DNA of 64,000 bases. Source: Pelagibacteraceae bacterium AG-319-F18. GTDB taxonomy: Bacteria > Pseudomonadota > Alphaproteobacteria > Pelagibacterales > Pelagibacteraceae. This document shows positions 1-64,000 of the stretch, in pieces. The stretch is taken from NCBI GenBank assembly GCA_003283905.1, contig QBXA01000006.1, positions 1-64,000 of the forward strand, in the 5' to 3' direction. The translations under genes and the position numbers were made by a program. The notes beneath the pieces were generated by a model. That model was given only the letters and a program-made list of their open reading frames with translations, made no database searches and was not told the DNA's origin. The first letter of the stretch is position 1; each line of letters opens with the position of its first letter.

Positions 1-1597
1 ATAATTTTTTTCTTCTTTTTGACTGATACTTTCAAAAACTATTTTTGCTTTTATATTCTCAAAAGTTTCTCCCACTTTTAAATTCGTGATAATTTCGCTT
101 GAAAACAAACTGTTAAATAAAATGCTCAAAATTAATAAACTAAATCCAAAATGAGCTATATTTTGTGCTAAATTTTTAAATCCCTTATTAAAGAAATCTC
201 TTAAAGTAATAAAAAAAAGATATAAAGCGCTTAAAACTAAAATTGAATTTATTAAATAATTAGAGGTAAAATTTTTAACAATTAAGATAGATAGCAAAAT
301 TGAAATTATTAATAGTAAAATTAAATAAATTTTGTCTTCTAAATTTGATTTAATCCATTTCAACTTTGGTCCAATTGCCATAATCAACAAAAAAGGAATT
401 AAAAACGGTATAATTAGTTTGTGATAAAAAGGTGGACCTACAGATATTTTTTGAGACGACAAAACATCAAGAAAAATTGGATAAATAGTACCAATTAAAA
501 CAACTGATAAAAAATACATCATAAACCAATTGTTAATTATTATAGCTGTTTCCTTGCTCAGCCAAAAAAAACTACTTAAATTATTTTTACTAGTTTTATG
601 AAAAAAGAAAAAAATAAATAATGAAAGAAAAATCAGAGAAAATAAAAAAATTAAAATAAATAAACCTCTTTCTGGATCATTTGCAAAAGTATGCACAGAA
701 TTAAGAATTCCTGATCTAACCAAAAATGTACCACTCATACTTAATGTAAATGTTGATATTGATAAAATTATTACCCAAGAGGTTAAGATTAATTTTTTTT
801 CTAAGACTAAGATACAATGTAAAAGTGTTGTTAATGCTAGCCATGGCATTAAAGAAACATTTTCAACTGGGTCCCAAAACCAAAAACCACCCCAACCTAA
901 CTCATAATACGCCCAAATAGATCCCAACAAAATTCCTAGAGTTAAAAAAATCCATGAACTTAAGGTCCATTTTTTTATATGAGATGCCCATTTTTTTGAA
1001 ACAATATTTAAGGTCGTTGCTGCTAAAACTGACGAAAAAATAATTGATGAACCCACATATCCTAAATATAAAATAGGAGGATGAATTGCTAAAGCTGGAT
1101 CTTGTAATATTGGATTAAGCCCCAACCCTTCTGTTGGTATTGGATGAATATAGTTAAATGGATTTGATGTTTTGATCAAAAAAATAAAAAAACCTATAAT
1201 AATAATCTGCTGAAATACTAAAGTTAAAATTCTATACTTTATAGGTTGATTTTTAGTTCTTACTAAAAAAATAAGAATAAACAATGTTAAAACAAGCAGC
1301 CACAACAACAGACTTCCTTCATGATTGCCCCAAGTTCCAGCAATTTTATAAAAAAACGGTTTAGTCGTATGTGAATTATTAAAAACAGTCTCGTTGCTAA
1401 AGTCAGATACAACAAAAGATAAAACTAAACATAAAAAACTAATTACAACTAAAAAAAAATTGTAAAAAAGTAAATGATAAAATTTTAGTATCTAATAATT
1501 TAGGATTTCTGAAATTTTTTACAGAAAAATAGACAAGAACTAATCCAAAAAAAAGTCCAAGAAGCAATGAATAGTTTCCAATAACGCTAAATAGCAT
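1..1597 (-). CDS. ccmF: Cytochrome c heme lyase subunit CcmF, partial at window edge and apparently frameshifted
   Basis: CcmF is the polytopic inner-membrane protein that takes heme from CcmE and helps ligate it to apocytochrome c. The main reading frame is open from about 1490 to the left edge, so the C-terminus lies outside the window. It encodes many hydrophobic segments, the family motif TWGNHEGS near 1340 and the tryptophan-rich WWD signature WGGFWFWDPVEN near 870. The expected start ATG at 1597, 1 bp after the ccmE stop, opens a different frame (MLFSVIGNYSLLLGLFFG...) that ends at a TAG at 1439-1441. Removing one base from the AAAATTTT run at 1479-1486 joins the two frames into one plausible protein. 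The gene is missing from the ORF track because of the break and the edge. The family call is secure; whether the frameshift is real or a sequencing error cannot be decided here. Confidence 0.85.
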
Positions 1598-1598
1598 C

Positions 1599-2018
1599 TT
1601 ACTTTTCTCCGATTGCCTCTTTTACTTCTGGAGGCATATAATTTTCGTCATGTTTTGCTAAAATTTTTGTAGCAGAAAAGAAATTTCTATCTTTTAAAAA
1701 ACCTTCTGCAACCACGCCTTTTTCTTCTGCAAAAAGATTTGGTACTGCGCCTGTATAAGTTACATTAATTTCATTTTTCAAATCTGTAATTATGAACTTA
1801 ACTTCACTAGCTTTTACTGAAATAGAATTTTTTTTTACCATTCCACCGACTCTAATTTTTTTTTTATCTAATTCTGATAAAGCTTTGATTTCTGAAGGCG
1901 ACTGGAAGTATACGACGTTTTCTTCAAGTGATTTTAAAACTAGGAATACTGTTAATATTAAGGAAACTAAAATAAGTGCTACAAACAAAAATCTTAATTT
2001 AACTTTACGACCATACAT
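1599..2018 (-). CDS. ccmE: Cytochrome c maturation heme chaperone CcmE
   Basis: This is the periplasmic heme chaperone, which binds heme covalently through a histidine and passes it from CcmC to CcmF. The 139-residue protein has one N-terminal membrane anchor (about residues 8-27), a beta-barrel OB-fold domain and the C-terminal motif [12 protein letters not shown]. His123 matches the covalent heme ligand of the family and Tyr127 is the conserved second residue. The length is usual. The gene lies between ccmD (10-bp gap) and ccmF (1-bp gap), so it is part of one operon transcribed leftward from ccmC. Confidence 0.95.
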
Positions 2019-2028
2019 GGTTTAAAAG

Positions 2029-2256
2029 TTAATTGTTTGTGGCGTTAGCTAAAATTTCTTTATTTATTCTTTGTGATTTCGCAGATTTAGCTTTCTCAGA
2101 GTTTAGAGATCCAAATTTAGCTACAAATTTATTTTGTTCCTTAATAAATTGAACTCTTGTAATCAAGTATAGTGCTGAAAAACTTAAAAATGTAAAACTG
2201 AAAGCTGACAATACGTAAGTTCCATATCCGTTCATAAAAAATAGTTCATTTATCAT
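2029..2256 (-). CDS. ccmD: Heme exporter protein CcmD
   Basis: CcmD is a small membrane protein needed for release of holo-CcmE from the CcmABC complex. At 75 residues it has one transmembrane helix (about residues 10-34) followed by a basic cytoplasmic tail rich in Lys and Ser, as is usual for this weakly conserved family. The start overlaps the ccmC stop as ATGA, which implies translational coupling. The assignment rests on size, topology and position between ccmC and ccmE more than on sequence motifs. Confidence 0.85.
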   Translation of the reverse strand: MINELFFMNGYGTYVLSAFSFTFLSFSALYLITRVQFIKEQNKFVAKFGSLNSEKAKSAKSQRINKEILANATNN

Positions 2257-2960
2257 ATTCTATCTAGGCCTTTATTTTTAATTTTTATCAGTTCTGTATT
2301 ATATTTCATTAAAAAAATTAGCAATGAAAAAAGAGCAAATGCCGCAGTCATTATCAGCAGAGGAAAAAGCATAGATGAATGAATTGAACTTTTTGATAAT
2401 ATATTGATTGATGCCGGTTGATGAAGTGTATTCCACCAATCTACTGAGTATTTAGTAATAGGAACATTAACTATACCTATTATTGTAATAAAAGTTGTGA
2501 TCTTAAAAACCTTTTCTTCACTTTCATAAATTCTCCATACAATTAAATACATTGCATAAAAGAGTGCCAATATTAACATAGAAGTAATTCGAGCATCCCA
2601 AGCCCACCAAGTTCCCCACGTTGGTTTCCCCCAGATAGAACCTGTAACTAATGCAATTATATTAAAAACAAAACCAGATGGTGCCAAACTTTTAGAGATT
2701 AAAAAAAAATTTTTATTTTTAAAAATAAATCCACTAATCGATAAAAAAGTTATAGATGAAAAAATACCCAAAGAAATCCAAGCAGCTGGAACATGTACAT
2801 ACATAATTCTGACAGCATCACTTTGTTTATAATCTTCAGGAGATAAAATTAGTGCTTCAGTTAATCCAATAGAAAGCACAATCACAAATAAAAATAAAAT
2901 ATATTTTGGAGCTTTCGAAGTTATCTGAAAAATTTTATTTGGTTGAAATAGTTTAAACAT
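2253..2960 (-). CDS. ccmC: Heme exporter / heme handling protein CcmC
   Basis: CcmC is a six-helix inner-membrane protein that presents heme to CcmE. The 235-residue sequence carries the WWD heme-handling motif WGKPTWGTWWAWDAR (residues 110-124) flanked by the two conserved heme-ligand histidines, His56 in MYVHVPAAW and His180 in NTLHQPAS. Length and helix pattern fit the family. It is the first gene of the ccmC-D-E-F operon in this window. The ATP-binding and permease partners CcmA and CcmB, which often precede ccmC, are not next to it; the upstream neighbour is hspQ after a 163-bp gap. Confidence 0.95.
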   Translation of the reverse strand: MFKLFQPNKIFQITSKAPKYILFLFVIVLSIGLTEALILSPEDYKQSDAVRIMYVHVPAAWISLGIFSSITFLSISGFIFKNKNFFLISKSLAPSGFVFNIIALVTGSIWGKPTWGTWWAWDARITSMLILALFYAMYLIVWRIYESEEKVFKITTFITIIGIVNVPITKYSVDWWNTLHQPASINILSKSSIHSSMLFPLLIMTAAFALFSLLIFLMKYNTELIKIKNKGLDRI

Positions 2961-2996
2961 ATTTGATTAATGATGTTTATTACGAAAAGGATTTCC

Positions 2997-3052
2997 GATC
3001 AAGAATGCAGAGGGAGATAATAATCTGAAATTAACGTTTAACATCCTTGATC
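2997..3052 (-). ncRNA. Predicted RNA stem-loop between hspQ and ccmC
   Basis: Two 11-nt arms, GATCAAGAATG (2997-3007) and CATCCTTGATC (3042-3052), are complementary except at one position. Read as minus-strand RNA the exception is a G-U wobble, so the stem is fully paired. Read as plus-strand RNA it is an A-C mismatch. This favours an element in the leftward transcript, either at the hspQ 3' end or in the ccmC leader. The 34-nt loop has room for a small inner hairpin (CAGA/TCTG). There is no U-tract right after the stem, so it is not a classical terminator. No known riboswitch was recognised. Confidence 0.35.
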
Positions 3053-3123
3053 AGAATATAAGAATAATTTACCTAATTTGTATGGCTTAGATTTGAACTA
3101 AATGTGTTTAAAAAATGATAAGT

Positions 3124-3444
3124 TTAATTTGACATCTTAAAATAACTAGAACCTTTTTTTCCTGAAAAAATCTCTTCAATTAAAGGATGTTTTATTGGCT
3201 CTTCAGAGTCATCTATAAGAAGATTTTGTTCCGAAACATAAGCCTCGTAAGTTATTTCGTCATTTTCAGCTAGCAAATGGTAAAAAGGCTGATCTTTTCT
3301 TGGTCTCACATTTTTTGGAATTGACTGATACCACTCCTCAGAATTATTAAATTCAAAATCTACATCGTATATTACACCTCTAAATTCAAAGTGTTTATGT
3401 TTTACAATATCTCCAATGGAAAATTTTGCTTTTTGAATTGGCAT
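3124..3444 (-). CDS. hspQ: Heat shock protein HspQ (YccV/hemimethylated-DNA-binding fold)
   Basis: HspQ is a small soluble protein known in enterobacteria as a heat-inducible specificity factor that primes and is degraded by Lon. The 106-residue sequence has the YccV-type core: KFSIGDIVKHKHFEFRGVIYDVD, then the segment with two Trp/Tyr-rich strands, then QPFYHLLAENDE and YVSEQNL. The start ATG at 3444 is the only sensible one. The upstream region shows a possible RpoH-type promoter very close to the ATG. yciB is divergent on the other side. Confidence 0.9.
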   Translation of the reverse strand: MPIQKAKFSIGDIVKHKHFEFRGVIYDVDFEFNNSEEWYQSIPKNVRPRKDQPFYHLLAENDEITYEAYVSEQNLLIDDSEEPIKHPLIEEIFSGKKGSSYFKMSN

Positions 3445-3452
3445 TCTAATTA

Positions 3453-3480
3453 GTATGGGTATTTAAAAATAAAAATCAAT
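3453..3480 (-). promoter_or_regulatory. Possible RpoH-type promoter of hspQ
   Basis: On the minus strand, ATTGAT (3480-3475) and ACCCATAC (3460-3453) are separated by 14 nt. They resemble the enterobacterial sigma-32 elements CTTGAA and CCCCATNT. The putative -10 ends 8 nt before the hspQ ATG, so the message would be almost leaderless. The match is partial and the DNA is AT-rich. The main support is the same geometry in front of hslV. Confidence 0.3.
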
Positions 3481-3531
3481 GCTAAAAATATTAATCTTTT
3501 GTGATGTGACAAATATGTTAATATCTTTTTA

Positions 3532-4086
3532 GTGAATAAATCTCTTTTAAAATTTGTTACAGACTTTGGACCATTAGCTATATTTTTTTTTTATTATTAT
3601 AATAATGATAAAAATTTATCAGTTGCAATCCCTCCACTTATAGTTGCAACTTTAATTGCATTAGCCATTGTTTGGTTTTTTGAAAAAAAAATACCTATGA
3701 TGCCCTTAATAAGTGGAATATTAATTACATTTTTTGGTGGCTTAACTATTTATTTCAATGATCCAATATTTATTTATATTAAACCAACAATTATAAATAT
3801 TTTATTTGCTTTAGCTTTATTTTTTGGAAAATATTTTGCTAAAGAACCTATTTTAAAGAAAATTATGGGTAAATCAATTCCATTAACAGACATTGGTTGG
3901 GAATTATTAAATAAAAGATGGATGTTTTTTTTCTTTGGTCTTGCAATATTAAATGAATGTATTTGGAGAACTCAAACAGAGGAGTTTTGGGTTAACTTTA
4001 AGGTATGGGGAATGCTACCAATAACCATAATTTTTACAGGTTTTCAGATACCATTAATCAATAAACATAAAATTGATGCCCAGTAA
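3532..4086 (+). CDS. yciB: YciB-type inner-membrane septation protein
   Basis: This is a member of the YciB/intracellular septation protein A family of integral membrane proteins linked to cell envelope synthesis and division. The 184-residue protein has five to six hydrophobic segments and the family motifs KFVTDFGPLAIFFFYY near the N-terminus and LNECIWRT near the C-terminus. The start is a GTG; no in-frame ATG lies close upstream. Its 3' end overlaps the start of the next gene by about 11 nt, which suggests co-transcription. Confidence 0.88.
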   Translation: MNKSLLKFVTDFGPLAIFFFYYYNNDKNLSVAIPPLIVATLIALAIVWFFEKKIPMMPLISGILITFFGGLTIYFNDPIFIYIKPTIINILFALALFFGKYFAKEPILKKIMGKSIPLTDIGWELLNKRWMFFFFGLAILNECIWRTQTEEFWVNFKVWGMLPITIIFTGFQIPLINKHKIDAQ

Positions 4087-4420
4087 TTTAAAACTAGTAG
4101 TCAATAATCTTCATAAACAAATAGAAGAAAGACAATTTTTTGAAAAAGATGAACTTAAGATTATCTTAGATTTATATGCAAAAATGGTCTCGGAAGGATC
4201 GTGGAAAGATTATGGTTTAAATATCTCAAGTAAACAAGTTAGCTTTAGTGTTTTTAAAAATGCTGCTGAAAATGCTTTATATAAAATTTGTAAAAATTTT
4301 AAGCCTAAAAATAAAAATCTAAAATATCTAATAACAGATACTAGTGGAAAAATTTTAAAAAACTCTTTTGACCTTAAGTTATTATTAAATAATACTAACT
4401 GGAAAAAGTTACAAAAATAA
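4076..4420 (+). CDS. DUF2794 family protein
   Basis: The sequence resembles the alphaproteobacterial DUF2794 family: FEKDELKIILDLYAKMVSEG, then SWKDYGLNIS, VSFSVFKNAAENALYKI and a C-terminal stretch ending in a predicted helix. No biochemical function is known. The ORF track starts at a TTG (4073); I prefer the adjacent ATG at 4076. Both lie inside the end of yciB. The protein is soluble, with no signal peptide or membrane segment. It ends 2 bp before the convergent BI-1 gene. Confidence 0.75.
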   Translation: MPSNLKLVVNNLHKQIEERQFFEKDELKIILDLYAKMVSEGSWKDYGLNISSKQVSFSVFKNAAENALYKICKNFKPKNKNLKYLITDTSGKILKNSFDLKLLLNNTNWKKLQK

Positions 4421-4422
4421 AA

Positions 4423-5184
4423 TTATCTTCTTTGGCCAAATAATCTCAGCAACATTATAAATAAATTTATAAAGTCTAGATAAAGAGTAAGAGCACCCAT
4501 CACAGCTTTTTTGCCCATGATTTCGCCAGTATCGCTTGCAACATACATATTTTTAATTTTTTGAGTATCATAAGCTGTTAGGCCCACAAAAATTAAAACA
4601 CCTAAGATTGATATCACAAAATACATCATTGAAGATTTCATGAATATGTTAACTATTGAAGCAATTATTATTCCAATTAAACCCATCATCAAAAATGAGC
4701 CTAGTTTTGTCAAATCTCTTTTAGTTGTATAACCATAGATGCTCATTGAACCAAAAGTTGCTGAACATATAAAGAAAACTCTAGTAACACTCATTCCAGT
4801 GTAGACTAATAAAATTGATGATAAGGATAAACCCATTAATCCTGCAAACACCCAAAAAGTTGTTTGAGCTTTTGATGCACTCATCTTATTAATTCCAAAA
4901 CTCATGTAAAAAACAATTCCTAAAGGCGCCAACATAACAAGCCATTTAAGTCCTGACATATAAATAGCATTTCCCATTTGAGTTAAACCTACAATAGATC
5001 CAGCGTCATTTGTAACAACTGACATTTTAAATGTTAAAAGTGCAACTATTCCTGTTAATAAAATTCCAGTTGCCATATAATTATATACTTTAAGCATGTA
5101 GGCTCTTAAGCCTTCATCCATTACTACTGTAGTTTGCTGAGCTGCTTTAGCTCTTTCTAAAATACCTTTTCTATTAAATTCCAT
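4423..5184 (-). CDS. Bax inhibitor-1/YccA family membrane protein
   Basis: The 253-residue protein has seven predicted transmembrane helices and belongs to the BI-1/YccA (TMBIM) superfamily. Bacterial members include YbhL and the FtsH modulator YccA, and a crystallised relative is a pH-sensitive calcium leak channel. Typical segments are YNYMATGILLTGIVALL near the N-terminus, AYDTQKIK near the C-terminus (with the conserved Asp of the TMBIM pore region) and GALTLYLDFINLFIMLLRLFG at the end. It is a single-gene unit facing yciB and the DUF2794 gene. Confidence 0.92.
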   Translation of the reverse strand: MEFNRKGILERAKAAQQTTVVMDEGLRAYMLKVYNYMATGILLTGIVALLTFKMSVVTNDAGSIVGLTQMGNAIYMSGLKWLVMLAPLGIVFYMSFGINKMSASKAQTTFWVFAGLMGLSLSSILLVYTGMSVTRVFFICSATFGSMSIYGYTTKRDLTKLGSFLMMGLIGIIIASIVNIFMKSSMMYFVISILGVLIFVGLTAYDTQKIKNMYVASDTGEIMGKKAVMGALTLYLDFINLFIMLLRLFGQRR

Positions 5185-5266
5185 AATGATTATTATATAA
5201 TAGTCTTTTACTAATTATTCAAGATATCTTAAAAGATTAATTAAATATTAACAAAATTATACTCTA

Positions 5267-6307
5267 ATGAACTATAAAAAATTAGGTAATACCGATATTA
5301 AAGTAAGTACATTTTGTCTTGGTACTATGACTTGGGGTGAACAAAACACTCAAAAGGAAGGTTTGAAACAAATGGACTATGCTTTAGATCAAGGTGTAAA
5401 TTTTTGGGATACTGCAGAGTTATATGCCGTTCCACCTAGGGCAGAAACATACGGTCACACAGAAATTATAATTGGTAACTGGTTTAAAAAAACGAAAAAG
5501 AGAGACAAAGTTATTTTAGGTACAAAAGTTGCGGGTCCTATGAGAGCATATTTAAGAGGTGGTGCAAATAACTACGGTTTAGAAAAGATGACAGAAGCTA
5601 TCAATGATAGCTTAAAAAGATTGCAAACTGATTACATTGATCTGTATCAATTACATTGGCCCGAAAGAAATACAAATACATTTGGAAGATTAGGTTATGA
5701 ACACAAAGAAAATGAAAATTGGACTAAATTTGAAGATGTTCTTGGAAATCTTCAAAGATTTATTGATTCGGGAAAAATAAGAGAGATTGGATTATCAAAC
5801 GAAACTCCTTGGGGAGTTTCAAAATATTTAGAGCTCTCAAAAGAAAAAAAGCTTCCAAGAATGATATCTATTCAAAATCCTTACAGTTTATTAAATAGAA
5901 CCTATGAGGTTGGTCTAGCTGAAATATCAATTAGAGATGAAATAGGCCTTTTAGCTTATTCTCCATTAGCTAGTGGATACTTAAGTGGAAAATATAGAAA
6001 TGAAACATATCCAAAGGGATCTAGAATAGAAAGAGATTGGGATTTTTGGAAATATAGATACAACACACCTAATTTGAAAAATGCAGTAGAAGAATATTAC
6101 AAAATAAGTAAAAAATATAATCTCAATATGAGTCAAATGTCATTAAAATTTTGTGAAATTCAACCATTTATGACAAGTGTTATTATCGGTGCAACAACAA
6201 TGGAGCAGTTGAAAACTAACATAGAAAGTGTAAATGTAAATTTATCCGATGATGTCATTAAAGAAATTAATAAAGTTCAAACAATATACCCAAGCCCATG
6301 TCCATAA
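5267..6307 (+). CDS. tas: Tas-like NADP-dependent aldo/keto reductase
   Basis: This is a soluble aldo/keto reductase of the Tas (YgdS) type. The 346 residues match the length of the E. coli Tas protein, and the resemblance runs end to end, including NPYSLLNRTYEVGLAE and the C-terminal GATTMEQLKTNIES. The catalytic tetrad is present: Asp48, Tyr53, Lys87 and His130. The physiological substrate of this family is not established. The gene overlaps the following ialB-like gene by 10 nt, so the two and perhaps argG form one transcript. Confidence 0.9.
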   Translation: MNYKKLGNTDIKVSTFCLGTMTWGEQNTQKEGLKQMDYALDQGVNFWDTAELYAVPPRAETYGHTEIIIGNWFKKTKKRDKVILGTKVAGPMRAYLRGGANNYGLEKMTEAINDSLKRLQTDYIDLYQLHWPERNTNTFGRLGYEHKENENWTKFEDVLGNLQRFIDSGKIREIGLSNETPWGVSKYLELSKEKKLPRMISIQNPYSLLNRTYEVGLAEISIRDEIGLLAYSPLASGYLSGKYRNETYPKGSRIERDWDFWKYRYNTPNLKNAVEEYYKISKKYNLNMSQMSLKFCEIQPFMTSVIIGATTMEQLKTNIESVNVNLSDDVIKEINKVQTIYPSPCP

Positions 6308-6813
6308 TTAAAAAAATTTTACTAATTTTACCAATAATTTTTATTTCCTGGTGTGTTCAATTATCTGCAGGAGAAACAAAAAAAATTGGCAAATTTAAAG
6401 ATTGGGAAGCAATGGTATCTTCAGAAGACGCTGGAAAAGTTTGTTTTGCACAATCATCACCTATTTTGCAAGGTCCAAAATCAAATAATAAAAGAGACGC
6501 CAAATTATTTATTGCATTTAGACCAGGTGATAAAATTATCGATGAAATAAGTGTTACTGCAGGTTATGAGTTTAATAATAGCAACTCAGTAATTGCCCAA
6601 TCAGGGAAAAATAAATTTAAATTTGATATTAAAGAACAAGGTTTTGCATGGATTGCAGATACAAAGGTTGAATTTAGAATGATTAAGAGAATGAAAAAAG
6701 GATCTAGAATTATGATTACTGGCTATAATCAAAAAAATTCTCAAACAATAGATCATTACTCATTATTAGGATTTACCAAAGCTTACAATGCTGCAAAAAA
6801 AGCTTGTAGCTAA
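6298..6813 (+). CDS. Invasion-associated locus B (IalB) family exported protein
   Basis: The 171-residue protein has a signal peptide (about residues 1-25) followed by an IalB-type domain. Recognisable family positions are FKDWEAM, KVCFAQSS, the SVTAGYEF segment, MKKGSRIMITG, and DHYSLLGFTKAYNAAKKAC with the terminal Cys that can pair with the earlier one. IalB proteins are periplasmic or outer-membrane associated in alphaproteobacteria. Despite the name, no invasion role is implied in a free-living organism. It overlaps both its neighbours. Confidence 0.85.
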   Translation: MSIIKKILLILPIIFISWCVQLSAGETKKIGKFKDWEAMVSSEDAGKVCFAQSSPILQGPKSNNKRDAKLFIAFRPGDKIIDEISVTAGYEFNNSNSVIAQSGKNKFKFDIKEQGFAWIADTKVEFRMIKRMKKGSRIMITGYNQKNSQTIDHYSLLGFTKAYNAAKKACS

Positions 6814-6817
6814 TTTA

Positions 6818-8005
6818 ATGAAATCGAAAAAGAAAATTGTTCTAGCTTACTCTGGAGGTCTTGATACTTCTATAATTTTAAAATGGCTTCAAGAAAATTA
6901 CGATGCAGAAGTAATTTGTTATACTGCAGATGTTGGTCAAGAAATTGATAGAAAAAAAATTATAACCAATGCAAAAAAATTTGGTGTTAAAAATATTATT
7001 ATCAAAGATTTAAAAGACACTTTTGTTAAAGATTTTGTTTATCCAATGATTAGAGGTCATGCAATCTATGAAGGTATTTATTTGTTAGGAACATCAATAG
7101 CTAGACCACTTATTGCAAAAGATCAAATTAGAGTTGCAAAAAAATATAAAGCCTATGCAGTTTCACACGGTGCAACAGGAAAAGGAAATGACCAAGTTAG
7201 ATTTGAATTGGGCTACCACTATTTTGGACCAAAAATAAAAATAATTGCCCCTTGGAGAATTTGGAAATTAAAATCAAGAACAGATCTTATTAATTATGCA
7301 AAAAAGCATGGAATAACTATTCCTAAAGATAAAAAAGGAGCTCCACCTTTTTCAGTTGATGATAATTTATTTCACACATCAACAGAAGGAAAAGTTTTAG
7401 AAAACCCAAAAAACTCTGCACCTGAATTTATATTCCAAAGAACTACTTCTCCTGAAAAAGCACCAAACAAACCAAGCTTTGTAACTATCAATTTTAAAAA
7501 AGGTGACCCAATAGGAATAAATGGGAAAAAACTATCTCCATCAAACTTATTAGAAAGACTTAATCAGCTTGCTGGTAAAAATGGAATTGGAAGAGTTGAT
7601 TTAGTTGAAAATAGATTTATTGGAATTAAATCTAGAGGAGTGTACGAAACTCCTGGTGGAACATTATTAATTCAAGCACATAGAGCAATTGAATCTGTCA
7701 CTTTAGACAAAGAAACAATGCATAAGAAAGATCAAATAATGCCTAGATACGCAGAACTTATTTACAATGGCTATTGGTATTCAAAAGAAAGATTTAAACT
7801 TCAAAAAATTGTAGATCTTAAAAAAAATAAAGTGAACGGTTCTGTTAAACTTAAACTTTATAAAGGAAATGTAATAATAGAATCTCGACAAACAAAAAGT
7901 TCTGCTTATTCAATGAAAAAAGTATCTTTTGAAGAAAATAAAACATTTAATAAATCAAATGTTGAAAGATTTATTAATTTTCACAAAAAAAAATTAAGAT
8001 CTTAA
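6818..8005 (+). CDS. argG: Argininosuccinate synthase
   Basis: ArgG condenses citrulline and aspartate with ATP to argininosuccinate, the penultimate step of arginine synthesis. The ATP-binding motif SGGLDTS sits at residues 12-18. Further signatures are SHGATGKGNDQVRFELG and GRVDLVENRFIGIKSRGVYETPGG. The ORF track starts at 6788 inside the ialB-like gene. The ATG at 6818 gives 395 residues, the usual length and the usual N-terminus (KIVLAYSGG), so I use it. The stop abuts the stop of the convergent gene at 8006 with no gap. Confidence 0.96.
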   Translation: MKSKKKIVLAYSGGLDTSIILKWLQENYDAEVICYTADVGQEIDRKKIITNAKKFGVKNIIIKDLKDTFVKDFVYPMIRGHAIYEGIYLLGTSIARPLIAKDQIRVAKKYKAYAVSHGATGKGNDQVRFELGYHYFGPKIKIIAPWRIWKLKSRTDLINYAKKHGITIPKDKKGAPPFSVDDNLFHTSTEGKVLENPKNSAPEFIFQRTTSPEKAPNKPSFVTINFKKGDPIGINGKKLSPSNLLERLNQLAGKNGIGRVDLVENRFIGIKSRGVYETPGGTLLIQAHRAIESVTLDKETMHKKDQIMPRYAELIYNGYWYSKERFKLQKIVDLKKNKVNGSVKLKLYKGNVIIESRQTKSSAYSMKKVSFEENKTFNKSNVERFINFHKKKLRS

Positions 8006-8227
8006 TTAAAACCATCTAATCATCCCAATAATTCCAGCTGTTGCATAAAAAAATTGCAAAAAAAGTATTCCCTTATGACCGTCTCTATATGCCCAAATTC
8101 CAATTAAGATTGCTGATAAAAGTAATAAGCAGAAGCCAAAAAATTCTATTCCAATATTTAATGCAACAAATAAAGAATACAAAATTGCTGTAACAACCCC
8201 AGCCCATTCAAAAAATTTGTTATTCAT
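8006..8227 (-). CDS. Small predicted membrane protein
   Basis: The 73-residue protein is very hydrophobic, with about three short predicted membrane helices: residues 9-27, 29-46 and 53-72. A charged turn, AYRDGHKG, lies between the last two. I do not recognise a family. The start overlaps the 3' end of the amidotransferase gene by 8 nt, so it is probably translated from the same message. Its stop is directly adjacent to the argG stop on the other strand. Confidence 0.65.
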   Translation of the reverse strand: MNNKFFEWAGVVTAILYSLFVALNIGIEFFGFCLLLLSAILIGIWAYRDGHKGILFLQFFYATAGIIGMIRWF

Positions 8228-8945
8228 TTAAAAGTTTTTTAAAATTTTCATAAAGTGTCTTGGAATAATTATTCATATCTAAAATATTATTTTTAGCAGC
8301 ATTATCAAATTTTTCTAAAGCTCCATCTCCTAACTGATCTTCAAGAGCTTTTTTGTATTCTGGCACACATCCCCACTCATTGACTGTTGTATCCTTAATC
8401 TCAATATGAAATTGGATTCCATAAGCATGGTTTTGATATTTAAAAATTTGATATTTAGTAATAGGAGATGAAGCTAATAGAGTTACATCTTTGTTATTTT
8501 CTATTCCTTGCACTTCATAGGAATGCCACTGCAAACTTTTAATCTGGTTTGGAAGTTTTGAAAATAAATTATCCTTATTTTTTTCTTTAGAAAAATTAAT
8601 ATCCATTATGCCAATTTCTGCTGGATTTGATTTAATTACCTTGCCACCTATAACTTCACCTAATAACTGACATCCTAAACAAAAACCTAAATAAGGTTTT
8701 TTTAAATTAACAACAAATTCTTTAATTGCTTTTTTTTCTTCTATTAACCAAGGATATTCCTGTTCCATATAAGTATCCATTGGACCTCCCATACAAAACA
8801 TCCCATCAAATTTACTTAAATCATTTGGAATTTTTTCACCTTCATCAAGTTCTATAGTTGTTAAATTAACTCCATCAGCTAACATTAAATCTTTGATATA
8901 ACCAGGATCTTCAATTTTAATATGCTGTAGTACAATAATATTCAT
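8220..8945 (-). CDS. Class I glutamine amidotransferase-like protein
   Basis: A stand-alone GATase1-fold protein of 241 residues. The nucleophile elbow LGFCLGCQ places the catalytic Cys at 89, and the His/Glu partners are His180 and Glu182 in YGIQFHIE. The oxyanion segment CMGGPMDTY is also present. No synthetase domain is attached, so the ammonia acceptor is unknown; related proteins are annotated as GMP-synthase-like amidotransferases or gamma-glutamyl hydrolases. It lies 7 bp downstream of the hydrolase gene in the same orientation. Confidence 0.85.
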   Translation of the reverse strand: MNIIVLQHIKIEDPGYIKDLMLADGVNLTTIELDEGEKIPNDLSKFDGMFCMGGPMDTYMEQEYPWLIEEKKAIKEFVVNLKKPYLGFCLGCQLLGEVIGGKVIKSNPAEIGIMDINFSKEKNKDNLFSKLPNQIKSLQWHSYEVQGIENNKDVTLLASSPITKYQIFKYQNHAYGIQFHIEIKDTTVNEWGCVPEYKKALEDQLGDGALEKFDNAAKNNILDMNNYSKTLYENFKKLLNE

Positions 8946-8952
8946 TATTATC

Positions 8953-9825
8953 TTAATAATTTAAAAAAAAATTTTTTAATTGTTTTATCACTTCCTTAGG
9001 ATTCTGTTCAGGAATAAAATGACCTGAATCAATAGCCTTTCCAATAATTTTTTTATTTGAATATTTTTGCCAAATTTTAATTGAATTAAACTGTTTTCCT
9101 ATTACACCCTTTTTTCCCCACAATACCTGAATTGGAATATTAAGTTTTTTTTTTCTATCTTTTTTATCATGCTCTAAATCTATTGTGGCTGAAGCTCTAT
9201 AATCTTCACAAGAAGCATGAATTCTTTTCGTTTGTTTAAATGATTTAAGATAAGCTTCCTCAGCTTTACCAAATTTATGATTTCCTGACCATTTATCTAA
9301 ACAGCTTTTCATCCATTTTCTTGAATCACTCATTATCATTCTTTCTGGCAACCAAGCTGGTTGAATTAAAAAAAACCAATGAAAGTAAGCTTTTGCAAAT
9401 TCTCTATTAGTGGTTTCATACATATCTAGTGTTGGACAAATATCTAAAACACTTAAAGCCAAAATTTTTTTTCTAAAATCTCTTGCCATTCTATGAGCAA
9501 CTCTACCACCTCGATCATGACCTACAACAAAAAACTTTTTAAAATTTAATTTATTCATTAATTGAATCATATCTTTAGCCATTTCTCTTTTTGAATAATT
9601 AATATGTTTTCTTCCACCTGATATAACTAAACTATCTCCGTATCCTCTTAGATCAGCAACTACTACAGTAAAATATTTACTTAATTCTGGAGCAGTTTTG
9701 TTCCACATCATATGAGTTTGGGGATAACCATGAAGCAAAAGTAATGGCGGACCGTTACCTTTAAATCTACAAAAAACTTTTCCTTTATTTACTTTGATAA
9801 ATTTTTTTTTAAATCCTTTAAACAT
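8953..9825 (-). CDS. Alpha/beta hydrolase resembling fluoroacetate/haloacetate dehalogenase
   Basis: A 290-residue alpha/beta hydrolase. The nucleophile is an aspartate, Asp104 in VVGHDRGGR, followed by Arg105 and Arg108, as in haloacetate dehalogenases where these arginines hold the substrate carboxylate. The cap region has YFHWFFLIQPAWLPE, which contains the His-Trp pair of the halide pocket, and DYRASATIDLEHD, which may supply the Tyr. The C-terminal GHFIPEQNP gives the catalytic His. These features separate it from Ser-nucleophile esterases and from epoxide hydrolases. The substrate in a marine bacterium is unknown, so activity on halogenated acids is inference from family motifs. Confidence 0.8.
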   Translation of the reverse strand: MFKGFKKKFIKVNKGKVFCRFKGNGPPLLLLHGYPQTHMMWNKTAPELSKYFTVVVADLRGYGDSLVISGGRKHINYSKREMAKDMIQLMNKLNFKKFFVVGHDRGGRVAHRMARDFRKKILALSVLDICPTLDMYETTNREFAKAYFHWFFLIQPAWLPERMIMSDSRKWMKSCLDKWSGNHKFGKAEEAYLKSFKQTKRIHASCEDYRASATIDLEHDKKDRKKKLNIPIQVLWGKKGVIGKQFNSIKIWQKYSNKKIIGKAIDSGHFIPEQNPKEVIKQLKNFFLNY

Positions 9826-9836
9826 GATTAATAATT

Positions 9837-10097
9837 TTAATCATTTAGCAGTTTATTTTTTGCTTTTTCAAATTCTTCTTGGGTTAAAACTCCGCTTTGA
9901 TGCAAATCATTTAACTTATTAATTTCGTCGCTTAATTTATTATCTTCGTTTAATAAATTAATATTTTCATTTTCTTGTTCTTTTTCAAATCTAATATCCT
10001 CTTTTGCTTTAAATCCTTTCATTATTGCATTAGCGCCTAAGTACAAAACAAAAGCCATAATCGGAATCACTAAAACAAGAAAGATTATTTTTTCCAT
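9837..10097 (-). CDS. Membrane-anchored SHOCT-domain protein
   Basis: The 86-residue protein has one N-terminal transmembrane helix (about residues 4-24), a charged linker rich in Glu, Asn and Lys, and a C-terminal SHOCT motif, INKLNDLHQSGVLTQEEFEKAKNKLL. SHOCT is a short domain thought to mediate oligomerisation. The protein has no catalytic part. It lies between folD and the hydrolase gene on the same strand, with gaps of 37 and 11 bp. Confidence 0.75.
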   Translation of the reverse strand: MEKIIFLVLVIPIMAFVLYLGANAIMKGFKAKEDIRFEKEQENENINLLNEDNKLSDEINKLNDLHQSGVLTQEEFEKAKNKLLND

Positions 10098-10134
10098 TAC
10101 TTATACTATCAAAAGGAGATATTTATTTAAAATA

Positions 10135-10980
10135 TTAAATTTGAGATCTTTTAAAACAATCAATAGTATTTTTTAATAAACACGCGATTGTCATCGGCCC
10201 TACACCGCCTGGAACAGGAGTTAAAGCTTTTGCATTTTTTGAAACCTCGTCAAATGCAACATCACCAACAATACCTTTATCAGTTTTATTAATACCAACA
10301 TCAATTACTATTGCATCTTTTTTAACCCAATCTCCTTTAACAAGTTCAGGTATTCCAACTGCTGCAACTATAATATCTGCTTCTAAACATTCAGCTTTTA
10401 AATCTTTTGTTCTGGAATGTGTAATTGTAACTGTACAATTTTCTTTCAAAAGAAGTTGAGTCATTGGCTTACCATTCAAATTAGATCGTCCAACCATAAC
10501 AGCTTTTTTACCACTTAGGTTTGGTTCAATCTTTTTAATTAAAAGATAGCAACCTAACGGAGTACAAGGAACTGAACTTTCATAACCAGATGATAAATTT
10601 CCAACATTCATTGGATGAAAACCATCTACATCTTTTGAAGGTGTGATAGTTTCTATCACTTTTTGTTTATCAATATGTTTTGGTAGTGGTAGTTGAACTA
10701 AAATACCTGAAACCGTTTCATCTTTATTTAATTCCTCAATTTTTTCTAAAACAGTTTTTTCTTCTACTGTATCAGGATATTTAATTACCTCAGATTTTAG
10801 GCCTACTTCGTTTGCTGATTTTTCTTTGTTACGAACATAAATTTGGCTTGGAGCCATATCTCCAATTAAAATTACTGTTAGCCCAGGAACTTTATTATAT
10901 TTAGTTTTTAACTCAGCTACTTCTTGCTTTAGTTCTTCTCTAAGTTCTGCAGCTGCTTTTTTTCCATCTATTAAAATCAT
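10135..10980 (-). CDS. folD: Bifunctional methylenetetrahydrofolate dehydrogenase/cyclohydrolase
   Basis: FolD interconverts 5,10-methylene-, 5,10-methenyl- and 10-formyl-tetrahydrofolate and supplies one-carbon units for purine synthesis. The 281 residues have the usual length. The catalytic YxxxK pair is Tyr48/Lys52 in IYVRNKEK. VQLPLP and DVDGFHPMN mark the active site, VGRSNLNGKP the NADP-binding loop and TPVPGGVGPMT the C-terminal signature. Its pathway partner purH is elsewhere in the window. Confidence 0.97.
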   Translation of the reverse strand: MILIDGKKAAAELREELKQEVAELKTKYNKVPGLTVILIGDMAPSQIYVRNKEKSANEVGLKSEVIKYPDTVEEKTVLEKIEELNKDETVSGILVQLPLPKHIDKQKVIETITPSKDVDGFHPMNVGNLSSGYESSVPCTPLGCYLLIKKIEPNLSGKKAVMVGRSNLNGKPMTQLLLKENCTVTITHSRTKDLKAECLEADIIVAAVGIPELVKGDWVKKDAIVIDVGINKTDKGIVGDVAFDEVSKNAKALTPVPGGVGPMTIACLLKNTIDCFKRSQI

Positions 10981-10987
10981 ATTTTTT

Positions 10988-11278
10988 TTAAAAAATCATT
11001 GGTGCAATGTACAGCTTCATACACATTTCAATAAACCAAATCAATAAAAGAAGAATTATGGGTGATATATCTAGAGAGCCTAAATTTGGTAAAAAACGTC
11101 TGATTTTGTTTAATATTGGATCAGTTAATCGATAACTTAACTCTAAGATTGAATAAACAAATCTATTTTGAGTATTTAAAATATTAAAAGCAATCAACCA
11201 GCTTATCAAAACATTTGCTATAACAACATAAGAGTAAAGTTTTAAAATTTGTAAAACTAAATAAAAGATTGCTATCAT
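10988..11278 (-). CDS. YggT family membrane protein
   Basis: A 96-residue protein with two hydrophobic segments flanking the family motif RLTDPILNKIRRFLPNLGSLDISPIILLLLIWF. YggT proteins are conserved small membrane proteins connected with cell division, osmotic response or membrane organisation in various bacteria; the molecular role is not fixed. The start overlaps the stop of the MscS gene by 4 nt and the stop lies 7 bp from folD, which suggests one leftward transcript. Confidence 0.88.
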   Translation of the reverse strand: MIAIFYLVLQILKLYSYVVIANVLISWLIAFNILNTQNRFVYSILELSYRLTDPILNKIRRFLPNLGSLDISPIILLLLIWFIEMCMKLYIAPMIF

Positions 11279-12360
11279 TTTTTTTCAACGTAAATCGACT
11301 GACTCGGGAAAGCAAAAGAGGCACCATTTTTTTCTACAATCTGTTTTATCTCAATTGCAAGATTTTCTTTAACAGCTAACCAATCATTCCAACTATTTGT
11401 TTTGGTAAAACATCTAACATACATGTCAATCGAACTATCTGAAAATTTATCAACTCTTACAGCAACTCCAATTGAAGTATTATAATCTTCACTAGAATTA
11501 ATATGGTTCTCAATTTCATTTCTAATAGTTTTTAATTGTTCAACTGTAGTGTCATATTGAAGAGTTATGATCCAGCTAATTAACCAATTAGATGTTTCAC
11601 TTACATTTACAACTGGATTTTCTGCAAATTGAAAATTAGGAATAATTGCAAGAGATTTATCAAATTTTCTTATTGTAGTTGATCTAAAACCAATTTTTTC
11701 AACTATTCCTTCTATAATTCCATCAACGGAAATCCAGTCTCCAATCTTAAATCTTTTTTCAACTAAAACTAAAATTCCTGAAATCAAATTTTTAAATAAA
11801 TCTTGCGCACCTAGTGCAACTGCTACACCAAATAATCCTAGTCCAGCAATAATTGGACCAATTTTAATTCCCCATAATTCAAGTACTGCAGCAAGTCCTA
11901 AAATAAAAATTAAAATTTTTAACGATTTAATAATCCAACCAATAAGTTCTCTTGTTAATAATTTATCAAGTCCACTTAAAATATAAGAAATTGGCTCTAT
12001 TATCTGATGAATAACCCAAAAAATTAATATTGTAATTAATGTTCTGTTAATCGTATCAACAATTTCACGACCATCGCTTGAAAAAGTCATATAATAACTT
12101 GCAATAAAAAAGCCAAGAACAATCGGCAGAAATCTAGCTGGACCCTCTAAAGCATGAACAAATGTATCATCTAATTTGTTGGTAGTTCTTTTAGAAATTA
12201 TTTTTAACTTTTTGATAATAAGTTTACTTATCAAGCCTCTAAAAATTAAGAAAATAAAAAATATACCAATTCCAATTAATATTTGAAATATATCAACACC
12301 CAAGATTCCTTTTTTCCAAACAGACAAAAATATATCAGAAAAATTATTTATTATTTCCAT
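11275..12360 (-). CDS. MscS family mechanosensitive ion channel
   Basis: The 361-residue protein has an N-terminal set of about four to five transmembrane segments and then the MscS pore helix and beta domain. GLGLFGVAVALGAQDLFKNLISGILVLVEKRFKIGDWI (about residues 173-210) is the conserved Gly/Ala-packed pore helix TM3 and the following turn. VEKIGFRSTTIRKFDKSLAIIPN belongs to the soluble domain. These channels release solutes on hypo-osmotic shock. It starts 2 bp from hemD on the same strand. Confidence 0.93.
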   Translation of the reverse strand: MEIINNFSDIFLSVWKKGILGVDIFQILIGIGIFFIFLIFRGLISKLIIKKLKIISKRTTNKLDDTFVHALEGPARFLPIVLGFFIASYYMTFSSDGREIVDTINRTLITILIFWVIHQIIEPISYILSGLDKLLTRELIGWIIKSLKILIFILGLAAVLELWGIKIGPIIAGLGLFGVAVALGAQDLFKNLISGILVLVEKRFKIGDWISVDGIIEGIVEKIGFRSTTIRKFDKSLAIIPNFQFAENPVVNVSETSNWLISWIITLQYDTTVEQLKTIRNEIENHINSSEDYNTSIGVAVRVDKFSDSSIDMYVRCFTKTNSWNDWLAVKENLAIEIKQIVEKNGASFAFPSQSIYVEKK

Positions 12361-12362
12361 AG

Positions 12363-13061
12363 CTAAATTTTATATAACAAAAACTCCTCTTCTCCAGGAT
12401 TAAAAAGGAATATCTTCTTCCACTTAATTTCATTCAATATTGACGAGGTTTTTTCACCAATACACATTAAATTTGTGTTCATCCAAAGACTTTCTGATTG
12501 GTATATCTTAATAAAATTTAACATACTTAAGGCACTATTTTGAGAGTAAACATAAACCATATCAGGCATTTTAAGCTTTAATTCATTTACAAATTCATCA
12601 TCAAAGTTTTTGTTATGAATAGTCCGATAATTAATAACTCTTTTGATTCTATACCCTTCTTTCAATAATTGCTGATCAAGATCAACGGAAACTGTTTCAC
12701 CACTTATATAAATTAAAGTTCCATCTTTCAGATTAAAATTTTGCAAAACTAGCTCTTTTAAATTTCCAACATTACCCTCAGCTGCAATTACATTATGAAA
12801 ACCAACACTTCTAGCTTTTTTTTCGGTAGCACTTCCCACACAGAAACATAAAAGATTTTTATCAATATTTTTTAGATCTAGAAATTTTACAGCATTTGCA
12901 CTTGTAAAAATTATTCCTTTAAAATCTGAAAAATTAATCTGTTCATGATCTATTTTATCTATTCTTAGTAATGGAAGATGAGATACTTGATGTCCTAAAG
13001 ATTTAAATTTTAAAATCATCTCAGAACAATCTTCTAATGGTCTAGTTAGTAAAATATGCAT
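12363..13061 (-). CDS. hemD: Uroporphyrinogen-III synthase
   Basis: HemD closes hydroxymethylbilane to uroporphyrinogen III. The family is poorly conserved, but the 232-residue protein starts with the typical ILLTRPLEDC and has IIFTSANAVKFL, an ISGE turn after the TLIY strand, VINYRTI and VYVYSQNSALSML, which form the two-domain HemD fold. Its position 1 bp downstream of hemC is the classical hemCD arrangement and supports the call. Confidence 0.9.
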   Translation of the reverse strand: MHILLTRPLEDCSEMILKFKSLGHQVSHLPLLRIDKIDHEQINFSDFKGIIFTSANAVKFLDLKNIDKNLLCFCVGSATEKKARSVGFHNVIAAEGNVGNLKELVLQNFNLKDGTLIYISGETVSVDLDQQLLKEGYRIKRVINYRTIHNKNFDDEFVNELKLKMPDMVYVYSQNSALSMLNFIKIYQSESLWMNTNLMCIGEKTSSILNEIKWKKIFLFNPGEEEFLLYKI

Positions 13062-13062
13062 A

Positions 13063-13977
13063 TTATCTTTTATAAGAATTATTTGATTTAGCTTTTAATA
13101 TCTGTCCAACCTCTTTGCCGAGTGTTATTGCATTTTCAATTTTTGAAGATTTTTTTTCATAAAATCTATCACTACCATCTAAAGAAAAAAGCTCAGCTTC
13201 TAAAATAATTTCATCACCTTCAATGATGGCATGGGCTCCTACAGCTGTTTCACAGTCACCTTCTAAAACTTTAAGAACATTTCTTTCAGCATAAGCTCTT
13301 CTGGATGTTTCTTGGTCATTAATTTTATCTAAAATTGAAATAACTTCATCATCATTTCGACATTGAAGAGAAATAATTCCTTGTCCAGCACTTGGTATTA
13401 TTTCTTGAGTTGAAAATACTTCTGTAATTTTATCTTCTATTGATAAAGATTTAATTCCCGCATAAGATAATATTATTGCATCATACAAACCATTATTAAG
13501 TTTTTGAATTCTTGTATCAACATTTCCTCTAATAAGCTTGCAATTAAGATCAGATCTAATTTTTTTTAATTGAAATTCTCTTCGATAAGATGATGTTCCA
13601 ATTATTGCTTCAGCTTTTAATTCTTTGAGTTTTTTTTTATCTTTAGTTATTAATATTTCTCTTGGATCATTTCTTTCTAAAAATGTATCTGTTCTTAAAC
13701 CACCAGTTTCTATAGCTGGCATGTCCTTTAATGCATGAACTGCTATATCAATTCTATTTTCTAAAAGTTCATTTTCTATATTAGACGAAAATAAACCTTT
13801 TCCACCTAGTTCTGATAATCTTACATCTTGAACCTGGTCTCCCTTTGTTGTTATTTCTTTAATTACTACATCTTCATCATTTAGATTTGTATTTTGAACA
13901 ATTTTATCTTTAGCATTTTGAGCATATATTAATGCTAGTTTGCTCCCTCTTGATCCAATGATAATTTTCTTCTTCAT
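13063..13977 (-). CDS. hemC: Hydroxymethylbilane synthase (porphobilinogen deaminase)
   Basis: HemC polymerises four porphobilinogens into hydroxymethylbilane. The 304-residue protein shows GSRGSKLALIYA at the N-terminus, ALKDMPA, GTSSYRREFQL and IRGNVDTRIQKL as substrate-binding segments, SAGQGIISLQCR, and EGDCETAVGAHA, whose Cys carries the dipyrromethane cofactor. It forms an operon with hemD and is divergent from tsaD with a 56-bp shared promoter region, the common alphaproteobacterial arrangement. Confidence 0.97.
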   Translation of the reverse strand: MKKKIIIGSRGSKLALIYAQNAKDKIVQNTNLNDEDVVIKEITTKGDQVQDVRLSELGGKGLFSSNIENELLENRIDIAVHALKDMPAIETGGLRTDTFLERNDPREILITKDKKKLKELKAEAIIGTSSYRREFQLKKIRSDLNCKLIRGNVDTRIQKLNNGLYDAIILSYAGIKSLSIEDKITEVFSTQEIIPSAGQGIISLQCRNDDEVISILDKINDQETSRRAYAERNVLKVLEGDCETAVGAHAIIEGDEIILEAELFSLDGSDRFYEKKSSKIENAITLGKEVGQILKAKSNNSYKR

Positions 13978-14033
13978 AAATAAATATATTTCTTACTTGT
14001 ATTAAGATTGTACAATTAATAAAAACTATTTGA

Positions 14034-15110
14034 ATGAGTAAAAAACCCTTAATTCTTGGAATTGAATCTAGCTGTGATGAAACAGCAGCATCAATAATTA
14101 CTGAAAATGAACAAGGAATACCAGTAGTTTTATCCAATATTGTTTCAAGCCAAGTTGATGTTCATAAGGAGTTTGGTGGTGTTGTTCCTGAATTGGCTGC
14201 AAGATCTCATATGGAAAAAATTGATTGGATTGTTCAAAAAGCAATTGATGATAGTGGAAAAAAAATAGAAGAGATAGATGCAGTTGCATCAACAGCTGGT
14301 CCAGGTCTAATAGTATGTTTATCTGTTGGTTTAAGTTTTGGAAAGGCTTTTGCTTCTGCGTTAGAAAAACCATTTATTGCTGTTAATCACTTAGAAGGTC
14401 ATGCTTTAAGCCCAAAACTAAATTCAGAACTAAATTACCCGTATTTACTTTTATTAATTTCAGGTGGGCATTCACAATATTTAAATGTTCAGGGTTTAGG
14501 GAAGTATCAAAGACTTGGAACAACAATCGATGACGCCTTGGGTGAAGCATTTGATAAAACTGCAAAACTTTTAGGAGTAGAATTTCCTGGTGGACCTCAA
14601 ATAGAAATTTTGGCAAAAAAAGGTGACCCTAATAAATACGATTTACCAAAACCAATTTTTAATAAAGGAGGATGTAACTTATCTTTTGCAGGTCTTAAAA
14701 CAGCAATTTTAAGAATAACAAAAGATATTAAAACTGATCAGGAAAGATTTGATCTTGCTGCATCTTTTCAAAAAACAGTTGAGCAAATATTATATAAAAA
14801 AACTAAAATTGCATTTTCTGAATTTGAAAAACAAAATGATTTAAAAGAAAAAGTATTTGTTGTTGCTGGAGGAGTAGCAGCTAATAGAAGAATTAGATCT
14901 ATGTTGACAAATCTATGTAATGAGGAAAGTTACCAAAACTTATTTCCACCAATTGAATTTTGTGGAGATAATGCGGCTATGATTGCAATGGTAGGTTTAG
15001 AAAAATTTAAATTAAAAAAATTTGATAAATTAGATCATCCAGCAAAACCAAGATGGCCTTTAGATACAAAAGAAGTTTTTTTAAAAGGATCTGGAGTTAA
15101 GTTAAGTTAA
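14034..15110 (+). CDS. tsaD: tRNA N6-adenosine threonylcarbamoyltransferase TsaD
   Basis: TsaD transfers the threonylcarbamoyl group to A37 of ANN-decoding tRNAs. The 358-residue protein has LGIESSCDETAASI at residues 8-21, the metal-binding motif NHLEGHAL, SGGHSQY, the ASKHA-fold loop GEAFDKTAKLLGVEFPGGP and the C-terminal VAGGVAANRRIR plus FCGDNAAMIA. Its stop and the stop of the convergent MBL-fold gene share the four bases TTAA, so the two reading frames overlap by 4 nt. Confidence 0.97.
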   Translation: MSKKPLILGIESSCDETAASIITENEQGIPVVLSNIVSSQVDVHKEFGGVVPELAARSHMEKIDWIVQKAIDDSGKKIEEIDAVASTAGPGLIVCLSVGLSFGKAFASALEKPFIAVNHLEGHALSPKLNSELNYPYLLLLISGGHSQYLNVQGLGKYQRLGTTIDDALGEAFDKTAKLLGVEFPGGPQIEILAKKGDPNKYDLPKPIFNKGGCNLSFAGLKTAILRITKDIKTDQERFDLAASFQKTVEQILYKKTKIAFSEFEKQNDLKEKVFVVAGGVAANRRIRSMLTNLCNEESYQNLFPPIEFCGDNAAMIAMVGLEKFKLKKFDKLDHPAKPRWPLDTKEVFLKGSGVKLS

Positions 15111-16447
15111 AAAGGAGCCATTCTTCTAATTGATCTAGCTAAATAGTATATAGATTGATATCTTCCAAGTTTTGATCTTATGTAGGACTCTGATTTAATT
15201 TTTAAAAAATCTATCCAAAAATTTGCGGAATTAAACTTATAGTAATCAAAATACCTCTTCAATTCCTCATTTGAATATGCATGACCATTATCTCCATACT
15301 TTGCAACATAAGGTGTAAAATTTGGATAGAGACTAGGAACATTAATCAATGTTGTTTTCATAAAGTTTCCAATTAACAAGTCATCAAATATATTATTCTG
15401 AATTGAACAAACTAGAGAATTTCTGGGTACTTCAAATTTAATACCTTCCTTTCTATTAGATAATTTAATATCAAACTCTTTTCCACCAACATTAAAGTTA
15501 ATAAATCCAAATTTTTTTTTTAAATGTTCAAACTTTAAAAAATAATTTTTTAAAATAATTTCGTCATTCTTTTCTAATTCATCAGACCAAAGATCACCAT
15601 AATAACCTGGGGACTTAACCTCATCTATATTTTCTTCAGGATTTATTGCTTTATAATTACTATTAAAAGAATTCCATTTTATAAATGCTGGTAGCATTTC
15701 ACCATATTTATTATTAAATTTTTCATAGTGTAATTTAAGTGGTGTTATAAATTTATTCATTTTTAAAGAATCTTCTCGAACATATCTATGCATTGATGAG
15801 AAAGGTAAAATATAATTGCAGCCCCATTTTTTTAAATTGTAAGAGTAAGTTTCTCCACATGGTTTTTTTTGTGCTGCCAGGGGTTGAATAAAATGGTTAT
15901 TATGATTGTAAAAATTAATCATATCTGCATCACCCCAACTAATTAATCTTAATAAAAATTTATTTTTATAATTTTTGATTATTTTTTTTATCTCTTTTGA
16001 CCAACCTAGTGCCTGACCATCATTTAGATTTAATATTATATCTTTTTTTAAAATTTCAACTATCAAACAAGAGTCTTGATTCCAATCTGAAAAACTTTTG
16101 ATACGAATATTTTTTGATATAGAAAACCACTGATTACTCTTCAACTCTATGCAGTTATACTTTTTTGATAAATCATTAAATATTCTTTTATTAAAATGAT
16201 CAGCTAATAAAATTGTTTTTCCTTCAAATAATGAAAACGAATCTGAGTCAATGTGATCTGGATGACCATGAGAAAGCCAAACAAATTTCGTTTTTTTGAT
16301 GTTATCTAATTGTTCTTTAGGTATTTTATATTTATGACCCCAACTACCAAAGTATGGATTTCCGTAAACCCATGGATCAGTTGTTAACAAAGGTTCGTCA
16401 TCATACAATGTTAATGTGGCATTTCCTATTGTCTCAAATCCTATCAT
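15107..16447 (-). CDS. MBL-fold metal-dependent hydrolase of unknown substrate
   Basis: The 446-residue protein begins with a metallo-beta-lactamase fold. TDPWVYGNPYFGSWG and the zinc motif SHGHPDHIDSDS lie within the first 75 residues, and LNLNDGQALG may supply the metal-bridging Asp. The roughly 250 C-terminal residues are rich in Trp, Tyr, Phe and Lys and do not match anything I recognise. The DPW...FGSW opening resembles the large MBL proteins related to UlaG and to sialic-acid hydroxylase-like enzymes, but no Rieske motif is visible. There is no signal peptide. It stands alone between tsaD and the coiled-coil gene. Confidence 0.75.
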   Translation of the reverse strand: MIGFETIGNATLTLYDDEPLLTTDPWVYGNPYFGSWGHKYKIPKEQLDNIKKTKFVWLSHGHPDHIDSDSFSLFEGKTILLADHFNKRIFNDLSKKYNCIELKSNQWFSISKNIRIKSFSDWNQDSCLIVEILKKDIILNLNDGQALGWSKEIKKIIKNYKNKFLLRLISWGDADMINFYNHNNHFIQPLAAQKKPCGETYSYNLKKWGCNYILPFSSMHRYVREDSLKMNKFITPLKLHYEKFNNKYGEMLPAFIKWNSFNSNYKAINPEENIDEVKSPGYYGDLWSDELEKNDEIILKNYFLKFEHLKKKFGFINFNVGGKEFDIKLSNRKEGIKFEVPRNSLVCSIQNNIFDDLLIGNFMKTTLINVPSLYPNFTPYVAKYGDNGHAYSNEELKRYFDYYKFNSANFWIDFLKIKSESYIRSKLGRYQSIYYLARSIRRMAPF

Positions 16448-16619
16448 AAAATTTAATTATTATTCTTTACAATTAAATTTTATCATTATTAAACTAAAAT
16501 TATATGTAAAAAAAATGAAGTACTGGTTACTTAAACCAAAGCTTGTGATACATCAATAAGACTCCACTAACTCCCTCTAACCTTTATCTTATCTTTACAA
16601 TTAAAAATGTTAATTAAAA

Positions 16620-17381
16620 CTAATTATTATTTGTTTTGTCATCTTCACTAGTATCTGTTTTGTCGTCTTCATTATCTTTATAAAACTTTCTTATCAGTTC
16701 CTCTTCTCTTTTTGTTTGTTCTTCATCAAATTTTATTTCCCATTCTTTTATTTTTTCTTGTTCTTCTTTAATTCTTTTTTCTTCTTCAATTTTAGCTTCT
16801 AATTCTTTTTGTTTTTTTTCTTCTATTAATTTAAGCTCCTCTTCTCTTAATTTCCGCTCTTTTTCTTCTGCTTTTTGTTGTTGTTCAATTGCTCTCTTTT
16901 CTTTTTCTTCTGCTTTTTGTTGTTTTTCTTTTAATCTCAATTCTTGTTCTTTTTCTTTATATTCTTCTTGCTCAGCTAATATTTGAGCATCTCTTTCTTT
17001 TATTCTTTGTGTTTCTAAATCTTTCAACTTCTGAGCAGTTTCTTTTAATTTTTGCTGCTCATATTTTAACTTGTGGTTTTTTTCTCTTAATTTTTGTTCC
17101 TCTTCTTTCTGCCTTTGAACTTCCAAATTCTTTAATCTTTGTTGTTCATCTTTTATTTTTTGCTGTTCAATTTTTTTTTTTTGCTTTTCATCTTTTAGTA
17201 ATTGTTTTTCTTTTTCAATTTTCTCTTTTTTAATTTTCTTAGCTATTTCTTCATCTTTCTTTTTTTTAAAATCTTGAAAAGTTTTATTTAAAGATTGCTT
17301 TGTCTTATTTAATGATTTTGATGCAATTTTTCCTAGTTTATCTAAACCTAATTGCTTAAGTAATTTTTTTCTTGTTTCCAC
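16620..17381 (-). CDS. Highly charged coiled-coil protein, function unknown
   Basis: The 253 residues are dominated by Lys, Glu and Gln. After a more ordinary N-terminus (GLDKLGKIASKSLNKTKQSLN) a continuous predicted coiled coil spans about residues 35-235, with loosely repeated blocks such as EQQKIKDEQQRLKNLE and LKEKQQKAEEKEKR. The C-terminus is acidic and Thr/Ser/Asn rich. There is no signal peptide, membrane helix or catalytic motif. The start is a GTG with GGAG 5 nt upstream; a nearby out-of-frame ATG closes quickly. A scaffold or filament role is possible but unproven. The plus-strand ORF across it is a mirror artefact. Confidence 0.6.
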   Translation of the reverse strand: METRKKLLKQLGLDKLGKIASKSLNKTKQSLNKTFQDFKKKKDEEIAKKIKKEKIEKEKQLLKDEKQKKKIEQQKIKDEQQRLKNLEVQRQKEEEQKLREKNHKLKYEQQKLKETAQKLKDLETQRIKERDAQILAEQEEYKEKEQELRLKEKQQKAEEKEKRAIEQQQKAEEKERKLREEELKLIEEKKQKELEAKIEEEKRIKEEQEKIKEWEIKFDEEQTKREEELIRKFYKDNEDDKTDTSEDDKTNNN

Positions 17382-17558
17382 ACATCTCCAGTAAAGATTA
17401 GTTTATCACGCATTTTCATTCCTAAAAGTTTGTTTATGTTTGTTTTGGTTCCAATAACCATTGACTTAACTAGATAAATTTAAAATATAAATAAAAAAAC
17501 AATTTATGCGTGTATAAGAATATTACTTTTTTATAAAAAAAAGTTTATCCTATAGAAT

Positions 17559-17978
17559 ATGACAAAATCCTACTTTCTACTTAAATCTGAACCTAATGTT
17601 TGGTCTATTGATCAACAAAAAAAAGCTGGTTTTAAAGGAGCAGCGTGGGATGGAGTTAAAAATTATCAAGCAGCTAAAAATCTAAAGAGTATGAAAAAAG
17701 GCGATCTTTGTTTTTTTTATCATTCAAATATTGGAAAAGAAATTGTTGGTATTGTTGAGGTTATAAAAGAATCTTATTTAGATAAAACAGATAAAAGTGG
17801 TCGCTTCGTTGCCGTTACAGTTAAATTTAAAAACTATTTACCAAAACCAATAACGCTTGAAAACATCAAAAATAATAAGAAATTAAGCCATTTAGCTCTA
17901 ATAAAGCAAAGTAGGCTGTCTGTCATGCCGATTGACTCTAGAAGCTGGAAAATTATAAATAATATGAGTAAAATTTAA
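17559..17978 (+). CDS. EVE domain-containing protein
   Basis: The 139-residue protein is a single EVE domain (PUA-like fold, thymocyte nuclear protein 1 type). Typical motifs are YFLLKSEPNVWSID at the N-terminus, WDGVKNYQAAKNLKSMKKGDLCFFYHSN in the middle and the C-terminal SRLSVMPIDSRSWKII. EVE domains bind modified bases in DNA or RNA. The alphaproteobacterial stand-alone form has no assigned role. It lies 15 bp upstream of acs and may share its transcript. Confidence 0.92.
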   Translation: MTKSYFLLKSEPNVWSIDQQKKAGFKGAAWDGVKNYQAAKNLKSMKKGDLCFFYHSNIGKEIVGIVEVIKESYLDKTDKSGRFVAVTVKFKNYLPKPITLENIKNNKKLSHLALIKQSRLSVMPIDSRSWKIINNMSKI

Positions 17979-17993
17979 AAATAAAATTATCTC

Positions 17994-20045
17994 ATGCCTA
18001 TAAAAAAAAAGAAAAAAACTAAAGTTAAAAAAAAGACTAAGGTAAGAAAAAAAATTTCTAAAAAAGTTAAAAAGAGAACTAAAACAAAAAAAGAGAATGG
18101 AAATTCTGCTCCAGAAATTGTTATCAAAACAAAACCTGAATGGATAAAAAACAGCTCAGCTAATAAAAGCAAGTATCAACTAAAATATTCTCAATCTATA
18201 AAAAATAATGATGAGTTTTGGAGAAAAGAAGGAAAAAGAATTACTTGGATAAAACCATATAAAAAGATTAAAGACGTCAAATACAGCACTAAAGAAGTAA
18301 AGATTAAATGGTTTGAAGATGGAACTTTAAATGCTTCTACAAATTGTATTGATAGACATTTAAAAGATAAAAAAGATAAAACTGCAATAATATGGGTTGG
18401 GGATGATCCTAAAGATAGTCAAAAAATATCTTACAAACAACTTCATGAAAAAGTTTCAAAAGCAGCTAATGGCTTAAAAAAACTAGGAATTAAAAAAGGA
18501 GACAGAGTTACTATTTATTTAACAATGATCCCCGAACTTGCAATCTTAATGCTTGCATGTGTTCGTATCGGTGCAGTTCATTCAATTATTTTTGGTGGAT
18601 TTTCAGCAGACTCTATTTCTGGAAGAGTGAATGATTGTGAGTCTGAATACATAATTACAGCAGACGAAGGTGTCAGAGGAGGAAAAACAATCCCTTTAAA
18701 ATACACAACTGATGAAGCATTAGAGAGTTGTCCTAATGTTAAAAAATGCATTGTTGTTAAACGAACAGGAAATTATATTAATTGGGATAAAAAAAGAGAT
18801 GTTTGGTATCATGATTTAATTAAAAATGTTTCAAAACATTGTGAACCTGAAGAAATGAATGCTGAAGATCCTTTGTTTATATTATACACCTCGGGCTCAA
18901 CAGGTAAGCCTAAGGGAGTTTTGCATACAACAGGTGGTTACATGGTGTATGCTTCAATGACTCATCAATACATTTTTAATTATAAACCAAAAGATATTTA
19001 CTGGTGTACAGCTGATATTGGATGGGTCACAGGACATAGCTATATAATTTATGGGCCTTTAGCAAATGGTGCAACAACCATAATGTTCGAAGGTATTCCA
19101 AACTATCCAAACACCTCAAGATGGTGGCAAATTATCGATAAGTATAAAGTAAATACCTTTTATACTGCTCCGACAGCGATTAGAGCTTTAATGCGTGAAG
19201 GAGACAAACCTGTTAAAAAAACTTCTAGAAAATCATTAAAATTATTAGGAACCGTTGGTGAGCCAATCAATCCAGAGGCTTGGATGTGGTATTATAAAAC
19301 TGTTGGAAATTCTAAATGCCCAATTGTTGATACATGGTGGCAAACCGAGACAGGTGGAATAATGATTGCCCCTCAAACTGGTGCGATTGATTTAAAGCCT
19401 GGCTCAGCTACTAAACCATTTTATGGTATAAAGCCTATACTTGTTGATAAAAAAGGTTTGGAAATAAAAGGTCCAGGGGAAGGTAGACTTTGCATTGCTC
19501 AATCGTGGCCTGGACAAATGAGAACTGTTTACGGAGATCATCAAAGATTTATTGAGACATATTTTTCACAGTTTGATGGAAAATATTTTACAGGGGATGG
19601 ATGCAGAAGAGATAAAGATGGCTACTATTGGATTACAGGTCGTGTAGATGATATAATTATTGTATCTGGACATAACCTTGGTACTGCTGAAATAGAAAGT
19701 GCATTTGTTGCTCATCCAAAAGTTGCTGAAGCAGCTGTTGTTGGATATCCACATGATATAAAAGGTAATGGGCTTTACTGCTATGTAACTTTGAATGTGG
19801 GTGAAAGAGAAACAGGTGATCTTGAGAGAGATTTAAAACTTTGGGTTAGAAAACAAATTGGACCCTTAGCTACACCAGACTTAATTCATTTTACACCAAG
19901 CCTTCCAAAGACTAGATCAGGAAAAATTATGAGAAGAATTTTAAGAAAAATTGCAGCTAATGAACATGATCAATTAGGTGACACAACTACTTTAGCTGAT
20001 CCAAGCGTTGTTAATAGTTTGGTTGATAATAGAAAAAATATTTAA
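17994..20045 (+). CDS. acs: Acetyl-CoA synthetase with lysine-rich N-terminal extension
   Basis: Acs activates acetate to acetyl-CoA through acetyl-AMP. The 683-residue protein has the P-loop-like [15 protein letters not shown], the GATTIMFEG and WWQTETGG substrate segments, [23 protein letters not shown] at the domain hinge and [14 protein letters not shown], whose Lys is the catalytic residue that is acetylated in other bacteria. Residues 1-36 are an unusual run made almost only of Lys, Arg, Thr, Val and Ile, absent from the usual ~650-residue enzyme. The ATG at 17994 is the only one upstream of the core, so the extension is probably translated. The stop shares TTAA with the convergent gene. 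Confidence 0.95.
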
Positions 20046-20665
20046 AATTCGATTAAATCCTTAAATTCCCTTTTTATAATATCCCATTTTAAAATCATAG
20101 AATTTAACACAATTTTTCGATCTAAATTTTTAAGCTCTTCAGCTATCGGAGCCCACTTATACAACGATAATGCACTTGGATTAAATGGAAGATCTTTATA
20201 ATAAACTTCCCAATCCAAACTCTGAAATCTTTCATTAAAACTTTTTTTTGCTTCATCAATTATATCAAGTGGCATCTTATTATAAATTTCATCATCTAAA
20301 ATTTTTAAAAAAATTTCTCTAGCCTGATCATTATTTTGATAATTTGAACTAACTTTTAAATATGAAAAAGTAAAAAAAGTTAAATCTTGCAATGCCACAG
20401 AATAAATATTCCATTTTGCAAGATTAACTGATGACATAAAAACATCGTTATCAAAATGAAGAACATATTTTGTTCCCATTCTTGTTTTTAAATAACTATA
20501 TAATGTAACCTGCGTTACCCAGGCTGACTTTGTTTGAATGAAGCGCTCTAAATCATCTAAATTTTTAATTTTTTTTTTAGGGATAAAAGCTTTAAACAAT
20601 GCGAATAAATAAACTTTAAAATCGTTAAACTTTATATCTCTCCAAGAAAGTTTATATTTTTGCAT
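20042..20665 (-). CDS. Conserved alphaproteobacterial protein of unknown function
   Basis: The 207-residue soluble protein contains [38 protein letters not shown], which I associate with a conserved but uncharacterised alphaproteobacterial family. It is mostly predicted helical, with many aromatic residues and no signal peptide or membrane segment. It lies between acs and the symporter operon but on the opposite strand, so it is not part of their transcript. No function is proposed. Confidence 0.7.
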
Positions 20666-20760
20666 AAAATTCTATGTATGTGACCATTATACCTGAAAAA
20701 ATACCTAATATGATCAATTTTTATTCTTTTCAAAACCTTCATAATGGTTATGTTTTCCTC

Positions 20761-20770
20761 AGTTATAACT
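20761..20770. promoter_or_regulatory. Perfect 10-bp palindrome upstream of the symporter operon
   Basis: AGTTATAACT is a perfect inverted repeat 18 nt before the DUF4212 start. A looser one, CATAA-N3-TTATG, lies about 15 bp further upstream. Both are in the short region that must hold the operon promoter and could be an operator. Short AT palindromes occur by chance in such DNA, so support is weak. Confidence 0.2.
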
Positions 20771-20788
20771 AAAATAAGAGAGGTATAA

Positions 20789-21049
20789 ATGTCAAATGCG
20801 ACAAAACACTGGGAAAAAACCAGGTCACTGTTATTCATAACACTGGCAATTTGGTTTGTATTCTCAATTGGCATCTTCCTTTTTGGAGCTGAAATGAACG
20901 AGGTCACTGGACCTTTCGGTTATCCTTGGACATACTGGTTTACATGTCAAGGTTCTCTTGGAATTTTCGTAATCCTAATTTTCTGGTTTGCGAATAGACA
21001 AGAAAAAATCGATAAAGAGTTTGGCTTTAACGAAAGAGGAGATGACTAA
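20789..21049 (+). CDS. Symporter small subunit (DUF4212)
   Basis: An 86-residue membrane protein with two transmembrane helices, typical of the DUF4212 small subunit that accompanies VC_2705-type sodium/solute symporters. Motifs include the N-terminal WEKTRSLLFITLAIWFVFS and PFGYPWTYWFTCQGSL between the helices. A good ribosome-binding site (AGAGAGG) precedes the ATG. The stop TAATG overlaps the start of the large subunit by one base, which implies coupled translation. It plays the role that YjcH has beside ActP in E. coli. Confidence 0.9.
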   Translation: MSNATKHWEKTRSLLFITLAIWFVFSIGIFLFGAEMNEVTGPFGYPWTYWFTCQGSLGIFVILIFWFANRQEKIDKEFGFNERGDD

Positions 21050-22857
21050 TGATTAAAGGTAAATTTATAGACAATTTGCCAAAAGTTTACGGAATCTATA
21101 CTGGAGGTTTTATAGGTTTCATAATCTTAATGGCAATTGGTGAGCAGATGGGTATGACTGCTAAAGCAATAGGTATTGCTTTTGTAGCCTTTACAATATT
21201 CATCTATGCATTAATCGGTTATCTATCAAGAACGGCACAAGCAGATGCTTATTACGTAGCAGGAAGGCAAGTACCAACTGTATTCAACGGTATGGCGACA
21301 GCAGCAGACTGGATGTCTGGTGCTTCATTCGTTGCAATGGCAGGAGGTATTTACTTTAAAGGTTATGGTTATATGGCTCTACTTGTTGGTTGGACTGGTG
21401 GTTACATATTAGTTGCAACTTTATTAGCACCATACTTGAGAAAATTTGGATGTTACACGGTTCCAGATTTTATAGGTACAAGATACGGTGGTAATTTAGC
21501 GAGACTACTTGCGGTAATAGTTTTAACTGTTGCTTCATTCACTTATGTGACTGCTCAAATTAACGCTACAGGTACTATTGCATCTGTTGCTCTAGATATC
21601 GACTTTAAATACGCTGTATATGTTGGACTAATAAGTATTTTACTTTGTTCAATGTTAGGGGGTATGAGAGCGGTAACTTGGACACAGGTTGCACAATATA
21701 TCGTACTAATTATAGCTTACTTGCTTCCAATTTTTTGGATCAGTAACAAAATGGGTGCGGGTTTCTTCCCTCACTTTATGTTAGCCGATGAAGTAGCTAG
21801 AATTGGTGAATTAGAAGCGCAGTTTGGATTTGTTAAAAACTCTGCTGCTGATTTAGCAACGGTACCTAAAGGGTTAGCTGGAATAACTAAAGCTCACTCT
21901 GCGGTTAACGCTACACCTTGGGCATTTATTTCGTTAGCATTAGCGATGATGATGGGAACAGCTTCATTGCCACATGTAATGATGAGATATTTCACTACTC
22001 CAAGTGTAAAAGCAGCTAGAAAATCAGTTGGTTGGTCATTATTCTTTATCTTCCTTCTGTATTCTTCTGCGCCAATGTTAGCAACACTATCTAAACTATC
22101 GTTGATCGACCCAACTTTATCGACAGGTATTATTGGTAAATCATTTGCTGAAGTTCAATCAATAGATTGGTATCAAAACTGGAACCAAGCAAACTTGATG
22201 TTCATTAGCGACTTTAACGGCAATGGAACTCTTGAATTAAATGAGTTTTTCATGGGCGGTAAAGCGGTTGTTTTAGCAACACCAGAAATAGCTGGATTAC
22301 CATATGTAATCTCAGGTCTGGTTGCTGCTGGAGGTATGGCTGCTGCCATGTCAACAGCTGATGGTTTGATTCTAGCAATTGCTAATGCAATCTCTCATGA
22401 TGTTTACTACAAAATGATTGATCCAAAAGCAGAGACTGCAAAAAGACTACTTGTTGCAAGATTGCTACTTGTAGTTATTGGTTTTGCTGGAGCAACTATT
22501 GCTGCAATGAAGATCCAAGGAATCTTAGGTTCAGTTATTTGGGCTTTTGACTTTGCGATGTCTGGATTGTTCTTCCCACTTGTACTAGGTGTATGGTGGA
22601 AGAGAGCTAACAGACAAGGTGCTATAGCTGGTATGGCTTTAGGTCTTGCATCTTCAATTTGGTACCTTGTTTGGGTAAGAACTGGTGGAAGTGGTTTCCT
22701 TGGTATTACTCAGTTAACATTTGGTATCTTTGGAGCAGCAGTTAGTTTTGTTTCTATGGTTGTTGTTAGTTTAATGACTGCAGAACCAGATAAAGCTACT
22801 CAAAGAATGGTTGATGAAGTTCGTATACCAAGTGGTAGAAGCATTACTGGTAAATAG
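21049..22857 (+). CDS. Sodium/solute symporter, acetate permease-like (VC_2705 type)
   Basis: A 602-residue SSS-family symporter with about 13 transmembrane helices. SSS signatures include the first sodium-site region YYVAGRQVPTVFNGMATAADWMSGASF and MGTASLPHVMMRYF. With acs upstream and the DUF4212 partner, acetate or a related small monocarboxylate is the likely substrate, by inference. An insertion near residues 375-410 contains DFNGNGTLELNE (residues 388-399), which fits the EF-hand calcium loop. Codons are visibly richer in G/C than the surroundings (TTC, GGT, GCG), suggesting high expression. It ends at a clear terminator. Confidence 0.92.
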   Translation: MIKGKFIDNLPKVYGIYTGGFIGFIILMAIGEQMGMTAKAIGIAFVAFTIFIYALIGYLSRTAQADAYYVAGRQVPTVFNGMATAADWMSGASFVAMAGGIYFKGYGYMALLVGWTGGYILVATLLAPYLRKFGCYTVPDFIGTRYGGNLARLLAVIVLTVASFTYVTAQINATGTIASVALDIDFKYAVYVGLISILLCSMLGGMRAVTWTQVAQYIVLIIAYLLPIFWISNKMGAGFFPHFMLADEVARIGELEAQFGFVKNSAADLATVPKGLAGITKAHSAVNATPWAFISLALAMMMGTASLPHVMMRYFTTPSVKAARKSVGWSLFFIFLLYSSAPMLATLSKLSLIDPTLSTGIIGKSFAEVQSIDWYQNWNQANLMFISDFNGNGTLELNEFFMGGKAVVLATPEIAGLPYVISGLVAAGGMAAAMSTADGLILAIANAISHDVYYKMIDPKAETAKRLLVARLLLVVIGFAGATIAAMKIQGILGSVIWAFDFAMSGLFFPLVLGVWWKRANRQGAIAGMALGLASSIWYLVWVRTGGSGFLGITQLTFGIFGAAVSFVSMVVVSLMTAEPDKATQRMVDEVRIPSGRSITGK

Positions 22858-22882
22858 AACTAATAAAACTTAATTATATACA

Positions 22883-22910
22883 GGGGCGATTAATTTCGCC
22901 CCTTTTAATT
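22883..22910 (+). terminator. Rho-independent terminator of the symporter operon
   Basis: A 7-bp perfect GC-rich stem GGGGCGA / TCGCCCC (22883-22889 and 22896-22902) with a 6-nt loop is followed by TTTTAATTT. It lies 25 nt after the symporter stop. In this AT-rich window such a GC-rich stem stands out, and it is the clearest intrinsic terminator I found. Confidence 0.9.
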
Positions 22911-22938
22911 TAATCCTTTTTCAAATATAAATTTCTTA

Positions 22939-23295
22939 ATGTCAGCAAACTTTCACCCTTTAGTCTATTTTATTGATTATCTACTTGGAATTATCATGTG
23001 GACCTTAATAGGAAGAGTTGCAATGAATATTTTTCAAAAAGAAGACTCAGAGTTTTTTTTTATGAAAATATTTGTAAAATATACAAACCCATTGATAAAA
23101 GTTTTTAAGCCCGTAACTCCATCATTCATTATAGCACCACTAGTTCCTTTATATGTTGCTTGGTTCTTTTATATGATTAGATTTTACTTTATGCCCTGGA
23201 TCTTGGGTTACTCTGTAATGGGCATGTTATCCTTTCCTCTAGAAAGTGAAATTTCTAGGCAAATTTATCAATTATTTAATTCAATTAAATTTTAA
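22939..23295 (+). CDS. Small membrane protein, possibly YggT-like
   Basis: The 118-residue protein has two to three hydrophobic segments (about 8-28, 63-85 and 88-105) and the stretch TNPLIKVFKPVTPSFIIAPLVPLYVAWFFYMIRFY. It looks like the YggT motif, in which a proline-rich turn after PLI precedes a membrane helix. The similarity is weak and I would not exclude an unrelated family. It starts after the symporter terminator and lies 28 bp upstream of rpe on the same strand. Confidence 0.6.
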   Translation: MSANFHPLVYFIDYLLGIIMWTLIGRVAMNIFQKEDSEFFFMKIFVKYTNPLIKVFKPVTPSFIIAPLVPLYVAWFFYMIRFYFMPWILGYSVMGMLSFPLESEISRQIYQLFNSIKF

Positions 23296-23323
23296 AAATT
23301 GATACTAGTAGATCTGGTAATCG

Positions 23324-23983
23324 ATGAAAAAAATACAAATTTCACCATCAATATTATCTGCTGATTTCAGTCAATTAGGTAATGAAATTAAAAGACTTGA
23401 AGAAGGTGGTGCAGATATGATTCATGTAGATGTAATGGATGGTCATTTTGTGCCCAATTTAACGATTGGAGCACCAGTAATTAAAGCCTTAAAAAAACAT
23501 TGTTCAATTAAATTTGATGTACATCTAATGATATCTCCCGTTCACAAATATATTGAAGCCTATTCAGATGCTGGTGCTGATATTATTACAATTCATCCTG
23601 AAGCGACTGATAATTTAGAAGAATCTATTTTAAAGATTAAAAGTTTAAACAAAAAAGTTGGCGTTTCACTTAATCCTGAGTCTAAAATTGATTTAATTAT
23701 CGACTACCTTGAAAAAATTGATTTAGTTTTAATAATGAGTGTAAATCCAGGATTTGGAGGTCAAAAATTTATGCCTGAGGTTCTAGATAAAGTTAAACAA
23801 CTTAAAGAAATTCAATCTCAAGACAACATGGATTTTGATATTGAAATTGATGGAGGAATTAATTTTGAGAATTGTCAAACAGTTATCAAGGCTGGTGCCA
23901 ACATACTTGTTTCAGGCACAACTGTATTTAAAAGTAACAATGGAGATATAAAAAAAAATATTAATTTATTAAAATTAAAATAA
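23324..23983 (+). CDS. rpe: Ribulose-phosphate 3-epimerase
   Basis: Rpe interconverts ribulose 5-phosphate and xylulose 5-phosphate in the pentose phosphate pathway. The 219-residue TIM barrel has ISPSILSADFSQLG at the start, HVDVMDGHFVPNLTIG and DVHLMI with the metal-binding His/Asp residues, MSVNPGFGGQKF, and DGGINFENC followed by GANILVSGTTVF. It begins the rpe-heparinase-purH run typical of alphaproteobacteria. Confidence 0.96.
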   Translation: MKKIQISPSILSADFSQLGNEIKRLEEGGADMIHVDVMDGHFVPNLTIGAPVIKALKKHCSIKFDVHLMISPVHKYIEAYSDAGADIITIHPEATDNLEESILKIKSLNKKVGVSLNPESKIDLIIDYLEKIDLVLIMSVNPGFGGQKFMPEVLDKVKQLKEIQSQDNMDFDIEIDGGINFENCQTVIKAGANILVSGTTVFKSNNGDIKKNINLLKLK

Positions 23984-23987
23984 GTTA

Positions 23988-25625
23988 ATGATCATTAAAA
24001 ATTTTACAGCTAATTTAAGCCAATTTTATTTTGGTTTAAAAGTAAGTTTAAAACAATTTTATCAAGACTCTAATTTTTACGAAAAAAAAATATCTAAAAC
24101 TAAAAATATTACTTTTGATTATAAACCAAGTCCTTACTTATTATCTTCAATCGTTAAATATCAAAATAAAAAATATAAAATTGAAGACTTTGCCTTTGAA
24201 ACTATTTGGCAAAACAACTTGGATTATGAAGAATTTAAAAAATTAAATAATTTCTTTTGGTTTTTTAGTTTAGATCTAAAATCTTCAAAAAAGACCACTC
24301 AAACAGTTGTCAATAATTGGATTAATAAGAACGATCGATATAATAAAAAAAGTTGGGATTTTGACATCACCTCTAAAAGAATAATTTCCTGGTTATCTAA
24401 TCATCGATTGACTTATGAAGATTGTGAAGAAGAGTATAAAAAAAAATTCAATCAAAGTGTTCAAAAACAAGCAAATCATCTTTTAAATGAAATAAAAAAC
24501 TTATCAGAAGTTGAAAACAAAATTGTTGGATGTGCTTCAATTATTTTAACAGGGCTAGCATATAAAAATGATACTAAATATCTTAGTAGTGGGTTAAATC
24601 TTTTAAAAAAAATAATTAAATCATCAATTAATAATGATGGTTTTCCTAAATCTAGAAACATAAAACAACTTATACTTTACTTAAAATATTTTATTATTAT
24701 TAGAGAGTGGTTTAAAGAATCTCAAAATACAATTCCCGAATATATTGATGAAACAATATATTATCTTGGCCAAAGTTACGCTTTTATTTGGCAAAATATT
24801 AATCAAGATATTTTATTTAATGGTAACTACATTTCAAATAATAATGAGTTTGATCAATATCTAAAAAGATTAGGATATGTTTTTAAAAATGAAAATAAAG
24901 AGTTCGCAGGTTATGCAATTCTTAAAAATAAGCGAATTATATTAACAATGGATATAGGAGATAGTCCTAGCAATAATTTTTCAAAATCTTATCAATCTGG
25001 GGCTCTTTCATTTGAGATCATTTCTAATGGTAAAAAACTAATAACTAATTCTGGTTACTTTACTAATAAACAAAATAAGTTAAATAAGTTAAATAAGTTA
25101 TCAAAGAGTACAGCTTTACAAAGCACTTTATCAATTGAAGATCATTCTTCTTGTGATTACAAAAAATTAGATAAATCAAATCTAATTGTTGATAAAGGCA
25201 TTCGTATAATCAAGAAAAACGTTATATTTGAAGATAATTATTGGAAAATATCAGGTTCACATGATGGTTACCTAAAAAAGTTTAAAACAATTCATGAGAG
25301 AGAAATTGAATTTTACCCAGAACAAATAAAATTTATTGGTTATGATAATTTATTAAAGAAAGATAAGTCAAATGATATTAAGTTTGATATTAGATTTCAT
25401 CTAAACCCAAATACTAAAGTAATGAAAACACAGGATAATAAATCAATTCTAATAGAATTAGAAGATGAGGGTTGGAAATTTAGTTGTGATAATTTTGATA
25501 TAAATATTGATAATGGATTATATTTAGGTAATAAAAATTTATACAAAGAAAATCAAAACATATGTATATCTGGAATATGTAAAGATGAAAATCAAACTAT
25601 AAAATGGGAAATTAATAAAATATAA
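23988..25625 (+). CDS. Heparinase II/III family protein
   Basis: The 545-residue protein has an all-helical N-terminal half (WDFDITSKRIISWLSNH, a toroid-type region) and a beta-rich C-terminal half beginning around GYAILKNKRIILTMDIGDSP, the arrangement of the heparinase II/III family of polysaccharide lyases. No N-terminal signal peptide is evident, so secretion is doubtful. Alphaproteobacteria often carry such a gene directly before purH; its natural substrate is not established. A 9-bp tandem repeat encodes NKL three times near residue 363. It is spaced 4 bp from rpe and overlaps purH by 1 nt. Confidence 0.85.
   Translation: MIIKNFTANLSQFYFGLKVSLKQFYQDSNFYEKKISKTKNITFDYKPSPYLLSSIVKYQNKKYKIEDFAFETIWQNNLDYEEFKKLNNFFWFFSLDLKSSKKTTQTVVNNWINKNDRYNKKSWDFDITSKRIISWLSNHRLTYEDCEEEYKKKFNQSVQKQANHLLNEIKNLSEVENKIVGCASIILTGLAYKNDTKYLSSGLNLLKKIIKSSINNDGFPKSRNIKQLILYLKYFIIIREWFKESQNTIPEYIDETIYYLGQSYAFIWQNINQDILFNGNYISNNNEFDQYLKRLGYVFKNENKEFAGYAILKNKRIILTMDIGDSPSNNFSKSYQSGALSFEIISNGKKLITNSGYFTNKQNKLNKLNKLSKSTALQSTLSIEDHSSCDYKKLDKSNLIVDKGIRIIKKNVIFEDNYWKISGSHDGYLKKFKTIHEREIEFYPEQIKFIGYDNLLKKDKSNDIKFDIRFHLNPNTKVMKTQDNKSILIELEDEGWKFSCDNFDINIDNGLYLGNKNLYKENQNICISGICKDENQTIKWEINKI
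25073..25099 (+). repeat. 9-bp tandem repeat, three perfect copies, inside the heparinase-like gene
   Basis: The unit AAATAAGTT occurs three times in a row (25073-25081, 25082-25090, 25091-25099) and encodes the tripeptide Asn-Lys-Leu repeatedly. Because the unit is a multiple of three, copy-number change would not shift the frame. It probably arose by slippage in an exposed loop of the C-terminal beta domain. Confidence 0.85.
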
Positions 25626-27160
25626 TGAAAAAAATAAAAGCTGCTCTTATTTCTGTATCAGATAAAAAAAATTTAAAACCTCTTTTAAATTATTTAAAAA
25701 AAAATAAAATAAAAATTATCAGTTCAGGTGGTACCTATAAAGAAATTAAAAAATTAAAATATAAATGCTTAGAAGTTTCAGAATTTACAAATTCACCTGA
25801 AATTTTAGAAGGAAGAGTAAAAACTCTTCATCCAAAGATTCATGCTGGGATTCTAAACAAAAGAAAAAGTAAAATTCACTTAAAAGATCTAAAAAATAAT
25901 AATTTTGAAAATATAGATTTAGTTATCGTAAATTTTTATCCATTTGAAGAAACATTAAAAAATACGAAAAATCACAACAAAATAATTGAAAATATTGATG
26001 TGGGTGGACCAACAATGGTCAGATCAGCGGCTAAAAATTATCAAGATGTAACGGTTATTACCTCATCAGATCAATATGAAGAACTTATTAAAGAATTAAA
26101 AAAAAATAAAGGCTCAACATCATTAGAGTTTAGAGAAAAATTATCTAGAATTGCATTTACGGAAACTGCTTATTATGACTCAGTTATTTCTGATTATTTT
26201 AATAAAAAAAATAATGTAATTTTTCCTAAAAAAAGAGTTTTCCATACAAATCTTATTGAAACTCCACGTTATGGAGAAAATCCACATCAAAAAAGTGCAA
26301 TTTATTCAAAAAATAGCTCTATGAAAATAAATCAAATTCATGGAAAACAACTAAGTTATAATAATTATAATGATATATTTTCAGCTTTAACTATTTCAAA
26401 GTCACTTCCTAAAAACACAGGAACTGTCATAGTTAAACATACTAATCCATGTGGGGTTTCAATAAATAGTAATCATCTTAAGAGTTATAAATTAGCACTA
26501 GCATGTGATCCTATTAGTGCATTTGGAGGAATAGTATCATGTAATTTTAAAATTAATAAAAATCTAGCAACAGAATTAAATAAATTATTTCTTGAAGTTA
26601 TTATTGCAAGTGGCTTTGATAAAGACGCACTAAAATTATTAAAGAAAAAAAAGAATTTAAGATTAATTGATGCTACGAATTATTCTTTCAAAGAAATATT
26701 AAAATTTATATCTTCAAATGAAGAATTATTAGTACAAACAGAAGATTTGAAGAAGTTTAGTAATAAAGATTTTAAAATTGTTTCCAAAAAAAAACCTAGT
26801 TTAAAACAGATGAAAAATCTAATTTTTGCATTTAAAATTTGTCGATACGTAAAATCCAATGCGATAGTGCTTGCATCAAATGAGACAACAGTAGGAATTG
26901 GATCTGGTCAGCCAAGTCGTTTGAACAGCTGCCAAATTGCAATAGATAAAATGAATAAATTTATGCACACAAATGAGGATGTAGTGGCTGCATCTGATGC
27001 TTTTTTTCCGTTTGTTGATGGAATTCAAAAATTAGTTCAATCAGGTGTTTCTGCAGTTATACAACCCTCAGGATCTATTAGAGACAAGGAAATAATTAAT
27101 TTTGCAAACGAAACTGATACAATTTTAGTTTTTTCTAAAACCAGACATTTTAGACATTGA
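25625..27160 (+). CDS. purH: Bifunctional AICAR formyltransferase/IMP cyclohydrolase
   Basis: PurH carries out the last two steps of IMP synthesis. The 511-residue protein has the N-terminal IMP cyclohydrolase domain (ALISVSDKKNLKPLL, SSGGTYKEI, EGRVKTLHPKIHAGIL) and the C-terminal AICAR transformylase domain, with TVIVKHTNPCGVSI holding the catalytic Lys-His pair, SAFGGIVSCN, and VGIGSGQPSRLNS plus ASDAFFPFVDG. The 3' end overlaps the convergent phhB gene by 11 nt. Confidence 0.97.
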   Translation: MKKIKAALISVSDKKNLKPLLNYLKKNKIKIISSGGTYKEIKKLKYKCLEVSEFTNSPEILEGRVKTLHPKIHAGILNKRKSKIHLKDLKNNNFENIDLVIVNFYPFEETLKNTKNHNKIIENIDVGGPTMVRSAAKNYQDVTVITSSDQYEELIKELKKNKGSTSLEFREKLSRIAFTETAYYDSVISDYFNKKNNVIFPKKRVFHTNLIETPRYGENPHQKSAIYSKNSSMKINQIHGKQLSYNNYNDIFSALTISKSLPKNTGTVIVKHTNPCGVSINSNHLKSYKLALACDPISAFGGIVSCNFKINKNLATELNKLFLEVIIASGFDKDALKLLKKKKNLRLIDATNYSFKEILKFISSNEELLVQTEDLKKFSNKDFKIVSKKKPSLKQMKNLIFAFKICRYVKSNAIVLASNETTVGIGSGQPSRLNSCQIAIDKMNKFMHTNEDVVAASDAFFPFVDGIQKLVQSGVSAVIQPSGSIRDKEIINFANETDTILVFSKTRHFRH

Positions 27161-27494
27161 TTAATTGATCTATTTTTGCTGCTAAAATAAAGTCATTTTC
27201 CGATAATCCCTCTATGGCATGTGTTGTAATTTTTATTTCCGCATATCCCCAACCAAATAATATATCTGGGTGATGTCCCTCATTTTCTGATATTTCTCCA
27301 ACTTTATTAATAAAGTTTTGACTATCTAAAAAGTTTTTAAACTTAAATTTTTTATTTAAGAAGAAAATTTTTTTTTCATCTTTAGAAATATCCCAACCAT
27401 CAACTTTTTTTTGATACTTATGAATTTCAGATATATCAAAGGGCAAAACACCTCCTTCACAAGGAATGCATTTTTTATTTAAAAGATCATTCAT
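27150..27494 (-). CDS. phhB: 4a-hydroxytetrahydrobiopterin dehydratase (pterin carbinolamine dehydratase)
   Basis: PhhB dehydrates 4a-hydroxytetrahydropterin, recycling the cofactor of aromatic amino-acid hydroxylases; in bacteria lacking those hydroxylases the fold may serve other pterin chemistry. The protein has KKCIPCEGG near the start, GWDIS, FINKVGEISENEGHHPDILFGWGYAEIKITTHAIEGLSENDFILA, which contains the catalytic His-His and the third His. The ORF-track start lies inside tRNA-Gly and is false. The ATG at 27494 gives 114 residues and a normal N-terminus. It is only 9 nt from the encoded CCA end of the tRNA. Confidence 0.93.
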   Translation of the reverse strand: MNDLLNKKCIPCEGGVLPFDISEIHKYQKKVDGWDISKDEKKIFFLNKKFKFKNFLDSQNFINKVGEISENEGHHPDILFGWGYAEIKITTHAIEGLSENDFILAAKIDQLINV

Positions 27495-27503
27495 AGATAA
27501 ATT

Positions 27504-27578
27504 TGGAGCGGGCAAAGGGGGTCGAACCCTCGACCTTCTCGTTGGCAACGAGACGCTCTACCACTGAGCTATGCCCGC
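27504..27578 (-). tRNA. tRNA-Gly (anticodon GCC)
   Basis: On the minus strand the sequence folds as a full cloverleaf. The acceptor stem is GCGGGCA paired with TGCCCGC, the D arm is GCTCAGTGGTAGAGC, the anticodon stem TCTCG/CGAGA encloses TTGCCAA with anticodon GCC, and the T arm is GAGGGTTCGACCCCC. The discriminator is U and the CCA end is encoded at 27504-27506. It decodes GGC and GGU glycine codons. It lies just upstream of phhB on the same strand. Confidence 0.97.
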
Positions 27579-27642
27579 ACTTAAAATTAATGTTGAAAAT
27601 AGTGGCTTTTTTTAAATTTATCAATAAGAAAATTGATTTTAA

Positions 27643-29241
27643 TCAATAATTGAATTCTTTGTTCCATCTTTCAAAAATTTTACTTGTATCAATAAATTTA
27701 TCTTCATAATTTTTCCATCTTCCAATAGATTGATTATATAATGGTTTATTAACCTGGTCATAACTGGGAGTTGAGATAATTCTTTTATTTTCAGCTGTTT
27801 TATAAAACTCATTTAAATTATTTGTCCATTCAATTTCAAGGAATTTCAATAAACCTTTTATTGTGGACTGGAAATTATTTATTACATCTTCATATTTAAC
27901 TACATGAAGTTTAAAATTTAAAATTCTCTTATATATTTTAAATAAATGCATAGTACGATCATATAAATTAGACGCATCATTTATACTAAGCATATTAGAC
28001 ATTGCATCGTTTGGAGTAAATGATTGCATAAAACAACTCAATACTGAGTCTCGAGGATTTCTTAAAGCTAAAATATATTTTGCATTAGGAAAAATTTTAT
28101 TAATTTCAGCTAAATAAACTATATTAAGAGGAAATTTATCAACATATATTTTTCCTTCATCAAAATTTATATAATTTTGTCTTTCACTATTATAAAAATC
28201 CTTTAACTTTTTTATTTCCAACTCATCAATTTCTTCTAAGTTAGAAAAACTACAACCAGAATTTTTTTTCATTTCTTTTAATAATTTATCAACTATTGGT
28301 TTCTCCTCTAAAACTTCAATTAAATTATGAGTCCTAAGGATAGTATCCAATAAAGTCGTACCTGATCTAGGAAAACCAATTAAAAAAACAGGATCTAAAT
28401 TATGACTTTTGTTTAATTTTTTTTGAGTTTTTTTATTAGTAATATTAGAAAAATAATCTATTCTTTGTAATATTGAGTCCATAAATTTTTTTTTATCTGC
28501 ATTATTTTTTGGTAATTCTTCTGAAATTTTATTTGAAATTTCAAAAAATTTATAAGCATCCTGATACAAACCTAATTGATCATAACTTTTTGCAATATAA
28601 TTTGATTTTAACATATTTCTTGAGATGTCTCTTTTATCTAAATCTGCTTTTGAAAGAATATCTATAGCATTTTTAAAATTTTTATTTCTGTATTCAACAA
28701 TTCCCTCAAAAAATTTAATTAGTGAATTTTCAGGGAAAAAATTTTTTGCTTTTTTTAGAATTTCTCCTAATTTTTTATAATTGTTTGATCTATCATATAA
28801 AAGAAATAAACTATTGTATGGGTAGATATGATTTGGAGTAATATTTACTGCTAAGTTTAAATATTTTTCTGCATTTTCAAGATCATCTATCTTAAAATAA
28901 TAACTTCCTAGATTATAATTCGCATTGAAATTTTTTGAATCTATTTCAATTGCCCTAAAATAACTCTTAAGAGCTAAATTTTTATTACCAAGTTCAGCAT
29001 AAATATTACCTAAATTGCAATAAATCGCTGACGAATTTGAGTTAATCGATGCTCCTTTTTCAAAGTATTCAATAGCTTCTTTTAAATTACCTAAGCTACT
29101 GCTTGCCAGTCCTAATCTAAGGTAGATTTCATACCTATCAGGTTGCAGCACAATTACTTTTTTTAATAAATCAATAACTTTTTGAAAATTTTTTTCCTGA
29201 AAAGCTTTATTCGATAAATCTATTAATTCTTTTAATTCCAT
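27643..29241 (-). CDS. TPR-repeat sulfotransferase
   Basis: The 532-residue protein has an N-terminal array of tetratricopeptide repeats (about residues 1-250, for example SSAIYCNLGNIYAELGNKNLALKSYFRAIEID) fused to a PAPS-dependent sulfotransferase domain. FLIGFPRSGTTLLDTIL is the 5'-phosphosulfate loop and YILALRNPRDSVLSCF the 3'-phosphate-binding segment. YEDVINNFQSTIKGLLKFLEIEW and the C-terminal SIGRWKNYED are typical of the Sulfotransfer_3 group. There is no signal peptide. The acceptor is unknown. The next gene upstream, 22 bp away on the same strand, is another sulfotransferase. Confidence 0.88.
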   Translation of the reverse strand: MELKELIDLSNKAFQEKNFQKVIDLLKKVIVLQPDRYEIYLRLGLASSSLGNLKEAIEYFEKGASINSNSSAIYCNLGNIYAELGNKNLALKSYFRAIEIDSKNFNANYNLGSYYFKIDDLENAEKYLNLAVNITPNHIYPYNSLFLLYDRSNNYKKLGEILKKAKNFFPENSLIKFFEGIVEYRNKNFKNAIDILSKADLDKRDISRNMLKSNYIAKSYDQLGLYQDAYKFFEISNKISEELPKNNADKKKFMDSILQRIDYFSNITNKKTQKKLNKSHNLDPVFLIGFPRSGTTLLDTILRTHNLIEVLEEKPIVDKLLKEMKKNSGCSFSNLEEIDELEIKKLKDFYNSERQNYINFDEGKIYVDKFPLNIVYLAEINKIFPNAKYILALRNPRDSVLSCFMQSFTPNDAMSNMLSINDASNLYDRTMHLFKIYKRILNFKLHVVKYEDVINNFQSTIKGLLKFLEIEWTNNLNEFYKTAENKRIISTPSYDQVNKPLYNQSIGRWKNYEDKFIDTSKIFERWNKEFNY

Positions 29242-29263
29242 AATTTATTAACTTAATCTATTA

Positions 29264-30121
29264 TTAATACGATAATTCTTTTAAATCTTTTTCAAAAATA
29301 CTTTCTAATTTAACTTTTAAATCATCACTAATAATTTCCCTCCAGTCATTCTTTGGACCAAGATTAAAAAAAGGAATTTTTTTATTTTTATCTTCTTTAG
29401 AAGTAACTGCCTCAGAAAAACCATGATCAATTTCATTTTTTTTTAGTTTTTCAAAAGATGTTGTTTTTAAAACAATTTTAATTTTATCTGTATTTACTTT
29501 TTCTTTATTATTTGTAGTTTCATTTATAAACTCAATAACTTCCTTAAAAACAAGATAAGTTTGATTTTGCAAGTCTTCATATTTAATAAATTTTATGGGT
29601 ATTTTTTTTTGTATTTTCCATGACTTATAATTAACATTCCATGAACTTATAAATTGAAAATCACTAAATCCATTTTGCTCAAATTTTTGAACGTAATAAA
29701 TAAAATTTTTATCATTTATCATCCATTTTATTGCCTGGTCATCATTTAATTGATAATGATTTTTTAGTGATGTAAATACATTTCTTGGATCCCTGACAAC
29801 ATAAAGACATCCAATCGAATTTTGTCTATCGGTAAAATCATAATTATTTAATTTACCAAATATGTTGTGGGTTTTGAAAAATTTTAATTTTTTGATATTT
29901 GTATTAATTTTTTCCTGAGCTTTAATCCAAAATTTACAAGTATCCGTAGCAACTTTTTTATCATAATCAAACCCATTAAAGTATTTTTTAGTTGGAAATT
30001 GATCAATTTTTTTAAGCAAATCTTGATTAAAAATTCCATCATTAGAATAATAATACGAACTAATTAATGCTCTGAGCCAAGTATTTCCACTTTTGGGGTA
30101 TGACGCAATCCAAAATATCAT
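29264..30121 (-). CDS. Sulfotransferase domain protein (paralogue 1)
   Basis: The 285-residue soluble protein starts directly with the 5'-phosphosulfate-binding loop MIFWIASYPKSGNTWLRAL. The 3'-phosphate site is YVVRDPRNVFTSLKNH, and the C-terminal motif FFNLGPKNDWREI corresponds to the GxxGxW/K region of cytosolic sulfotransferases. KFFKTHN holds the candidate catalytic His. It is a clear paralogue of the genes at 41275, 42114 and 52376. Substrate unknown. It is paired with the TPR sulfotransferase. Confidence 0.88.
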   Translation of the reverse strand: MIFWIASYPKSGNTWLRALISSYYYSNDGIFNQDLLKKIDQFPTKKYFNGFDYDKKVATDTCKFWIKAQEKINTNIKKLKFFKTHNIFGKLNNYDFTDRQNSIGCLYVVRDPRNVFTSLKNHYQLNDDQAIKWMINDKNFIYYVQKFEQNGFSDFQFISSWNVNYKSWKIQKKIPIKFIKYEDLQNQTYLVFKEVIEFINETTNNKEKVNTDKIKIVLKTTSFEKLKKNEIDHGFSEAVTSKEDKNKKIPFFNLGPKNDWREIISDDLKVKLESIFEKDLKELSY

Positions 30122-30222
30122 TTATTCAAGTATATATGATTAAAAAATATAATGTAATTAATTAAATTGATAAATTTTTTTTAATTTATATAAAATTATT
30201 ATATTCTGTATTAAAATTAAAA

Positions 30223-30867
30223 ATGCAAAAAATAGACTTGCCAAAAAAAATATCAATTTTTCCATTAAGTAACTTCATTATATTTCCCAAAACAACTGTG
30301 CCTTTAAATGTTTTTGAACCTAGATATATAGATATGATTAATAATAGCATGAAGACAAATAAGTTGGTGGGAATGATACAGCCCAAGAGCTCAAATGATG
30401 ACCAAAAAATACCTATTTTACACGATATTGGTTGTCTTGGAAAAATTACAAGTTTTAAAGAAACCGATGATGGAAGATACTTAATCGAAATTAAGGGTCT
30501 TATCAGATTTCAAATTCTAAAAGAATTAAATTCTAGCAATAAATATAGAGAATTTGAAGTAGATTATGAAAATTTTTACCATGATCTTAAAAATGAAAAA
30601 GAAGAGCTTAAATTTTCAGACCTTGAATTAATTTTTATAGACTTCAAATCTTTATTTAAAAAAAGAGGTTTTATTATAAATTGGAAAGAGCTTGAAAAGC
30701 AGAGTTTAGATGAAACAATAAATGCTTTAGCAATGGCTTCTCCATTTTCTCTAGAAGAAAAACAAGTTTTATTAGAGGCAAAAAATCTTAATGCAAGAAA
30801 AAATAAAATAGCAGAAATTTTAAGTACTTATTCTTATGATATTTTTGATAATACAACTATACAGTAA
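30223..30867 (+). CDS. LON substrate-binding domain protein
   Basis: The 214-residue protein matches the N-terminal substrate-recognition domain of Lon protease (LON/PUA-like): ISIFPLSNFIIFPKTTVPLNVFEPRYIDMINNSM, then GCLGKITSFKETDDGRYLIEIKGLIRFQIL, followed by a helical bundle with ALAMASPFSLEEKQVLLEAKN. No ATPase or protease domain is present. Stand-alone members are widespread in alphaproteobacteria, with uncertain function, possibly as adaptors. It ends one base before the convergent UbiH-like gene. Confidence 0.9.
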   Translation: MQKIDLPKKISIFPLSNFIIFPKTTVPLNVFEPRYIDMINNSMKTNKLVGMIQPKSSNDDQKIPILHDIGCLGKITSFKETDDGRYLIEIKGLIRFQILKELNSSNKYREFEVDYENFYHDLKNEKEELKFSDLELIFIDFKSLFKKRGFIINWKELEKQSLDETINALAMASPFSLEEKQVLLEAKNLNARKNKIAEILSTYSYDIFDNTTIQ

Positions 30868-30868
30868 T

Positions 30869-31948
30869 TTAAAATAAAACACCTCTATCTGCTATTTTGG
30901 TAAACATTTTATTAATAAATGGATAATTACTGATTTGTTTAACTGACTTACTTAAGAAACTAGTATTCATTTTTCTCTCAATATTAAAGAGTTCATGTAT
31001 TAAATCTATTCCATTTGAGAAAATAAAATTTTTATGTTTTAATTTTTTTTGAAATTCTGAATTCACAGAACTGTCTAAAGATAAACCAAAATCTAATTTT
31101 TTTTTAATAATTTCTAAAAGAATTTTAATATCTCTAATTGTCATATTAAAACCTTGTCCTGCTAATGGGTGAATTTTATGCAACAAATCTCCAAATGCTA
31201 ATATATTATTATGGTAATAAGATCTTAAATTTGATGATTTTAACTCAAAACTATTAATTTTTTCCATGCTTCTTATTGTGTATCTAAAATTTTTATCTTT
31301 AATCAATTGTTCAATATTTTCATCTTTTTTGTTATTTGAATTATGAACTGAATATACAACAGAAGTTTCTTTACTTGAAATTGGTAAAAAAGCTAATGGT
31401 CCTTTTTTTGTAAAAATTTGAAAAGCTGTATTATTTAAAATTTGATCGTGTGAAATTACAGTAGTATGAGCATAACTGTTGTATTTTTTAATGATCTTTT
31501 TATTAAAATATCGTTTTGTAATAATATTAGAAGTGTCACAATTTATTATAAGTTCATATTTATTTAAAAAAGAAAAATTTCTTTCATTAGTATATATTGA
31601 TTTAAAATATTTATTTTTAGATAAATCTTTTTTTAATACTCTATATAATTCGTAATTTCTAATAATTGAAAAAAGTTGGTCCTTATCAGTCTCAAAATTT
31701 ATAAGCCTTTCTCTGTTAAGATTTTCTGAGAAAATTTCAATTCTCTTTAACTTCCAAATAAGTTTTTTAATACTAATTATATTACTATTAAAAAAATCTA
31801 TATTATTCTTTGTAATTCCAATTGTTCTTGTTTCACTTATTTTATAAGTTTTTTTATTGTAAAATACATCAACACCTATTTTACAATTAGTGAGAGCCTT
31901 TGCTAAAGTTAATGCTGTTAAATTATTACCAAGTATACAAACTGTCAT
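30869..31948 (-). CDS. UbiH/UbiF-like FAD-dependent monooxygenase (probable ubiquinone hydroxylase)
   Basis: From the ATG at 31948 the protein has 359 residues; the ORF-track start 13 codons upstream adds a tail that does not fit the family. The N-terminal strand TVCILGNNLTALTLAKAL is the dinucleotide-binding turn, with Asn-Asn where most relatives have a Gly-rich loop. The second FAD motif AFGDLLHKIHPLAGQGFNMTIRDI matches the GDxxHxxHPxAGQGxN signature of UbiH/UbiF/UbiI enzymes. The middle is strongly diverged and Lys/Asn rich. A role in ubiquinone ring hydroxylation is inferred from this motif. Confidence 0.8.
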   Translation of the reverse strand: MTVCILGNNLTALTLAKALTNCKIGVDVFYNKKTYKISETRTIGITKNNIDFFNSNIISIKKLIWKLKRIEIFSENLNRERLINFETDKDQLFSIIRNYELYRVLKKDLSKNKYFKSIYTNERNFSFLNKYELIINCDTSNIITKRYFNKKIIKKYNSYAHTTVISHDQILNNTAFQIFTKKGPLAFLPISSKETSVVYSVHNSNNKKDENIEQLIKDKNFRYTIRSMEKINSFELKSSNLRSYYHNNILAFGDLLHKIHPLAGQGFNMTIRDIKILLEIIKKKLDFGLSLDSSVNSEFQKKLKHKNFIFSNGIDLIHELFNIERKMNTSFLSKSVKQISNYPFINKMFTKIADRGVLF

Positions 31949-32010
31949 ATTATTTTTAATTTTAACAATAAAATTTAGATGATACAAAGTGATTAAATTG
32001 ATTCATTTAT

Positions 32011-34095
32011 ATGAATATTAAAAATACAACTAATTTATTGTTTAATTACGCCATTAAAAGATTGGCAGAGATATTTAGTATTATAATTTCCCTAACGGGT
32101 GCAGCTTTGCTTTTAGCACTTATGACATATTCACCAAGTGATCCAAATTTCATTTTTCCTGAAAATATGAAAATTGAAAATTTGATGGGTTTTAAAGGTA
32201 GTTTTATATCTGACTTACTTTTTCAATCAGTTGGATTAATAGCTTATTTAATTCCTTTTACACTCATAATTACTGGTATCAATATTTTGAAATCAAAGGA
32301 TTTTTTTTTATTTATTGAAAACATTTTTTTTAAAATTTTATATTTAATATTTGGTTCACTTTTTTTTTCTCACTACTACTCTAATACATACGCTCTATAT
32401 ATAAATGGAAATGGTGGTTTTGTTGGGCAATATTTAAATGATACATTTCTTAAATCATTAATATTAATTAATAAAGATGTTAGTTTTTATATTCTTTTTT
32501 TATTTATTTTGATGTCTTTTTTACTCAGTATTAATTTTAATCTAAGAAATTTTATTATATCGATTAAAAAAATTTTAAATTTATTTGGTAAAAAAGAAAA
32601 CAAAAATTATACAGATAAAAGTGAAATAATTAATGAATATATTCCACAAGACAAAATTAAAAATCTTATTCAAGAAGATCTACCTTTTATAAAAAATGAA
32701 AATCAATCTGAAACAAAAATTAAATTCAAATTACCAAATCTTGATTTGCTTAAAATTCCTACAAAAAAAGAGAGGGAAATTTTCGAAAAAAATGAAACTC
32801 ATGATCCAGAATTTTTAGAAAAAATATTGATGGATTTTGGTGTTAACGGAAATATAAAAAAAGTTAGTCATGGTCCAGTAGTAACTTTAAATGAGTTTGA
32901 GCCTGCAGCTGGAGTGAAAGTTTCTAAGATAATTAATTTGTCTGATGATATAGCAAGAAATACAAGCTCTGAATCTGCAAGAATATCAACCATACCTGGA
33001 AGCAATACAGTTGGAATAGAACTTCCAAATAATACAAGAGAAAATGTTTATTTAAGTGAAATTTTAAATAATTCAGATTTCAAAAAGAAAGATATTAAAT
33101 TACCAATAGCACTCGGTAAAAATATTTCAGGTAAACCAGTTGTTGGTGATTTAGCTTCTATGCCACATCTTCTTATTGCTGGAACTACAGGATCTGGAAA
33201 GTCAGTTTGTATTAATACAATTATTTTATCTCTTCTTTATCGACACACACCAGATAAATGTAAATTTATTTTAATAGACCCAAAAATGCTTGAACTATCA
33301 GCGTATGAAGGAATACCACATTTACTTTGTCCGGTGATTACTGAAGCTAAAAAAGCAGCTTCTGTTTTAGGATGGGTAGTTAAAGAAATGGAGAGTAGAT
33401 ATAGATTAATGACAAGGGAAGGTGTCAGAAACATTGATGGATATAACAATAAGCATAAACTTCCTATGCCATACATAGTTGTTGTGGTTGATGAAATGTC
33501 AGATTTAATGTTGGTCGCAGGTAAAGAAATAGAAAATTACATTCAAAAATTATCTCAGATGGCTCGAGCTGCTGGAATTCATATAATAATGGCTACTCAA
33601 AGGCCAAGCGTAGACGTCATTACTGGTACTATTAAAGCTAATTTCCCTACACGAATATCTTTTCAAGTAACGTCAAAAATAGACAGTAGAACTATTCTAG
33701 GAGAGCAAGGTGCAGAGCAACTTCTGGGTAAAGGAGATATGCTTTATATGTCCTCTGCAAACAGAATAGTGAGAATACACGCCCCATTTGTGTCTGATAA
33801 TGAAATTGAAAAGATTAATAATTCTCTAAGAACTCAAGCAGAACCTGACTACATAGATGAAATTTTAAATTTTGCTGATGAAAAAGAAATTGGAGATAAT
33901 CAAAATCAAGGGAATAAAGATGAGCTTTATCAAACAGCCCTAGATATAATCAGATCTGAAGGCAAAGCATCCACTTCTTTTTTGCAAAGAAAACTTCAAA
34001 TTGGATATAATAGAGCAGCAAGAATTATTGACATGATGGAAGCTGAAGGAATTGTTAGTAAAGCAAACCATGTTGGCAAAAGGGACGTGCTTTAA
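32011..34095 (+). CDS. ftsK: DNA translocase FtsK
   Basis: FtsK couples chromosome segregation to division at the septum. The 694-residue protein has four hydrophobic segments in the first 185 residues, a short linker, the alpha-domain, the RecA-like motor with Walker A AGTTGSGKSVCINT and Walker B YIVVVVDEMSDLML, the HIIMATQRPSVDVITGTIKANFP region, and a C-terminal gamma winged helix (LQRKLQIGYNRAARIIDMMEAEGIVS) that reads polar KOPS-type sites. The linker is short compared with E. coli FtsK, as in other small alphaproteobacteria. lolA follows with a 1-nt overlap. Confidence 0.96.
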   Translation: MNIKNTTNLLFNYAIKRLAEIFSIIISLTGAALLLALMTYSPSDPNFIFPENMKIENLMGFKGSFISDLLFQSVGLIAYLIPFTLIITGINILKSKDFFLFIENIFFKILYLIFGSLFFSHYYSNTYALYINGNGGFVGQYLNDTFLKSLILINKDVSFYILFLFILMSFLLSINFNLRNFIISIKKILNLFGKKENKNYTDKSEIINEYIPQDKIKNLIQEDLPFIKNENQSETKIKFKLPNLDLLKIPTKKEREIFEKNETHDPEFLEKILMDFGVNGNIKKVSHGPVVTLNEFEPAAGVKVSKIINLSDDIARNTSSESARISTIPGSNTVGIELPNNTRENVYLSEILNNSDFKKKDIKLPIALGKNISGKPVVGDLASMPHLLIAGTTGSGKSVCINTIILSLLYRHTPDKCKFILIDPKMLELSAYEGIPHLLCPVITEAKKAASVLGWVVKEMESRYRLMTREGVRNIDGYNNKHKLPMPYIVVVVDEMSDLMLVAGKEIENYIQKLSQMARAAGIHIIMATQRPSVDVITGTIKANFPTRISFQVTSKIDSRTILGEQGAEQLLGKGDMLYMSSANRIVRIHAPFVSDNEIEKINNSLRTQAEPDYIDEILNFADEKEIGDNQNQGNKDELYQTALDIIRSEGKASTSFLQRKLQIGYNRAARIIDMMEAEGIVSKANHVGKRDVL

Positions 34096-34640
34096 TGTTT
34101 AAATATATTTTTATCTTTATTTTTTTAATTTTATTTACAAACTCTTACGCAAGTAATAAAGAAAAAATAATAGAAAAGTTGCAAAATACTGAAAATTTAA
34201 ATTTTAATTTTGAACAAAATACTAATGGTAAAATAGAAAATGGAAAGTGTACCATTCAATATCCAAAAAAAATTTATTGTAAATATATAAAAAATAATAA
34301 AATTTTAGTTTCTAACGGTAAATCATTTGTAATTAAAACTAAATCTAGTTTTTATAGATATCCCTTAGAAAGAACGCCATTAAATTTGATATTAGATAAA
34401 AATTTTTTAATAAAGAAAATATTTAATTTGAAAGAAAAAATTATAGATGAGTCTTATATAAATTTTTTAATAATAGAAGATAATAATGAAATTCATGTTT
34501 TTTTTGATAATGAAACATTTAATTTAATTGGCTGGCAAACTAAAGATATATATCAAAATATTAATGTTACGTATCTATCTTCTATACAAGTAAATCAACA
34601 AATTGAAAAAAATTTATTTAAACTTCCTACTCAAAACTAA
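34095..34640 (+). CDS. lolA: LolA-like periplasmic lipoprotein carrier
   Basis: The 181-residue protein has a signal peptide (about residues 1-19, ending near NSYA) and a LolA-type domain: IEKLQNTENLNFNFEQNT, GKCTIQYPKKIYCKY and a run of beta strands. LolA carries lipoproteins from the inner to the outer membrane. Sequence conservation is low; its position directly after ftsK is the common alphaproteobacterial arrangement and supports the call. The stop shares CTAA with the stop of the convergent acetyltransferase gene. Confidence 0.82.
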   Translation: MFKYIFIFIFLILFTNSYASNKEKIIEKLQNTENLNFNFEQNTNGKIENGKCTIQYPKKIYCKYIKNNKILVSNGKSFVIKTKSSFYRYPLERTPLNLILDKNFLIKKIFNLKEKIIDESYINFLIIEDNNEIHVFFDNETFNLIGWQTKDIYQNINVTYLSSIQVNQQIEKNLFKLPTQN

Positions 34641-35140
34641 ATTCTTATAGTTTCAGATTTAAAAATTTTCATACCTCTAGCAATATAGTTACTTAAAGCA
34701 TTTTTGTGATCTAAAGAACATGTGTGAACCCAAACTCTATTGATATTACTTTTAAAAGATTTTTTAATTGCCTGTGATAATAAAAATGAACCAATTTTTT
34801 TATTTTGAAATTCTTCTAATAATCCAAGATAAGCAATTTCAACTTCTCTTTTTTCAGTAAGAGATATTAATTCAAAAAAGCCAGCTAGATTATCTTTATA
34901 TTTAAAAATATATGTTTCAACTTTGGTATTAGAAACATAATCAATCCATTGATTTTCTGTCCAAACTAACCGATCAATCCATTTATGTTTTTTACCAATA
35001 TTTTTATAAAAAAATTTGTTTAATTGAAAATTAATTGGAGTTAATAAATCTAAAGAATAATCTTCAGTTGGTTTAGTAACTTCATTCAGGTCTTGAATTG
35101 AATTAATCTCCAAGTAATTTCTTTCAACTTCTTCTGTCAC
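34637..35140 (-). CDS. GNAT family N-acetyltransferase
   Basis: The 167-residue protein has a GNAT fold with the acetyl-CoA motif YLGLLEEFQNKKIGSFLLSQAIKKSF and a preceding strand region REVEIAYLG. The C-terminal segment NRVWVHTCSLDHKNALSNYIARGMKIF is also typical. The acceptor is unknown. It overlaps the HIT gene by 4 nt and is the last gene of the his-region transcript. Confidence 0.88.
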   Translation of the reverse strand: MTEEVERNYLEINSIQDLNEVTKPTEDYSLDLLTPINFQLNKFFYKNIGKKHKWIDRLVWTENQWIDYVSNTKVETYIFKYKDNLAGFFELISLTEKREVEIAYLGLLEEFQNKKIGSFLLSQAIKKSFKSNINRVWVHTCSLDHKNALSNYIARGMKIFKSETIRI

Positions 35141-35502
35141 TCGACCATTTTTCCAACTTTTTCACCTCCAAATAAATGAAAATGTAAGTGTGGAACCTCT
35201 TGACCCCCATGATCACTTATATTAGCTAATACTCTGTATCCTTTACCCACTTCTGTTGATATATCGAGCTTTTTGGCAACTAAATTAATACCTTTTATTA
35301 ATCCAACCATCTCTTCTGGTGATGCATTTAAACTAAAATCATCTAAATCAATATATTTACCTTTTGGAATTATTAAGGCATGAATTTTTTTTTGTGGATT
35401 AATGTCATGAAAAGACAAGACAAAATCATCTTCATAAATTTTATTACACGGTATTTCTTCTCTTAAAATTTTTGCAAAGATATTATTATCATCATAGCTC
35501 AT
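35137..35502 (-). CDS. HIT family (HinT-like) nucleotide hydrolase
   Basis: The 121-residue protein has the histidine-triad motif VPHLHFHLFGGEKVG near the C-terminus and the N-terminal NIFAKILREEIPCNKIYEDD typical of HinT, which hydrolyses purine nucleoside phosphoramidates. It lies immediately after hisE with a 4-nt overlap, a gene order also seen in other alphaproteobacteria. Confidence 0.94.
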   Translation of the reverse strand: MSYDDNNIFAKILREEIPCNKIYEDDFVLSFHDINPQKKIHALIIPKGKYIDLDDFSLNASPEEMVGLIKGINLVAKKLDISTEVGKGYRVLANISDHGGQEVPHLHFHLFGGEKVGKMVE

Positions 35503-35771
35503 TTTTTTCTTTTTTCTAATTCTTGCATAACTTCTTCAATTTTGACATCATTGGCTTCTAAGTACATCAATAAATGATAGAATACATCTGCTGCTTCATG
35601 TATTTTATTCTTATCCTCCTCTATGGCTTCAATTAATTCATCAACTTCCTCTAAAACTTTTGCTTTACTTAGCACTTTATCTGTAAGCAACTTATTTGTA
35701 TAAGACCCTACTACAGGTGCTGATTTTCTTTCTCGTGCGAGTTTTATTAAATTTTCTAATGTACTAAGCAT
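35499..35771 (-). CDS. hisE: Phosphoribosyl-ATP pyrophosphatase
   Basis: HisE hydrolyses phosphoribosyl-ATP in the second step of histidine synthesis. The 90-residue all-helical protein has KVLEEVDELIEAIEEDKNKIHEAADVFYHLLMYLEA, which holds the acidic metal-binding residues of the MazG-like fold. It is a separate protein and not fused to HisI, as usual in alphaproteobacteria. It is 1 bp downstream of hisF. Confidence 0.95.
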   Translation of the reverse strand: MLSTLENLIKLARERKSAPVVGSYTNKLLTDKVLSKAKVLEEVDELIEAIEEDKNKIHEAADVFYHLLMYLEANDVKIEEVMQELEKRKK

Positions 35772-35772
35772 A

Positions 35773-36528
35773 CTAAATTCTAACAGGTATTCCTTTTGAA
35801 TCCAGATATTCCTTAGCTTCTTTTACTGAATGTTTTCCATAGTGAAATATTGATGCTGCTAAAACAGCACTCGCGTTTCCTAATTTTATTCCATCTACTA
35901 AATGATCAAGATTACCAACTCCACCAGAAGCAATAACGGGAATATTTACCTTAGAGGATATGTTTAACATTAATTCAATATCAAAACCAACTTGGGTACC
36001 ATCTCTATCCATTGAGGTTACTAATAACTCTCCTGCACCACTATTTTCCATTTTTTTTGCAAATTCTATTGCATCAATTCTAGTATTATTTCTTCCACCA
36101 TGAGTAAAAATTTCCCATTTATCAGAATTTTTTTTTGCATCAATTGCAACAACAATACATTGCGAACCAAATTTCTTAGAACTTTCTACTACTACTTCTG
36201 AGTTTTGAACTGCAGCAGTATTGATTGATACCTTATCTGCTCCACAGTTTAATAATTTATTAATATCATCAACACTTCTAACACCTCCCCCAACTGTTAA
36301 AGGTACAAAACAATTTTTAGAAGTTTTCTCTACCACATTATAAATAGTGTCTCTATTTTCATTTGAAGCAGTAATATCTAAAAAACAAATTTCATCTGCT
36401 CCACCATCAGAATAAATTTTAGCTTGCTCAACAGGATCTCCGGCGTCTTTTAGGTCAACAAAGTTAATTCCCTTAACTACACGTCCATTTTTAACATCTA
36501 AACAAGGTATTATTCTATTTTTAAGCAT
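35773..36528 (-). CDS. hisF: Imidazole glycerol phosphate synthase cyclase subunit
   Basis: HisF uses ammonia from HisH to make imidazole glycerol phosphate and AICAR. The 251-residue TIM barrel starts [16 protein letters not shown] and has [14 protein letters not shown], the catalytic Asp residues in IPCLDV and [13 protein letters not shown], and [12 protein letters not shown]. It overlaps hisA by 8 nt. The AICAR produced here feeds PurH. Confidence 0.97.
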
Positions 36529-37246
36529 CTAATTCCTTTACTAATTCATCTAATTTAATATCACCATCATAAATAGCTTTTCCAACTATAATTCCCTCAA
36601 TATTTTGATTATTTAATTCCTTAGCCTTTTTAATGTCATCAATTGAAGAAACTCCACCAGATATTATTACAGGACAATTAGACGTATCAGCAACCTTTGC
36701 TGTCTCCTCAAAATTGGGACTTTGCTTCATTCCATCTCTATTAATATCAGTATAAATCAATCTGCTTGCACCATAATCATTTACTTCTTTTAAATAATCT
36801 AATGTTAATTGGTTAGAATTTTCTTTCCAACCTGAGACAGACAAATAACCGTCTTTAGCATCTAGACCTAAAGCAATTTTATTTGGAAATTTTTCACAAG
36901 CTTCTTTTAAAAAAATTTTATCTTTAATGGCTGCACTTCCTAAAATTACCTTTTCAACACCTGCTTCGGTATATTTTTTAATACTTTTAAAATTTCTCAC
37001 TCCTCCACCGATTTCAATTTTTAGATCAAATTTAGTAACTATTTCTTGAATAATATCCAAATTAATTGTTTCACCAGTCAAAGCTCCATCAAGATCAACA
37101 ATGTGCAAATTTTTAAAACCATAATCTTTATATTTTCCAGCTTGTTCAATTGGAGACATTCCATATTCAGTTTTATTGTTGAAGTCCCCTTTGACTAATC
37201 TCACACATTTTTTATCTTTAATATCTATTGCTGGGAATATCTTCAT
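36521..37246 (-). CDS. hisA: ProFAR isomerase HisA
   Basis: HisA isomerises the aminoaldose ProFAR to PRFAR. The 241-residue TIM barrel begins [20 protein letters not shown] and includes [39 protein letters not shown] with the catalytic Asp, and [13 protein letters not shown]. It is normally next to hisH; here an FkbM-type methyltransferase gene lies between them with 26-bp gaps on both sides. Confidence 0.97.
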
Positions 37247-37272
37247 ATAAAATCAACTAATTAGTATAAAAT

Positions 37273-38043
37273 TTAAAAGTTTGTGTAAACATAATCTGAT
37301 CTGTATTTTGATTTAAAAATTTGCTTAAAACTATTTTTAATTAAATATTTATTAACTTCACTAAATTTCTCATTACTAATTTCGATCAAAATTACACACT
37401 TATTGTTTAATAAATTTTTAATTAGTCCTTTTAAAGTATTAATTTCATGTCCTTCAACATCCATTTTAATCAATAATCTCTTTTCATAAAAATTAAATTG
37501 ATTGTCGCCTAACTTTAAAGGTACTTCAAAAATATTATAATTTTCAATATCAGCATCATTTGGATTTTTGGATATAGTTGAGTTTGAGTGAGTATAATCG
37601 TGAGTAATTAATGAGTACATTTTTACTTTTTTTTCCTGATCTGATAATCCAAAATTAAAAACCTCAACATTTTGAAATGAATTTTTATTAAGAGTTTTTT
37701 TAAATTTGTTAAATGCATCAAAATTGGGCTCAAAAGCTTTTACTTTTAAATTTTTAAATTTATTAGCAAAAAAGAATGAATAATAACCAGAATTTGCTCC
37801 AATATCTAAAAAATAGTCAAATAAGTTTTTTTCCATTTCTCTTTCAACAAACACAACTTGATCATTTTCGTATTTTTTATGGAGTATAATCTCTCTGTCT
37901 ATAGGATCTAAAAAATCTAAATAAAAATTTATTCCTCCAATTTTATAATAACCCCTATTCTTTTTAAAAAATCTTAATACTCTAATTCCAATTGAAGGTA
38001 TCAATCTTTTAAAAAATGGAAATTTTACAAATAATTGTATCAT
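37273..38043 (-). CDS. FkbM family methyltransferase
   Basis: The 256-residue protein has the FkbM-type SAM-binding core. FDYFLDIGANSGYYSFFFANKF (about residues 74-95) is motif I, KVKAFEPNFDAFNKFKKTL follows, and LIKMDVEGHEINTLKGL is the diagnostic KxDVEGxE motif. FkbM enzymes O-methylate sugars, polyketides or other small molecules. No gene of such a pathway lies nearby; it sits inside the his operon between hisH and hisA. Substrate unknown. Confidence 0.9.
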   Translation of the reverse strand: MIQLFVKFPFFKRLIPSIGIRVLRFFKKNRGYYKIGGINFYLDFLDPIDREIILHKKYENDQVVFVEREMEKNLFDYFLDIGANSGYYSFFFANKFKNLKVKAFEPNFDAFNKFKKTLNKNSFQNVEVFNFGLSDQEKKVKMYSLITHDYTHSNSTISKNPNDADIENYNIFEVPLKLGDNQFNFYEKRLLIKMDVEGHEINTLKGLIKNLLNNKCVILIEISNEKFSEVNKYLIKNSFKQIFKSKYRSDYVYTNF

Positions 38044-38069
38044 TTAATATAAGTTAGTTTTTTAAATTA

Positions 38070-38696
38070 CTATAAATTGATAAAACTTTTAATAATTTGT
38101 AATCCAAGCTTATCGCTTTTTTCTGGATGAAATTGAGTTCCAATTATATTTTCTTTTTCAACTGCACAAACAATTTTTGATGAATAGTTTGTTGTTGCCA
38201 AAATTACATTTTTATCTTCTGGAATAAATTCGTAACTATGCACAAAGTACATATGAGAATTATTTTCAATATCTTTAAAAATTTTACTACTCTTAAGTAT
38301 ATTTATTTCATTCCAACCTATATGGGGAAGTTTATATTTTCCATTTTGATTATCTATTTTTGATACCTTGCCTGATATCCATCCTAGTCCTTTAGTTTCG
38401 ATTTCTTCGTATCCAATGTCTGCAAACATTTGCAATCCAACACAAATTCCTAGAAGAGGTTTTTTATTATTAATTGCAAATTCATTTAAAGTATCAACTA
38501 AACCATTAATATTATTCAAAGCTTCAACGCAACTTTTAAACGAACCTTGCCCTGGCAAAACAACTTTATCAGAAGATTTAATTTTACTTAAGTCTGAAGT
38601 TACCTCGATATTTACTTTATCTTTAGCAACCTCCTGAAAAGAATTTATGACCGAGCTTATATTGCCCGAATTATAATCAACAATTGTGACGTTCAT
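38070..38696 (-). CDS. hisH: Imidazole glycerol phosphate synthase glutamine amidotransferase subunit
   Basis: HisH releases ammonia from glutamine for HisF. The 208-residue GATase1 protein has VTIVDYNSGNISSVINSF at the start, the oxyanion segment LPGQGSFKSC, the nucleophile elbow LGICVGLQMFAD (catalytic Cys) and the C-terminal His-Glu in GTQFHPEKS. It is separated from hisF by fkbM and hisA, but all are on one strand. Confidence 0.97.
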   Translation of the reverse strand: MNVTIVDYNSGNISSVINSFQEVAKDKVNIEVTSDLSKIKSSDKVVLPGQGSFKSCVEALNNINGLVDTLNEFAINNKKPLLGICVGLQMFADIGYEEIETKGLGWISGKVSKIDNQNGKYKLPHIGWNEINILKSSKIFKDIENNSHMYFVHSYEFIPEDKNVILATTNYSSKIVCAVEKENIIGTQFHPEKSDKLGLQIIKSFINL

Positions 38697-38701
38697 TAAA
38701 C

Positions 38702-39292
38702 TTATAATGAGCCTTTAGTAGACGGAATACTCTTTTTGCTTCTAGGGTCCATCTCTAATGCTTCTCTCAGCGATCTTGCTAATGCTTTATAACAAGACTC
38801 AATAATGTGGTGACTATTATCTCCATAAATATTTTCAACATGCATCGTAATTCCAGCAGATTGAGAAAATGCCTGAAACCACTCCTTGAATAATTCTGTA
38901 TCCATCTCGCCAAGTTTCTCTACTTTTAATTTTACTTTCCAAATCAAATAAGGTCTATTTGAAACATCTATTGCAACCCGAGTTAAAGTTTCATCCATCG
39001 GTATAACTCTGTGTGCATAACGTTTAATCCCAACAAATTTTTTAGCAGCTTTCTTTAAAGCTTCACCAATAGCAATACCAGTATCTTCTGTTGTATGGTG
39101 AAGATCAATATTAGTATCTCCTTTAGCTTTAACTTTTAAATCAATTAATGAATGCTTTGATAATTGTTCAAGCATGTGATCCAAGAAACCAATACCAGTA
39201 TCAATTTGGTACTTACCTTTTCCATCAATATTAACTTCAACATTGATGCTAGTTTCTTTAGTTTTTCTAGATACTTTTCCTTTTCTAGCCAT
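38702..39292 (-). CDS. hisB: Imidazoleglycerol-phosphate dehydratase
   Basis: HisB dehydrates imidazole glycerol phosphate. The protein has the two metal-binding repeats: [16 protein letters not shown] with [11 protein letters not shown], and [26 protein letters not shown]. It lacks the phosphatase domain of enterobacterial HisB, as is usual in alphaproteobacteria. I use the ATG at 39292 (196 residues) because the ORF-track start three codons earlier is a TTG. It is the first gene of the his run; hslV is divergent. Confidence 0.95.
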
Positions 39293-39345
39293 ATATTTCA
39301 AAGGTATACATACATAATCACCCTATATCAATATTAGTATGAACA

Positions 39346-39373
39346 CTTGAAGTATCAAAAATAGTTACCATTT
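39346..39373 (+). promoter_or_regulatory. Probable RpoH-type (heat-shock) promoter of hslVU
   Basis: CTTGAA (39346-39351) is a perfect match to the enterobacterial sigma-32 -35 element. After a 14-nt spacer comes TACCATTT (39366-39373), close to the -10 consensus CCCCATNT. hslVU is a classical heat-shock operon. The -10 ends only 7 nt before the hslV ATG, which is fixed by the need for Thr as the second residue, so the transcript would be nearly leaderless. Confidence 0.5.
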
Positions 39374-39380
39374 ATTAAGC

Positions 39381-39896
39381 ATGACGACGATTGTACTAGT
39401 AAGAAAAAATAATGAAGTAGTAGTAGCTGGCGACGGACAGGTCAGTATGGGAAATACTGTGGTAAAAAGCACTGCTTCAAAAATTAGAAAAATTGAAAAA
39501 AGAGATGTTGTAGCAGGATTTGCTGGATCAACTGCAGATGCGCTCACACTATTTGAACGATTAGAAGCAAAAATTGAAAAACATGCAGGAAATTTATCTA
39601 GAGCCGCTGTTGAGTTAGCAAAAGATTGGAGAACTGATAAATACTTAAGAAGATTAGAGGCTTTAATGGCCATAGGTGATAAAGAGAATAGTTATATAAT
39701 TTCAGGAACAGGAGATGTTTTAGAGCCTGAAGGAGATATAATTGGGATAGGTTCTGGTGGTAATTACGCATTAGCTGCTGGAAAAGTTTTAATGGAAACA
39801 GATAAAAGTGCAGAAGAAATTGCAAAAAAAGCAATTAAAGTCGCTTCAGAAATTTGTGTATTTACAAATGATAATATTAAGGTTTTAAAAATATAA
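39381..39896 (+). CDS. hslV: ATP-dependent protease subunit HslV
   Basis: HslV is the proteasome-like peptidase of the HslUV complex. The 171-residue protein starts MTTIVLVRK, so removal of Met exposes the catalytic Thr. [56 protein letters not shown] and [19 protein letters not shown] are characteristic. hslU overlaps its stop by one base (TAATG). Confidence 0.97.
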
Positions 39897-41269
39897 TGGA
39901 AAACTCAAACGTAACTCCTTTGGTTCCTAAAGATAAAAATACTAAAGAAGAAAGTTCATTAGTTAGTTCGCTTTCTCCTAGAGAAATAGTTTCTGAATTA
40001 GATAGATTTGTGGTGGGTCAGAACAAAGCTAAAAAAGCTGTTGCTGTTGCACTAAGAAATAGATGGCGAAGACAAGCACTTAAAGGTGAAATGAAAAACG
40101 AAGTATTGCCAAAAAATATTTTAATGATTGGGCCAACTGGGGTTGGTAAAACTGAAATTTCTAGAAGATTATCAAAATTAGCGGAAGCACCATTTGTAAA
40201 AGTTGAGGCCACAAGATTTACTGAAGTTGGATATGTTGGAAGAGATGTTGAACAAATAGTGAGGGATTTAATTGAAATTGCAATTGGTATGGAAAAAGTA
40301 AAAATGAGAAAAGAGGTTCATGCTCAAGCTCAAAAATCTGCTGAAGAAAAAGTTTTAGACGCTTTAGTTGGTAAAAAAGCAAGCCTTGCAACTAGAGAAA
40401 GTTTTAGAAAAAGACTTAGAAATGGTGATCTAGATGATAATGAAATTGAGATTGCTGTAAGCGATACTGGATCAAATAACACCTCTTTTGAAATTCCAGG
40501 AATGCCTGGAGCTAATGTTGGCATGATCAATATTGGCGAAATGATTGGAAAATCTATGGGTAATAAAGAAAAAAAGAAAAAAATGACTGTGAAAGAATCT
40601 CATGAAATTTTAATCAATGATGAATCAGATAAATTAATTGAACAAGACAAGATTATTAAAGCTGCAAAAGCTTCAACTGAAAATAACGGAATAGTCTTTT
40701 TGGATGAAATAGATAAAATTTCCGCAAGAACAGACAGAGTTGGTGGAGATGTTTCTAGAGAAGGTGTGCAAAGAGATTTATTACCTCTAATTGAAGGAAC
40801 CACTGTAAATACAAAACATGGTCCAATTAAAACGGATCACATATTATTTATTGCTTCAGGTGCATTTCAACTCGCTAAACCATCTGATCTTTTACCTGAG
40901 TTACAAGGTAGATTACCTATTAGAGTAGAATTAGAAGCACTAACAAGTGAAGATTTTAAAAGAATTTTAAGAGAACCAGATTTTAGTTTAATCAAGCAAT
41001 ACATGGCTCTTTTAAAAACTGAAAATGTAGAACTTGAATTCTCTGATGATGGTATAGATGCAATCGCAAACATTGCATCAGAAGTAAACGCAACTGTTGA
41101 AAATATTGGGGCTAGAAGATTACACACAATTATAGAAAAGATTTTAGACGAAATTAGTTTTACAGCAACTGATCGTTCTGGTGAAAAAATTGTAATTAAC
41201 AAAGAATATATTAATAAAAACTTAGATAATTTAGTTAAAGATACCGATCTTTCAAAATTTATATTGTAA
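39896..41269 (+). CDS. hslU: HslU ATPase subunit of HslUV protease
   Basis: HslU is the AAA+ unfoldase that feeds HslV. The 457-residue protein has [34 protein letters not shown], the Walker [15 protein letters not shown], the pore-loop region [17 protein letters not shown], the I-domain (about residues 120-240), Walker [11 protein letters not shown], and the sensor region [12 protein letters not shown]. It ends 5 bp before the convergent sulfotransferase gene. Confidence 0.97.
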
Positions 41270-41274
41270 AAAAA

Positions 41275-42114
41275 TTACAAATATTCAAGTTCAATCATTT
41301 CTTTTTCGAATGCTTTTTCTAACTTAATTTTAATCTTATCGTCTAATAACTTTCTCCAGTCATTACCAGGTCCTAGATTAAAAAAAGTTTTTCTTTTACT
41401 AGTTTTTGCATCCAATACACCCTCGTAAAAAGTTTCATTTTGTTCTAAATTTTTTACTTTTTTAAAATCAGTTGACTTAATAGCTTTATTTAACTTCACG
41501 ATATCAAACTGAGATTTCATTCCTAATTTCTCAAGAAACTTTAATATTTTAAGCATAGTACCTTTCTTTTTATTAATTAAATCTTCATATTTAATTAATA
41601 AATATTTGTTTTTAATTCCAAGTTTCTTCCAAGAGTCATAATTAGAATTCCATGAACCTAAAAAAACCCTACAATTTTTTACTGACTTAACTAAAAATTT
41701 TGAATTATCAATCATTGTATCTGCAGCTTCATCTATATTTAAATCGTTATGATGAGCCAGAGAAGTAACTACATTTCTTGGGTCGCGCACAATATAAATT
41801 ACACCAAGAGTATTGTTAAAATCTGTAAAATTAGATCCATGCATTTTACATAATGCACTATGGGTTTTTAAAAATTTTACTTTTCCTTTTTCTTGATTAA
41901 GAAAATTTTGAACATTTATAAAATTTTTAAATATTTCTTCATCATTATCAATATTTATACCAGCTGACATAAATTGACTCGTTAGTGGAAATTGAGAAAT
42001 ATAATTTAGATTGTTAAATGAAAACTCTCCATCTTTTGAATAAAAATATGATGATAAGATAGATCTTAAAAGTGTGTTTCCACTTTTTGGATAGGATGCT
42101 AACCAAATAATCAT
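41275..42114 (-). CDS. Sulfotransferase domain protein (paralogue 2, tandem copy)
   Basis: The 279-residue protein begins MIIWLASYPKSGNTLLRSIL (5'-phosphosulfate loop), has KFLKTHSA with the candidate catalytic His, IVRDPRNVVTSLAHH as 3'-phosphate site and FFNLGPGNDWRKL near the C-terminus. It is highly similar to the upstream neighbour, and the two overlap by one base as TAATG, so they are a tandem duplication translated from one message. Acceptor unknown. Confidence 0.88.
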   Translation of the reverse strand: MIIWLASYPKSGNTLLRSILSSYFYSKDGEFSFNNLNYISQFPLTSQFMSAGINIDNDEEIFKNFINVQNFLNQEKGKVKFLKTHSALCKMHGSNFTDFNNTLGVIYIVRDPRNVVTSLAHHNDLNIDEAADTMIDNSKFLVKSVKNCRVFLGSWNSNYDSWKKLGIKNKYLLIKYEDLINKKKGTMLKILKFLEKLGMKSQFDIVKLNKAIKSTDFKKVKNLEQNETFYEGVLDAKTSKRKTFFNLGPGNDWRKLLDDKIKIKLEKAFEKEMIELEYL

Positions 42115-42968
42115 TATAAATAATGCAATTCTTCCATTTGTTTTTTAAATGAGGTTTCAAGTTTTAGTCTTATTTTTTCATCTAAGAGTTTTCTCCAATC
42201 ATTTTGAGGTCCAAGATTAAAAAAGGGGATTTTTTTTCCTGTTGTATTGTTTGTTCTGCTTTCAATAAAACTTTTTTTTTTTTCTAAATTCCTCATATAA
42301 TTAAAACTTGTTGTATCTATTATGTTTTTAATCTTATCATGGTCTAGATTAAATTTAACTTCTCTTAGCCTATATATAAAGTCTAATATTTTTATTAATG
42401 TTGCTTCTGTGTTATTTAATAAATCTTCATATTTGATTAATAAATATTTTCCAGCTAACTTAAAAGATTTCCAACTGTCGTAGTTACTGCTCCATGAGCC
42501 CAAAAAAACTTTAGTTCTATCTGATTCATATTTGCTATCATAATTACCGCCATACTCTATAGAATTAACCATTCTTTCTGAGGCCTTCTCTACTGAAATA
42601 TTGAAATGATGAGCATAGGATGTGACTACATTTCTGGGATCTCTCACAATATAAATTGCTCCCAAAGAATTATTTAGATCTGTAAATGGATTATTATCAA
42701 TATTAAAAAGGTAACTATGTGTTTTTAAAAAGTTAATTGAATTTTTTTTATTTATAGATTCTTGTGCTTTAATATAATTTTTAATAACTTCTTTCTCATT
42801 TTTTATATCTATTCCTAATTTATGAAAAATGGAAGAACTCGGAAACTGAGTAATATTTTTAATTAGATTAAAGTTAAACAAGCCATCTTGAGTAAAAAAA
42901 TATGAGGAAAGTAGTGCCCTTATCAAAGTATTTCCACTTTTTGGATATGAGGCTAACCAAATAATCAT
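42114..42968 (-). CDS. Sulfotransferase domain protein (paralogue 3, tandem copy)
   Basis: The 284-residue protein has the same architecture as its downstream neighbour: MIIWLASYPKSGNTLIRALL, NFLKTHSY, YIVRDPRNVVTSYAHH and FFNLGPQNDWRKLLDEKIRLKLE. The start overlaps the stop of the Smr gene as ATGA. It therefore belongs to a Tim44-like/Smr/sulfotransferase/sulfotransferase operon, in which the first two genes are conserved alphaproteobacterial neighbours and the last two look like additions. Substrate unknown. Confidence 0.88.
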   Translation of the reverse strand: MIIWLASYPKSGNTLIRALLSSYFFTQDGLFNFNLIKNITQFPSSSIFHKLGIDIKNEKEVIKNYIKAQESINKKNSINFLKTHSYLFNIDNNPFTDLNNSLGAIYIVRDPRNVVTSYAHHFNISVEKASERMVNSIEYGGNYDSKYESDRTKVFLGSWSSNYDSWKSFKLAGKYLLIKYEDLLNNTEATLIKILDFIYRLREVKFNLDHDKIKNIIDTTSFNYMRNLEKKKSFIESRTNNTTGKKIPFFNLGPQNDWRKLLDEKIRLKLETSFKKQMEELHYL

Positions 42969-43384
42969 TTATTACTATTTTTTCTTAAATATATATAAAA
43001 AGCCCCAGCTCCTCCATTTTCTATTTTTGCATCTTTAATTTCATAAATAATATTCATCAAACTTCTGTTAGTAGATAAAAATTCTGGCACTGAATACTTT
43101 AAAATGCTTAAATCTTTCGATACATAAGGATCTTTTTCATTTTGAGAATGAAGACCTTTACCTGTTACTACTATTAATTTTTTTACCCCATCTAGGTAGG
43201 ATTTTTTTATAAAATCCTCTATGACCTTATTAGCTTGTTCGAGAGTATATCCATGCAAATCAATTGATCTTATTTTTGATGGTGTTTTTTTATTTAAATT
43301 TATATCTTTATTGGGTAATTTTTCATCACTAGAAATAAAATTTTCCCAATCTTTTTTATCTTTTTTTGAAATATTATTTGTCAA
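42965..43384 (-). CDS. Smr/MutS2-type domain protein
   Basis: The 139-residue protein has a charged N-terminus and a C-terminal Smr domain with SIDLHGYTLEQANKVIEDFI and KKLIVVTGKGLHS, followed by GGAGAFYIYLRK. Smr domains are nucleic-acid nicking or binding modules found at the end of MutS2 and as stand-alone proteins. The particular role of this form is unknown. It directly abuts the Tim44-like gene. Confidence 0.9.
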   Translation of the reverse strand: MTNNISKKDKKDWENFISSDEKLPNKDINLNKKTPSKIRSIDLHGYTLEQANKVIEDFIKKSYLDGVKKLIVVTGKGLHSQNEKDPYVSKDLSILKYSVPEFLSTNRSLMNIIYEIKDAKIENGGAGAFYIYLRKNSNK

Positions 43385-43981
43385 TTAAGTTAAGGTATTA
43401 ACTAATTGCCAATTTGGATTGGCAGAGGTTGTGTCTCTTGAAAACACCCAGGTATCATAAATTTTCTTAATTTTTTTGGGATCACCTGATATGATTTTTT
43501 TTTCTTTATCTTTAATGCATGTTATTACTTCTGCAATAAAATCTACAGTAACTTTTAAAATCTTATCTATTTTTTTATGTTCCTTTATAACTGCAGAATT
43601 TATTCCTATAAAAGTTATTTCAGCATAATGGCCTCTATCACTTCTCTCTTTCAAGGCTTCATTGAATTGATTATAAATTTCTTTATTAAGTAAAGGTTTA
43701 CTAGTTGTTAATTTATTGTCGTTATCACTAAAATCAGTAATTATTGTTTCATAAGCAATTTTTGCACCCTTTAAAAATTCTTTTTGCGCCTCATCATCAA
43801 AAACCTCGTTAGTTTTAGGTTTTTGATTAACCACAGCTTCTTTTAAAATTTTATCAAATTGTGTTGGTTCTTTTCCGTCAAATCCACTTCTTTTTCCTAA
43901 TATTCCTCTAAGTCTTAAAAAAATAAACCCAGCAATCATTGCTAAAAGAATTATATCAATGTATTCGAAACTGTAACTCAT
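43385..43981 (-). CDS. Tim44/TimA-like membrane-associated protein
   Basis: From the ATG at 43981 the protein has 198 residues; the ORF-track start is a TTG 14 codons upstream. An N-terminal membrane anchor, YIDIILLAMIAGFIFLRLRGILGKRSG, precedes a charged linker and a C-terminal Tim44-like domain (EEAQKEFLKGAKIAYE-type region, then AEITFIGINSAVI and TWVFSRDTTSANPNWQLV). It is the bacterial relative of the mitochondrial import subunit Tim44. It is divergent from fxsA. Confidence 0.87.
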   Translation of the reverse strand: MSYSFEYIDIILLAMIAGFIFLRLRGILGKRSGFDGKEPTQFDKILKEAVVNQKPKTNEVFDDEAQKEFLKGAKIAYETIITDFSDNDNKLTTSKPLLNKEIYNQFNEALKERSDRGHYAEITFIGINSAVIKEHKKIDKILKVTVDFIAEVITCIKDKEKKIISGDPKKIKKIYDTWVFSRDTTSANPNWQLVNTLT

Positions 43982-44039
43982 GTAGTTATAGTAATTACTA
44001 TGTTGATTAATTTCAACTAGCAATTTAGATTACGGACAA

Positions 44040-44465
44040 ATGAACTCAATTCTTTTATTAATAATTATAATCCCTGCCATAGAAATTTTTCTTTTTATCA
44101 AAATAGGATCCCAAATTGGTGCTATTACTACGGTTTTGCTAATATTCATCACTGCAGTCGTTGGCGTTTACTATGCAAAATATGAAGGTTTAAATACTCT
44201 TAAAGCTGGATTTGTTCAACTAAGCAAAAATGAATCTCCTACTTATGAAATGATATCCGGTGCCGCAATTGCTTTTGCAGCATTACTTTTAATTATCCCT
44301 GGATTTGCAACAGACATTTTGGGTTTTTTATTAGTATTTCCAATAACAAGAAAATTAATTTTTAGTAAATTTGCTAAAAAATTTAAAAACACTAAAACTG
44401 AAAAAAACAATTTTATTGATGGAAACTTTGAAGATATAGAGGATGAGAATGACAAAAAATTATAA
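44040..44465 (+). CDS. fxsA: FxsA family membrane protein
   Basis: The 141-residue protein has about three transmembrane helices and the FxsA pattern: LLLIIIIPAIEIFLFIKIGSQIG, TAVVGVYYAKYEGLNTL, then AAIAFAALLLIIPGFATDILGFLLVFPITRKLI, followed by a charged tail. In E. coli, FxsA overproduction relieves F-exclusion of phage T7; the normal role is unknown. It is divergent from the Tim44-like gene and overlaps secB by 17 nt. Confidence 0.92.
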   Translation: MNSILLLIIIIPAIEIFLFIKIGSQIGAITTVLLIFITAVVGVYYAKYEGLNTLKAGFVQLSKNESPTYEMISGAAIAFAALLLIIPGFATDILGFLLVFPITRKLIFSKFAKKFKNTKTEKNNFIDGNFEDIEDENDKKL

Positions 44466-44871
44466 AATTTTAGGAAAATATATAAAAGATGTATCGGGGG
44501 AAACACCTGATATCGAAACTTATATTTTTGTAAAAGATCAAATTTCAAAATATCAACTTAACATAGACATAACTTCAAAACCCTTAAAAAATAAAATGAT
44601 AGAAATTGAAACCTTATTGAAGTTTGCAGACAACGAAGAAAGTAAAAAAAAATCATACTTTGAAATAAATTTTGCAACAATTGTAAAAATTGATGATGAA
44701 ATTAAAGAAAAGAAAGAATTGGAAAAAATTATTTTATGTGACGTTCAAATAGAAATTTATCCTGACCTAGAAAAATCTTTGTTAGATCTGCTACACAATT
44801 CAGGATATTCTAGTATTAAATTTGAAAAAAAAATAAATTTTGAAGAGCTTTACAACCAAAGATTAAATTAA
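44449..44871 (+). CDS. secB: Protein-export chaperone SecB
   Basis: SecB keeps preproteins unfolded for SecA. The 140-residue protein has the SecB fold: YIKDVSGETPDIETYIFV at the N-terminus, KSYFEINFATIVKIDD and ILCDVQIEIYPDLEKSLLDLLHNSGYSSIKFEKINFEELYNQRL-like C-terminal segment with the expected Pro/Gly turns replaced by Lys-rich ones. I choose the second ATG (44449), since AGAGG lies 6 nt before it but only 0 nt before the first. The stop shares TTAA with dnaQ. Confidence 0.9.
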   Translation: MTKNYKILGKYIKDVSGETPDIETYIFVKDQISKYQLNIDITSKPLKNKMIEIETLLKFADNEESKKKSYFEINFATIVKIDDEIKEKKELEKIILCDVQIEIYPDLEKSLLDLLHNSGYSSIKFEKKINFEELYNQRLN

Positions 44872-45530
44872 TAAAAATTTTTCTTTAAATTATTTTTTAA
44901 ATATTCTTTATGGTTTTTTAATTCTTGGGATGTTGGAGTTACTATCTTTTTAAAATAAGCAACACTAAATTGTTGTTTTTCTGTAATATCATTTTCTTGA
45001 TTTTGAAAGTCCAAAGTTGGTTCTTTCTGATCAATTAGATTTATATAAACCTTTACTAATAAATTACAGTCAACTAAAGCTGTATGTTGAGTTCTTTTTG
45101 AATTGTCAATCCTATATCTTTTACAAAGTGCGTCCAAACTAACTGATGATCCTGGAAATTTATCTCTAGCTAAAGTTAAAGTATCTATTACTACATTATT
45201 AATTTTTTTTTTTCCGAGCAAAGACAATTCATTATTTAAATGCCCCAAATCAAATTCTGCATTATGAATTATAAGTCTTTTATCTTTAATAAATTCTAAA
45301 AATTGTTCACCAATATCACTAAATTTTTTTTGGGAAGCTAAAAAATCATCAGTGTATCCATGAACTTCAAGGGCCTTTTCTGATACTTTTCTTTCTGGAT
45401 TTAAGTAACAATGAAATTTATTTTTTGTTGGGATTAAGTTGTCCAATTCGATACAGCCTATCTCAACAATTCTGTGTCCTTCTTTGATTGAAATTCCGGT
45501 TGTTTCTGTATCTAGAACTACTTCTTTCAT
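44868..45530 (-). CDS. dnaQ: DNA polymerase III epsilon subunit (3'-5' exonuclease)
   Basis: DnaQ is the proofreading exonuclease of the replicative polymerase. The 220-residue protein shows the DEDDh residues: VVLDTETTGI (Asp/Glu), IIHNAEFDLGHL (Asp), and RTQHTALVDCNLL (His, Asp). The beta-clamp-binding region is followed by a Lys-rich tail. It lies 0 bp downstream of coaE, in the origin-proximal cluster ppsR-maf-aroE-coaE-dnaQ. Confidence 0.96.
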   Translation of the reverse strand: MKEVVLDTETTGISIKEGHRIVEIGCIELDNLIPTKNKFHCYLNPERKVSEKALEVHGYTDDFLASQKKFSDIGEQFLEFIKDKRLIIHNAEFDLGHLNNELSLLGKKKINNVVIDTLTLARDKFPGSSVSLDALCKRYRIDNSKRTQHTALVDCNLLVKVYINLIDQKEPTLDFQNQENDITEKQQFSVAYFKKIVTPTSQELKNHKEYLKNNLKKNFY

Positions 45531-46100
45531 TTATCCAATTTCTTTTAAGATTCTTTTTATACCATCATTGACTGTTTTTTTTGTAAAATTATTTTTAACA
45601 ATAAAGTGGGATTTTTTCCTTTTATAACTAATTGGTAGTTGTATCGATTTAAATTTTTTGAAAAGTTTTTGATTAAAGTTTTTTCTTTTTTTTAAATTTT
45701 TTAAAATAGATAATTTATTAGATTGTACATAAACTAATAAATCTTTTTTTTTATTAATTTTATTTTCTAATAAAAGCGGAATATCCAAAATTACAATTTT
45801 TCTTTTTTTGTTTTTTTTTAAAAAATTATTCAATTTTTTTCTTATTTCAGCGTGAACAATTTTAATTATTTTATTTAAATTATTTTTATTAGCTAAAATT
45901 GCATTAGAAATTTCTGTTTTTTCTATTGGAAATGAATGAATATATTTTGGTAATTTTGTTTTTAACTTATTAAAAATATTTTTATTTTGTTTGTATAATC
46001 TGGCAACCTCATAATCAGCATTAAATACTGGGTAGCCAAAGTTTTGTGCCACGAAGCTCTTACCAGAACCTATATCGCCTAAAATTCCAATTTTAATCAT
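45531..46100 (-). CDS. coaE: Dephospho-CoA kinase
   Basis: CoaE performs the last step of CoA synthesis. The 189-residue protein begins IKIGILGDIGSGKSFVAQNFG, a P-loop at residues 8-15, followed by FNADYEVARLY and IVILDIPLLLENKINKKKDLLVYV. It is extremely Lys/Asn/Phe rich, in line with the low GC. It overlaps aroE by 1 nt and abuts dnaQ. Confidence 0.95.
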   Translation of the reverse strand: MIKIGILGDIGSGKSFVAQNFGYPVFNADYEVARLYKQNKNIFNKLKTKLPKYIHSFPIEKTEISNAILANKNNLNKIIKIVHAEIRKKLNNFLKKNKKRKIVILDIPLLLENKINKKKDLLVYVQSNKLSILKNLKKRKNFNQKLFKKFKSIQLPISYKRKKSHFIVKNNFTKKTVNDGIKRILKEIG

Positions 46101-46891
46101 TAATCTAAAAGTTTAATTACGTTTTCATTAACATCGGGTTCTAGTCCATGCCAAATATTAAAAGCTGAAAGAGCCTGATAAATAAACATTAATTTGCCAT
46201 TTAAAGTTATATTGCCTAAGCTTTGCCCGGTTTTTAAAAAATTTGTTTCTCTAGGATTATAAATAACATCATAAAAAAATCTGTTTTTGGAAATTGAAGA
46301 AAAATCGAGATTTATGTTGTCCTCTTTTTTTAAACCTATACTTGTAGCATTAATAATCATATCAAAATTCGGAACCTCGCCCCATTCTATTATTTCTATA
46401 TTTTTAAAAATTGTTTTTAAATTCTCTGCCTTCTCTTTTGTTCTATTGCTTATTTTAATTTTAGATATTTTCATTTTGTTTAAAGCAAAAATTATTGATG
46501 GAACTACTCCCCCGGCTCCTAATATTAAAACTTCTTTATTGGAAAGATTATATTTTGATTTTTTAATACTGGTTTCGAAGCCGAATATATCTGTATTGTG
46601 CCCTATTACTCTGTTGTCTTTTAAATAAATGGTGTTAACTGATTGGGTGCTTTCAGCTTCAATGCTCAATTCATCTAAAAAGGGTATAATAGCTTTTTTG
46701 AATGGCACGGTAACATTAATACCATTAATTTTTTTTTCTTTAACTTGTAAAATAAGTTGCCCTAATTCATCTTTGTTTAATTTTTGCTTTTCATAAATCG
46801 CATCAATACTATTATTATTAATCCAGTAATTATGTAATATTGGCGATAATGAGTGTTCAATAGGATTCCCTATTACTAAAAATTTTTTCAT
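46100..46891 (-). CDS. aroE: Shikimate dehydrogenase
   Basis: AroE reduces 3-dehydroshikimate with NADPH in aromatic amino-acid synthesis. The 263-residue protein has VIGNPIEHSLSPILHNYWI (shikimate-binding Ser residues), INVTVPFKKAII with the catalytic Lys, VNTIYLKDNRVIGHNTDIFGF with the catalytic Asp, and VLILGAGGVVPSI as dinucleotide-binding loop. The start overlaps the maf stop by 4 nt. Confidence 0.96.
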   Translation of the reverse strand: MKKFLVIGNPIEHSLSPILHNYWINNNSIDAIYEKQKLNKDELGQLILQVKEKKINGINVTVPFKKAIIPFLDELSIEAESTQSVNTIYLKDNRVIGHNTDIFGFETSIKKSKYNLSNKEVLILGAGGVVPSIIFALNKMKISKIKISNRTKEKAENLKTIFKNIEIIEWGEVPNFDMIINATSIGLKKEDNINLDFSSISKNRFFYDVIYNPRETNFLKTGQSLGNITLNGKLMFIYQALSAFNIWHGLEPDVNENVIKLLD

Positions 46892-47475
46892 TGGTAATTT
46901 TTTAAATATTCCTTAATTTTAAAAACAGGTAGTCCCATTATAGTATTTTCATCTCCTTTAATGTTCAAAAATAGATTTCTTCCCTCGCCTTCTATTTGAT
47001 AAACATTATAAGCATATAAAGCTTCGTCTGGTATTTTCGATAAATAAAGTTTTAAGTCATCATCTATGAAATTTTTCATTGTTAATTCAGCTTTATCTGT
47101 ATAATTCCAAATCATAGAACCATTTTTTGAAATACACACGGAACTTATCATATGGTGTGTTTTTCCATTTAGTTTCTTTAAAATCTTTAAAGCTTCCTCT
47201 CTACTTTCGGGTTTTGATATTAGCTCGCCATTTAAATCAATTACACTGTCGGCACCTAAAACTATTTGGTCTCTTTCACTTAAACTAACTTTATTAGCTT
47301 TTAATTCTGCTAAATTTTTTGAAATAATTTCTGATGTAGCCGACTCATTGATAAGACTTTCTTTAATTATTTCTTCATCAACATTTGATGGTTTAACTTT
47401 GCAAAATATATTGTGTTTATCTAATATTTCTTTTCTTACTTTACTTTTAGAAGCAAGAATAATTTTATTTAACAT
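46888..47475 (-). CDS. maf: Maf family nucleotide pyrophosphatase
   Basis: Maf hydrolyses non-canonical or modified nucleoside triphosphates. The 195-residue protein has ILASKSKVRKEILDKHNI, GADSVIDLNGELISKPESREEALKILKKLNGKTHHMISSVC and a C-terminal YQIEGEGRNLFLNIKGDENTIMGLPV. All are typical of the family. It lies between ppsR and aroE, with overlaps on both sides, as in the origin region of Caulobacter and Rickettsia. Confidence 0.95.
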   Translation of the reverse strand: MLNKIILASKSKVRKEILDKHNIFCKVKPSNVDEEIIKESLINESATSEIISKNLAELKANKVSLSERDQIVLGADSVIDLNGELISKPESREEALKILKKLNGKTHHMISSVCISKNGSMIWNYTDKAELTMKNFIDDDLKLYLSKIPDEALYAYNVYQIEGEGRNLFLNIKGDENTIMGLPVFKIKEYLKNYQ

Positions 47476-48292
47476 TGTTTGAATATATTTCGTGTATTTT
47501 TATAATGGATGCTGCTGTTTCTTCAACTGATTTTCTTGTGACATCAATTGATGGCCATTTATATTTTTGAAAAGTTTTTTTTGCTTTTATAATTTCCTTT
47601 TTAATATTTTCTATATTTGTATATTTAATGTTTTCAGTTTCTTTTAAAGTGTTCATTCTATTTTTTCTTAACTCAACTAAGCGCTCTGGTTCAGTATTTA
47701 AACCCACAACACAAGTTAATTGTGGATTGTCTCTAAGTTTTTTTGGTAAAGAATTTTCATTTACAAGAGGTATATTTGAGATTTTAAAGCCTTTGTTTGA
47801 AAGATAAATTGATGTAGGTGTTTTGCTTGTTCTGCTAACACCTATTAAAATAATATCCGACTTTTCTATATCATTTACTAAATTTCCATCATCGTGGTTC
47901 ATTGTAAATTGTATAGCTTCAATTTTTTTATAATATTCTTCATTGAGCACATATTGGCCACTAGGTTCATGAGATGCTTTTTGATTAAGAATTTTAGAAA
48001 AATTTAAGATTAAATTTCCAAGCACACCAAAACAAGGGATTTTTTTTTTATTACTTACATTGGTTAAATATTTGGCTAAATTGTTATCCACAATTGTATA
48101 TAAAATAACTGAATTTTCATTTTTTTTTGCATTTGTTAAAATTTTAAAAATTTGATTTTCAGTTCTAGTAAAAGAATAAGAATGAACCTTATATTCAATA
48201 TTTTTAAACTGAGCTTTTAATGCTAAAAATATTCTATCAAGAGTTTCACCAGTTGAATCTGATATAAGATAAATTTGATATGTATTATTCAT
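47465..48292 (-). CDS. ppsR: Pyruvate, phosphate/water dikinase regulatory protein (DUF299, RP001-like)
   Basis: This family comprises bifunctional ADP-dependent kinases and phosphotransferases that regulate PEP synthase or pyruvate phosphate dikinase. The 275-residue protein begins YQIYLISDSTGETLDRIFLA and has the P-loop region IILIGVSRTSKTPTSIYLSNKGFKISNIPLV and the C-terminal DVTRKSVEETAASII. It is the first gene on the left of the predicted origin and is divergent from hemE, the same position as RP001 in Rickettsia and its Caulobacter homologue. Confidence 0.94.
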   Translation of the reverse strand: MNNTYQIYLISDSTGETLDRIFLALKAQFKNIEYKVHSYSFTRTENQIFKILTNAKKNENSVILYTIVDNNLAKYLTNVSNKKKIPCFGVLGNLILNFSKILNQKASHEPSGQYVLNEEYYKKIEAIQFTMNHDDGNLVNDIEKSDIILIGVSRTSKTPTSIYLSNKGFKISNIPLVNENSLPKKLRDNPQLTCVVGLNTEPERLVELRKNRMNTLKETENIKYTNIENIKKEIIKAKKTFQKYKWPSIDVTRKSVEETAASIIKIHEIYSNNVK

Positions 48293-48563
48293 GAATAAGT
48301 TGATAATAAATTTGTATTATTTTAATAAAATTACTCAATTTAAATATTGGTTAATTACTATTGTAAAATAAGGGTTTTATTAACATTAATAAACATATGA
48401 ACAAAATTATACAATATATTGAATAAAAATTTAAAAAGCTTCAATTTAAACAATTTTATTTATTAATAATTGTTATTAAGCTGTTAATAAAGTGTTAAAA
48501 AATATTTATCATCAATATTCACATTACATAATACTAATATAATAAATAATATATTAATTTAAT
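48293..48563. other. Predicted chromosomal replication origin region (ppsR-hemE gap)
   Basis: This 271-bp non-coding gap is one of the longest and most AT-rich in the window, with almost no G or C. It separates leftward genes (ppsR to dnaQ) from rightward genes (hemE onward). In Caulobacter the origin lies between hemE and the RP001 homologue, and the same gene cluster flanks the Rickettsia origin. One-mismatch DnaA-box candidates are TTATTAACA (48377-48385), its inverted copy TGTTAATAA (48482-48490) and ATATTCACA (48515-48523). TTAA-N7-TTAA (48341-48355) resembles a CtrA site. parS and parAB lie about 8 kb to the right. No perfect DnaA box was seen. Confidence 0.7.
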
Positions 48564-49565
48564 ATGAACCCCCTACATCAAGTAATTGTAAATAAAGATA
48601 CAAAGATAAATCCAATTTGGATAATGAGACAAGCAGGAAGATATTTACCAGAGTTTAGAGAAATAAGAAAATCAAATCCAGATTTTATTAATCTATGCTT
48701 GAATGAGAGTTTATCATCAGAAATAACTTTACAGCCTTTAAAAAGATTTAATTTAGATGCTGCTATAATTTTCTCAGATATTCTAATGTTACCATATGGT
48801 CTAAATCAAAAAGTTGAGTTTGAAAAAGGTTTTGGGCCAAAACTTGGAGAGGTGAACATAGATGAAATGTCAAAGAAAGATGAAATTGATTTTGTTAAAA
48901 AATTATATCCAGTTTACAAAGCGATTAAAAAAGTAAGCAATGATAATATTACTAAAAATAAAAACACAATTGGGTTTGTTGGTGCTCCTTGGACGTTATT
49001 AGTTTATATGATTAATCAACAGTCACCTAAAAAGAATTTAAAAAAAGATTTTTTTAAAAATGATTTTTTAATTAATAGAATTTTATTAATTTTGGATAAA
49101 TTTTTAAAAGTACATATTAAAAACCAGATTGATAATGGTGCAAATGTAATACAAATATTTGATAGTTGGGCAGGTTTATTAGAAGAAAAAGATTTACCAA
49201 ACTATGTTTATTCACCCACTCTTAACTTGGTTAATTATGTTAGATCTTTAAATACGCCTGTTATTTGTTTTCCTAGAGAAATTAAAAATTATAAGGAGTT
49301 TTGTGATATTGTAAAACCAGATGCGGTGAGTATTGATTATAATGTTAACCCAAAAAAAATTTTGAGTGATATAAAAATTCCAATTCAAGGGGGGCTTGAT
49401 CCAAAAATACTACTCTCAGACAAAGAAACATTAAAAAAAGAAATAACAAAATATTTAGATATTTTTAAGGATCATCCTTATATTTTTAATTTAGGGCACG
49501 GAGTTTTGCCTGAGACAGATCCCAATATGTTTGAATATTTAGTAAACACAGTAAAAAATTATTAA
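48564..49565 (+). CDS. hemE: Uroporphyrinogen decarboxylase
   Basis: HemE decarboxylates uroporphyrinogen III to coproporphyrinogen III. The 333-residue TIM barrel has PIWIMRQAGRYLPEFREIR (substrate-binding Arg residues), IIFSDILMLPYGL with the essential Asp, GFVGAPWTLLVYMI, IQIFDSWAGLL, and FNLGHGVLPETDPNMFEYLV. It is the first gene to the right of the predicted origin and forms an operon with hemH and hemJ. Confidence 0.97.
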   Translation: MNPLHQVIVNKDTKINPIWIMRQAGRYLPEFREIRKSNPDFINLCLNESLSSEITLQPLKRFNLDAAIIFSDILMLPYGLNQKVEFEKGFGPKLGEVNIDEMSKKDEIDFVKKLYPVYKAIKKVSNDNITKNKNTIGFVGAPWTLLVYMINQQSPKKNLKKDFFKNDFLINRILLILDKFLKVHIKNQIDNGANVIQIFDSWAGLLEEKDLPNYVYSPTLNLVNYVRSLNTPVICFPREIKNYKEFCDIVKPDAVSIDYNVNPKKILSDIKIPIQGGLDPKILLSDKETLKKEITKYLDIFKDHPYIFNLGHGVLPETDPNMFEYLVNTVKNY

Positions 49566-50599
49566 TGAAAAAGGCTGTAATTCTTTTTAATTTAGGAGGC
49601 CCCGATAAATTGGAAAATGTTGAACCATTTTTGTTTAATTTATTCAACGACCCAGCAATATTAAATTTACCTACTTTTCTTAGACATCCTTTGGCCAAGT
49701 TAATTTCTAACAAAAGGGCACCAACCGCTAAAAAGATATACCAAGAGATTGGTGGATCATCACCTATTTTAAAACTAACTGAAGAACAATCGAAAGCTTT
49801 AGAATTAAAACTTAATAATCAAGATCAAACATCTGAGTATAAATGTTTTGTCGTTATGCGATGCTGGCATCCAAGAGCAGAAGAAGTTGTTAAAAATGTA
49901 AGAAATTTTAATCCTGATGAAATTATATTGATGCCTTTATACCCACAATATTCTGCAGCAACATCAGGATCATCAATAAAAGAATGGAAAGATATTTGTA
50001 AAAAAAATAATCTTAAAATTAAAACAAGCACAATTTGTTGTTATCCTACCGATGAAAATTTTGTTTTGGCACACAAAAAAGAAATAATTAAAAAAATAAG
50101 TAATTTAGAAAATTTCAAATTAATATTTTCAGCACACGGTTTACCTGAAAAAAATATAAAAAAAGGAGATCCCTATCAGTGGCAGGTAGAACAATCAGTT
50201 GATAAAATTGTTAAATCTTTAGATATTAAAGATCTAGATTGGATATTAAGCTATCAAAGTCGTGTTGGACCTTTGAAATGGATTGGTCCATCTACTGAAG
50301 ACATAATTGTGGAGAATTCAAAATTAGGCAAACATATTGTCTTGGTCCCTATAGCATTTGTATCAGAACATTCAGAAACTCTAGTTGAATTAGATATAGA
50401 GTATAAAGAGTTGGCTGATAAAAATGGATGTAAAAATTATACAAGAGTGCCAGCCTTAGGTACGAATGAAAATTATATAGAGTCAATGTCTAATTTAATA
50501 ATTAAAAAACAAGATTATAATTTTAATGGAGAACTTTTTCCTCCAAAGATACAATGCCCCAACCAATTTATTAAATGTCCATGTTTAAATTATGAATAG
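49565..50599 (+). CDS. hemH: Ferrochelatase, probably of the [2Fe-2S] type
   Basis: HemH inserts ferrous iron into protoporphyrin IX. The 344-residue protein has AVILFNLGGPDKLENVEPFLFNLFNDP, YQEIGGSSPIL, LMPLYPQYSAATSGSS, LIFSAHGLPEKNIKKGDPY with the catalytic His and VPIAFVSEHSETLVELDIEY. The C-terminus is CPNQFIKCPC (Cys331, Cys338, Cys340), and an ICC pair sits at 158-159. This C-X6-C-X-C spacing plus a Cys near 158 matches the [2Fe-2S] ligands described in Caulobacter and mycobacterial ferrochelatases. It overlaps hemE and hemJ. Confidence 0.96.
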   Translation: MKKAVILFNLGGPDKLENVEPFLFNLFNDPAILNLPTFLRHPLAKLISNKRAPTAKKIYQEIGGSSPILKLTEEQSKALELKLNNQDQTSEYKCFVVMRCWHPRAEEVVKNVRNFNPDEIILMPLYPQYSAATSGSSIKEWKDICKKNNLKIKTSTICCYPTDENFVLAHKKEIIKKISNLENFKLIFSAHGLPEKNIKKGDPYQWQVEQSVDKIVKSLDIKDLDWILSYQSRVGPLKWIGPSTEDIIVENSKLGKHIVLVPIAFVSEHSETLVELDIEYKELADKNGCKNYTRVPALGTNENYIESMSNLIIKKQDYNFNGELFPPKIQCPNQFIKCPCLNYE

Positions 50600-51026
50600 T
50601 TATTTATTATTTAAAAGTTTACATCTGATAGCTGTTATTTCATGGATGGCTGGTCTTTTGTATCTTCCGAGAATTTTTGTTTATCACGTTGAGAATAAAG
50701 AAAAAAAAGAGGCTACAGATATATTTGAGGTGATGGAAAAAAGGCTTTTCTTTTACATCATGCGTCCAGCGATGATTTTTACTTGGATTTTTGGTTTAAT
50801 CTTAATTTACTTAAATGGAATAGAAATATTTTCTCAGTTATGGATGCAAATAAAAATAGTTTTGGTTATTTTATTATCGGCTTATAATGATTATCTCGGA
50901 AAATGCCTCGTATCTTTAAAAAATAATTCCAATACTAGATCTTCAAAATTCTTTAGAATAATTAACGAAGTCCCAACAATAATGCTAATTTTTATTGTTT
51001 TTTTAGTTATTTTTAAGCCAATCTAG
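50592..51026 (+). CDS. hemJ: Protoporphyrinogen oxidase HemJ
   Basis: HemJ oxidises protoporphyrinogen IX and replaces HemG/HemY in many alphaproteobacteria and cyanobacteria. The 144-residue membrane protein has about four helices and the motifs KSLHLIAVISWMAGLLYLPRIFVYH (with the conserved His), RLFFYIMRPAMIFTWIFG and the C-terminal FRIINEVPTIMLIFIVFLVI. It overlaps hemH by 8 nt, so the three heme genes are in pathway-related order in one operon upstream of rho. Confidence 0.94.
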   Translation: MNSYLLFKSLHLIAVISWMAGLLYLPRIFVYHVENKEKKEATDIFEVMEKRLFFYIMRPAMIFTWIFGLILIYLNGIEIFSQLWMQIKIVLVILLSAYNDYLGKCLVSLKNNSNTRSSKFFRIINEVPTIMLIFIVFLVIFKPI

Positions 51027-51091
51027 GGTTGAAATAATAAATGTAGCATATATATTAGATATATCTTTTCAGTCCTTAAAAAATTTAAATC

Positions 51092-52360
51092 ATGAACATC
51101 CAAGAGTTAAAATTAAAATCGTCCGAACAGCTTATTACTCAAGCCGAAGAACTTGGTATTGAGAATGCTAGTACATTAAGAAAACAAGAAATTCTTTTTG
51201 CTATTTTAAAAAAAGTTGCAGAAAAAGAGGAAATCACTGGAGCAGGTGTCTTACAGTTATTACAAGATGGATTTGGTTTTTTAAGAGCAATGGAATCAAA
51301 CTATTTGCCAGGACCAGATGATATTTATGTTAGCCCAAGTCAAATTAGAAAATTCGGTTTAAGAACGGGAGATACTGTTGAGGGACCAGTCAGAGCCCCT
51401 AAAGAAGGAGAAAGATATTTTGCTTTACTTCAAGTTAGTAAAATTAATTTTGAAGAACCAGAAAAAGCAAGACATAAAATTGCATTTGATAACTTAACAC
51501 CTCTTTATCCAGATAAGCAGTTAGTCATGGAAGTTGAGACAACAAAAGTAGAAAAAAAACCAGATTTAACACCTAGATTAATTGATCTTGTAAGCCCAAT
51601 TGGCAAAGGACAAAGATCTATTATTATTTCGCCACCAAAAGCTGGTAAAACAATGATATTACAAAGTATTGCAAATTCTATCGCAAAAAATTATCCCGAA
51701 TGTTACTTGATTGTTTTGTTAATTGATGAGCGTCCTGAAGAAGTTACTGACATGCAAAGAACAGTAAAAGGTGAAGTAATTAGTTCTACTTTTGATGAGC
51801 CAGCACAGCGGCACGTTGCTGTTGCTGAGATGGTAATTGAAAAAGCAAAAAGATTAACTGAGCATAAAAAAGATGTTGTTATATTATTAGACTCAATCAC
51901 AAGATTGGGAAGAGCTTATAACGCTGTTATTCCAAGTTCAGGAAAAGTTTTAACTGGTGGAGTTGATGCGAACGCTCTTCAAAGACCCAAAAGATTTTTT
52001 GGAGCTGCAAGAAATATTGAAGAAGGTGGATCTTTAACAATTATCTCAACTGCCTTGATCGATACCGGTAGTAGAATGGACGAAGTAATCTTCGAAGAAT
52101 TTAAGGGAACGGGAAATAGTGAGACAGTTCTTGACAGAAAAATAGCTGATAAAAGAATTTATCCAGCAATTGATATAACAAAGTCTGGAACAAGAAGAGA
52201 AGAATTGTTATTCGATAAAAACGATCTGCAAAAAATGAATGTCCTTAGAAGAATAATTGCCCCAATGGGAACAATGGACGCAATTGAATTCATTAATTCA
52301 AAATTAAAAGATACAAAAAATAATACTGAGTTTTTCAACTCAATGAATAAACCAGCTTAA
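51092..52360 (+). CDS. rho: Transcription termination factor Rho
   Basis: Rho is the hexameric RNA-dependent ATPase that ends transcripts without intrinsic terminators. The 422-residue protein has the N-terminal helical domain ([24 protein letters not shown]), the RNA-binding OB fold ([35 protein letters not shown]), Walker [17 protein letters not shown], the Q-loop/R-loop region [13 protein letters not shown] and [26 protein letters not shown]. Its importance here is suggested by the near absence of intrinsic terminators in the window. Confidence 0.97.
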
Positions 52361-52375
52361 GTTATAATAATTTTA

Positions 52376-53218
52376 CTATAAATATTCTAATTCGGTCATT
52401 TCTTGATAGAAATCTTTTTCTATTTTATTTTTTACATCCTCAGTAAGATTATCTTCCCAATTATTTGCTGGTCCAAGATGAAAAAAATTAACTTTGCTAT
52501 CATCTTTTTTGTTTAATACATTTTCTTTAAATAAACCTTTTTGTTCCATTTCTTTCAGATTTTCAAAGGATGTTGTTTCTAAAATTTTTTTGTTTTTATT
52601 GTTATCCGTTTCAATATTTAGATATTTTTTCAAAAAATTGATGATTTTTTTAAGCTCATTTTCTGGATTTTGAATTAAATTCTCATACTTAATTAATAAA
52701 AGATTATTTTTATTCTTTGTCCAGGAACGATAATGATCATTCCATTTGCCTAATAAACATTGCATGCCCGTCTCTTTCTCCTCCCATCTTTTACTATTTC
52801 CAATAATTTGAGGTGTCATTAAAAAATCGGATGCCTTGTCTATAGTTAAAGTATAGTGATTTGATATAGATGAAATTAATGTTCTGGGATCTCTCACCAT
52901 GTAAATTGTTGCAAGTGTATTTTGATCATTTGTGAAATTATCTTTACCAACAGTATATTTACCTTGGTGAGTTTTGAGAATTTTGATCTGATTATCTAAA
53001 TTAATCATATCTTGTGCCGATATCCAGTTTTCTTTTATTTCATTAAAATTACCAAAATCATTAACGAAATTTTTAAAATATTTTTTTTCTGGAAATTGGC
53101 TTACTTTTAACATTAATTCAAAATTAAAATTTCCATCATCAGAATATAATAATGATGAAATTATTGACCTCACCCAAGTATTCCCACTTTTTGGATAAGA
53201 TGCTAGCCAAATAATCAT
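52376..53218 (-). CDS. Sulfotransferase domain protein (paralogue 4)
   Basis: The 280-residue protein has MIIWLASYPKSGNTWVRSII, KILKTHQGKY with a candidate catalytic His, IYMVRDPRTLISSISNHYTL and the C-terminal FFHLGPANNWEDNLTEDVKNKIE. It is the most diverged of the four single-domain paralogues. It lies alone on the minus strand between rho and mnmE, which are on the plus strand and usually close to each other in this cluster, so it looks like a later insertion. Substrate unknown. Confidence 0.88.
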   Translation of the reverse strand: MIIWLASYPKSGNTWVRSIISSLLYSDDGNFNFELMLKVSQFPEKKYFKNFVNDFGNFNEIKENWISAQDMINLDNQIKILKTHQGKYTVGKDNFTNDQNTLATIYMVRDPRTLISSISNHYTLTIDKASDFLMTPQIIGNSKRWEEKETGMQCLLGKWNDHYRSWTKNKNNLLLIKYENLIQNPENELKKIINFLKKYLNIETDNNKNKKILETTSFENLKEMEQKGLFKENVLNKKDDSKVNFFHLGPANNWEDNLTEDVKNKIEKDFYQEMTELEYL

Positions 53219-53262
53219 AATTAAATTTTACACAAATATAAATTAGAAGCTATAATCTTCAC

Positions 53263-54594
53263 ATGACAATATACGCTTTATCAAGTGGCCCTGGAATTTC
53301 TGGGATTGCAATTGTTAGAGTTTCGGGAGAAGAAACACCTAAAGTTATAGAGTTGTTAACTGGCAAACCAGTTCCAAAACCAAGAGTGGCAACGCTAAGA
53401 AAAATCAATAAAATCAACACTTCTGAGCTTATTGATGAAGGTATAATATTATGGTTTCCTAGGCCTGAGAGCTACACAGGAGAGGATATGGCTGAAATAC
53501 AGGTGCATGGAAGCAAAGCAGTAGTAGACGCCCTGCACTCCTCTATTTCAAGTATTGAAAATTGTCGTTTAGCAGAACCCGGTGAGTTTACAAAACTTGC
53601 TTTTCAAAATGGAAAAATAAATTTACTTAAAGCTGAGAGCGTTGCAGATTTAATCTCTTCAGAAACTGAAATTCAAAGACAGCAAGCAATAAAAATTATG
53701 AATGGTAAATCTGCTGATCAATTTAATTTTTTAAGAGAAAAACTTTTAAAAATATTATCTCATGTTGAAGCTAAAATAGATTTTCCAGATGAGGATTTAC
53801 CAGATGATATTTTAAAAGAAATTAAAAAAAGCTTAGATGAAGTTTTAATAAATATTGAAAAAATTTTAGATGATCAAAAAGTTGGAGAAAGAATTAGAGA
53901 AGGTTTTAAGATTGCAATTCTTGGACCTACCAATGCAGGTAAGTCTAGTCTACTAAATCATTTATCAAACAGAGATGTTGCAATAGTTTCAGAGATCGCA
54001 GGAACAACAAGAGATGTAATTGAAACACATCTTAATATAGATGGTTATCCAGTAATTGTTTCTGACACTGCTGGTATAAGAGAGTCTAAAAATGAAATTG
54101 AAAAGAAAGGTATTAAATTATCTTTAAATAGAGCAGAAGAAGCTGATCTGAAGCTGATAGTTGTTGATGCAAAAAACGTTGAATTTACTGATGTTTTGAG
54201 GGGATTGTTAGATCAAAATGCAATTTTAGTAATAAATAAATCAGATCTTTTGGAGGGTGATATTGATCCTGAGATCAAAAAATTAAATCATGTATTAATT
54301 TCAATTAAAGAAAATTTTAATATTGATGAATTAATTTTAAAAATAAAAAATAATTTAAAAAATAAATTTATAACAAGTGATGATATTTTAATTACCAGGG
54401 AACGACATAGACAACATCTTGAACAATGTTTGGAACATCTTAAAAATTTTGGTAAAAAAAATGAGGTAGAAGATTTTGATAAAGCTGCGGAGGATTTAAG
54501 GTTAGCTAGTAGACATCTTGGTATGATCGTTGGAAAAGTCGATGTTGAGGAGATATTAGGCAGTATTTTCAACGATTTTTGTATAGGTAAATAA
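53263..54594 (+). CDS. mnmE: tRNA uridine-5-carboxymethylaminomethyl modification GTPase MnmE
   Basis: MnmE with MnmG installs the cmnm5 group on U34 of several tRNAs. The 443-residue protein has the N-terminal formyl-THF-binding domain (TIYALSSGPGISGIAIVRVSG, FPRPESYTGEDMAEIQVHGS), a helical domain, the inserted G domain with GPTNAGKSSLLNHL, DTAG and NKSD, and the C-terminal CIGK, whose Cys is catalytic. Its partner mnmG follows after 117 bp. Confidence 0.97.
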   Translation: MTIYALSSGPGISGIAIVRVSGEETPKVIELLTGKPVPKPRVATLRKINKINTSELIDEGIILWFPRPESYTGEDMAEIQVHGSKAVVDALHSSISSIENCRLAEPGEFTKLAFQNGKINLLKAESVADLISSETEIQRQQAIKIMNGKSADQFNFLREKLLKILSHVEAKIDFPDEDLPDDILKEIKKSLDEVLINIEKILDDQKVGERIREGFKIAILGPTNAGKSSLLNHLSNRDVAIVSEIAGTTRDVIETHLNIDGYPVIVSDTAGIRESKNEIEKKGIKLSLNRAEEADLKLIVVDAKNVEFTDVLRGLLDQNAILVINKSDLLEGDIDPEIKKLNHVLISIKENFNIDELILKIKNNLKNKFITSDDILITRERHRQHLEQCLEHLKNFGKKNEVEDFDKAAEDLRLASRHLGMIVGKVDVEEILGSIFNDFCIGK

Positions 54595-54711
54595 TACTCT
54601 ATTTTCCTTGTTTTTAAGCTTTTTTTTAATAAAAAACGTTGATAATTGAAGCTTATTTAGGCAAAGCTATACGTGTCTTGTAAATATAATAATCAGTTAT
54701 AAATTCAGCTT

Positions 54712-56583
54712 ATGAAAAATGATTTATCATTTGATGTTGTAGTAATAGGTGGTGGCCATGCAGGTTGTGAGGCTGCTGCAGCCTCTGCGCGACTAGGCGT
54801 TAATACTGCTTTGTTTACTCACAAGTTAGAAACAATTGGAGAAATGTCTTGTAACCCAGCAATAGGCGGTTTGGGTAAAGGTCATTTGGTACGGGAAATA
54901 GATGCTCTTGATGGTGTCATGGGTGAAGTTGCAGATAAATCAGGCATTCAATTTAGATTATTAAACAGAAGTAGAGGTCCAGCTGTAAGGGGACCCAGAA
55001 CTCAATCAGATAGATCATTATACCGTAAATATATGCAAGAAAAACTTGTAAACTACTGTAATTTAAGCATTTTTTCTGATCCTGTAATAAAGTTTATTTT
55101 TAGCAAAAATACAATAACTGGCTTTATAACTAAAGAAGGTAAAAAAGTTTTATGTTCTAAGCTAATACTAACAACAGGCACTTTTTTAAATGGTTTGATA
55201 CATATAGGTGAAGAAATAACACCAGCAGGAAGGTATGATGAGAAACCTTCAACAGGATTAAGTGAACAATTAGAAAAATACAATTTTAAAATAGGAAGAT
55301 TAAAAACAGGAACCCCTCCCCGACTTGACTCAAGAACAATTAATTATGAAAATTTAGAAGTACAGTTTGCAGATGATGATCCTTATTTTTTTTCTTTCTT
55401 AACTAAAAAAAATATTAACAAACAAGTTTCATGTCGTATGACTTATACTAACGATAAGGTTCATAAAATTATTGAAAAAAATTTATCTAAGAGTGCTATG
55501 TACTCTGGCAGTATACAAGGTGTTGGACCTAGATATTGTCCATCTATAGAAGACAAGATAGTAAAATATGCTGATAAAGGTCGGCACCAGATATTTTTAG
55601 AGCCTGAAGGCCTAAATGACCATACAATTTACCCAAATGGCATCTCTACATCGCTACCAGCTGATGTGCAACAAGAAATATGTAATAATATCAATGGTTT
55701 AGAAAATGTATCTATTATAAGACCAGGATATGCTATAGAATATGACTATATAGATCCTAGAGAGCTGTTCTTAACACTTGAGACCAAGAAGATTAGTAAT
55801 CTTTACCTTGCAGGTCAGATTAATGGAACAACAGGTTACGAAGAAGCTGCTGCACAGGGTCTAATAGCTGGGATAAATGCGGCTTTATCTATTAAAAAAT
55901 TAGAGCCCTTCATACTTGATAGATCAGATGCTTACATAGGAGTAATGATTGATGATTTAGTGACTAAAGGTGTGGCCGAGCCATATCGGATGTTCACATC
56001 AAGAGCAGAATATCGATTAAGTCTTAGATCTGATAATGCGGATCAAAGATTAACTGCTAAAGGAATAGAGATAGGATTAATTGGTGAAGTAAGAAAGGCT
56101 CTTTATTTGGATAAGTTTGATAAAATTGAGCAAATAAACGTAAAAATGAATCATTCTACTATATCACCTAATAAAGCTGATAAATTTGGGATAAAAATAG
56201 CAAAAGATGGAGTTTTGAGATCTTCTAATGAAATATTAACTCAAAAAGGAGTAGATATGATCAAAATTAGAGAAATATGGTCGGATATGCCCTTTTTTAG
56301 TAAAGAAATAGATGAACAGGTTGAAATTAATGCCCATTATAGAGGTTATTTGAAGAAGCAAAAAGCAGATATTTTGGCTTTTAAAAGAGATGAAAACCTT
56401 ATAATACCAGACAAAATTAATTATGATGGTCTTTCAGGGTTATCAAATGAGGTAAAAGCTAAATTTAAGGAAATAAGACCAAAAACAATGGGTCAGGCGC
56501 TAAGAATTGATGGAATTACTCCAGCTGCTGTATATATTTTGTTGTCACACGTTAAAAGAAAGTCTATTAAGCATATAGCTTAA
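54712..56583 (+). CDS. mnmG: tRNA uridine-5-carboxymethylaminomethyl modification enzyme MnmG
   Basis: MnmG (GidA) is the FAD-dependent partner of MnmE. The 623-residue protein has the FAD-binding [17 protein letters not shown] at residues 13-29, [73 protein letters not shown], and the C-terminal helical domain [32 protein letters not shown] that contacts MnmE. It shares one base with the rsmG start. Confidence 0.97.
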
Positions 56584-57248
56584 TGGATCAAGAAATTTTA
56601 AATTTATATTCTAAACTTAATGACTTAAATGTTTCACGTGAAACATTTATAGACTTTGAAAACTATATATCCATGATTATTGAAAAAAATAAAAAAATCA
56701 ACATAATCAGTCATAAAACATCGTCAAAAAAGGCTATAATTGACCGCCATATTATTGATTCTGCACAAATCATTGATTTTGTTAACTTTAATAGCAATAC
56801 AACTACAGATTTAGGATCTGGAGCAGGTATGCCAGGAATTGTAGTAGCAATTATACTTAAAAACATGAAGAATAACATGAATGTACATCTTTATGAAAAA
56901 AGCTACCATAAAAGCCGATTTTTGAAAGAAGTTTCAGAAAAACTAAATTTAAATACAAAAGTTTTTCAAAAAAATATTTTTGAAATAAAAAATTTAGAAA
57001 CAGGTACGGTTATGTCAAGAGCATTCAAGCCAATGCCGGTGGTTCTAGATTTAGTTTATGAAAATTTTTCAAAATATAAAAATTTAATTTTCTTTATGGG
57101 AAAGAGTGGAAAAAAAATATTTGAAAAATCTAAAAATGATTGGGATTTAGAGTATATAGAAAAAAAAAGTTTAACAAATGAGGATTCATTTTTATTAAAC
57201 ATAAAAAAAATTATTAAGAAAAATAAAAAAAGATATAAGGAAAATTAA
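56583..57248 (+). CDS. rsmG: 16S rRNA (guanine-527-N7) methyltransferase RsmG
   Basis: RsmG methylates G527 of 16S rRNA. The 221-residue protein has NVSRETFIDFENYISMIIEKNKKINI at the N-terminus, RHIIDSAQI, the SAM loop TDLGSGAGMPGIVVAI and a C-terminal Lys-rich tail. The codons for NVSRETF contain a perfect parS site, a known dual use of this conserved peptide. It sits between mnmG and parA, with a 1-nt overlap and no gap respectively. Confidence 0.95.
   Translation: MDQEILNLYSKLNDLNVSRETFIDFENYISMIIEKNKKINIISHKTSSKKAIIDRHIIDSAQIIDFVNFNSNTTTDLGSGAGMPGIVVAIILKNMKNNMNVHLYEKSYHKSRFLKEVSEKLNLNTKVFQKNIFEIKNLETGTVMSRAFKPMPVVLDLVYENFSKYKNLIFFMGKSGKKIFEKSKNDWDLEYIEKKSLTNEDSFLLNIKKIIKKNKKRYKEN
56626..56649. 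promoter_or_regulatory. parS centromere site inside rsmG
   Basis: TGTTTCACGTGAAACA at 56630-56645 is a perfect match to the chromosomal parS consensus bound by ParB. The inverted symmetry extends to 24 bp (56626-56649). It lies in the rsmG coding sequence about 600 bp upstream of parA and about 8 kb from the predicted origin, as expected for an origin-proximal centromere. Confidence 0.95.
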
Positions 57249-58043
57249 ATGAAAATTATTTCAGTAATAAATCAAAAGGGCGGGGTAGGAAAAACAACTA
57301 CCGTTATAAATTTAGCAGCTGGATTAACTCAACTTAATAAAAAAATTTTAGTAATTGATTTAGATCCTCAAGGAAATGCAACAACAGGTCTAGGATTATC
57401 TAATATAGACAACTCAAGCGACACAATTTATGGTGTATTGAATGGAACTAGAGAGATTAATGAGATAATCAAGAAAACACAGTTTGAAAATTTAGATATC
57501 ATCACCTCTAATGTAGACTTATCAGGACTTGAAGTCGAAACGGCTGACGATAGTAATAGAGCCTTTATATTAAAGGCTAAATTAAGCCCTTATTTAAACA
57601 ATTCTAGAGGGTCGTACGATTATGTTCTGATTGATTGTCCACCTTCCTTAAGTCTTCTTACAGTTATGGCGCTTGTCTGCTCCAACTCACTTTTGGTTCC
57701 TTTGCAAACAGAATTCTTTGCTCTAGAGGGTCTAACTCAGTTAATGAAAACAATTGAGAGGATAAAAGTGAGTCTAAATCCTGATTTAAAAATCCGAGGG
57801 ATTCTTTTGACCATGTATGACAAACGAAATAAGCTTTCTTCACAAGTTGAAAAGGAAGCTAGAGACTATTTTAGTGAAAAAGTTTATTCAACAGTAATAC
57901 CAAGGAATGTAAGGTTATCAGAGGCACCTTCACATGGAATGCCAGTTTTAATTTATGACAAATCCTGTCCTGGCAGCAAATCCTATTTTAGTTTTACTGA
58001 TGAATTTATAAATCAAGAGTCAACAATAGGGAGTGATGCTTAA
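57249..58043 (+). CDS. parA: Chromosome-partitioning ATPase ParA
   Basis: ParA (Soj) is a Walker-type ATPase whose DNA-bound gradient moves ParB-parS complexes. The 264-residue protein has the deviant Walker A INQKGGVGKTTTVINLAAGL, LVIDLDPQGNATTGLGL, DYVLIDCPPSLSLLTVMAL and VPLQTEFFALEGLTQLM. It follows rsmG with no gap and overlaps parB by 1 nt. Confidence 0.97.
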   Translation: MKIISVINQKGGVGKTTTVINLAAGLTQLNKKILVIDLDPQGNATTGLGLSNIDNSSDTIYGVLNGTREINEIIKKTQFENLDIITSNVDLSGLEVETADDSNRAFILKAKLSPYLNNSRGSYDYVLIDCPPSLSLLTVMALVCSNSLLVPLQTEFFALEGLTQLMKTIERIKVSLNPDLKIRGILLTMYDKRNKLSSQVEKEARDYFSEKVYSTVIPRNVRLSEAPSHGMPVLIYDKSCPGSKSYFSFTDEFINQESTIGSDA

Positions 58044-58885
58044 TGGATAAAATTAAAAAAGGTTTAGGAAGGGGTTTGTCATCACTAATTGGTGAAACTA
58101 AAGTAGAGGTTCAAAAAAATCAATTATCAATAAGTGATTTAATACCAAATAAATACCAACCAAGAAAGAATTTTGATGAGGCAAACTTAGAGGATTTAAC
58201 AAATTCTATAAAAGAAAGGGGGATGATACAGCCGATCATAGTTAGAAAACCAAATAACGAAAATTCAAAATTTGAAATAATTGCAGGTGAGAGAAGGTGG
58301 TTAGCAGCACAGAGAGCAGGCATGCATAATGTTCCTGTGGTAATCACAGAAGCAGATGACTTAAAATCTTTAGAGTTTGCGATAGTTGAAAATGTTCAAA
58401 GACATGATTTAAATCCTCTTGAAGAAGCTCAAGGTTATAAACGTTTAATAGATGAATTTTCTTATGATCAAGAAAAAGTTTCAAAATTTATAGGTAAGAG
58501 TAGAAGCTATATAACAAATTCTTTGAGAATACTAACTTTACCAGAAAAAGTTATAAAATTAATAGAGTCTAACAAGTTATCGACAGGACATGCTAAGATT
58601 TTAGTAGGCCTTAACAATGCAAGTTTTGTAGCTAATAAAATTATAGAAAATAAACTTTCAGTAAGACAAGCAGAAAATTTTGTTCAATTATTTAAAAAGA
58701 AAAGACAAAAGTCAAAGATCACAAAAGATACTAATATTTTAGCTCTTGAACTTTCAGCATCAAATAAAATAGGATTAAATGTGGAAATACAAAACAACAA
58801 GAGAAATAAAGGAAAAATTTCGTTTGAGTACAAAGACCTAGATCAGCTAAATAAAATAATAGATATAATCAAATCTTATTATTAG
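58043..58885 (+). CDS. parB: Chromosome-partitioning protein ParB
   Basis: ParB binds parS and spreads as a CTP-dependent clamp. The 280-residue protein has the ParA-interacting N-terminus KKGLGRGLSSLIGE, the Box I/II region NKYQPRKNFDEANLEDLTNSIKERGMIQPIIVR and EIIAGERRWLAAQRAG-type CTP-binding motif, VENVQRHDLNPLEEAQGYKRL, a HTH segment SKFIGKSRSYITNSLRIL and a short C-terminal dimerisation region. The cognate parS is in rsmG. It ends 4 bp before the convergent holA. Confidence 0.97.
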   Translation: MDKIKKGLGRGLSSLIGETKVEVQKNQLSISDLIPNKYQPRKNFDEANLEDLTNSIKERGMIQPIIVRKPNNENSKFEIIAGERRWLAAQRAGMHNVPVVITEADDLKSLEFAIVENVQRHDLNPLEEAQGYKRLIDEFSYDQEKVSKFIGKSRSYITNSLRILTLPEKVIKLIESNKLSTGHAKILVGLNNASFVANKIIENKLSVRQAENFVQLFKKKRQKSKITKDTNILALELSASNKIGLNVEIQNNKRNKGKISFEYKDLDQLNKIIDIIKSYY

Positions 58886-58889
58886 TTTT

Positions 58890-59867
58890 TTAAGAAGATT
58901 GATCTAAAACAAAATCTGTAACTACATTAACAGAATTATTAATATTTTTTTTAATTAGTAATTCAATTTCATTAAGTTTGAACATTAGTTCTTTGATATT
59001 TTTTGCTTTCCATTTATAGATTTGCTGTTTAGTAATTTCTTTATCTTTCCAAAAAATTGGTGGTTTTGCTGAGGATATTGTTAAATCTATATTTTTATTA
59101 GCCTCAAATGTAGTTGAAAGTATTAGTATTTTTTTAGCTTTAATTATGAATGATCTAATAATCATAATGCAGTCTTCATTGGTAAAAATATTATCATTTA
59201 AAATATTAATAATTTTTTTTTTATTTTTAATTAGACAGTTATCTACAAGCTCCGAAATGCTATGATTCTCATTTAGATTAATTAGTTTTGAAAGAATTTC
59301 GCTGGTAATTGTTTTTCCATTTTTATTAAAATATTCTATTTTTTCTATTTCACTTATAAGAACTTCTCTATCTCCACCACATTTATTCACTATTAAGTTA
59401 ATATTTGCAGATGAAATTGAAATATTTTTTTCTCTTAAAAAATTATAAGATAGTTTAGATAAAGTTTGATCGGTATCAGGATAAAAAGGCATACAAATAC
59501 AATTTTTATCTTTTTCAAAAAAAGACCTTAATTTTGATTTTTTTTCTAAATTATCTGAATTAATAATAATAGTTATATCTTCAAGATTTTTTAAATTTAA
59601 TATTTCGACTACTCTTAATATTTTATCTGTTGCTCTTTTAATTATAATAATTTTCTTTTGATCAAAAAGAGATTTAGATAAAATATTTTCAATAAAATCA
59701 TCTTCATTATCTAAAATTTCTTTTTCTTCATAGTTTGAAATTTTATTTTTATCCTTATTTAAAATATTGATAGTTTCATTTTTTAAACCTTCATTCTTAC
59801 CATAAAATAAAAATAAATGATTAATATTTTGGTTTATTTTTTGTGCCTCAAAAAATTTTAAAATCAT
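58890..59867 (-). CDS. holA: DNA polymerase III delta subunit
   Basis: HolA is the clamp-opening wrench of the clamp loader. The 325-residue protein has the delta-subunit pattern: HLFLFYGKNEGLKNETINIL at the N-terminus, a divergent AAA+ domain without a Walker A motif, VNKCGGDREVLISEIEKIEYF, and a helical C-terminal collar domain. The family is weakly conserved. Its position after lptE, as in leuS-lptE-holA of other proteobacteria, supports the call. Confidence 0.88.
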   Translation of the reverse strand: MILKFFEAQKINQNINHLFLFYGKNEGLKNETINILNKDKNKISNYEEKEILDNEDDFIENILSKSLFDQKKIIIIKRATDKILRVVEILNLKNLEDITIIINSDNLEKKSKLRSFFEKDKNCICMPFYPDTDQTLSKLSYNFLREKNISISSANINLIVNKCGGDREVLISEIEKIEYFNKNGKTITSEILSKLINLNENHSISELVDNCLIKNKKKIINILNDNIFTNEDCIMIIRSFIIKAKKILILSTTFEANKNIDLTISSAKPPIFWKDKEITKQQIYKWKAKNIKELMFKLNEIELLIKKNINNSVNVVTDFVLDQSS

Positions 59868-60316
59868 TAATTAATAATTAATTCTGATATAAGTTTATAA
59901 GTTATAGAAGAAGCAAAACTTTGTTTAATAGATTTTTCATATTTAGTTTCTTCAAATTTATCAGCCATACTTTCCATAATTTTTTTTTCAGATATTATTA
60001 TCTCTTTATTACTAGATTTTACTAAAAATATTACTTCAGCCACGAGCTCATAATTTGTAACTTCACCAGCCCCATCCTTACTTAAAATAACTTTATTATA
60101 TTTACTGTTTGCTTCTATATAAATTTTGTTGTTAATTTCTTTATTTTTATATTGATTTAAATTTGTTTTTAAAAAATTATTTAACACTCTATCTCCAGTA
60201 AAATTAACTTGTTCGATTGAAAAATTAACATTATTATTTTTTAAATAAATTGGTGTAAATCCACAATTAGTTAAAAAAAATATTAAAGATATGATTACTA
60301 TATTTTTTTTTATCAT
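59867..60316 (-). CDS. lptE: LPS-assembly lipoprotein LptE
   Basis: LptE is the outer-membrane lipoprotein that plugs LptD during LPS export. The 149-residue protein has a lipoprotein signal peptide with lipobox LTNC (Cys18), followed by GFTPIY, the usual start of the mature protein, and a small alpha/beta domain with FKTN and KSIKQSFASSITYKLISEL. The sequence is diverged. Location between leuS and holA is the main support. It overlaps holA by 1 nt. Confidence 0.85.
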   Translation of the reverse strand: MIKKNIVIISLIFFLTNCGFTPIYLKNNNVNFSIEQVNFTGDRVLNNFLKTNLNQYKNKEINNKIYIEANSKYNKVILSKDGAGEVTNYELVAEVIFLVKSSNKEIIISEKKIMESMADKFEETKYEKSIKQSFASSITYKLISELIIN

Positions 60317-60317
60317 T

Positions 60318-62852
60318 TTAGGCTGTTATTATATTAATTAGTTTGTTTGGTATAAATATTTTTTTTTTAATTTCTTTGTTAACTAAATACCCATTTAATT
60401 TATCATCTTCTTTTATTTTTGTTAATAACATATCTTCACTTGTATTTTTTTTAGAAACTAAAATTTTTCTAGTTTTACCATTAAACTGAATAATAAATTT
60501 AATATTATCCTCCAATAAAATCTTTTTATTTATTTTTGGCCATAATATTTTTTCATTAATATTTATCATTTCTATGCACTCATTAGAAAAGTGAGGTATT
60601 ACAGGGTTAATAGCTATTAAAATTTTTTTATAATTTTCAACTAATTTTTCTTTTTCAATTTTATTTAATATTATTTTATTAAGCGCTGTATAAGCCTCAT
60701 GAAAATTAGCAACTATTTTATTATAAGAAAAATTTTCAATATTATGAGTAATTTCTTTTATAAATTTATTAGTTATTTTTTCTAAGTCATTATTTGAGTT
60801 AGATGGATGATTGGCCTCTATCTCTTGAATTATTTTTTGATTTAAAACCCATAATTTTTGAATAAATTTATATGCAGATTTTATTCCTTCATTTGACCAC
60901 TGAACATCCTTTTCAGGTGGACTATCAGATAAAATAAATAATCTGACAGAGTCAGCTCCATAGTCTTTTATTATCTTTTCAGGATCTATGGTATTTTTTT
61001 TTGATTTTGACATTGACTCTGATGGACCGACTTTTATTGGCTCTTCACTATTTTTTAGAAATTTTTTTCCATCTATAGTAACTATTTCATCTGGACTAAC
61101 CCAATTATTATTTTTATCTTTATATGTTTCGTGACAAACCATACCTTGAGTAAATAAACCATTAAAAGGTTCTTTGATATGAAAAGAATTATTTTCATAT
61201 GATAATGCATGCATAAAAAATCTTGAATATAAAAGGTGAAGAATAGCATGTTCTACACCTCCAATATATTGGTCCACAGGCATCCAGTACTTCACTTCCT
61301 CAGAATTAAAACCGTAATCATTGTTATGAGGTGAGCAAAACCTTAGAAAATACCAAGAAGAGTCGACAAATGTATCAAGTGTGTCTGTTTCCCTAGTACA
61401 TTTTTTGCCATCAATAATGATATTTTTCCATTCAGTTATTTTATCAAGTGGATTTCCAGTTGAACTTAATTGTTTTATTTTTGGTAACTGGACAGGAAGC
61501 ATATCTTTTGGAATCTTAACTGGATTATTGTCCTCATCATATGCAATTGGAATAGGACATCCCCAGTATCTTTGACGTGAGATACCCCAGTCTTTTAGTC
61601 TGTAATTAGTTTTTTTTTGACCTATATTATTTTTCTCTAAGTAATTAATTGTTTCAGGAATCGATTCTTCAGGAACTTTTAAATTATCTAAAAATTTGGA
61701 ATTAAATAAATAACCAGGATCAGTGAAAGCTTTATCTTTAATTGAAAAATTTTTATCTTTTTCAGGTCTTACTACAGGGGTAACTTTTAAATTATATTTT
61801 TTTGCAAAATCTAAATCTCTTTGGTCATGTGCAGGACACCCAAATACAGCACCTAATCCATATTCCATTAAAACAAAATTAGCAAAATAAATGGGTACTT
61901 TTATATTTTCATCTAAAGGATTAATTGCTAGCAAATCGGTTTTGAAACCAAGTTTATCAGCCGCCGCAATTGACTCTTCTGTTGTTCCAGTTTTAGAGCA
62001 TTCTTTTTTAAATTTAATAAACTCAGGATCATTCGCATAAAATTTTGCAATTGGATGGTCTACAGAAACTGCTAAAAAAGACATACCAAATAAGGTGTCT
62101 GGTCTAGTGGTATAGCATTTAATTTCATTAATCTTTTTTTCTGAATGGATCTTAAATTTTATTTCACAGCCATAAGATTTTCCAATCCAATTTTTTTGCA
62201 TTACTTTAACTTTATTTGGCCATTCTTTAAGAGTATCTAGACTCTCCAGAAGCTCTTTAGAAAACTCTGTAATTTTAAAAAACCATTGATTCAGTTTTTT
62301 TCTTTCAACAATTGCCCCTGATCTCCATCCTTTACCATCAATAACTTGCTCATTAGCTAAAACTGTTTTGTCTATTGGATCCCAATTTACATAACTTTCC
62401 TTTCTATAAACTAGTCCTTTGTCATAAAGTTCTAAAAAAAATTCTTGTTGATGTTTATAATAATCAGGTGAACAGGTAGAAATTTCTTTATCCCAATCAA
62501 TCGATAAACCAAGTTTTTTTAGTTGAGTTTTCATAACTGAAATATTTTTTTCAGTCCAGGTTTTCGGATCTAATTTGTTTTGTCTTGCGGCATTTTCAGC
62601 TGGCATTCCGAAAGAGTCCCAACCCATTGGATGAAGCACATTATAATCTTGCAAAGTTTTATATCTTGCTAATACATCTCCAATTGTATAATTCCTTACA
62701 TGACCCATATGGATTTTTCCAGATGGATATGGAAACATTTCTAAACAATAAAATTTTTTTTTATTTTTATCAACTTTAGTGGAAAAAGTTTTGTTGTCCT
62801 TCCAAACTTTTTGCCATTTTAATTCTATTTCTTTAAAATTATATCTTTCCAC
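60318..62852 (-). CDS. leuS: Leucyl-tRNA synthetase
   Basis: LeuRS charges tRNA-Leu. The 844-residue class I synthetase has the HIGH-type motif [30 protein letters not shown], the CP1 editing domain with [16 protein letters not shown] and [15 protein letters not shown], the KMSKS loop [14 protein letters not shown] and a C-terminal anticodon-binding helical domain. Length is normal. It is followed by lptE after 1 bp. Confidence 0.97.
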
Positions 62853-62891
62853 GAAATCTATTATTATCTAAAAATATATTTTTAACCAAAC

Positions 62892-63458
62892 TTATTTAGC
62901 CTTCGGTTTACTGGTCCAACTATTATTTGCAGGCTTTTCTAAGTTTTGTTTTTTATATATAGTGGCTTTTTTCAAAATCTCTTTTTTAAGCTCACTAACC
63001 AAAACATCATTTGATTCTAAATATTTACAATCTATTAAACTCGTTTCACATTTTCTGGTAAAAACTTTTATATTTAAAGCATCAGATCTAATTTCATTTG
63101 TAAGAAATCTGATAGTTATTTTTATACTTTCATTTGAATTTTGTTCATTTGAATACCAGTCTGTAATAATTATTCCCCCACTATAATTAACTGAAGTAAG
63201 GGGCATAAAATCAATTATGTCTAGAGAGGCTCTCCAAAGTTCGTTAGAGCTTGCAAATTCAAAAACACCACCTTTTTGTTTTCCAAGGTCCATTATTTTG
63301 AAACCACGGCCCTCTTCAAGATTCTTTTTCACACGTTCAGCTGGATCTGGTGAATGTTTTCTAGCATCACCACCTGGAAGCTTTCCATTACAACCAATTA
63401 ACAAAAAAGAAAAAATTGTAATAAAACTTAGTATTTTAAGGTTTTTTGTTTTATTCAT
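62892..63458 (-). CDS. DUF3576 family lipoprotein
   Basis: The 188-residue protein has a lipoprotein signal peptide with lipobox LIGC (Cys23) and a mature domain of the DUF3576 type: ELWRASLDIIDFMPLTSVNYSGGIIITDWYS and KITIRFLTNEIRSDALNIKVFTRKC. The family is found mainly in alphaproteobacteria, often beside leuS and lptE. Its function is unknown; an envelope role is likely because of the lipid anchor. It lies 39 bp upstream of leuS. Confidence 0.88.
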   Translation of the reverse strand: MNKTKNLKILSFITIFSFLLIGCNGKLPGGDARKHSPDPAERVKKNLEEGRGFKIMDLGKQKGGVFEFASSNELWRASLDIIDFMPLTSVNYSGGIIITDWYSNEQNSNESIKITIRFLTNEIRSDALNIKVFTRKCETSLIDCKYLESNDVLVSELKKEILKKATIYKKQNLEKPANNSWTSKPKAK

Positions 63459-63549
63459 ATTGGTAATTTTTCGAAATCTTATACAATAATTAGTTAATTT
63501 TACCTAAATTTATCAATAAATCATGAATATGTTGCAAATTTACAACACA

Positions 63550-63578
63550 TTGTATTTTTCTCATGATAGCTTTAAAAT
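63550..63578 (+). promoter_or_regulatory. Possible sigma-70 promoter of the porin gene
   Basis: TTGTAT (63550-63555) and TAAAAT (63573-63578) are separated by 17 bp, with 4/6 and 5/6 matches to the housekeeping consensus. A start near 63585 would give a 5' leader of about 75 nt. That leader contains the 16-bp perfect palindrome TTATTATTAATAATAA (63620-63635) and a strong AAGGAG ribosome-binding site. AT-rich DNA offers many such matches, so this is only a candidate. Confidence 0.35.
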
Positions 63579-63661
63579 TAAGGAAAATATCAAGCAATTA
63601 TTAGATATAAAACCAATGTTTATTATTAATAATAACAAATAAATATAAAGGAGTAATTAAT

Positions 63662-64000
63662 ATGAACAATTTTAAAAAAATAGGTTTAACTGCTTTAGCA
63701 GCTTCACTTGTTTCTGTATCAGCAAATGCTGGTGCATTATCAATGTCAGGTGCTGCGTCAATGAATGTTGGCGGATATAGCGGTGATAACCTTAACGGTG
63801 GTGCTACATTCTCTATGGGTAACCAATTTACGGTTACTGGTGGCGGAGAACTAGACAATGGTATGACTGTTTCTATATCTTACCAATTAGATGACAATGC
63901 TGGTGTAACTGGTCCTTTCGATGATCATTCAGTAACTGTTAGTTCTGATGCAATGGGATCTTTAACACTACACGGACACGGTGGTGGTTCAGCTACTTCA
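63662..64000 (+). CDS. Outer-membrane porin, 3' end outside window
   Basis: The reading frame from the ATG at 63662 is open to the window edge (113 codons), so it is not in the ORF track. The protein starts with a signal peptide, MNNFKKIGLTALAASLVSVSANA, probably cut after ANA. It then shows alternating Gly-rich strands such as LSMSGAASMNVGGYSGD and FSMGNQFTVTGGGELDNGMTVSISYQLDD, which is the strand-turn pattern of Gram-negative trimeric porins. AAGGAG lies 8 nt before the ATG. Codons are richer in G/C than in neighbours, in keeping with high expression. Confidence 0.85.
   Translation, partial: MNNFKKIGLTALAASLVSVSANAGALSMSGAASMNVGGYSGDNLNGGATFSMGNQFTVTGGGELDNGMTVSISYQLDDNAGVTGPFDDHSVTVSSDAMGSLTLHGHGGGSATS

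Follow-up and report, generated by a model that had tools for sequence, protein, structure and literature searches.

The ppsR-hemE gap as the predicted replication origin of a Pelagibacter (SAR11) genome

Where does chromosome replication start in Pelagibacter, and is the origin of the kind used by other Alphaproteobacteria? The question is raised by a very AT-rich gap between ppsR and hemE, as hemE and COG1806, the family of ppsR, are the boundary genes of the Caulobacter and Rickettsia origins (PMC1914354). An earlier note on this DNA had predicted the origin in this gap, and the skew, a strand-bias switch in related genomes and a set of conserved DnaA boxes now support that prediction. Judged from sequence, the gap is very probably the oriC of this SAR11 genome, at which DnaA would bind, the duplex would melt and replication would initiate.

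The window, that is, the whole 64,000-nucleotide stretch that was analysed, covers positions 1-64000 of contig C6 in a genome of 42 contigs and 1.13 Mb. The predicted origin comprises the entire gap, 48293-48563 (no strand assigned), which is 271 bp long here and 261-289 bp long across the 97 genomes sampled. It is bounded by ppsR (47465-48292, minus strand; COG1806, Kinase-PPPase, DUF299; Pfam E 6.7e-87), a homologue of RP001 and CC0001, and by hemE (48564-49565, plus strand; URO-D E 2.7e-83), and the two genes diverge from it. The closest named relatives of the PpsR protein are from Pelagibacteraceae single-cell genomes, with identities of at most 92%, which places the genome in SAR11. The Pfam matches to both genes bear out the proposed junction between hemE and the RP001 homologue as in Caulobacter, the same boundary pair as in PMC1914354, and the gap falls within the 200-1000 bp between hemE and COG1806 by which this class of origins is in part defined (PMC1914354). 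Beyond ppsR lie maf, aroE, coaE and a dnaQ-type exonuclease gene, the flanking set named in the earlier note, and beyond hemE follow hemH, hemJ and rho (named from their sequences) and then mnmE, mnmG, rsmG, parA and parB. The extreme AT-richness that had been claimed is confirmed, as the GC content is 12.9% in the gap and 27.7% in the window, and 0.013% of 271-bp windows are equally AT-rich; the AT content of the gap thus exceeds the genome average, a further feature of the class. Likewise, parS and parAB had been placed about 8 kb away, and an exact parS site, TGTTTCACGTGAAACA, is found at 56630-56645 (plus strand) within rsmG/gidB, 8.1 kb from the gap, with parA and parB downstream of it at 57249-58885 (plus strand). 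In G012, a genome of the same genus, the sole parS site at up to two mismatches lies 7.2 kb from the orthologous gap. Three related genes with the start MIIWLASYPKSGNT, sulfotransferase-like by sequence, flank the locus on both sides (41275-42114, 42114-42968 and 52376-53218). A second DNA match to the gap, 42 bp of AT-rich DNA with 84% identity, was found at G000:C6:66859.

The earlier note had named in advance a skew minimum elsewhere on the chromosome as an observation that would speak against its prediction. That test was applied here and did not overturn the prediction. Within the window, the cumulative GC skew reaches its minimum at 47712, at a distance of 581 bp from the gap. Because the genome is 79.6% complete and split into 42 contigs, whole-chromosome skew was taken from relatives, with G012 (one contig, 1,343,202 bp) as the reference. 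In G012, the raw minimum is at 1,290,841, the detrended minimum at 1,231,116 and the maximum at 615,774; the orthologous gap (1,261,949-1,262,209) is located between both minima, with the maximum on roughly the opposite side of the chromosome. When fourfold-degenerate sites were scanned over all of G012 with gene strand taken into account, the best switchpoints came out at 1,255-1,265 kb, with the gap at 1,262 kb. The same scan in G168 gave its best point at 335,501, at the gap and 96 log units above the null, and in G064 the signal was weak but consistent, with the gap 1.0 unit under the best point; both of these scans covered 400 kb centred on the gap and may therefore favour the centre. A GC-skew shift at the gap, also a feature of the class, is thus seen over the whole chromosome in relatives and locally in the window. 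A single V-shaped coverage peak is reported for SAR11, in passages that link it to no gene (PMC9589681).

If the gap is an origin, DnaA boxes would be expected in it. For the genus we used the consensus TTATNMACA, which occurs 174 times in 57 gaps compared with 10.2 times in dinucleotide shuffles, although M at position 6 was set with the alignment already in view; the standard box defined a priori, TTATNCACA, occurs 40 times in the 57 gaps compared with 1.8 times in the shuffles. For all such box statistics, the 97 gaps share ancestry and do not represent independent trials. The densest box cluster of the entire G012 chromosome is the gap, in line with the box density that is expected of this class. 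The alignment of the gap across relatives, which the earlier note had proposed, indeed shows conserved 9-mers. Seven box positions are conserved among the 97 genomes, namely A(-), B(+), C(-, weak), D(-), E(-), F(-) and G(+), with mean mismatches from 0.43 to about 1.7 and in no case above 1.8, whereas nearly all other positions have a mean mismatch of at least 2.47, the exceptions being shifted registers and a weak position at 48406 (1.81). In the window's own gap, the exact standard box is absent and two exact copies of TTATNAACA occur; only two boxes in this gap are perfect. Position A, 48301-48309 on the minus strand, reads TTATTATCA with one mismatch (alternative register 48298-48306, TTATCAACT) and is perfect in 58% and within one mismatch in 78% of the 97 genomes. 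Box B, TTATTAACA at 48377-48385 (plus strand), matches TTATNMACA perfectly, as it does in 48% of genomes, with 86% within one mismatch. Position C, at about 48396, is conserved in 27% of genomes and is not recognisable in the window's gap. On the minus strand follow D (TTAATAACA, one mismatch, 48471-48479), E (TTATTAACA, 48482-48490) and F (TTTTTAACA, one mismatch, 48493-48501), whose starts are spaced by exactly 11 bp. Box G, ATATTCACA at 48515-48523 (plus strand) and TTATTCACA in most relatives, is the best conserved, being perfect in 65% and within one mismatch in 92% of genomes. Three candidates had been placed correctly before, namely B, its inverted copy E 105 bp away (48482) and G (48515), and overlooked were D and F, the 11-bp phasing and the repeat described below. 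The boxes had also been called degenerate, which holds against the standard TTATNCACA only and not against the genus consensus. We consider the sequence case for a DnaA-box array in the gap, and for the location of the origin there, to be strong.

Next to box G lies a candidate for the site of unwinding. A basal unwinding system (BUS) consists of a DnaA box, a spacer and DnaA-trios (PMC8287927, PMC10721633), and 4 bp past box G, at 48528-48539 on the minus strand, there is a DnaA-trio-like repeat of four trios with a three-base pattern of conservation (top strand ATA ATA CTA ATA, bottom strand 3'-TAT TAT GAT TAT-5'). An NTA triplet repeat follows box G in most genomes, with 3'-NAT-5' repeated on the bottom strand, and A stands at each of the columns +15, +18, +21 and +24 in 95-98% of 164 unique sequences; the phase bias of the repeat in these sequences is modest (shuffle P 0.027). 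With two mismatches of box G to TTATCCACA, a spacer of 4 and four trios, the site falls within the sequence definition of a BUS (box with up to two mismatches, spacer of 0-16 bp and three or more NAN trios), although in DNA so rich in AT this definition alone carries little weight. Probably, this trio site is where DnaA would be loaded and the DNA melted. The SAR11 gap resembles the published systems in having box G, a 4-bp spacer and at least three trios whose middle A lies on the bottom strand, but differs in that it has one box and not a co-oriented pair and that three of its four trios lack the preferred 3'-G. A third difference concerns the initiator. Full-length DnaA is encoded on another contig of the genome (L171:937-2361); it aligns over its full length with B. 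subtilis DnaA (entry 8btg) and keeps the RDHTT recognition helix (DHTT), but has a tyrosine at the position aligned to B. subtilis Asn187, the residue that reads the middle adenine of the trio (PMC10721633).

Two other explanations would place the origin elsewhere. The gap could be only the divergent promoter region of ppsR and hemE, with the conserved 9-mers as transcription-factor or DnaA-regulated operator sites. The divergence of the genes fits this, as do possible -10 elements, namely a conserved TATAC block at 48408-48412 and a TATAAT at 48538-48543 (plus strand; TACAAT in many relatives), which overlaps the trios and may belong to a hemE promoter. However, a promoter region would not account for the strand-bias switch or for the genome's densest box cluster at the gap, the three-base pattern is no promoter signature, and the element persists when either neighbour is gone. 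In the sister family (L178-L188), ppsR has been lost and hemE faces maf over 271-281 bp, and the homologous place at the hemE edge has ...TTCACAGGTACAACTACTACTACTATTC or sequences close to it, a DnaA box with CTACTACTACTA DnaA-trios after it in the textbook form of the BUS as published. In G240, of the same family but another genus, hemE (at 718 kb) has moved about 577 kb from ppsR (at 141 kb), and the ppsR-rho gap (L259:430-782, G240:C1:141329-141681; 353 bp, 17% GC) contains three exact TTATNMACA boxes; a skew sign change is absent within 20 kb on each side of that gap. That the element is kept where the sister family lacks ppsR and where hemE has moved away in G240 indicates that it belongs to neither promoter, and we regard the promoter explanation as very unlikely. 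Many other bacteria have their origin at dnaA, but such a location appears even less probable here. In G012, only about 62 kb separate dnaA from the gap, and a weaker box cluster lies about 2 kb from dnaA, but that cluster scores 2.5 against 3.75 for the gap, and around 1,200 kb the likelihood of the G012 scan is 11 units below its value at the gap.

With the ppsR-hemE gap as the preferred origin, it can be asked whether it is controlled by CtrA as in Caulobacter. The earlier note had described one TTAA-N7-TTAA in the gap as a possible CtrA site; there are two, at 48340-48354 and 48484-48498 (both plus strand), and the 97 gaps together hold 54 compared with 24 in mononucleotide shuffles. Nevertheless, the motif occurs in the window about as often as chance predicts (20 compared with 22.4 expected), the two sites are kept in only 8/97 and 7/97 genomes, respectively, and the excess is at least partly due to TTAA-bearing DnaA boxes spaced by 11 bp, the site at 48484 being itself composed of boxes E and F. 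No gene in any of the genomes reached the cut-off of the CtrA model, which was made for Rhodobacterales, and one of its best matches, in G012, adjoins pstB and phoU, as PhoB does. In accordance with this, Brilli et al. did not find a ctrA orthologue in Pelagibacter (PMC2877005). Neither conserved sites nor a CtrA protein, which together would place the gap among CtrA-regulated origins, were thus found; the suggested CtrA binding does not hold up, and we give CtrA control hardly any credence. IHF sites (WATCAN5WTR) are not enriched, with 29 in 97 gaps compared with 43 in shuffles; such sites are among the seven criteria of PMC1914354, not all of which are required in every genome. GANTC is absent from the window's gap and occurs three times in the 97 gaps compared with 16.3 times in dinucleotide shuffles. 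GTNAC and TGNCA show the same degree of depletion, so the scarcity is not particular to GANTC. A CcrM homologue is present in SAR11, and an origin-to-terminus methylation gradient has been described there.

The SAR11 gap shares with the Caulobacter crescentus Cori (hemE / CC0001-COG1806) the boundary genes and their divergence, DnaA boxes, an AT-rich stretch and nearby parS/parAB. The boxes of Cori are G and W boxes, compared with TTATNMACA in SAR11. The SAR11 gap, at 271 bp, is about a third shorter than Cori with 404 bp (PMC1914354), and it lacks GANTC and supported CtrA sites. The Rickettsia hemE / RP001 origins have the same flanks and a similarly very high AT content (82-83%, PMC1914354), but are 383-396 bp long and have usually been assigned several CtrA sites; box positions conserved across many genomes are shown here for the SAR11 set only. 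Several lines of independent evidence thus point to the same kind of origin as in other Alphaproteobacteria, but stripped down and with CtrA not in control. Judged by eye, several gaps across the class (L234, L236, L238, L243, L244, L247, L251 and L255) have a box ending in CACAGG, followed by CTAC or CAAC repeats toward hemE. As a tentative and rather doubtful extension, one might speculate that the origin of SAR11 is streamlined and CtrA-free, that it melts by a one-box BUS in which a DnaA with tyrosine at the Asn187 position reads trios with a relaxed first base (3'-NAT-5' and not 3'-GAT-5'), and that the BUS at the hemE edge is an ancestral feature of the class, retained in textbook form in the sister family.

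We propose that DnaA would bind boxes A and B on the outside as well as the D-E-F array, in which the spacing of 11 bp would bring consecutive DnaA molecules to the same face of the helix. Starting at box G, which lies at the hemE edge, DnaA would then be loaded onto the bottom strand of the neighbouring trio repeat, which would open the AT-rich end near hemE so that the helicase can be loaded. Replication forks would depart in both directions, and parS/ParAB would segregate the new origins.

SAR11 bacteria belong to the most abundant cells of the ocean. Estimates of their growth in the sea use origin-to-terminus read ratios, for which the origin needs to be known. A conserved origin resolved to the base would provide a fixed anchor for those estimates as well as for replicating vectors. 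In addition, the SAR11 origin would show what an alphaproteobacterial origin retains once CtrA control is gone.
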